Of a stretch of 26,505 nucleotides of DNA, positions 1-26,505 are shown in pieces. The translations under genes were made by a program, and so were the position numbers. The stretch is from NCBI GenBank assembly GCA_946618265.1, contig CAMOLA010000032.1:1-26505 (forward strand). The letters are read 5' to 3'. Below the pieces are notes generated by a model. It searched no databases. It saw only the letters and a program-made list of their open reading frames with translations, and was not told the origin of the DNA. Source of the DNA: an uncultured Eggerthellaceae bacterium. Lineage in GTDB: Bacteria; Actinomycetota; Coriobacteriia; Coriobacteriales; Eggerthellaceae. Every line of letters begins with the position of its first letter. The stretch's first letter is position 1.

Positions 1-28
1 ACGACTAAAACCCGACACGCGGAAAACG

Positions 29-55
29 GACCGAAAGGGAGACTCCCTTTCGGTC
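29..55 (-). terminator. Perfect 13-bp palindrome, probable terminator of the lysozyme gene
   Basis: Arms GACCGAAAGGGAG and CTCCCTTTCGGTC flank a single central A. The hairpin lies 15 bases past the stop of the GH25 gene and is followed, on the minus strand, by a short T-rich stretch (CCGTTTTCC), which fits a weak rho-independent terminator. The same outer arms recur at 23548-23601 with an extra palindrome in the centre, so this may be a dispersed repeat used as a terminator. Confidence 0.6.
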
Positions 56-70
56 TGCCCCAAACGTCCT

Positions 71-1792
71 TTACGACTTCGCGGCGAGCTTGGCCCAATC
101 GCCCGCAGTGCCATAGAACTTGTTCAGGTCAAGGTTCCCGCTGTAGCCAGACAACCGTCCCGAGCTGGTGTACTGGAAAATCGCAGGACCAGACCACGCG
201 CCATAGCCGTTGCCGTCAGTCCAGGGCTTTGCAAGGTAGCCGGTCTTGTTGTAATTGGGGTACTGCGCCACCCAAAGCTTGTAATTTTTCGCCACGCTCG
301 ACCAGTTGTAATTGCTCGTGACCGACTTGCTCATGTAGATGAGCGGCCTCACGCCCGTTTTCGCGTACACGCGATCGAGGAATTTCTTCGCCCAACTCGG
401 CCCCATGAGAAGAGCGCCCGACTCCCAATCCAACACCAATACGGCCTTGCCAACATAAGGGCCAACGGCCTTGACGAAATAATCGGCTTCCGCAGTAGCG
501 CTGCCGGCACAGCTGGCCTCGCGCGCAAAGTGGTAGAAGCCGATGAGCTTGCCCGCCTTCAGGGCAGCATCGGCATGCAGCCGATAATACGGGTTCGTAT
601 AGCCCGTCCCGCCCGTTGCCTTCACGATGACGAAATCGGACGGAACGTTTGCGACATTGATGCCAGCCTGCCAGCTCGAGATATCGATGCCATCGAGCTC
701 GCTACCTTTCCGCTGCGCGACCGTCGGGGCGTATGTCGAGCCAGGCGCTGCGCCCCCCTTCGCGACAAGCCGCACTTGCACGCCAGCAACGGGCAGCTTG
801 TAGCCATTTGCTCCTGCCGTTGCGCCGTTCTTGGCCCATCCGAGCCATTTGTAACCGGGAATATACGTCCGATAATAAACATCGTAAGCAGAAGCCATCT
901 CGCCAGTCAGCCTGATTTGAATGGCCTCGATGCGCTTCGTCGATTTACCGACAGAAGCGCCATTCGATTTCCAGCCCTGATTCCATTTCGTGCCCTTGAT
1001 GTAAGCGCGGTACTGAACTCCGCCGGACGAGGCGCCTGCATCGACCTTGACGGCAAGGCGATCGACAACGGTTTTCTTGCTTGCCTTGCCAGCTGTCGCA
1101 CCGTTTCCCTTCCACGTCTGCCAGCCAGTTTTGGCAAGCCGCGTCTCATACCGCACGCCAACGGCATTCGAAGCCCTTCCAGCAGCATCCTCCGTTTTGG
1201 GAGACAGCTTCACCTGAACGCCGCTCGCATAGACGCCTTTTTTCGAAGAACCGGCTTTGGAGCCGTTCTTCGCCCACGGTTGCCAGCCCTTGCCCTTGAT
1301 GTAGACGCGATACAGCACGTCATAATGCTGCGCCACATCGCCGTCAAGCCACACCTTGACGGCCTGCACGCCTTTCTTGATGATGCCGGAGCTAGCGCCG
1401 TTCTTGGCGGTTTTCTTCCAGCCCTTGCCACGCGCGTACACGCGGTAATTGACGTTGCCAGAAATCCCCTTGCCGCCCGTGAGCGAAACCCTCAGGCCAC
1501 GAAGCGCCTTCTTGCTCTTGGTACCGGCAGTCTTGCCAGCTGCAACGGCCTTCTTCCAACCACTGCCCTTGACGTTAGCCCGCGCCGAAACGCTCACGCC
1601 CGACACGACGGGCTCGGCTGCGGCTATCGCGCTATCAGATTCGGCGGTCTGCGCAACAACCAAGCTCTTGCCCGTATCAGCCAACTGCGCGGCGACCGCC
1701 CGCGCCGGACTCATGACGCAAAGCGCGGCTGCTAAGAAAATGGCAAACGCAAGAGTAACGTTAAACGCGCGCCTCAATACGCCTGTATTCAT
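71..1792 (-). CDS. Secreted GH25 lysozyme (muramidase) with six ChW repeats
   Basis: 573 aa. A signal peptide covers about residues 1-35 (hydrophobic core TLAFAIFLAAALCVM). Six ChW repeats (GW..W.KNG..AG pattern) follow at about 66-105, 112-150, 156-195, 209-249, 256-295 and 302-343. The C-terminal catalytic domain, about 365-562, is glycosyl hydrolase family 25, which cleaves N-acetylmuramyl-beta-1,4-N-acetylglucosamine bonds of peptidoglycan. Expected acidic residues are visible in DGIDISSW (Asp370), VLDWES (Asp455, Glu457) and NLDLN (Asp555). The start ATG at 1792 is preceded by GGAGAAGG. ChW repeats are thought to bind cell surfaces or ligands, so this is likely an exported, wall-attached hydrolase for self-remodelling or for attacking competitors. 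It stands alone, with no holin or phage genes nearby, so it is not an obvious prophage endolysin. Confidence 0.9.
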   Translation of the reverse strand: MNTGVLRRAFNVTLAFAIFLAAALCVMSPARAVAAQLADTGKSLVVAQTAESDSAIAAAEPVVSGVSVSARANVKGSGWKKAVAAGKTAGTKSKKALRGLRVSLTGGKGISGNVNYRVYARGKGWKKTAKNGASSGIIKKGVQAVKVWLDGDVAQHYDVLYRVYIKGKGWQPWAKNGSKAGSSKKGVYASGVQVKLSPKTEDAAGRASNAVGVRYETRLAKTGWQTWKGNGATAGKASKKTVVDRLAVKVDAGASSGGVQYRAYIKGTKWNQGWKSNGASVGKSTKRIEAIQIRLTGEMASAYDVYYRTYIPGYKWLGWAKNGATAGANGYKLPVAGVQVRLVAKGGAAPGSTYAPTVAQRKGSELDGIDISSWQAGINVANVPSDFVIVKATGGTGYTNPYYRLHADAALKAGKLIGFYHFAREASCAGSATAEADYFVKAVGPYVGKAVLVLDWESGALLMGPSWAKKFLDRVYAKTGVRPLIYMSKSVTSNYNWSSVAKNYKLWVAQYPNYNKTGYLAKPWTDGNGYGAWSGPAIFQYTSSGRLSGYSGNLDLNKFYGTAGDWAKLAAKS

Positions 1793-2144
1793 GAAATAAC
1801 GTCCTTCTCCGTTTAAACTGCAAGTGGCACTATGGTAGCATACGCGGCGATAATACGCGTTCTACCTGGCATTCTGCCTCGCTACACGCTGCATTTGCGC
1901 CCACGGCCACCAGCACCACATATCGTGCACCGACCAAAACCCCTTGCCTACGTTTTGTGGCAAACGGCCCGAAACGGCCCGTATGGCCCCGTCGCTTCGT
2001 TACCTCAACTCCAAAATCGCTCCACATCTGGAGGACGACGAGATGGAGGATGTCGCCTACTTCGCGGAGATTCTTAAGCGCTTGATCCGTTAACGCTCAC
2101 GCCAAATCGGAGCATTCTGAGATAACCTCAGGGCCCCTCCCACC
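1793..2144. other. Intergenic stretch between lysozyme and ABC-F genes
   Basis: About 350 bases hold the 5' leader of the lysozyme gene (GGAGAAGG upstream of its ATG) and a possible small plus-strand reading frame at 1983-2093. No strong -35/-10 pair, tRNA or clear terminator was seen. Confidence 0.5.
1983..2093 (+). CDS. Possible 36-aa small protein or gene remnant
   Basis: The frame runs ATG to TAA and ends in a plausible amphipathic helix (EDVAYFAEILKRLIR) after an acidic stretch, which looks more protein-like than the other frames here. The frame is also open upstream of the ATG without any credible start. No Shine-Dalgarno sequence precedes the ATG. I do not recognise a family. It may be the 3' end of a decayed gene or a chance frame. 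Confidence 0.2.
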   Translation: MAPSLRYLNSKIAPHLEDDEMEDVAYFAEILKRLIR

Positions 2145-3983
2145 TTAGCTTTCGAGCGCTTCGGTGGTTTCGAGCCAGGTGAGCTCCAGCTCTTCGAGCT
2201 GGGATCGGAAATCGTCGATTTCGGCTTGGATTTCGCCAAGGGCTTGGAAATCAGTTGGGTCCGCGGCGTGCAGCCGCGCTTCGGCATCGGCGATTTTCTT
2301 CTGCATCGTATCCATCTTGCGCTCGGTCGAGTGCAGCGTCTTCTTGAGCGCCCGCAGCTCGGCGTTCGATAAGGCGCTCTGCTTGCCGCCAGCGTCACGA
2401 ACGCCTGCGCCGGTTTTCGGCACGACAGATGCGGTCGGGGAAGTTGCAGAGCCGCGATCGTCGTTCACGATTTGAAGGTACTCGTCGATACCGCCGGGGA
2501 GATGGCGGAGACGGCCGTCTATCAGGGCGTACTGGTTGTCGGTGACGCGCTCCATGAGATAGCGGTCGTGCGTGATGAGGATGAGCGTGCCGGGCCAACC
2601 GTCCAGCATGTCCTCGACGGCCGCCAGCATGTCGACGTCCAGGTCGTTGCCCGGCTCGTCCAGAATGAGCACGTTGGGCTCCTCGAGCAGGATGAGCATG
2701 AGCGCCAGCCGGCGTTTCTGACCACCCGAAAGGTCGCAGACCGGCTCGTTCATGTCAGCGTTGCTGAAGCCGAGCCGTTCAAGCAGCTGCTTGGGAGTTT
2801 GATCGCGCCCATCGAGCATGATGGCATGGCCAAAGCGCCCGACAACTTGCCGCACGCGGTCGTCGCCAGCCGCCACCAACTCGTCTAAATGCTGTGACAA
2901 GACGGCGAGTTTCACGGTCTTGCCCACTTTCACGTAGCCCTTCGTGGGACGGAGCTTGCGCTGAATGACGTTGATCAGAGTGGTTTTGCCCGCGCCGTTC
3001 GCGCCGACGATGCCGATGCGATCGCCTGGGCCGATGAGCCATTCGACATCGCGCAGAACCCAGCCATCGTCGGTCGCGCTTGCATCGGCCCCGTCGTAGC
3101 GCACCGATACGTTTTTCACGTCGACGACCTGTTTGCCCAGGCGGGTAATGGCCATGCGCTTGAGTTCGAGCTCGTTGCGCAGCGGCGGCACGTCCGCGAT
3201 GAGCTCCTGCGCCGCCTTGATGCGGAACTTCTGCTTGGTCGAGCGCGCCTGCGCCCCGCGCGAGAGCCAGGCGAGCTCGCGGCGGAGCTTGTTCTGACGG
3301 CGCTCTTCGGTGACACGCGCCACGCGATCGCGCTCGACGCGCTGCATGATGTAGGCCGAGAACCCGCCTTCGAACGGCTCGATGCGCTGGTCATGCACTT
3401 CCCACATGCTCGAGCACACCTCGTCGAGGAACCAGCGGTCATGCGTGACCACGAGCAGCGCTCCCTGGCCGTCGCGCCAACGGGTTTTCAGGTGGTTGGC
3501 AAGCCAGTTGATGGCGCGCACGTCCAGATGGTTTGTTGGCTCGTCGAGCATCACGACGTCGTATTCGCCCACGAGCAGCCGCGCGAGATCGACCCGCCTC
3601 CGCTGCCCACCGGAAAGCGTGCCAATGGTCGCGTCCCATGGGATGTCACCTGCGATACCCGCGATAATCGCGCGGATACGCGCATCGCCCGCCCACTCGT
3701 ATTCGGGACGGTCGCCTACGATCGAATCGCCCACCGTAGCGGCATCGGATAGCGCGTCGCGCTGGCCGAGCAGTCCGACCGTCACGCCATTCGTGCGAAT
3801 GACGCGTCCGCGATCAGGTTCTATTTCGCCCGCCAACATGCCGATGAGCGTTGATTTACCGTCGCCGTTGCGACCGACGATGCCGATGCGATCGCCGTCG
3901 TCAACGCCGAGGGATAATTCGTCAAATACCGTTTTGGACGGGAAATCGATGCCCGCCTTTTCGCAACCAAGTAAAAAAGCCAT
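2145..3983 (-). CDS. ABC-F family ATPase, Uup-like
   Basis: 612 aa with two ATPase domains and no membrane segments. Domain 1 has Walker A GRNGDGKS (37-44), signature LSGGQ (123-127) and Walker B/D-loop LDEPTNHLD (146-154). Domain 2 has GANGAGKT (327-334), LSGGQ (418-422) and LDEPGNDLD (441-449). A charged linker lies at about 212-270, and a C-terminal coiled coil at about 538-608 follows a Ser/Thr/Gly-rich hinge. The second D-loop (NDLD rather than NHLD) plus the C-terminal coiled coil resembles Uup rather than EttA. ABC-F proteins act on ribosomes or nucleic acids, not in transport. A resistance role cannot be excluded but nothing specific supports one. No Shine-Dalgarno is visible, and a TACAAT -10 lies so close to the ATG that the message may be nearly leaderless. 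Confidence 0.9.
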   Translation of the reverse strand: MAFLLGCEKAGIDFPSKTVFDELSLGVDDGDRIGIVGRNGDGKSTLIGMLAGEIEPDRGRVIRTNGVTVGLLGQRDALSDAATVGDSIVGDRPEYEWAGDARIRAIIAGIAGDIPWDATIGTLSGGQRRRVDLARLLVGEYDVVMLDEPTNHLDVRAINWLANHLKTRWRDGQGALLVVTHDRWFLDEVCSSMWEVHDQRIEPFEGGFSAYIMQRVERDRVARVTEERRQNKLRRELAWLSRGAQARSTKQKFRIKAAQELIADVPPLRNELELKRMAITRLGKQVVDVKNVSVRYDGADASATDDGWVLRDVEWLIGPGDRIGIVGANGAGKTTLINVIQRKLRPTKGYVKVGKTVKLAVLSQHLDELVAAGDDRVRQVVGRFGHAIMLDGRDQTPKQLLERLGFSNADMNEPVCDLSGGQKRRLALMLILLEEPNVLILDEPGNDLDVDMLAAVEDMLDGWPGTLILITHDRYLMERVTDNQYALIDGRLRHLPGGIDEYLQIVNDDRGSATSPTASVVPKTGAGVRDAGGKQSALSNAELRALKKTLHSTERKMDTMQKKIADAEARLHAADPTDFQALGEIQAEIDDFRSQLEELELTWLETTEALES

Positions 3984-3991
3984 AATGCAGC

Positions 3992-3997
3992 ATTGTA
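3992..3997 (-). promoter_or_regulatory. Candidate -10 box giving a near-leaderless ABC-F message
   Basis: TACAAT on the minus strand ends nine bases before the ATG at 3983, so transcription would start about two bases upstream of the start codon. No good -35 is seen at the usual distance. Inference from position only. Confidence 0.35.
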
Positions 3998-4010
3998 CGC
4001 GAAGGCGACG

Positions 4011-4136
4011 GGGACGTAGGATGTTGTCTTCTTGAAGACAACGAGGCCGTAGGATGCTACCCTTCTACGGCCTCGTCATATTTTTAGTTTTGCGAAAGAG
4101 CCGAGCGGACGATGGGACGTAGGATGCTGCCTTCTT
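4011..4136. repeat. Three short CGTAGGATG repeats with two hairpins
   Basis: A 23-base unit starting GGGACGTAGGATG occurs at 4011-4033 and 4114-4136 with two differences, and a third related copy (CGTAGGATGCTACCCTTCT) starts at 4048. Between them lie a perfect 9-bp hairpin, GTTGTCTTC-TT-GAAGACAAC at 4023-4042, and the hairpin listed separately at 4041-4076. No coding potential is evident. The function is unknown. Confidence 0.6.
4041..4085 (+). terminator. Hairpin with T-run, plus-strand orientation
   Basis: Arms ACGAGGCCGTAG (4041-4052) and CTACGGCCTCGT (4065-4076) are followed by CATATTTTT on the plus strand, the layout of a rho-independent terminator. Both flanking genes are on the minus strand, so it faces the unexpected way. 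It might end an unannotated plus-strand RNA, or simply act as a stem in the ldh-type transcript. Confidence 0.5.
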
Positions 4137-4203
4137 AGAGCGCCGTCGTGGCACCGTTAGGCCAACGACAGGAACAACCCTCCGTTCCGTTATGTCCGTT
4201 GTT

Positions 4204-5316
4204 CTATTGCTCGAAGGGGAAACGGTAATCCAGCCCCAACTTGTCGCGCAGCTCGACGAACTCCTTCTGGACCGACTCGCTCACGGGCACGCCCTTGTCC
4301 TTGCGGTCGAGCCAGGCGAGGTACTCCTTCTCACCCGCCGTGTAGATGCGGTCATGGCCAGGCGCCTTCTTGGAAGCGCGCAGTTCGCGGCAGATATCGC
4401 CCGCAATCTTGGCAAACTCGTCGCGCCCGATGAACGCTTCGGGGTCGACCACGAAGAAGAAATGCCCCAGGTGATACATTTGCGGAGAGCCGTCGGGCGC
4501 CACGCCGGTCAACGCCTTCATGAACTGGCCGCCCGCAAGCGCCGCCGAGAGAATCTCGACGACCGCCGCATAGCCATAGCCCTTGTAGCCGCACATCTCG
4601 TCGCCCGGCCCTCCACCCAGAGGCGCAAGCGCCGCTGTGCCGTCGACGAGCATTTTGAGGATTTCCTCGGAATCAGTTACTTCGGCACCATCCTGGGCCA
4701 CAACCATGCCGGCCGGCGTCGGCTTGCCGCTGCGAGCCCAGTACTCGATCTTGCCGCGCTGCACGATGGACGTGGCGCAGTCGATGCAGAACGGGAATTC
4801 CTCGTCGGTAGGCAAGGCGATGGTCAACGGATTGGTGCCCATCATGTTCTCGACGCCGAACGTCGGCGAGATGGACGGCCGCGCATTCGTGCCCGTAATG
4901 CCGATCATGCCAAGCTTGCTGGCCATCGTGGCCCAATAGCCCGCGATGCCGTAATGCGTGGAATTGCGAATGGCACCGCCAGCCATGCCGTACGTCTGGG
5001 CCTTTTCGAGCAGCATGTCCATGACGCGCTTGCTTGCCACCATGCCCATGCCGTCGTGCGCATCGGCGACCACGGTGGTAGGCGTCTCTTTCACGATTTC
5101 GAGATCGGTTGTCGGCAACAACGTGCCGCGCTCGATGCGGTCGATGTAAATGGGCTTGAACCGGTTGCACCCATGGCTCTCAATTCCGCGCCGATCGGAC
5201 TCGACCAGAACGTCGGCACAAATCTCAGCATCACCACGTGGTACGCCATACGCCTCGAAGACGTCGACCATGAACGACGTCACCATATCCCACGGCAGGT
5301 AAGGGCGAGTTTCCAT
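4204..5316 (-). CDS. Ldh family oxidoreductase (malate/L-lactate/ureidoglycolate dehydrogenase type)
   Basis: 370 aa, the normal length for the LDH2/MDH2 family of NAD(P)-dependent dehydrogenases that oxidise 2-hydroxy acids. Typical elements are the N-terminal helix region with ESDRRGIESHGCNRF (about 44-58), the NSTHYGIAGYW segment (about 118-128), the GTNARPSISP and GTNPLTIALP motifs (about 141-170), and the C-terminal GYKGYGYAAVVEILSAALAGG segment, here given only as position about 243-263. The substrate cannot be decided; malate, lactate, ureidoglycolate and 2,3-diketogulonate enzymes share this fold. The protein should be cytoplasmic. The start ATG has GAGGAG six bases upstream. The gene appears to be transcribed alone, with no pathway partner adjacent. 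Confidence 0.87.
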   Translation of the reverse strand: METRPYLPWDMVTSFMVDVFEAYGVPRGDAEICADVLVESDRRGIESHGCNRFKPIYIDRIERGTLLPTTDLEIVKETPTTVVADAHDGMGMVASKRVMDMLLEKAQTYGMAGGAIRNSTHYGIAGYWATMASKLGMIGITGTNARPSISPTFGVENMMGTNPLTIALPTDEEFPFCIDCATSIVQRGKIEYWARSGKPTPAGMVVAQDGAEVTDSEEILKMLVDGTAALAPLGGGPGDEMCGYKGYGYAAVVEILSAALAGGQFMKALTGVAPDGSPQMYHLGHFFFVVDPEAFIGRDEFAKIAGDICRELRASKKAPGHDRIYTAGEKEYLAWLDRKDKGVPVSESVQKEFVELRDKLGLDYRFPFEQ

Positions 5317-5638
5317 TGTCTTCTCCTCTTTTCACAACGTGCTCCGTAGATGCACATTTTGCCGATCGAGCACTCGGATTCCTCCAAGCGGCCCTCGGTG
5401 CTCATTGCCCGACGACCTATCTCGCACGATTATACTATGTGGAAAATCCCTTGCCCCCCCTTGCCGCCCGCATTCCGCCAGACGGCGCTGAATGAAATCA
5501 TTGCCTGGTTAGCATCTGCGCGCTGCCGGTGCTTTTGCACAGATGGTGCTCCGAAAAAAGAACCGTCACCAGATGCCCCTCGCCGTTTTCGCCCCCACAA
5601 GCGCTGCATTCCAAAGCAAGCCGGCAATTTGGCTTCCG
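5317..5638. other. Intergenic stretch upstream of the Ldh-family gene
   Basis: This 322-base gap holds the Ldh gene's ribosome binding site and a perfect minus-strand TATAAT at 5429-5434, which would give a leader of about 105 bases. No matching -35 is seen. A C-run sits at about 5454-5460. No terminator with a T-run was found directly after the EcfT-like gene, and no credible gene was seen. Confidence 0.45.
5429..5434 (-). promoter_or_regulatory. Candidate -10 box for the Ldh-family gene
   Basis: TATAAT on the minus strand about 115 bases before the start codon. The -35 region is G-rich and does not match the consensus, so the call rests on the -10 alone. Confidence 0.35.
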
Positions 5639-6427
5639 CTACCCCAAGATGAGAATCGCCGCGCAAAGCGCCACCACGCACACAAGGGCAAGCACGTCGG
5701 CGGCACCGACATGCGACGCGTGCAACGACGTAGATTTCACCCCGCACGAGAAGCTGCGCGCAACGAACGCCTCGGCAAGCGCGTCGGCACGCCGATACGA
5801 GCTGCGCAGAAGCGGAGCGAACAAGCGCATATAAGCGGAAAGGCGCTCGCGAACGCCGCCTCCAAAGGTTGCGCAGCGTGCCTCTTGCGCATTTCTGAGC
5901 TGACGGAACTCGCCCACGAGCACGGGCACGAACCGAAATGCAATCGAAAGCGACAACATGAACGCTTCGGTGCGTGCGCCCATTGCTCGAAACGGCGCAA
6001 GCAACCAACGCAGCGCGCGCAAAAGCTCTTCGGTCGAGGTAATGCGCATGAACGCGACGCTTGCGAGCATGATGGAAAAGAGAACGACGATCATGCGCGC
6101 CGATTCCGCAAGCGCGCCCGATGTGATTGCCACGGAACCAACCTGCGCAAGCACATCGCCCTGCTGGAGATAGAGCACCTGCATGACCACGGTGATAACC
6201 AGTATGGGCCAAAACGGGCGCAGCACGCGCGCGTCCTCACGCGGGCGCATGCGGACCGCCACCGCAAGCAAAATCGCCGCACCGGCGCACATGCCAACTG
6301 CGAACGCGCCATGGGCGTGAAGCACCGCAACGACGAAAAACGCCAGACAGGCCAATTTCACGCGGGCATCGAGCGTCGCAAGCTTTGCGGGCAAGCCCCC
6401 ACTTCGACCGCCACGCGTGCCCGTCAT
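5639..6427 (-). CDS. EcfT/CbiQ-like energy-coupling factor transmembrane protein
   Basis: 262 aa from the chosen ATG. The start at 6427 overlaps the stop of the upstream Gx gene as ATGA, indicating translational coupling; a longer frame to 6493 would overlap that gene without a ribosome site. Hydrophobic N-terminal segments (KLACLAFFVVAVLHAHGAF and later) are followed by a cytoplasmic coupling region and a final helix (VLALVCVVALCAAILILG). The ALAEAFVARSF segment resembles the Ala-Arg coupling motif by which EcfT touches ECF ATPases. EcfT proteins link an S-component to EcfA ATPases to import vitamins or metals. No EcfA gene is in this window. Being last in a flavoprotein operon, it may help supply flavin or another cofactor, but this is inference. 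Confidence 0.8.
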   Translation of the reverse strand: MTGTRGGRSGGLPAKLATLDARVKLACLAFFVVAVLHAHGAFAVGMCAGAAILLAVAVRMRPREDARVLRPFWPILVITVVMQVLYLQQGDVLAQVGSVAITSGALAESARMIVVLFSIMLASVAFMRITSTEELLRALRWLLAPFRAMGARTEAFMLSLSIAFRFVPVLVGEFRQLRNAQEARCATFGGGVRERLSAYMRLFAPLLRSSYRRADALAEAFVARSFSCGVKSTSLHASHVGAADVLALVCVVALCAAILILG

Positions 6428-6972
6428 CGGCCTTCCTCCAAGCAGTCGAGCGCGTAACGCGTAGCAGCACCGCTGAGTGCCCCTGTTACACATGCGGCGA
6501 TGACCAGCAATGGCAAGCTTGCCAACACGGTCGGCGTGCCCAGGATGACGCTCGCCACCCCCAGCTGGCCCACGTTGTGCAGCACGGCACCCACGATGGC
6601 CACGAGCACGACCGACAAGCCGCGTACGCGCGACAACGCCGCCATAGACGCGAACGCGAGCAGCGTGCCCCCGAGCGAATACAGCATCATCACCGGATTG
6701 CCGAATAGAAAGCCCGCCGCCAGCACCTTGATGAGCGCCACGAGCGCTGCGCTCTTGACGTCGACGGTCACGAGCGCCACCAGAACAACGATATTGGCGA
6801 GCCCCAGCTTTATGCCGGGAACCGGCACGGGCAGCGGAATGAACGTCTCGACATAGCTAAACACGAGCGCGAGCGCGGCCAATACGCCGACGCGAGCCCA
6901 CATGCGCGCCTCTTCGACCGTCATGGGGCGGCTCGATCCAATTGCACGCCGATTGCTAGCGGGCGACGGCAT
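6424..6972 (-). CDS. Gx transporter family membrane protein (Hpre_diP_synt_I type)
   Basis: 182 aa from the ATG at 6972, chosen because AGGGGG lies six bases upstream; other in-frame starts lie at 7008, 6990 and 6924. About five hydrophobic helices follow, with the family-like segment VPGIKLGLANIVVLVAL near residue 50 and a Gly-rich LGGTLLAFASMAALSRV region. The family was first labelled heptaprenyl diphosphate synthase component I but behaves like a small membrane S-component or carrier. It overlaps the end of the NusG-II gene by 17 bases and is coupled to the EcfT-like gene, so the two probably form one membrane complex. Gx, NusG-II, ApbE and FMN-binding genes are known to co-occur in Gram-positive bacteria. 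The substrate is unknown. Confidence 0.82.
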   Translation of the reverse strand: MPSPASNRRAIGSSRPMTVEEARMWARVGVLAALALVFSYVETFIPLPVPVPGIKLGLANIVVLVALVTVDVKSAALVALIKVLAAGFLFGNPVMMLYSLGGTLLAFASMAALSRVRGLSVVLVAIVGAVLHNVGQLGVASVILGTPTVLASLPLLVIAACVTGALSGAATRYALDCLEEGR

Positions 6973-7384
6973 CAAAATCCCCCTGCCCATCGCCTCCTGC
7001 AGCCGCATCCACGTTCATCGAGGACGATCCATCCTCCCCATCGGCCAACACTTCGATCCACAGCTTATGGGGAAGGCAGATGATCTGCTTGCCAGGTGCG
7101 CTCACCTTGCCCTGGTGCACGCAGTCCTGGTTATCGCAATCGGCCTCGCGCACGTACACGGCCCCGTCCTCCACGACCACGACGTTCGTGCCGAAGCTCG
7201 TCGTAACCGCACGTTCCTGATCTTCGGAAAGCGAAAGCTCGAGCACACCACCGTCGCCATCGTGGACAACCGCCCGCATCGCCGCATTCCCATCGCTCAG
7301 TTGCATTGATGCATACAGCGCGATCGCCGCGACGAGCACCAGGCCCACGATGACGCCCACCACGATGTTCGCCTTGCTCTTCAT
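6956..7384 (-). CDS. NusG domain II-containing membrane-anchored protein
   Basis: 142 aa from the ATG at 7384, preceded by GGGGGA; a GTG twelve bases upstream is an alternative. One N-terminal membrane helix (NIVVGVIVGLVLVAAIALYA) is followed by an extracytoplasmic domain. The family signature is clear near the C-terminus: CDNQDCVHQGKVSAPGKQ, then IICLPHKLWIEVL. This small domain resembles the second domain of NusG but is not a transcription factor. It typically sits beside ApbE, Gx and FMN-binding genes, suggesting a part in extracytoplasmic redox or cofactor handling. The three cysteines might bind metal or form a disulfide. It is separated from apbE by a 37-base palindrome. Confidence 0.85.
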   Translation of the reverse strand: MKSKANIVVGVIVGLVLVAAIALYASMQLSDGNAAMRAVVHDGDGGVLELSLSEDQERAVTTSFGTNVVVVEDGAVYVREADCDNQDCVHQGKVSAPGKQIICLPHKLWIEVLADGEDGSSSMNVDAAAGGDGQGDFDAVAR

Positions 7385-7410
7385 ACTTTCCCCCACATCC
7401 TCTAGTCCGA

Positions 7411-7447
7411 AAATGTGACAAAGGGGTCAGACCCCTTTGTCACATTT
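7411..7447. repeat. Perfect 37-base palindrome, copy 1 of a dispersed family
   Basis: Two 18-base arms, AAATGTGACAAAGGGGTC and its exact complement, flank one central A. It lies between apbE and the NusG-II gene and provides two bases of the apbE stop codon. Related copies are at 12634-12666 and 12759-12791. The layout resembles REP-type elements spread by Y1 (RAYT) transposases, which is an inference; no such transposase is in the window. No T-run follows, so it is not a standard terminator. Confidence 0.85.
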
Positions 7448-8582
7448 AGACCAGTTCTGCATCGCAGCCTTCAGATTGGGTAATCGTCCCTTCCATGTCA
7501 ACGACCAGGCCCTCGATACCTTCCTTTGCGTTGATCCATGCAAGCGCCGCATCGTGCCCCATCATGAACAACGGCTTGGTAAAGCCGTCCCCGTCAATGG
7601 AGGCATCCGATATGATTGTCGCGCTGATCAGGTCCGTCTCAACCGGGTATCCCGTCTTGGGATCGAGGATGTGCCAGTACTTCTTGCCGCCCTTCGAAAA
7701 CTGCCGCTCGTACAAACCGCTCGTCACGGCCGATTCGTCCTGCGAGTACACGGCTGCGACCACCGCGCCTTCGACGTCGTTAGGGTCCTGGATGCCCACA
7801 TGCCATTCGGTACCGTCGGGTTTCACGCCAACGGTTTTCACGTTGCCGCCCAAGTTGACGAAACCGCTATCACAGCCCGCCTCGATCAGCTGCCTGCACA
7901 AGTCATCGGCAATGTAGCCCTTCGCAATACCGCCGAGATCGAGCATCGCCTGAGCATCGAGAAGCGTGATTGTCGTGCCGTTCACCTGAACGTTTTTGAA
8001 GTTGACGTGCTTCACCGCTTCGGCAACCGCTGTCTTGTCGGGCACGACGCCTTCCTTGAAATCCCAGAGCGACGATACCGCGCCGATCGTGATGTCGAAA
8101 AGCCCGCCAGACTCCTCGCAATAGGCCAGCGCCTTCTGCACGATGTCTGCCGTCTCGGGCGCAACCTCGACGGGCTTGCCCCCGGCCGCGTTGATGCGCC
8201 CAATGTCGCTCGTCTCGATAGTACGCGAGAAGATGGACTCGAAATACTGACACCGGTCGGCAAGTGCGTCGAGCGTCTCTTGCGCGCATGATGCCCTAAG
8301 CGTGACCACGGTGTCGAATGCGAAAAGCGTGGTGGATATCTCCTTGAACTGCTGAGCCGCCTTGGGAAGCTCGCCGACCGTCGTGCCGCTTGGCTTGCCA
8401 GGAGGCGCCGTGGACGACTCGGAAGAAGCCTCGCTCGACGAGGCGCCCGATCCTGAGCTCGACGACGCACATCCGCCGAGCAGAAGGCTCGCGCCTGCAA
8501 GGCACGCTGCCGTTGTCGCTTCCGCGAATTGCCTGCGCGTTAACATGCGCCCATCAACCTGGTACCCTCTGACAACTTGCAC
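7446..8582 (-). CDS. apbE: FAD:protein FMN transferase (ApbE), lipoprotein
   Basis: 378 aa. ApbE enzymes cut FAD and attach FMN to a threonine in the [ST]GAT motif of exported flavoproteins, using Mg2+. Visible motifs are FAFDTVVTL (87-95), SDIGRIN (125-131), DLGGIAKGYIADD (215-227), GFVNLGGNV (240-248), TSG (287-289), HILDPKTG (304-311) and the C-terminal DGDGFTKPLFMMG. The N-terminus has an RRQF twin-arginine-like start, a hydrophobic core and a lipobox LGGC at Cys38, then a Ser-rich spacer, so the protein is anchored outside the membrane. The GTG at 8582 is chosen because AAGGAG lies five bases upstream; an ATG at 8546 is possible. Its likely substrates are encoded just upstream in the same operon. 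Confidence 0.94.
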   Translation of the reverse strand: MQVVRGYQVDGRMLTRRQFAEATTAACLAGASLLLGGCASSSSGSGASSSEASSESSTAPPGKPSGTTVGELPKAAQQFKEISTTLFAFDTVVTLRASCAQETLDALADRCQYFESIFSRTIETSDIGRINAAGGKPVEVAPETADIVQKALAYCEESGGLFDITIGAVSSLWDFKEGVVPDKTAVAEAVKHVNFKNVQVNGTTITLLDAQAMLDLGGIAKGYIADDLCRQLIEAGCDSGFVNLGGNVKTVGVKPDGTEWHVGIQDPNDVEGAVVAAVYSQDESAVTSGLYERQFSKGGKKYWHILDPKTGYPVETDLISATIISDASIDGDGFTKPLFMMGHDAALAWINAKEGIEGLVVDMEGTITQSEGCDAELV

Positions 8583-8618
8583 AGCATCTCCTTGCCCGTT
8601 ACTTCGAGTAAGTTAATG

Positions 8619-8714
8619 CTAACATCTGGTATCTCTCAACGATGCCACAAACAGGCAAAGTCCAAAAGTAACGCCGAGCGCCCAGTTCCCATAGTAAGAG
8701 CGCGAGTTGATTTG
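8619..8714 (-). pseudogene. In-frame continuation of the NapH-like gene past a TAA
   Basis: Directly after the TAA at 8715-8717 the same frame stays open for 31 codons to a TAG at 8619-8621. The peptide contains SYYGNWALGVTFGLCLF, a convincing membrane helix that would return the chain to the cytoplasm. It has no start codon of its own. This looks like the severed C-terminus of the NapH-like protein. Confidence 0.5.
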
Positions 8715-9980
8715 TTAGAACGGCAACAGATTGAAGCCGAAGACTTCGACGAACGACGGGACGTAGCGAGCGGCGCCGACGATCCAACAGAGGGCGAGGA
8801 GGAGCACGGCCTTGGCTATAACGTAGCCGATTTCATTGCCCTTGAGCAAATGCCATCTCTCTTTCGTCTTGCGCAGAGGACGCGCAACGGGCTTGCGTTG
8901 GGCCGACTCGGATTTCTGTTCCCTTGGCTCAGCGTGGAGCGCAGGAGCCGCCTCGGCTTTGGCTGCAAGCGTCGTCTCGCCCCGCTCCATTGATGCAGCC
9001 GCTTTGACATCGTCGCGCTCGGCATTGCTTGCTTTTGCGACCATCGCGCCTTTTGCCTGCTCGGCGGCGAGGCGCTCCTGCTTGGCCAGCTTGCGCTCGA
9101 TTGCTACCATGTTGACGTTGCTCATGGGGCACACGTCTGCGCAGCGTCCGCACGAAACGCACTCGCCGTGGCGAAGCGTGTCGGCATCAGGCCAGATGTC
9201 GACCGGGCACGCTTCCTGGCAACGACCGCAGTTCTTGGCGCAATGGATTCTCGTGCGCACGAACTCGGAACAGCCGAGCACCGGCATGAGCGAGAACACG
9301 GCCCCGAGCGGGCAGAGGAACTGGCAAAAGGCCCGCTCGCGCACGACCATGAGCAGGACCACCAGGGCGAGGGCACCCAACGCAATCGCATCGATGCCGT
9401 CAACCGAGCCCGCCAGGATAGCCGCGAACGCCACCCACGGGCTGTAACTCGAGAAACTGGCCCACACCCCAGCGAAACAGGCAGCGCAAATCGCAGCCAA
9501 CACGACGTATTTCAGCAAAGAGAGGACCTTCACCTGACGATCAGAAAACTCGGGCCACGGGATGCCCGCCTTCTCGCGCACGAACTTGACCGCGTTGTAC
9601 AGCCAGTCCCCGATTGCGCCGAACGCACAAGCATATCCGCAGAAGAACCGCCCGAACAATATGGTGAACGCCAACACTGCCACGAGCTGGACCAGGAACG
9701 AAATCGGCTCGATGGCGTCGCCCAGACCGATTTGCGTGAACAGGTACTTCGCGCCGTTGAAGGCTCCCGAAAACAAGGCGGGCGCACCGATGAAGAACAC
9801 GAGCTGGATGTAGTAGCGCAGCCATCGGTGAGCGAGCTTCGCGTTCTCACGCTTCTTGGCAGCCGTTACGGGCTTTTTCTTGGGAGCGCCCTGCAGCGAG
9901 GTGGATGCTGATTGCGCTTCTGCCGCCTTCGCGTGCTTGGGCGCCTTCTCCTGCTCGAGCTCCTTCCCCTGCTCGGCCAC
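8715..9980 (-). CDS. NapH/NosR-like membrane polyferredoxin (4Fe-4S)
   Basis: 421 aa. At least five membrane helices are seen, near 53-72, 92-110, 155-173, 198-213 and 395-413. The paired motifs CGYACAFG (114-121) and CQFLCPLG (219-226) are the hallmark of the NapH/NosR/CcoG group. Two 4Fe-4S sites follow: Cys247, 251, 254, 258 and Cys274, 277, 280, 284. Residues about 293-390 are Ala/Lys/Glu-rich and low in complexity, an unusual insertion before the last helix. Such proteins pass electrons between quinol or cytoplasmic donors and extracytoplasmic acceptors. The GTG start shares its G with the TAG of the upstream FMN-binding gene (TAGTG), so they are coupled. The reading frame seems prematurely closed, because an extra helix is encoded in frame after the TAA. 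Confidence 0.87.
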   Translation of the reverse strand: MAEQGKELEQEKAPKHAKAAEAQSASTSLQGAPKKKPVTAAKKRENAKLAHRWLRYYIQLVFFIGAPALFSGAFNGAKYLFTQIGLGDAIEPISFLVQLVAVLAFTILFGRFFCGYACAFGAIGDWLYNAVKFVREKAGIPWPEFSDRQVKVLSLLKYVVLAAICAACFAGVWASFSSYSPWVAFAAILAGSVDGIDAIALGALALVVLLMVVRERAFCQFLCPLGAVFSLMPVLGCSEFVRTRIHCAKNCGRCQEACPVDIWPDADTLRHGECVSCGRCADVCPMSNVNMVAIERKLAKQERLAAEQAKGAMVAKASNAERDDVKAAASMERGETTLAAKAEAAPALHAEPREQKSESAQRKPVARPLRKTKERWHLLKGNEIGYVIAKAVLLLALCWIVGAARYVPSFVEVFGFNLLPF

Positions 9981-10447
9981 TACGCCTCACCCGCCATCGA
10001 TTTCTGCAGTGCCTCGGTCACGCTGTTGAGCATGTCGGCGGAAGTGTAGGTTGCGCCCGAGACGACGTCGATGTTGGTCGTCTGCTCCTTCACGATCTTA
10101 GCGGGAAGCCCCACGCACATGTCGAGCCACGCCTGGTCTTCCGAGCTCGCGTCAACAATTTCAACAGCATCGATATAGCCGTTTTCGATGACCACGCGCA
10201 TCTTGACCTGCCCGCCATAACCCTTGGCCGCACCTTCGAACGTACCGTCAGTCGTATACGGACCGCGGTTGGCCGCGCGCTCGGCCTCGGCGATCTGCTG
10301 CCCGACCATTTCATCATGCGCATTGGCCTTCGCTGCCCACATGCTGAACGTGACGAGGGCTGCAACCACGATGATGAGGTTGACCGCCTTGGCCGCGAAG
10401 TACTTGAACCTGTCATAGGAGTTCTGCATAGGCGTGGTGTTTACCAT
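9980..10447 (-). CDS. Membrane-anchored FMN-binding domain protein
   Basis: 155 aa. One N-terminal helix (AVNLIIVVAALVTFSMWAA) anchors an extracytoplasmic FMN_bind domain at about 60-150. The flavinylation motif is DVVSGATYTS near residue 135, in which ApbE would esterify FMN to the Thr of SGAT. It is similar to the FMN-bearing subunits of Rnf/Nqr and NosR-type systems and should hand electrons from the NapH-like protein to the multi-flavin protein. The next gene starts on the last base of its stop codon. The Shine-Dalgarno for the ATG at 10447 is poor, and an ATG at 10429 is an alternative. Confidence 0.87.
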   Translation of the reverse strand: MVNTTPMQNSYDRFKYFAAKAVNLIIVVAALVTFSMWAAKANAHDEMVGQQIAEAERAANRGPYTTDGTFEGAAKGYGGQVKMRVVIENGYIDAVEIVDASSEDQAWLDMCVGLPAKIVKEQTTNIDVVSGATYTSADMLNSVTEALQKSMAGEA

Positions 10448-10488
10448 AGATTACATTAGATGGACGATACGAGATCCCGAAAGCATGT

Positions 10489-12456
10489 TCAGCAGCCCGC
10501 AACGGCGTTTTCGGGCGTGACGCCCATTCCCGCTGCAGCGTTGTCGGCCGCCATGCTGTAGGCGTTGATGATGGCGCGCGACGACCGCGTCGCCCCCGAG
10601 ACAGTCTGGATGCCGCTCACCGCCGCCTGAGCGTCGAGTTTCGCCTGAATCTGCTTCAGGATGCTCTTCATGCGATAGCCCGTGCCGCCGAACTTGCCGT
10701 CAATCGCCCAGTCCAAATACATCGCATTCTCCGAAGCGCTGTACAGCACGCTCGGGTCAACGACGCCGTCGGCGTCCCCGTAAGCGTCCACGACCTCGGT
10801 CACCACGCCATCGGTTGCCTTTACCTTCACGAACACGTAGTAGGACGACCAGTCAGAAGCCGCCGACTCGCACAGCGCATACCCGTAATGGATGGTTGAA
10901 GCGGATGCTTGCTGGTCGTCGCCCGGATCGGACGAGCTTGGATCATCGCCTCCACCACCAGTCGAGGCGTCGTCGTCACCCTGTCCGCTACCCGTCGAAC
11001 CGCCCATGCCGTCATCTGCGCCGTCGGACACCTCGACCGTTCCGCCACCGGCAGCGGCAGACTTCTCGAGCGCGGCGAAGAAGGCGTCGAATATCGACTT
11101 GGACGAGAACGTGGCGCCCGACACCGTGTCCACGCTGCCGGGAATCTTGCCGGCAGCCGCCGCATTGCGGAGCTGCGTTCCCACGCCCCATTCGGCGTTG
11201 TCGAAGTAGTTCTTGTTCTCGGCCTCGTCGTAGTTGAGGGCCGCATCTCCCGGCTCGCCGGTCGACGAGCCGAATATGGCATCGACCGAAACCAGCTTGT
11301 CGCCGCTCACGGTGACGGTGACGCCGATGTAATAAGGCTTCCACGTATCATCGGGATCGGGACCGCACGTGGCATAACCCGTCCATGCGCCATCAGCCAA
11401 CGTGCCCACGTTCGTGTCGGGCTGAACGGTCTCGGGCGTGGTCGAAGTCTTCGTAGTGGCCGACTTCTTTTTCTTCACCTTGGAGCCGGCAGCCTTCGCC
11501 GACTTGGCAAGCGCATCCTGGTAGGCCTCCCAAATCGCCTCGGAGGAATAGGTCGCACCGCTCACGGTATCGACGGACGAGGCGGATCCACTTGCCTTGA
11601 TCTGCTTGTTGACCTGCGTCTTGACACCGGTTGATCCTCCCTTGCCGGAGATGGCCCAGCTCAGGTACTTCTGGTTCTCGGCCGGGTCCCACGACAGCGC
11701 CGCGCTGCCGGAATCGCCCGTCGAGGAGCCCGTGACCTTGGTGATGCCCTTGACCTTGCCGCCCTTCACCTTCACGGTGACGGCGACGTAATAAGGCTTC
11801 CAGTTGGCCGTGTTGCCCTGCCCACATGCGGCATAGCCCGTCCAACTGCCGTCGGCCAGAGACGCGGGAGTCGAGCTTGCCTTCACTTTCTTGCTCGCGC
11901 CGGAGTCGCCCGCGTCTGCACCGGCGGCCACCGACCCCGATTCGCCCGCGGCCTTCTTCGTCGCGTCGACGAAGGCGTTGTAGATGGCCACCGACGAGTA
12001 GGTGGCGCCGCTCACGGTGTCGACGCCGCTCACGGTGCCTGACGCAGCTATCTGCGAGTCCATCTGCGCGCGCACGCCCGAGCCGCCGCGGCCCGACACG
12101 GCCAAATCGAGGTATTCCTGGTTCTCGCTCGGATCCCAGTTGAGCGCGTCCGAGCCATCGTTGCCCGTCGAGGAGCCGGCGATGTTGGTGATGCCCGTCA
12201 CCTTGTTGTCCTTGACCATGATGGTGACGGCCACATAGTAGGGCTTCCACCCGTCCGGGTTGCCCTCGCCGCACACGGCGTACCCGGTCCAAGTGCCATC
12301 CTGCATCTGGCCGGTCGCGCCGGCGCCGCCGACGTTCTGGGCGTTTTCCGCCTCTTTTTCGTCTGCGTCGACTTGCTTCAGCTCGTCGGCCAGAGCCGAC
12401 TCGGCCTTGTACAGGGAGGGGTCGAACACGAGCGGCGTGTAGCCCGCCACGGTCAT
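10489..12456 (-). CDS. Four-domain FMN-binding protein (multi-flavinylated), N-terminus frameshifted
   Basis: The open frame gives 655 aa with four FMN_bind domains at about 53-160, 203-310, 355-460 and 521-635. Each carries an SGAT motif (Thr152, Thr302, Thr449, Thr623). The first three read DTVSGAT; the fourth reads QTVSGAT and lacks the usual Asp. Each domain begins with GYA.C, so there is one conserved Cys per domain, and the protein ends in Cys. Acidic Gly/Ser/Asp-rich and Lys/Thr-rich linkers separate the domains. The ATG at 12456 is unlikely to be the true start: the same frame upstream encodes a hydrophobic stretch without a start codon, while a good start with GGGAGG lies at 12533 one frame away. 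A one-base deletion near 12485 explains this. If intact, this would be a membrane-anchored electron wire outside the cell. Confidence 0.85.
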   Translation of the reverse strand: MTVAGYTPLVFDPSLYKAESALADELKQVDADEKEAENAQNVGGAGATGQMQDGTWTGYAVCGEGNPDGWKPYYVAVTIMVKDNKVTGITNIAGSSTGNDGSDALNWDPSENQEYLDLAVSGRGGSGVRAQMDSQIAASGTVSGVDTVSGATYSSVAIYNAFVDATKKAAGESGSVAAGADAGDSGASKKVKASSTPASLADGSWTGYAACGQGNTANWKPYYVAVTVKVKGGKVKGITKVTGSSTGDSGSAALSWDPAENQKYLSWAISGKGGSTGVKTQVNKQIKASGSASSVDTVSGATYSSEAIWEAYQDALAKSAKAAGSKVKKKKSATTKTSTTPETVQPDTNVGTLADGAWTGYATCGPDPDDTWKPYYIGVTVTVSGDKLVSVDAIFGSSTGEPGDAALNYDEAENKNYFDNAEWGVGTQLRNAAAAGKIPGSVDTVSGATFSSKSIFDAFFAALEKSAAAGGGTVEVSDGADDGMGGSTGSGQGDDDASTGGGGDDPSSSDPGDDQQASASTIHYGYALCESAASDWSSYYVFVKVKATDGVVTEVVDAYGDADGVVDPSVLYSASENAMYLDWAIDGKFGGTGYRMKSILKQIQAKLDAQAAVSGIQTVSGATRSSRAIINAYSMAADNAAAGMGVTPENAVAGC

Positions 12457-12533
12457 CCCGATGGCCGCCGCAACCGCCAGCGAGGCAGCATCAGCCAGAT
12501 CGGCGTGGATTTCAACCTATCGAGCAATTCCAT
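12454..12533 (-). pseudogene. Orphaned N-terminal codons of the four-domain flavoprotein
   Basis: GGGAGG, four bases, then ATG at 12533 starts MELLDRLKSTPIWLML, a typical positively charged start of a membrane anchor. That frame then becomes Arg-rich and stops at 12453-12455, inside the next frame's ATG. The 655-aa frame upstream of its ATG reads ASLAVAAAIG, which completes the helix if one G is restored (CTGCC to CTGGCC) near 12485. No homopolymer suggests programmed slippage. Confidence 0.65.
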
Positions 12534-12564
12534 ATTTCCTCCCGAAATCCCCCTTCATATGCTG

Positions 12565-12611
12565 GAGCGCTTTCCCGAACGCACCGCGGCGATGCACTCG
12601 GGAAGGCGCTC
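12565..12611. repeat. 14-bp hairpin in the leader of the four-domain flavoprotein gene
   Basis: Arms GAGCGCTTTCCCGA (12565-12578) and TCGGGAAGGCGCTC (12598-12611) pair with one G-T wobble around a 19-base loop. It lies about 30 bases upstream of the ribosome site for the ATG at 12533, so it could influence mRNA stability or translation. Confidence 0.5.
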
Positions 12612-12633
12612 TCCTGCCGCCGGCCGCGGCTGG

Positions 12634-12666
12634 ATGTGACAAAGGGGTCAAACCCCTTTGTCACAT
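12634..12666. repeat. 33-base palindrome, copy 2 of the dispersed family
   Basis: Arms ATGTGACAAAGGGGT and its complement flank CAA. The core differs from copy 1 by one base that breaks the innermost pair. It lies in the gap between the two large FMN-binding genes. Confidence 0.85.
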
Positions 12667-12671
12667 TCTCT

Positions 12672-12696
12672 GGGGCGGCATCCCGGATGCCGCCCC
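12672..12696. terminator. GC-rich 10-bp hairpin between two FMN-binding genes
   Basis: GGGGCGGCAT and ATGCCGCCCC pair around CCCGG. No clear T-run follows on either strand, so it may be a processing or attenuating stem rather than a full terminator. It sits between palindrome copies 2 and 3. Confidence 0.4.
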
Positions 12697-12758
12697 GTTT
12701 GATATCTCCCACTTCGCCTGCACGTTGCAGCGGCAGTCTTGGCGGCGGCGTTGGGCGG

Positions 12759-12791
12759 ATGTGACAGAGGGGTCTGACCCCTCTGTCACAT
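12759..12791. repeat. Perfect 33-base palindrome, copy 3 of the dispersed family
   Basis: Arms ATGTGACAGAGGGGTC and its exact complement flank one T. Compared with copy 1, AAA became AGA in one arm and TTT became TCT in the other, so pairing is kept despite the change. It lies 11 bases past the stop of the 812-aa gene. Confidence 0.85.
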
Positions 12792-12801
12792 CGCGCGCAA
12801 T

Positions 12802-15240
12802 CTATTTCACCTTGGCCTTCTTGCCGGCGACCTTCTTGGTGAAGATCTTCTTGTACTTCTTCACGACCTTCTTGTTGGCCTTCTTGCTGCCGACCTGGAC
12901 CTTGACGGTCGTGACCTTGGAGCCCTTGAGGGACCCCTTCACGGACTTCTTCTTGAGCTTCTTGGTCTTGACGACGATGGTCTTGATGTTTGTCCCCTTG
13001 AAGGCGCCCTTGGCGATCTTCTTGACCTTGGGCCCGAGCGTTACGGTGGTCGCGCCGAGGTCGGAGGCCCTCTTCATGTCGGCGGCCGTGACGCTCGCCT
13101 TGTTCACGTTGCTCGCGGCGGCCAGCGCTGCGGCCTTGTCCGCCGCTGCCTTCTCGGCGGCCTTCTTCGCCTCGTCGGCAGCCTTCTTGTCGGCGATGGA
13201 CTTCTCGGCGCTCGTCAGCTTGTCAAGCGCAGCTGCATCGACCTTGGCCTTCACGGCCGGATCGAGCGCGTCATAGGCGGCGCGTGCGGCGGCGACGGCG
13301 GCCTCGTCGCTCGCGTCGAGGGCCTCGAGGCCCTTCGCGACGATGCCGGCCTCGGCGGCCTCGAGCTTGTCGATGCCCGTGGTGAAGGGGCGCACGTCGA
13401 GGGGAAGCGCGTCGTAGGCCTCACGTGCTTCCTGGACGCTAGCGGCGTTCTCCGCGCTTGCAGCGTCGAGCAGCGCGCTTACGTCGGCGACCTTGCTCAT
13501 GTTCTCGAGGTCGTAGGCAACGGCGATGTCGCCATGGCCCAGCTCGTACTTGAACACGACATGCGTGATGTCGGTCGACTTGGTCGTGAGCGTGCCCGTG
13601 CAGACGTTGCCCGTCACCCCGTCGTTGGTGTACTTAAACGAGATCATGTCGTCGTCGGCGAAGAGCTCTTCGTCGTTCTTGACCGTGTTGTACGTGACCA
13701 GATAGCCGGCGCTCCTATCGCTAGCCGACGCACCCGGATTGTAGTAGCACTTGAGCAGCTGGTAGGGGCTGTCCTCTGCCAGCTCGCCCGTCTCCACATT
13801 GACATCCTGCTTGGCCAGCGCGAGCATGCCCTGGGTGCCGACCATCTTGCCCGCCAGGTTGTACAGGCATATGTCGCGCAGACCCTGGCGGCCGCCGCCG
13901 TAGCGCTTCAGGCGAAGGTTCAGCGTGTACGTGCCGTCGCTGTTCTTCACGACGCTCGTCAGGTCTTGGGAGTTCCTAATCTTCGTCGAGTCGTTGTCGT
14001 TCACGTTGATGCACGGCAGCGAGGCGGCATCCGCCGCGTTCTTGCCGTCGATCGTCACCTTCACGTTTTCGGAGACGCCCTTGATATAGCCGTCTTCGCG
14101 TGCCTGGCTCAAGGCTGCGGCGAAAGGCTCGGCTGTCTTGGTCGCACCGCTGACCGTGTCGACATCGGCGATCTCGCCATCGAGGTCGGTCGAGACGCTC
14201 TCGTCGGACATCGCCTTGCCCCACGAGGCGAGCATGCGCAGCGAGACCGTCGCCATCAGGCCCGTCCAGCCTTCCCGGTTGGTGTCGACTCCCGTCGTGG
14301 GGTTGTCGACCAAAGCCTTGGCGGGAATCGTGTCGATGTACTCGCCGGCGATTCCCGCATTCTCGCCTATCGAGAAATAGGTGTTGAACTGCATATTGTC
14401 GCCGATGCCGATCGTGTAGGTGCATTTCACCAGGTTGTAGTAGTTCGGGTTGTTCTCGATCGTGCCGGTCTCGGTCGTGTTCTCGGCAACGACCACGCCT
14501 TCGATCGTCGAGGGAACGGATATCTTGCCCTCGCCGTAATCGTTCTGGTCGGCGTTCGCGATCTTGTACGCCGTAGACGTGTAGTGCGGCGCAGTCACCT
14601 TGTTTTTGCCCGATTGAACCTGGCGCGAATTGTCGAAGTTCTGGTCGATGCCCAAAACATCAGCCGTTCCCTGCGCGTTTACGGACATGAGCGCAACCGA
14701 TGCGAGCTTGTAGCCATAGTCGGCAAGAACCTTGCCGGAAAGGGCGGGCGTCCAGGAGCCGTCGCCGTTTTGCGTCGCCGAGAAGCTCACGCCCTTCGGA
14801 AGCCAGCCCTCGACCGTGGAGGTATCATAACCCCATTTGCCGGCGAAGGTGTCGTTGCCGCTCGTGATGTCGACGGCGGTCAGCACGCCGTTGTCGTCGG
14901 TCGTTATCTCGGTGTAGAGCGAATAGGCCTTGAAGTGGGAGCCATCGCTGTGCACATAGCCCTTATATTTGTGCACGTTGCCCTCACTCGACACGAGCTC
15001 GACGCCGCCCGCCAGCGGGTCGCCGCTCTCGCCGATAATGGCAAGGTCGGACTCTACGGGATCATAGTGCTGCAGGCTTGCCGTCTTGCCTTGCGCAAGT
15101 GCAGGGCTTCCGACCTGCTGCAGGTCGGCTGGGGCTGCCAGCGCGACTGCTGGCGTCAACGCAGCCGCCAGCGTGCCGGCGAGCAGAAACCTGCCCGCAC
15201 GCGAGCTTAGGCCCTTGAGCCTTTCGAATCTAATGGTCAT
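12802..15240 (-). CDS. Secreted FMN-binding surface protein with FIVAR-like repeats and LRR-like tail
   Basis: 812 aa. A signal peptide covers about 1-36 (FLLAGTLAAALTPAVALAA). An FMN_bind-like region with long insertions ends in DTVSGATKT (Thr367), an ApbE target motif. Residues about 391-580 form a beta-rich region I cannot assign. Two helical repeats at about 590-690 share the pattern AR.AYDAL...LEAAE (AREAYDALPLDVRPF and ARAAYDALDPAVKAK), similar to FIVAR modules of Gram-positive surface proteins. An Ala/Lys helix follows, then one LRR_5-like unit (VTLGPKVKKIAKGAFKGT) and a very basic tail. The start at 15240 has GAGGAGG upstream. It is the promoter-proximal gene of the redox operon and faces the LuxR gene. 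The tail could hold the protein to the anionic wall, with the flavin domain acting as a reductase or electron relay. Confidence 0.83.
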   Translation of the reverse strand: MTIRFERLKGLSSRAGRFLLAGTLAAALTPAVALAAPADLQQVGSPALAQGKTASLQHYDPVESDLAIIGESGDPLAGGVELVSSEGNVHKYKGYVHSDGSHFKAYSLYTEITTDDNGVLTAVDITSGNDTFAGKWGYDTSTVEGWLPKGVSFSATQNGDGSWTPALSGKVLADYGYKLASVALMSVNAQGTADVLGIDQNFDNSRQVQSGKNKVTAPHYTSTAYKIANADQNDYGEGKISVPSTIEGVVVAENTTETGTIENNPNYYNLVKCTYTIGIGDNMQFNTYFSIGENAGIAGEYIDTIPAKALVDNPTTGVDTNREGWTGLMATVSLRMLASWGKAMSDESVSTDLDGEIADVDTVSGATKTAEPFAAALSQAREDGYIKGVSENVKVTIDGKNAADAASLPCINVNDNDSTKIRNSQDLTSVVKNSDGTYTLNLRLKRYGGGRQGLRDICLYNLAGKMVGTQGMLALAKQDVNVETGELAEDSPYQLLKCYYNPGASASDRSAGYLVTYNTVKNDEELFADDDMISFKYTNDGVTGNVCTGTLTTKSTDITHVVFKYELGHGDIAVAYDLENMSKVADVSALLDAASAENAASVQEAREAYDALPLDVRPFTTGIDKLEAAEAGIVAKGLEALDASDEAAVAAARAAYDALDPAVKAKVDAAALDKLTSAEKSIADKKAADEAKKAAEKAAADKAAALAAASNVNKASVTAADMKRASDLGATTVTLGPKVKKIAKGAFKGTNIKTIVVKTKKLKKKSVKGSLKGSKVTTVKVQVGSKKANKKVVKKYKKIFTKKVAGKKAKVK

Positions 15241-15609
15241 TCATTTCCTCCTCATCCCTGACTCATTGCTCCGACTCGAACTGGCCCGCAACCGCCTACT
15301 TCGCGCGTCAATGGATCCTGCAGGCCAAAACGACTATCCGCAACCTTCTCCATGCGCACCGTCGATTCGGGCATAGTTCGAGCCAAGCTGAAGATAGTGA
15401 CGAAGATGTTAGTCTATAGGAACTTTTAGCAGTTCATCAAAGTAAACTTTGCCTAATTCATGACCTGGGATTACCCAACTTTACCCAATAATTAGGTACG
15501 CCATTTAATGCTTTCTACAAGCTTTTCCGTCAACAGAATAGCTACAATGGCACTTAAATGTTATATCCGACTAACCGTTCACCTTTGCAAACATCAGAAG
15601 AGGAAGTCA
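15241..15609. promoter_or_regulatory. Divergent control region between the redox operon and its LuxR gene
   Basis: This AT-rich stretch serves both the minus-strand operon and the plus-strand regulator. It contains a 14-bp palindrome CAAAGTAAACTTTG (15438-15451), two TTACCCAA direct repeats exactly 10 bases apart (15471-15478, 15481-15488), and inverted CCTAATT (15452-15458) and AATTAGG (15490-15496) that bracket them. These are good candidates for regulator binding sites. Clear -35/-10 pairs were not identified. Confidence 0.55.
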
Positions 15610-16710
15610 GTGCCCCAGGAGACATTTGACGCAAGAACAGCGATAACCGCCGCGCCCGCAGTCGTGGGCATGGCGGCGCTTTGGATGTCGCTTTACAAAC
15701 GGCTTCTCTACCCGGTCATGTTCTCGTTCCAACGCACGGGCTTCGACGGCGGCATGATCGCGCAGGGCGTCTACGCGCTCGTATTCGTCACCGCGCTGTT
15801 CGCGCTCTACGCGTTCCGCGGAAAAGCAGCTCGCGCGCTTGTCGTGCACAAATGGATTGCAGTAGTTTTCGGGGTCGGAGGTGTCATCGGGCTCTTTCTG
15901 CTGACGCCGAGCAGCCTGTCCGGAACCGATACGGCCGAAGCTTTCAACGTGGGGAGCGTACTCGTGGCACTCTACATGCCCGTCCATCTTGCATTTTGGA
16001 CTTTCTACATGCGCCTTTCGAATACGAGCCATGTCGACCGGACGCTCATCGGGTCTTTCGCGCTGTTCTTGGCCATAAACCTCGCGCTCATCCCGCTCGG
16101 CGGCCAATCATCGACGATTTCGATCGCATGTCCGATTGTGTCCACGATCATGATCGCCATCTGCAAACCGATTGCGCGCCCCTCATCCGAAACCGCCCTA
16201 GAAAAGCCGGCCGCGAGCGTCTCCGACGCTACACCCTCGTCTGCGCCAGCACGTTCACCCTCAAGCACTCCCGATGTTCCATCCTCGCCAGCGCCGACGT
16301 CTTCGCCCATGCCGTCAAGCGCGCTTTCGACCGCGACCGTTCATGAGCCCGAATCGGCCCCTCCGCTGGTTGCCGCACTGGAGCCATCGTCAAGCGCGAC
16401 GACAAAACCTAGCCCCTCGACCGTGCCGCAAGCACCACCGCAGAACGAAGCTCCGAAGACGCGAAACCTGCGCTTGACAATTCGCCAATTCGGCAAAGAT
16501 TTCGGGCTCTCCGATCGCGAAGCCGAATTATCGGCCTATGCATACCACAACTACAGCGCCCGTAAAATCGCAAGTGAGCTGTTCATTGCCGAAAGCACCG
16601 TATACACGCATTTGAAACGCATTTACAAGAAAACAGGCGTCCATTCCAAGGCCGAACTCATCGACCTCATCGATGGATGGAAAGAGGCGAACGGCTTTGG
16701 CGAACGCTAA
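15610..16710 (+). CDS. Membrane-bound LuxR-family transcriptional regulator
   Basis: 366 aa from the GTG at 15610, chosen because GAGGAA lies upstream; the frame extends to an ATG at 15508, which lacks a ribosome site. About six membrane helices fill residues 10-180 (for example ALVFVTALFALYAF and WIAVVFGVGGVIGLFLL). A Ser/Pro/Ala/Thr-rich linker spans roughly 185-290. The C-terminal LuxR/GerE helix-turn-helix lies at about 300-356, with LSDREAELSAYAYHNYSARK, then IASELFIAESTVYTHLKRIY. No phosphoreceiver domain is present, so it is probably a one-component sensor of a membrane or extracellular signal. Proteins of this design are numerous in Eggerthellaceae, often next to redox genes. Divergent orientation suggests it controls the flavoprotein operon. 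Confidence 0.87.
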   Translation: MPQETFDARTAITAAPAVVGMAALWMSLYKRLLYPVMFSFQRTGFDGGMIAQGVYALVFVTALFALYAFRGKAARALVVHKWIAVVFGVGGVIGLFLLTPSSLSGTDTAEAFNVGSVLVALYMPVHLAFWTFYMRLSNTSHVDRTLIGSFALFLAINLALIPLGGQSSTISIACPIVSTIMIAICKPIARPSSETALEKPAASVSDATPSSAPARSPSSTPDVPSSPAPTSSPMPSSALSTATVHEPESAPPLVAALEPSSSATTKPSPSTVPQAPPQNEAPKTRNLRLTIRQFGKDFGLSDREAELSAYAYHNYSARKIASELFIAESTVYTHLKRIYKKTGVHSKAELIDLIDGWKEANGFGER

Positions 16711-16865
16711 TTGGCTCGGTGCGAAATACATTGCACGGTTAAACTTTCCGCACGAAAAACCACCGAGACGGACAATATGGAAAAACGGAAAATGACACGC
16801 ATGTTTTACCTGTTCATCGCCGTATTTTTCAAGTTGAAAATTCTACTTCCAATCGCGGTGAACGG

Positions 16866-17016
16866 TGCTATAATGTCCGTCGGCGGTTAACGAACCGTCA
16901 ACGAACAGATTTCACTTCGGCATGGGGTCTGGTTTCTGGGAGGGGACTGATCCTGTTGCTTTCTTGGAGAGGAAGTCGCCGCATACCTACCGGGCATGCG
17001 GCGACTTCTTTCTTTG
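16866..17016 (+). ncRNA. Candidate small RNA of about 135 bases
   Basis: TGCTATAAT (16866-16874) is a textbook extended -10, predicting a start near 16881. The transcript would end in the stem GAAGTCGCCGCAT / ATGCGGCGACTTC (16972-16984, 16996-17008), followed by TTTCTTT. The body contains G-rich segments (GGGAGGGGACTGATCC). It does not match 6S, tmRNA, RNase P or SRP consensus that I can recall. No function can be assigned. Confidence 0.45.
16972..17016 (+). terminator. Rho-independent terminator, 13-bp stem
   Basis: A perfect 13-bp stem with an 11-base loop is followed by a T-rich tract on plus. It would end the candidate small RNA, and could also act on the minus strand behind recR, though the T-tract there is weaker. 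Confidence 0.7.
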
Positions 17017-17020
17017 CGGG

Positions 17021-17055
17021 CGTATACATTTGGGGACAGTCCCCAAATGTATACG
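17021..17055. repeat. Perfect 35-base palindrome downstream of recR
   Basis: Arms CGTATACATTTGGGGAC and its exact complement flank one A. The core GGGGAC-A-GTCCCC has the same design as the GGGGTC-A-GACCCC palindromes in the redox operon, but the outer arms differ. It is probably another REP-like element. Confidence 0.8.
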
Positions 17056-17076
17056 AGGAACTCAGAACGGCGGCGC

Positions 17077-17673
17077 CTACAGCATGCGCCTGGCTTCGAT
17101 AGCGCGGGATAACGTGACCTCGTCCACGAAATCCAGCTCGCCGCCGACGGGCATGCCGCTAGCCAGACGCGACACGTCCACGCCAAGCGGCTTGACCAAA
17201 CGCGCGATGTAGGCGGCGGTCGTCTCGCCTTCCACGTTGGGATTGGTGGCAAGGATGATCTCGCGCACATCTTCTGACGCCAGGCGGGAAAGCAACTCGG
17301 CGATGTGCAGGTTGTCGGGCCCCACGCCGTCCATGGGCGCCAGCTCGCCACCGAGCACGTGATACAGCCCCGAGAACGCGCCCGTGCGCTCGATGGCCGC
17401 GATATCGCGCGGCTCGGCGACTACGCATATGACGCCGGCATCGCGCTTATCGGAACGACAGATCTCGCACAGCTCTTCCTCGGCGTAGTTGAAGCAGCGC
17501 GTGCAAAAATGCACGGTCGATTTCACCTCGGTTATGGCATCGGCCAACCGCAGTACCGTAGCGCTATCGGTGTTCAGCATCCAATAGGCGATGCGCTGGG
17601 CCGATTTGGACCCGATGCCGGGGAGCCGCTCCAACTCGTCAAGCAGCTTCTGAAGAGCAGGCGCCGACTGCAT
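17077..17673 (-). CDS. recR: Recombination mediator RecR
   Basis: 198 aa, the standard length. RecR works with RecO and RecF to load RecA at gapped DNA. Visible elements are the N-terminal helix-hairpin-helix (LERLPGIGSKSAQRIAYWML), the C4 zinc finger CTRCFNYAEEELCEIC, and the Toprim domain beginning VICVVAEPRDIAAIERTGAF, followed by the GGELAPMDGVGPDNL motif and a LASGMPVGGELDFVDEVTL segment, here split. The ATG at 17673 has AGGAG nine bases upstream; ATG 17679 and TTG 17682 are less well spaced. It is the last gene of the conserved dnaX-ybaB-recR order. Confidence 0.95.
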   Translation of the reverse strand: MQSAPALQKLLDELERLPGIGSKSAQRIAYWMLNTDSATVLRLADAITEVKSTVHFCTRCFNYAEEELCEICRSDKRDAGVICVVAEPRDIAAIERTGAFSGLYHVLGGELAPMDGVGPDNLHIAELLSRLASEDVREIILATNPNVEGETTAAYIARLVKPLGVDVSRLASGMPVGGELDFVDEVTLSRAIEARRML

Positions 17674-17785
17674 TCTCATCAACTCCTATATGGGCCAGGA
17701 GATCTGCTCTCCGGCCTCGTTCCATCATGTCAGGAGAGCAAGCCTTCCCAACAGGGTGTATGTAGCAGCGAATCCCGCAAACGAT

Positions 17786-18094
17786 CTAGAACAACCCCGG
17801 GATATTCAGGCCACCGGTCACGGACGACATGCGGTCTTCGCCCGCCTGAGCAACGCCGCGCAGCGCCTCGTTGACGGCAACGAGAATCATGTCCTGGAGC
17901 ATCTCGACGTCATCCGGATCGACGGCCTCGGGGTCGATTTCGAGGCTCTCGATCGTCCCGTCGCCGAGCGCCGTGACCTTCACCATGCCGCCGCCCGACG
18001 TGGCCGTATGCTTCATCTCCTTGATTTCCTCTTGCGCACGCGCCAACTCGAGCTGCATCATCTGCGCCTGCTGCAACATCTGGTTCATATCCAT
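17786..18094 (-). CDS. YbaB/EbfC family nucleoid-associated protein
   Basis: 102 aa. This small DNA-binding family forms tweezer-like dimers. The Met/Gln/Leu-rich N-terminal helix (MDMNQMLQQAQMMQLELAR), the ATSGGGMVKVTALGDG strand region and the DPDDVEMLQDMILVAVNEAL helix are typical. AAGGAA lies eight bases upstream of the ATG. It lies between dnaX and recR, as in most bacteria, and is presumably cotranscribed. A 103-base gap to recR contains a GGCC-capped hairpin at about 17691-17714. Confidence 0.94.
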   Translation of the reverse strand: MDMNQMLQQAQMMQLELARAQEEIKEMKHTATSGGGMVKVTALGDGTIESLEIDPEAVDPDDVEMLQDMILVAVNEALRGVAQAGEDRMSSVTGGLNIPGLF

Positions 18095-18138
18095 GACTGC
18101 GTTCCTTTCGTACGTTCAGCCTTGCTGGTTGACCTGCG

Positions 18139-20622
18139 TTATTCCACTTCGCTGAAGATGACGCCGCCGCCAAACCCCGCCTGCAGCATCGCCTCGACAT
18201 CAGCTGGGTCTTCTGCTATCGCGCCTTCCGGCGTCAAGTTGGGCGCCGCCGGCGAAGCGCTGGTTGCGGCGTCGACGGAAACGGGTTGCGCCTGCTCGTA
18301 TCCGCCGCCGAGCTCCTCGTAGGGAACCGACTCGTAGGGCGCTTCCTCGTAAGGCACCTCTTCGTAGGGAACTACGTCCCATGGCGGCTGCTCGTAGGGG
18401 TCCGCCTGAGCAGCTGCGGGCTGTGCACCAGCCTGGGGTGTTTCTTGCTGCATGGGAGGCTGTTCGTACCGTTGACCCGCCTGTTGTGCCGATTGCTGGC
18501 CCACGGCTGGCTGCTGCTGCGCGGCCGTCGGCGAAGGCGCAGGCTGCTGCCCGGAGGGCGCAGCAGACGATGCCTGTTGCGCATTCGAAGCCATGGCGGC
18601 GGATGCGTTTTGCATCGCAGGCCCTGGCACCGGTTGCGCCACGGGTTCGGAAACCGGTTGCGCCAAAGGCTCGGGTGCTGGTTGCTGCGATTGCGCACGG
18701 CTCGCCGGCTGCGATGCGCGCGAAGCCGTCGCGCTTGCCGCGGTCGCAGTCGCCGCACCCGCTTTTTCATACGCAAACGGCACCGTGCAGCCGGCCGCAT
18801 GTTCGAGCGAAACGGAAAGTGCGTCTTGCACATCGGGCTTCTGCACCGCATTGAACGCAAAGGCGCTCTCTTCGGGGAACACGACTTTGAGCATGCCATC
18901 ATCGGCGTCGAAGCGCACCTTTGTGTTCATGAACAACACGCCGTACGCTTGCTTTTGCTTCTTCAGCGCCGAAAGCGCGGCCTGCCAGATGCGCTGTAAA
19001 GCGGCGGGGTTTTCGAATGCGGAAAGCCCGGCTCCCGCACCTGCAGACGCCTTCTGCGCATTCTGGCCGTACCCGCTCGCCTGACCCGATTGAGCGGGTT
19101 CCTGAGAGGCTTGCGAAACAGACCGCGCTTGCCCCTCGCCCACTAGGTCGTGGCGCGGAGGCTGAGAGGCAGCTTGATCGACCGCCGGCGCCTGCGCCTG
19201 TCCTTGAGCAGTCGCGCCGTAACCCCCACCTTGCATCGTTTGCTGAACGGCAGCGCTCGATTGTGGAAGCGGCTGTCGCGCTTGCTCCGCGACCTCGCTT
19301 TGCGGGCGTTCGCCTTGAGCGCTTTGGCCCGAAGCTGCGAGCCGCATATCGCCGCGCTGTTCAACCGTGCGGCGCGGCTCGGGCGCGTCGAACTGCGAGA
19401 GCTCCGAATACACCTCGCCGGCAACACTCGTTTCGCCGCCAAGGTGCAGCGGCTCGCCAGGCAGCACGTGCGCAACCGCCGAATAGCCGCTCTCCAAAGC
19501 CTCCACGCGTTCGGCCAGCGCCTCGAGCGTCAAATCGGAATCGGGACGCACCATCCGCGTCAAGGCGATTTCGAATGCAAGGCGCGGATTCGACGATGTT
19601 TTCAGCTCAGCCGACAAATCGCCGAGCACGCCGAGCAGGCGCGCCAGGCGGTCGGAACCGAACCACTGCAGCTCGCCGATCAGCTCACGGCGCGACGTCT
19701 CGCCGACGTCAAGCTCCACATCGTCCCCGACGAGCGACATCACGTACAGATTGCGCACATGTTCGGCCATATCGCGCACGAATTGCGCCAGATCAGCACC
19801 AGTTTCCACATATGCAGCCGTCCATCGGAAGCAATTGGCGATATCGCGTTTGCCCACATAGGCGATGATCTCGGCCATATCGTTGGAATCGATTGAGCCC
19901 AGCAAGCGTTCGGCCCCCGCCAGCGTCACCTTGCCGTTCTCGAACGCGATGATCTGCTCGAGCGAGGTGAGCGCATTGCGCAAGCCGCCTTCAGCTCGAT
20001 GGGCGATAAGGTCGAGCGCCTCGCCCTCGAACTCGACGTCTTCCGCAATGCAGATCGCACCGAGCCGCGACACCATGGACTCGGGAGCGATGCGACGGAA
20101 ATCGAAACGCTGGCAACGCGAATGGATGGTTTCGGGCACCTTCTGCGGATCGGTCGTGCACAACACGAACACCACATGCCCCGGCGGTTCCTCGAGCGTC
20201 TTCAGCAGCGCATTGAATGCAGCCGTCGACAGCATGTGGACCTCGTCGATGATATAGACCTTGTAGCGCCCACGGGTCGGAGCAAACGAGACGCGGCTGA
20301 TGATTTCCTCGCGAACGTTTTCGACACCCGTGCGGCTAGCGGCGTCGAGCTCGTACACATCCGGGTGCGCGCCTTCCGCGATGAGGTTGCAATCCTCGCA
20401 TTCGCCATCGGGATCGGGCGTCGGACCCTTCTCGCAGAGCAGCGCTTTGGCCAACAAGCGCGCCGTCGTGGTCTTGCCCGTGCCGCGCGGCCCCGTGAAC
20501 AGGTACGCATGCGACACTTTGTCCTGCGCAATCGCGTTCTTCAGCGTGCGCTCGATGGGCTCTTGCCCCACGACGTCCTCGAACACCTGCGGACGATACT
20601 TCCGATACAGCGCTTCAGCCAT
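18139..20622 (-). CDS. dnaX: DNA polymerase III subunit gamma/tau (DnaX)
   Basis: 827 aa. This is the clamp-loader ATPase of the replicative polymerase. The start at 20622 gives the canonical MAEALYRKYRPQVFEDVVGQ, with AGGAC nearby; an upstream in-frame extension to 20820 runs into the inverted-repeat element and is rejected. Walker A is GPRGTGKTT (44-52), Walker B is YIIDEVHMLS (about 123-132) and the SRC motif lies in HSRCQRFDFRR. The zinc site shows Cys63, Cys75 and Cys78, but the usual second Cys is Asp72 (DPDGEC). After the collar domain, residues about 480-800 are rich in Gln, Ala and Pro, with a folded tau segment (about 560-650), and near the C-terminus five PYE units in tandem. No A-rich slippery site for a gamma frameshift product was seen. 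Confidence 0.95.
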   Translation of the reverse strand: MAEALYRKYRPQVFEDVVGQEPIERTLKNAIAQDKVSHAYLFTGPRGTGKTTTARLLAKALLCEKGPTPDPDGECEDCNLIAEGAHPDVYELDAASRTGVENVREEIISRVSFAPTRGRYKVYIIDEVHMLSTAAFNALLKTLEEPPGHVVFVLCTTDPQKVPETIHSRCQRFDFRRIAPESMVSRLGAICIAEDVEFEGEALDLIAHRAEGGLRNALTSLEQIIAFENGKVTLAGAERLLGSIDSNDMAEIIAYVGKRDIANCFRWTAAYVETGADLAQFVRDMAEHVRNLYVMSLVGDDVELDVGETSRRELIGELQWFGSDRLARLLGVLGDLSAELKTSSNPRLAFEIALTRMVRPDSDLTLEALAERVEALESGYSAVAHVLPGEPLHLGGETSVAGEVYSELSQFDAPEPRRTVEQRGDMRLAASGQSAQGERPQSEVAEQARQPLPQSSAAVQQTMQGGGYGATAQGQAQAPAVDQAASQPPRHDLVGEGQARSVSQASQEPAQSGQASGYGQNAQKASAGAGAGLSAFENPAALQRIWQAALSALKKQKQAYGVLFMNTKVRFDADDGMLKVVFPEESAFAFNAVQKPDVQDALSVSLEHAAGCTVPFAYEKAGAATATAASATASRASQPASRAQSQQPAPEPLAQPVSEPVAQPVPGPAMQNASAAMASNAQQASSAAPSGQQPAPSPTAAQQQPAVGQQSAQQAGQRYEQPPMQQETPQAGAQPAAAQADPYEQPPWDVVPYEEVPYEEAPYESVPYEELGGGYEQAQPVSVDAATSASPAAPNLTPEGAIAEDPADVEAMLQAGFGGGVIFSEVE

Positions 20623-21078
20623 GAGTCCTGCACTTTCTGCGCGATTCCCGCAGTCGTTGACCGCGAAAGTCGCTAATAGCTCTCTGTTCCTGTTACTTTT
20701 TTCGCATTTTGTTTGATTATCGGGATTTTGGACGTTGCTCTGTTCAGAATTTGCGATAATGTGCGATTTTTCCGAGCCACCCCAGATAGGAGCAAAACGG
20801 CACGCCCCTGAACTGGGCAAATAGCACGAAAAATCTCCCGATATCCACGTAGTCCTTCAAAAATCGTTCATTATCGCAAATTCTGAACAGAGCAACGTCC
20901 ATAATCCCGATAATCAAACATTTCTTGCAATTTTTAACAGCATTTCGGCGCTCGCTCGTACGAAAAGCGCCGCCGACTATGATACTACTTCCCGTGGGAG
21001 GAAAACACGCACCTATCCACGCCAACGCTTAAACCGCTTACGCGAAACGCCCGCATCGGCATTGCGGTTCTGGAAGCA
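20623..21078. other. Intergenic region between dnaX and dedA
   Basis: 456 bases containing the dnaX leader, the 211-bp inverted-repeat element (20710-20920), and about 150 bases with a GGCGCT/AGCGCC hairpin near 20947-20971. No tRNA or known riboswitch is visible. Confidence 0.6.
20710..20920. repeat. 211-bp element with 62-bp inverted repeats upstream of dnaX
   Basis: The left arm (20710-20771) and right arm (20859-20920) are complementary at 59 of 62 positions, around an 87-base centre. Arms begin TGTTTGATTATCGGGATT and contain GACGTTGCTCTGTTCAGAAT. A 52-codon minus frame (20744-20902, weak ribosome site) runs from inside one arm to inside the other. Both arms, each read inward, would encode a related peptide containing DVALFRICDN. 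It may be a MITE-like element, an invertible segment or a long hairpin RNA. No transposase or recombinase is adjacent. Confidence 0.85.
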
Positions 21079-21735
21079 TTAATCGCGTTTTCGCGAGTTC
21101 AGGGCACCGCGCACGGCACCGACGATGGCAGGCAGCACGGAAATCAGAATGATGCCCAGCACGATGGAGCTGAAATGCTGCTGCACGAACGGAATGCCAC
21201 CGAAGAAATAGCCCACGAGTACGAACAAGCTGACCCAGCTGATGCCCCCAATGGCATTGAACAGCGTGAACTTGGCGAAGTTCATATGGCCAGTGCCCGC
21301 AATGAACGGCGCAAACGTGCGGAAGAACGGCATGAAGCGCGTGATGACGATGGTCAGCCCACCGTACTTCTCGAAGAAATGGTCGAGCTTTGCCAACCGT
21401 TCGGGCGTAAGGGCCTTCACCTTGCCCGAATCCAAAATACGGCTGCCGAAAAAACGCGCTATCCAGTAATTGGACGTATTGCCCAAGATGGCCGCCGCAT
21501 AAAACACGATCAGCGTGGCAAAAATATTGAGCCCCCACCCTTCGGCCGAGAACACGCCGCAAGCAAACAACAGCGAATCGCCCGGCAAGAACGGGAAGAA
21601 CACCACGCCCGTCTCGATGAACACGACCAAGAACAGCGGGCAGTACACGAGCACGGGCCCGAGCGTGCCAATCCAAGCCGCAATCTGCGTGCGCGGATCT
21701 TTCAAGAAGCTGATAATGAATTCGATGAAACCCAT
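21079..21735 (-). CDS. DedA family membrane protein
   Basis: 218 aa, the normal size. DedA (SNARE-associated/VTT) proteins are integral membrane proteins implicated in undecaprenyl-phosphate or phospholipid flipping and membrane homeostasis. Signature segments are FIETGVVFFPFLPGDSLLF (about 39-57), the re-entrant region GNTSNYWIARFFG (about 85-97), and the RFMPFFRTFAPFIAG motif with its conserved arginines (about 133-147). Several hydrophobic helices follow. The ATG has GGAG four bases upstream. The SRP RNA lies just upstream on the same strand. Confidence 0.93.
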   Translation of the reverse strand: MGFIEFIISFLKDPRTQIAAWIGTLGPVLVYCPLFLVVFIETGVVFFPFLPGDSLLFACGVFSAEGWGLNIFATLIVFYAAAILGNTSNYWIARFFGSRILDSGKVKALTPERLAKLDHFFEKYGGLTIVITRFMPFFRTFAPFIAGTGHMNFAKFTLFNAIGGISWVSLFVLVGYFFGGIPFVQQHFSSIVLGIILISVLPAIVGAVRGALNSRKRD

Positions 21736-21761
21736 GGGACTCCGTATACAAAAGTGCCCCG

Positions 21762-21848
21762 AAAAGACTAGGACGCTCGTCAGCGGTCCCTTATGGCTGC
21801 TTCCTCCCGGACCTGACCAGGTTCGGAACTTGGCGCCGTCCTAGTCCT
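21762..21848 (-). ncRNA. ffs: Signal recognition particle RNA, small bacterial type
   Basis: The minus strand contains the conserved SRP domain IV core GGTCAGGTCC, then GGGAGGAAGCAGCC, which binds Ffh. The ends pair as GACTAGGACG with CGTCCTAGTC, giving a 4.5S-type hairpin of about 87 bases followed by a short T-run (TCTTTTC). The boundaries are estimated from the closing stem. A minus-strand TATACT at 21879-21884 lies about 30 bases upstream of the mature end, so a short leader may be trimmed. Confidence 0.93.
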
Positions 21849-22197
21849 TTCGAGACACTCGAACAACTGCATAGGGCAGTATAAACGAGTTCACGCCCCT
21901 ATGCGGGAACGCAAACCAAAACCACACAGGAACGCATTGCCGCAGAGCTTCAGCCTGCTTCCCGGATAGCCCGTTTGGCAACGGGATGCATAACCGCTTG
22001 CGCGGCTACACGTTTCTAACACCTTTAACGCGGGCAACCGTGGGCGAGCACCACGCCGTTCAACTGGACGGACGGATCACGGGCTGGCGCAAACAGCCAC
22101 AACGCGGAACATTCGGCATACGCTCCACGGCTGACCAGCGGGCCCTTGTGTACAATAAACGCAAGAAGTCAGCTCGTCATCGCATGCGGAGTAAACA
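21849..22197. other. Intergenic region between SRP RNA and SRAP gene
   Basis: About 350 bases between divergent units. They contain a possible SRP RNA -10 (TATACT on minus, 21879-21884), a possible plus-strand -10 TACAAT at 22151-22156, and GGAG seven bases before the SRAP start. I saw no gene, tRNA or SOS-type box. Confidence 0.5.
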
Positions 22198-22875
22198 ATG
22201 TGCGGAAGAATCACCATATTGACGATGGACGAAATCCGCGATGTCGTGGAAAGCGTAGAGGCGCGTCGGCAGATGCATCTAACCCGCGAACAACGCGAGC
22301 GCGACCAGGCCCGCCCGGGCACCATGCTGCACGCTATCGGATTGCAGACTCGGCAAGCGAACGGCCAGGCAACGAGGCTCGGCATATTCGAAACAACCTG
22401 GGGAATCGAAGCCCCGTGGAACGGCAAGCTCGTCTACAACACGCGCATCGAGTCGGCGCTTGGCGGGTCGGCCATGTGGGAAGCGCCCATTCGCGAAGGC
22501 CGCTGCATATTACCTGCCGCAACGTTCTTCGAGCCGCACGCAGGCGAAACGGTCATCAGCCCCAAAAGCGGCCGACCGATCAAACGGCAATACGAGTTCG
22601 CTATGCCCGACGATGCGCCACTGCTGCTTGCCAGCGTATGCAGCGGAAGCCGCCTATCCGTCATCACGACCGAGCCAAATGCGCACGTAGCGCCCATCCA
22701 CCCGCGCATGCCCCTGGCCTTGCGCTTCGAGGAAGTCCCCTTGTGGCTGGAAGGTGACCTGGCCGACATCGCCCAGCTCGCCGATCGCTCCGCGTTGCCA
22801 CTAAGCGTATGCCCCGAAGAGCCCAACTCGCCCGATCGGGCCAACGGCAACGACGGCCAGCTCTCGCTGTTCTAA
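22198..22875 (+). CDS. SOS response-associated peptidase (SRAP/HMCES/YedK family)
   Basis: 225 aa. SRAP proteins covalently trap abasic sites in single-stranded DNA through the N-terminal Cys exposed after Met removal. The catalytic set is present: Cys2 (MCGRI), Asn81 (YNTRIES), Glu112 (FFEPH) and His168 (HPRMPL). The FETTWGI segment corresponds to the usual WGL motif. GGAG precedes the ATG by seven bases. It is a plus-strand single gene with no clear partner. Confidence 0.94.
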   Translation: MCGRITILTMDEIRDVVESVEARRQMHLTREQRERDQARPGTMLHAIGLQTRQANGQATRLGIFETTWGIEAPWNGKLVYNTRIESALGGSAMWEAPIREGRCILPAATFFEPHAGETVISPKSGRPIKRQYEFAMPDDAPLLLASVCSGSRLSVITTEPNAHVAPIHPRMPLALRFEEVPLWLEGDLADIAQLADRSALPLSVCPEEPNSPDRANGNDGQLSLF

Positions 22876-23027
22876 GCGATAAGCCAAGGGACGCCAACAA
22901 TCTATGCACCGCCTCTACAATAAAGCTCCTTCACCTTCCGAATTCGTGTTCCTTTGGCCTTCTCTCACCATCCTGAGTTCGTCTAATCCGCAAGCGAGTC
23001 ATCCGACTAACTCGCCATAACGCCCTC

Positions 23028-23050
23028 TATACTGTTTTCATTGCGCAATG
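23028..23050 (+). promoter_or_regulatory. Candidate promoter and palindromic operator of the cupin gene
   Basis: TATACT (23028-23033) is a likely -10, and the perfect 12-bp palindrome CATTGCGCAATG (23039-23050) overlaps the predicted start. A GCGAGT/ACTCGC inverted pair lies just upstream at 22994-23015. The -35 is not clear. Confidence 0.4.
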
Positions 23051-23070
23051 CCATAGAGAGGAGATCGGCC

Positions 23071-23532
23071 ATGGCCATCATTAACAACGATTCGGGCGCG
23101 TATGCCGCCAACATCGTGCAGGACGCCACTGGAGCACCGGCGATGGACCCCGCCTTCAAGCAGCTCTACGACAAGTTCGCCCAGCGCATCTGCTGGATCG
23201 ACGGCAACACGACGCCGGGAGCATTCCAGATGAACACGGCTTGGTACTCCGCCGTGCCCGACCGCGATCCCATTTTCGAAGAGCACTGCCACGACGACTG
23301 CGACGAGCTCATCGGCTTTTTGGGCTCGAATCCCGACGACCCCACCGACCTGGGCGGCGAAATCGAGTTCACCATCGGCGGCGAAGCGCACCTGCTGACG
23401 AAGTCGTCGATCATCTTCGCCCCGGCGGGCACCCCGCACAACCCCATGCGCATCCTGCGCGTCGACCGCCCCATCCTGCACTTCTCGGTCATCACGAAGT
23501 CAATCTACGACGGCGCGAACACGTATCGGTAA
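23071..23532 (+). CDS. Single-domain cupin protein
   Basis: 153 aa from the ATG at 23071, which has GAGGAG seven bases upstream; the frame to 23041 lacks one. The cupin metal ligands are visible: His72 and His74 (HCH), Glu79, and His123 in PAGTPH. The beta-rich core covers about 50-145. The fold could bind a metal and act as an enzyme or a small-molecule sensor; the substrate is unknown. Upstream is a possible -10 and palindrome, downstream a large hairpin. No partner genes are adjacent on the same strand. Confidence 0.78.
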   Translation: MAIINNDSGAYAANIVQDATGAPAMDPAFKQLYDKFAQRICWIDGNTTPGAFQMNTAWYSAVPDRDPIFEEHCHDDCDELIGFLGSNPDDPTDLGGEIEFTIGGEAHLLTKSSIIFAPAGTPHNPMRILRVDRPILHFSVITKSIYDGANTYR

Positions 23533-23547
23533 GACACATGCGAATCA

Positions 23548-23601
23548 ACCGAAAGGGAGTCCCCAACGGTCACAGACCGTTGGGGAGACTCCCTTTCGGT
23601 C
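23548..23601. repeat. Nested palindrome, probable terminator of the cupin gene
   Basis: The outer arms ACCGAAAGGGAG and CTCCCTTTCGGT match the palindrome at 29-55. In place of the single central base lies a second palindrome with arms CCCCAACGGTC and GACCGTTGGGG around ACA. The element is exactly the first copy plus 28 bases. It begins 16 bases past the cupin stop. Confidence 0.8.
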
Positions 23602-23765
23602 TACGCAGATGTGGTGCGCATTCTTGCAGAACCAGCGTTTAGGCTTGCTCGATAACTCGAGAATATGCGCCGCATACGTCCTCGTGCACATTTAGCTTGA
23701 AGGAGCCAATTGCGGTTCCGCGGCAACGCATGTCGCACGGGCGCCTTATCGATAGCCCCAACGGC

Positions 23766-23805
23766 AAGGCCCCGAGAATCGGAACGAACCGGATCTCGGG
23801 GCCTT
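23766..23805 (-). terminator. 12-bp hairpin downstream of the symporter gene
   Basis: AAGGCCCCGAGA and TCTCGGGGCCTT form a perfect stem around a 16-base loop, 40 bases past the symporter stop. No long T-run follows on either strand, so termination strength is uncertain. Confidence 0.55.
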
Positions 23806-23845
23806 CACGTCAACTCAAGATGAGTCGATTTGTCTTTACATACTG

Positions 23846-25378
<1,533 letters not shown>

Positions 25379-25409
25379 AATCTGACCTCTCCTTCTTGGG
25401 ATACGGGCA

Positions 25410-25415
25410 ATTATA
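25410..25415 (-). promoter_or_regulatory. Candidate -10 box of the symporter gene
   Basis: TATAAT on the minus strand 31 bases upstream of the start codon. No -35 consensus is seen at 16-18 bases. Confidence 0.5.
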
Positions 25416-25524
25416 CCTGATTGCAAACGAGACACGACCAAGGGGGTCAAATGCATGGGTTAACGGGCTTTGCGGGCGCTTTCCTAAACAAAAGCGAAGG
25501 AGAACTGCACAATTGCCGAAACGC

Positions 25525-25551
25525 AAAAAGGGGCGGACCGAAGTCCGCCCC
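25525..25551 (-). terminator. Rho-independent terminator of the lipoprotein gene
   Basis: On minus, GGGGCGGAC and GTCCGCCCC pair around TTCG, followed by TTTTT. It sits 45 bases past the lipoprotein stop and is the clearest terminator in the window. Confidence 0.9.
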
Positions 25552-25596
25552 TCCATCAATTCGCCTGTCGCGAGCTCGTTCGCTCCAGTTTCGACC

Positions 25597-26346
25597 TTAT
25601 GCCGCCTTGTCGCCGGCAACATCGCTGGCGATCTCGCCGAGGGCGTCCATGTTAAACGCGCTGCCCATGGATCCCATCAGGCCCTCCATCTTGGTCACAA
25701 GACCACCAAGCAGAGCGTCGCCTAACTTCTTGGACTCGTCCTCGCTCATCGCCGAGAGGTCGTCGACCTTCCAGTTGCCGTCGGCATCTTTCGACACGTT
25801 CACCGTGACGGTCGACGAAACGTCCTTGGACGTCAGTCCGTCGAGAGCGCCCTTGACGGATTCCATCGCAGCCGCCATGGCCGCCGCCTCATCGGTTTCG
25901 CCGGTCGCCTGCATGCTCATCGCCTGAGTCATGATAGAGCCCATGAGCGTTTCGACCGTGCTGGCGAAGTCATAGGTCGTTATCGTGAGATCGACCGTGG
26001 CTTTGTCGCCGTCAATCTGCTCGTTGCCGACCGAGTAATCGAAGTCCATGACCTTGTCCACGATGGCCATGACCGCGGTTTTCTGCTCTTCGGGCAGCGA
26101 GCTGAACGACGAATCCTTCTCGAGCTCGGCCTTGATGTCGAGGCTCTCGGGCGCCTGGCCCGCATAGTACTTGGCAAACGCTTCGGCATCTTGCGCCTTG
26201 AGCGCGTCAATCATGCCCGCGACCGCATTCGACGGCGTCGGCTCGGGCGCAGCCGACGAAGCGGCGCCGCCACCGCAGCCCACCATGCCGATCGCCATGG
26301 CCGCTGCCGCCACGGCGGCAAGGAGCAATGCTGTTACCTTCTTCAT
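25597..26346 (-). CDS. Putative lipoprotein of unknown function
   Basis: 249 aa. The signal peptide and lipobox end at MVGC (Cys24), after a Lys-Lys start and an Ala/Leu core, so the protein should be lipid-anchored outside the membrane. The mature part starts with a Gly/Ala/Ser/Pro spacer, then a helix (AVAGMIDALKAQDAEAFAKY) typical of DUF4878/NTF2-like lipoproteins, followed by an alternating helix and strand region with VTVNVSKDADGNWKVDDL near residue 190. Met-rich helices lie at about 135-165. I cannot name the family with confidence. It has its own promoter and terminator, so it is monocistronic. Confidence 0.75.
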   Translation of the reverse strand: MKKVTALLLAAVAAAAMAIGMVGCGGGAASSAAPEPTPSNAVAGMIDALKAQDAEAFAKYYAGQAPESLDIKAELEKDSSFSSLPEEQKTAVMAIVDKVMDFDYSVGNEQIDGDKATVDLTITTYDFASTVETLMGSIMTQAMSMQATGETDEAAAMAAAMESVKGALDGLTSKDVSSTVTVNVSKDADGNWKVDDLSAMSEDESKKLGDALLGGLVTKMEGLMGSMGSAFNMDALGEIASDVAGDKAA

Positions 26347-26390
26347 ACTGCCTTCCCTTCTCTCGGGTCCCCCTCTTTCGGGTTGGATTC

Positions 26391-26420
26391 AGCATACAGG
26401 AGCATTCGAAGGCTTGGCAA
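26391..26420 (-). promoter_or_regulatory. Promoter of the lipoprotein gene
   Basis: On minus, TTGCCA (26415-26420) and TATGCT (26391-26396) are spaced 18 bases apart, 45 bases upstream of the start codon. This is a good sigma-70-type match. The rest of the window, 26421-26505, shows no gene. Confidence 0.6.
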
Positions 26421-26505
26421 TTGTTAAATCAGAACGTTACTTTTGCGCCACCGATGAACAGGGGACGGAGGAGCGTTCAAAGACGACGGGAGGGCAACGG
26501 GGTGT

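Follow-up and report, generated by a model that had tools for sequence, protein, structure and literature searches.

An eight-gene run on a contig from an uncultured Eggerthellaceae bacterium (CAMOLA010000032.1, positions 1 to 26,505; this whole stretch of 26,505 nucleotides is hereafter the window) is assigned here, from its gene content, to the NapH-like flavinylated electron-transfer clusters, a kind predicted by Meheust et al. 2021 in the parts of that study used here (PMC8238504). Such systems are already predicted in many gut bacteria and the present locus is a further example. We consider it probable that the eight genes constitute one flavin-based module that would export electrons from the cell interior to the surface. 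The features discussed below are:

15508..16710, plus strand: divergent LuxR-type regulator with hydrophobic helices (GerE 44.9 bits)
12802..15240, minus strand: g1, 812-aa exported surface protein with one SGAT motif (open reading frame, motif, hydrophobic stretch)
12483..12534, minus strand: membrane-anchor start of g2, in a frame that differs from the gene body, with the break near 12483 (three-frame reading)
10489..12456, minus strand: g2, four-domain FMN-binding (multi-flavin) protein, 655 aa as an open reading frame (FMN_bind, SGAT)
9980..10447, minus strand: g3, small membrane-anchored FMN-binding protein with one SGAT motif (FMN_bind, hydrophobic stretch)
8715..9980, minus strand: g4, NapH-like membrane protein, 421 aa (Fer4_5, Fer4, cysteines, structural model)
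7446..8582, minus strand: g5, ApbE flavin transferase with a lipobox-like cysteine (ApbE 271.5 bits, N-terminus reading)
6956..7396, minus strand: g6, NusG_II (EetA-like) protein with one N-terminal helix (85.8 bits; hydrophobic stretch 11-29)
6424..7008, minus strand: g7, Gx/EetB-like ECF substrate-binding subunit (PF07456, Hpre_diP_synt_I/Gx, 127.1 bits)
5639..6427, minus strand: g8, EcfT-like (FmnA-like) ECF transmembrane subunit (CbiQ/EcfT 82.7 bits for the longer open reading frame)

The electron-export reading draws on the Pfam families, the SGAT motifs, conserved co-occurrence, cysteine conservation, fusions involving FMN and Gx domains, and the scarcity of quinone markers. Against it stand the broken anchor of g2, the rarity of the core gene order in Coriobacteriia, the weak FMN_bind match of g1 and the lack of a matched ECF ATPase.

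Gene content and conservation of the cluster

The open reading frame listing of the window gives eight consecutive frames, all on the minus strand, within 15240..5639, just as the preliminary description had it, and the overlaps that it had mentioned are found at three junctions: the small FMN and NapH-like genes (g3/g4) share base 9980, the NusG_II and Gx genes (g6/g7) overlap, and the start of g8, most likely at 6427 and not 6493, overlaps the stop of g7 by ATGA. A Pfam scan covering 20 window ORFs, with cut-offs of 22 bits each for FMN_bind and Fer4_5, placed seven of the eight genes in families above Pfam's own cut-offs; the names given beforehand to the ApbE, NapH-like, NusG-II, Gx and EcfT-like proteins all agree with these scores. 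Reading of the motifs likewise recovered the six SGAT motifs claimed, distributed as 1 + 4 + 1 over g1, g2 and g3. Chance is not a serious explanation for the eight-gene run.

Conserved co-occurrence in relatives had been set as a test, and it was found: all eight families occur together on one strand, in a different order, in two Adlercreutzia loci (L004 and L005), the second of which belongs to a cultured relative, Adlercreutzia equolifaciens DFI.6.87, and holds the eight gene families in one run. Among Bacillota loci, 52 of 69 show the core order of multi-FMN, small FMN and NapH-like genes, as do 34 of the 41 that have 5 kb or more on each side; among Coriobacteriia loci only 1 of 11 does. 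The NapH-like gene itself is rare in the class, being present in 7 of 296 sampled Coriobacteriia genomes. Gene content and co-occurrence together lend support to the flavinylated electron-transfer operon around a NapH-like carrier that had been proposed.

The divergent LuxR-type protein is a possible regulator of the cluster; in two loci out of 80, L001 and L002, a relative of it is encoded close to the NapH-like gene. A search for regulatory RNAs around the cluster gave none, SRP RNA being the sole Rfam match over its gathering score, and scans for consensus promoters and terminators returned sites no more frequent than in shuffled sequences. Palindromes are present in the gaps between g1 and g2 and between g5 and g6.

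Probable flavin supply, the NapH-like carrier and candidate electron donors

Adjoining genes for an ECF substrate-binding (PF07456) and an ECF transmembrane (EcfT/CbiQ) subunit, at 127.1 and 82.7 bits, probably encode an EetB/FmnA-type FAD exporter, as described by Rivera-Lugo et al. 2023 in the portion of the paper used here (PMC9973259), which would supply FAD to ApbE. The same portion already reports eetB beside NapH-like clusters, along with EetB fusions to ECF-T and ECF-A. Among the loci compared, Gx-EcfT fusions occur in L003, L006, L007 and L008, and Gx-ATPase fusions in L009, L010 and L011; these fusions and that paper led us to assign the Gx and EcfT-like proteins to FAD export and no longer to the path of the electrons. 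The cluster holds no ECF ATPase, and an ABC-F type protein at 2145-3983 is the sole exception among the window ORFs scanned. ApbE was detected in all 30 genomes carrying a NapH-like gene, and an EetB-family protein in 29 of them. If Listeria is a guide, FAD would be carried outward by the EetB-like and EcfT-like proteins together with ECF ATPases from other parts of the genome; ApbE, probably a lipoprotein outside the membrane, would then, as its family suggests, use the exported FAD and put FMN on threonines of g3, g2 and g1.

The carrier g4 matches Fer4_5 at 65.6 bits against a cut-off of 22, and Fer4 is matched as well. A crude hydropathy scan gives five hydrophobic stretches and the predicted model is helical, with a layout of two CX3C motifs (the first reading CX3CA), a two-cluster ferredoxin domain and a fifth helix near the C-terminus. 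Twelve cysteines are invariant in 70 relatives, and in 3 of 120 relatives, as in L008, the fifth helix is followed by a fused FMN domain. As in the NapH-like systems defined by Meheust et al., a PF12801 protein with several transmembrane helices lies beside FMN_bind and ApbE genes. Scores of 67.6 bits for the NapH/MauN subfamily (cut-off 213.05) and 72.8 bits for the NapH model (cut-off 234) led us to reject identity with NapH itself. An RnfG-type flavoprotein was not recognised either, TIGR01947 giving 31.1 and 16.1 bits against 102.

In the proposed route, a cytosolic donor would first reduce both [4Fe-4S] clusters of the NapH-like carrier, whose membrane module would hand the electrons across to the small FMN protein in the membrane; from there they would travel via the four-flavin protein and the surface protein to an acceptor. 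For the family as a whole, reduced ferredoxin would be a likelier donor than menaquinol; to name it as the donor is a guess. We compared 30 genomes with a NapH-like gene (10 Coriobacteriia and 20 Bacillota), in which absences are MAG-based. No menaquinone-pathway marker (MenA, MenD or PF02621) was over cut-off in 22 of the 30; MenD was over cut-off in seven, MenA in none and PF02621 in one. RnfC was over cut-off in none of the 10 Coriobacteriia genomes and in 18 of the 20 Bacillota genomes. Because so many carriers have no menaquinone marker over cut-off and no Coriobacteriia carrier has RnfC over cut-off, menaquinol is an unlikely general donor for the NapH-like family. For the same reasons the choice of donor is narrowed, and electron transfer straight from ferredoxin to flavin becomes an idea open to test. 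Menaquinol may still serve the window's own lineage, since all seven MenD matches fall among the 10 Coriobacteriia carriers. RnfC is also an alternative user of ApbE and EetB, so its frequency in Bacillota counts against the electron-export reading.

Eggerthellaceae are rich in extracytosolic reductases, which would suit a respiratory relay in which menaquinol feeds the NapH-like module and the flavins deliver electrons to a reductase whose gene lies in another part of the genome; the MenD matches in Coriobacteriia point the same way. PceC, NosR and NapH share a four-helix module with CX3CP motifs for which quinol feeding has been proposed, in the excerpts used here (PMC5928378). We nevertheless regard such a relay as unlikely: most carrier genomes have no menaquinone marker over cut-off, the Pfam scan found no reductase family among the 20 window ORFs, and the cluster has a surface protein of its own. 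Returning to electron export, one may speculate, with more doubt than conviction, that gut Clostridia and Coriobacteriia share a distinct quinone-independent system, in which ferredoxin reduces a NapH-like protein whose additional fifth helix points outward and covalently bound flavins conduct the electrons to a surface flavoprotein peculiar to the lineage, and that this same cassette lets Faecalibacterium prausnitzii and related bacteria carry out extracellular electron transfer.

The predicted flavoproteins on the proposed way to the surface

The small protein g3 (155 aa) matches FMN_bind at 45.6 bits and has a hydrophobic stretch at 21-39. Four FMN_bind stretches (104.9 bits against a cut-off of 22) and four SGAT motifs are found in g2, which is thus a predicted multi-flavinylated protein in the sense of having more than one FMN-binding domain. 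The open reading frame of g2 that starts at 12456 is without an export signal. An N-terminal anchor is encoded from the ATG at 12534, in a frame that soon hits a stop, and the relative P0128 matches the window in two frames, residues 1-17 in one and 18-684 in the other. Of the three exported FMN-binding proteins announced in the preliminary description, two stand as sequenced; the third, the four-flavin protein, has a frame-broken anchor in this sequence. This strain may therefore have a chain with a gap in it, unless the frame break is a sequence error.

The break could be taken as a sign that this strain is losing the whole cluster, with the main wire no longer exported and the other genes bound to follow: the frames split near 12483, and a hydrophobic N-terminal anchor is present in 42 of the 46 closest relatives among the matches listed. 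Decay seems to us rather improbable, as the remainder of g2 and the seven other genes are open and a one-base sequence or assembly error would appear identical; even if real in this strain, it would be compatible with electron export as the explanation for the relatives.

The start of g1 is signal-peptide-like, with a hydrophobic stretch at 18-36, and its C-terminal end is lysine-rich. This protein reaches no family cut-off in Pfam. Its FMN_bind match, at 15.6 bits, is below the cut-off of 22, so the putative flavin site depends on the conserved SGAT motif at residue 364, in which A366 and T367 are invariant in 13 of 13 aligned relatives. Comparison of a surface-protein profile with FMN_bind domains gave a weak and only suggestive match (probability 39.6%, E 3.1e-4, 102 columns). 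The FIVAR-like and LRR-like parts named earlier remain impressions, with no such Pfam family at E <= 0.1. Helices are predicted at about 584-710 of g1, and one relative, P0002, carries a precomputed PF13306.

A profile built on the seven surface proteins taken first had matches in 76 of the 296 genomes of Coriobacteriia (at most three candidates scored per genome), nearly all of the matches listed lying in C-terminal repeat-rich columns. With a core-only profile, 6 of 296 genomes were matched at E <= 1e-5 (at most four candidates scored per genome); the match ran along the core in a single genome, an Adlercreutzia (G004), and the other five were short end stretches only.

A maintenance task, such as iron reduction for uptake or thiol reduction in wall proteins, in place of electron disposal for energy metabolism, looks quite improbable to us: flavinylation genes do adjoin iron transporters according to the parts of Meheust et al. 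used (PMC8238504), but no iron transporter is among the 20 window ORFs scanned with Pfam, and a multi-flavin relay with a surface protein suggests long-distance transfer.

Comparison with known systems

Within the literature covered, which included few subscription journals, a combination of at least three of NapH-like, ferredoxin, extracellular electron transfer (EET) and quinone-independent was found only in Meheust 2021, and Coriobacteri- together with flavinylat- in none of the matches listed, a weak absence given that coverage. No paper was found combining at least three of NusG domain II, Gx transporter, FMN-binding protein, 4Fe-4S binding protein and FMN transferase, subscription journals being mostly outside the scope.

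With the Listeria EET locus, as far as the portion of PMC9973259 used here describes it, the window shares ApbE, an EetA-like NusG_II protein, an EetB-like Gx protein, an FmnA-like EcfT protein and exported proteins with predicted flavinylation. Unlike that locus, it has a NapH-like iron-sulfur protein in place of NADH dehydrogenase and quinone genes, neither of which (Ndh2 included) was found among the 20 window ORFs scanned with Pfam, and for the PplA lipoprotein model NF041941 the score was 48.9 bits where 325 are required. On these two grounds the locus was not classed with the Listeria system. Its content and order are unlike those in Listeria, as had been remarked of the order and the surface protein.

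According to the excerpts of PMC5928378 used, the membrane module with two CX3C motifs is common to the window protein, NapH, NosR and PceC/RdhC, and the two-cluster ferredoxin domain to the window protein, NapH and NosR. Unlike these proteins, the window carrier has CX3CA as its first motif and falls short of the NapH models, and no cognate nitrate, nitrous oxide or dehalogenase gene was detected among the 20 window ORFs scanned with Pfam. For the four-flavin protein, the parallels are SaFMN3 and CbFMN4, in which, in the parts of PMC10339131 used, ApbE attaches FMN covalently to three and four successive domains; unlike those soluble recombinant proteins, g2, with its predicted flavinylation, would act as a single link in a cluster leading from membrane to surface.

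There is also a close likeness to the NapH-like clusters of Meheust et al. (PMC8238504), within the sections of that paper used here. In most of those clusters the FMN domain is N-terminal; in the window, as in a minority of 539 clusters out of 2465, it lies on separate proteins. The fifth helix after the ferredoxin domain and a surface protein with no family over cut-off also set the window apart. According to Meheust et al., it is unknown which reactions most NapH-like systems carry out and what most multi-flavin clusters do. Shared with the window are a PF12801 protein beside FMN-binding proteins and ApbE, a multi-FMN protein and, from the legend of their Figure 6, a large surface protein with putative wall-binding parts.

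Gene content and layout of the cluster

Eight ORFs follow one another on the minus strand of the window from 15240 to 5639, and Pfam names seven of them by matches above its cut-offs, the exception being the first:

12802..15240 (−), g1, 812-aa surface protein with a signal-peptide-like start; FMN_bind below cut-off (15.6 bits versus 22)
10489..12456 (−), g2, four-domain FMN_bind protein (four-flavin or multi-FMN protein)
9980..10447 (−), one-domain FMN_bind protein (small FMN protein)
8715..9980 (−), Fer4_5 (NapH-like) membrane protein with a ferredoxin domain
7446..8582 (−), ApbE
6956..7396 (−), NusG_II (EetA-like)
6424..7008 (−), PF07456 (Gx/EetB)
5639..6427 (−), CbiQ (EcfT, FmnA-like)

This layout bears out the preliminary description of eight consecutive, partly overlapping genes including ApbE, NapH-like, NusG-II, Gx and EcfT-like proteins, and its count of six SGAT flavinylation motifs, one in the 812-aa protein, four in the four-flavin protein and one in the small FMN protein. 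Base 9980 is common to the small FMN and NapH-like genes, the NusG_II gene overlaps the Gx gene, and the latter overlaps the EcfT gene by ATGA, for which reason the EcfT start was placed at 6427 rather than 6493. ApbE is probably located outside the membrane, since its N-terminus carries what we take to be a twin-arginine-like motif and a lipobox-like cysteine. The claim of three exported FMN-binding proteins holds for two as sequenced, the four-flavin ORF, read from 12456, lacking a membrane anchor.

An anchor does begin at an ATG at 12534, just upstream, in a different frame that soon reaches a stop. The database protein P0128, a relative, aligns to the window in two frames, its first 17 residues in one and 18-684 in the other, with the junction at about 12483. 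Among the matches listed, 42 of the 46 closest relatives have a hydrophobic N-terminal stretch and the remaining four appear N-terminally shortened. Either the main flavin wire is no longer exported in this strain or the sequence contains an error. Database matches did not include the g1 and g2 proteins of the window itself (10489-15240), the best identities being 48% and 62%, respectively.

Near-perfect palindromes of the GTGACARAGGGGTC/GACCCCTYTGTCAC type lie at 7411-7447, 12634-12666 and 12758-12792, one following apbE and the other two in the g1-g2 gap, all inside the cluster and none at its end; a pattern search of 105 loci and 12 related genomes did not return these exact patterns. In the NusG_II protein (6956-7396), cysteines 87, 92 and 107 are invariant in 36/36 relatives, the last within CLP[HN], and could possibly form a metal or thiol site; solved structures of its relatives are 4esn, 4obi, 2kpp and 3ld7. 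A LuxR-type regulator with hydrophobic helices is divergent from the cluster (15508-16710), and among 80 loci it has relatives close to the NapH-like gene in two, L001 (E 3e-65) and L002 (a partial match, E 7e-6), both Coriobacteriia.

Conservation of the neighbourhood

A profile scan of genome contigs with the NapH-like alignment returned 393 places encoding a relative, of which the best 80 were kept, 11 in Coriobacteriia (L001-L011) and 69 in Bacillota. All eight families share one strand in 2/11 Coriobacteriia loci, L004 and L005, both Adlercreutzia, in an order differing from the window: ApbE, NusG_II, Gx, EcfT, surface protein, small FMN, NapH-like, multi-FMN. Within the Coriobacteriia loci apbE is present in ten, and NusG_II, Gx and EcfT matches each in nine, these three lacking in L001 and L002, which are short contigs (7.8 and 4.2 kb). 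With the ORF picking applied here, one of these 11 loci has the order multi-FMN, small FMN, NapH-like, which is found on one strand in 52/69 Bacillota loci (34/41 of those flanked by 5 kb or more in both directions). Up to 8 kb from the Bacillota NapH-like gene, 53/69 loci carry apbE, 32 carry Gx, 21 carry NusG_II and one carries EcfT. The neighbourhood comparison suggested in the preliminary description therefore shows conserved co-occurrence in relatives, with EcfT belonging to the cassette mainly in Coriobacteriia.

A tree built from 89 NapH-like rows is split by a 100/100 branch, with the 69 Bacillota rows on one side and, on the other, the window, the loci L001-L011 from Coriobacteriia and eight metagenomic proteins. 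The gene is rare within Coriobacteriia: a search scoring no more than six candidates in each genome found it in 7 of the 296 genomes sampled (E <= 1e-40). The window's DnaX is 62% identical over residues 65-892 to that of the L008 genome (Eggerthellaceae), and its N-terminal part 77-78% identical to three other genomes (two Eggerthellaceae, one Adlercreutzia), consistent with placing the window in Eggerthellaceae. A bacterial small SRP RNA (57.6 bits) lies upstream of dnaX at 21757-21852 on the minus strand.

A search of a 5.8-billion-protein database gave six homologues of the surface protein within the 7996 best-sharing candidates, and 6/11 Coriobacteriia loci encode a family member; the core of the protein was matched along its length in 1/296 Coriobacteriia genomes. 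An alignment of 13 members shows no variation at the motif threonine or its preceding alanine; two members have SAAT and one has TGAT instead of SGAT. The L006, L007 and L011 clusters encode a 1279-1350 aa protein with one FMN-domain match and no match to the surface-protein profile. The structure model, of modest confidence, has an Ig-like region and helices.

Predicted FAD supply and electron donor

By its sequence the Gx protein is a member of the EetB family. EetB of Listeria binds FAD, and together with the EcfT-like FmnA and ECF ATPases is required for flavinylation when no FAD is added; that study reports no phenotype for deletion of eetA (PMC9973259). Gx and EcfT are fused in L003, L006, L007 and L008, and the Gx protein contains ATPase motifs in L009, L010 and L011; both fusion kinds, and eetB adjoining NapH-like clusters, were previously reported (PMC9973259). 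In L003 (13431-14918) and L008 (10068-11450) the Gx-EcfT fusion is encoded on the other strand from the remaining cluster genes. A subset of the 80 loci, 10 from Coriobacteriia and 20 from Bacillota, was chosen for searches of their genomes; ApbE was found in all 30 and the EetB family in 29.

As donor we tentatively infer reduced ferredoxin, given that the two-cluster domain is cytosolic and the hosts are anaerobes that ferment. RnfC exceeds its cut-off in 18/20 Bacillota genomes and 0/10 Coriobacteriia. Menaquinol may serve in Eggerthellaceae: MenD is above cut-off in 7/30 genomes, six of Eggerthellaceae/Eggerthella/Adlercreutzia and that of L001 (Coriobacteriaceae). A full-length match in the L017 genome falls below (167.8 versus 244.2 bits), and weaker matches elsewhere read as of the thiamine-enzyme kind. 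MenA matches occur in four genomes, none above cut-off, and futalosine-pathway PF02621 passes in one, Faecalibacterium prausnitzii (26.1 bits versus 26, part of the profile). No menaquinone marker (MenD, MenA, PF02621) exceeds cut-off in 22/30 genomes, or 21 with L017 set aside, single absences being weak since many genomes are metagenome-assembled, completeness is not given and cut-offs are strict. As a general donor for this NapH-like family menaquinol is therefore unlikely. Outward electron transfer with riboflavin is reported for F. prausnitzii (PMC9986023, citing Khan et al. 2012); FMN-binding genes adjoin its NapH-like gene (L023), and we hypothesize that the two are linked.

The NapH-like protein and known systems

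Identity as NapH itself was rejected on score. The window protein is found in the protein database on three contigs (P0007). Twelve cysteines are invariant in 70 aligned relatives, two CX3C pairs in the membrane module (114/118, 219/223) and eight in the ferredoxin domain. By a crude hydropathy measure, the ferredoxin domain is followed by a hydrophobic segment in 117 of 118 relatives whose tail is sufficiently long (120 examined), and the structure model predicts a helix at 384-404. An FMN domain is fused behind this C-terminal helix in 3/120 relatives and in L008, and should there lie outside. The same FMN profile found an N-terminal domain in 0/120, whereas most NapH-like proteins of Meheust et al. 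are given as having one (1926/2465 clusters; PMC8238504).

The finding first described is real and was mostly well read. To it this analysis adds the frame-broken anchor of g2, the rearranged set of all eight genes in Adlercreutzia, a fifth helix in the NapH-like protein, the small family to which the surface protein belongs and the mismatch with quinone pathways. The cluster belongs to the NapH-like, multi-flavin class reported in 2021 and, judging from its genes, carries a predicted FAD exporter of the type described in 2023.
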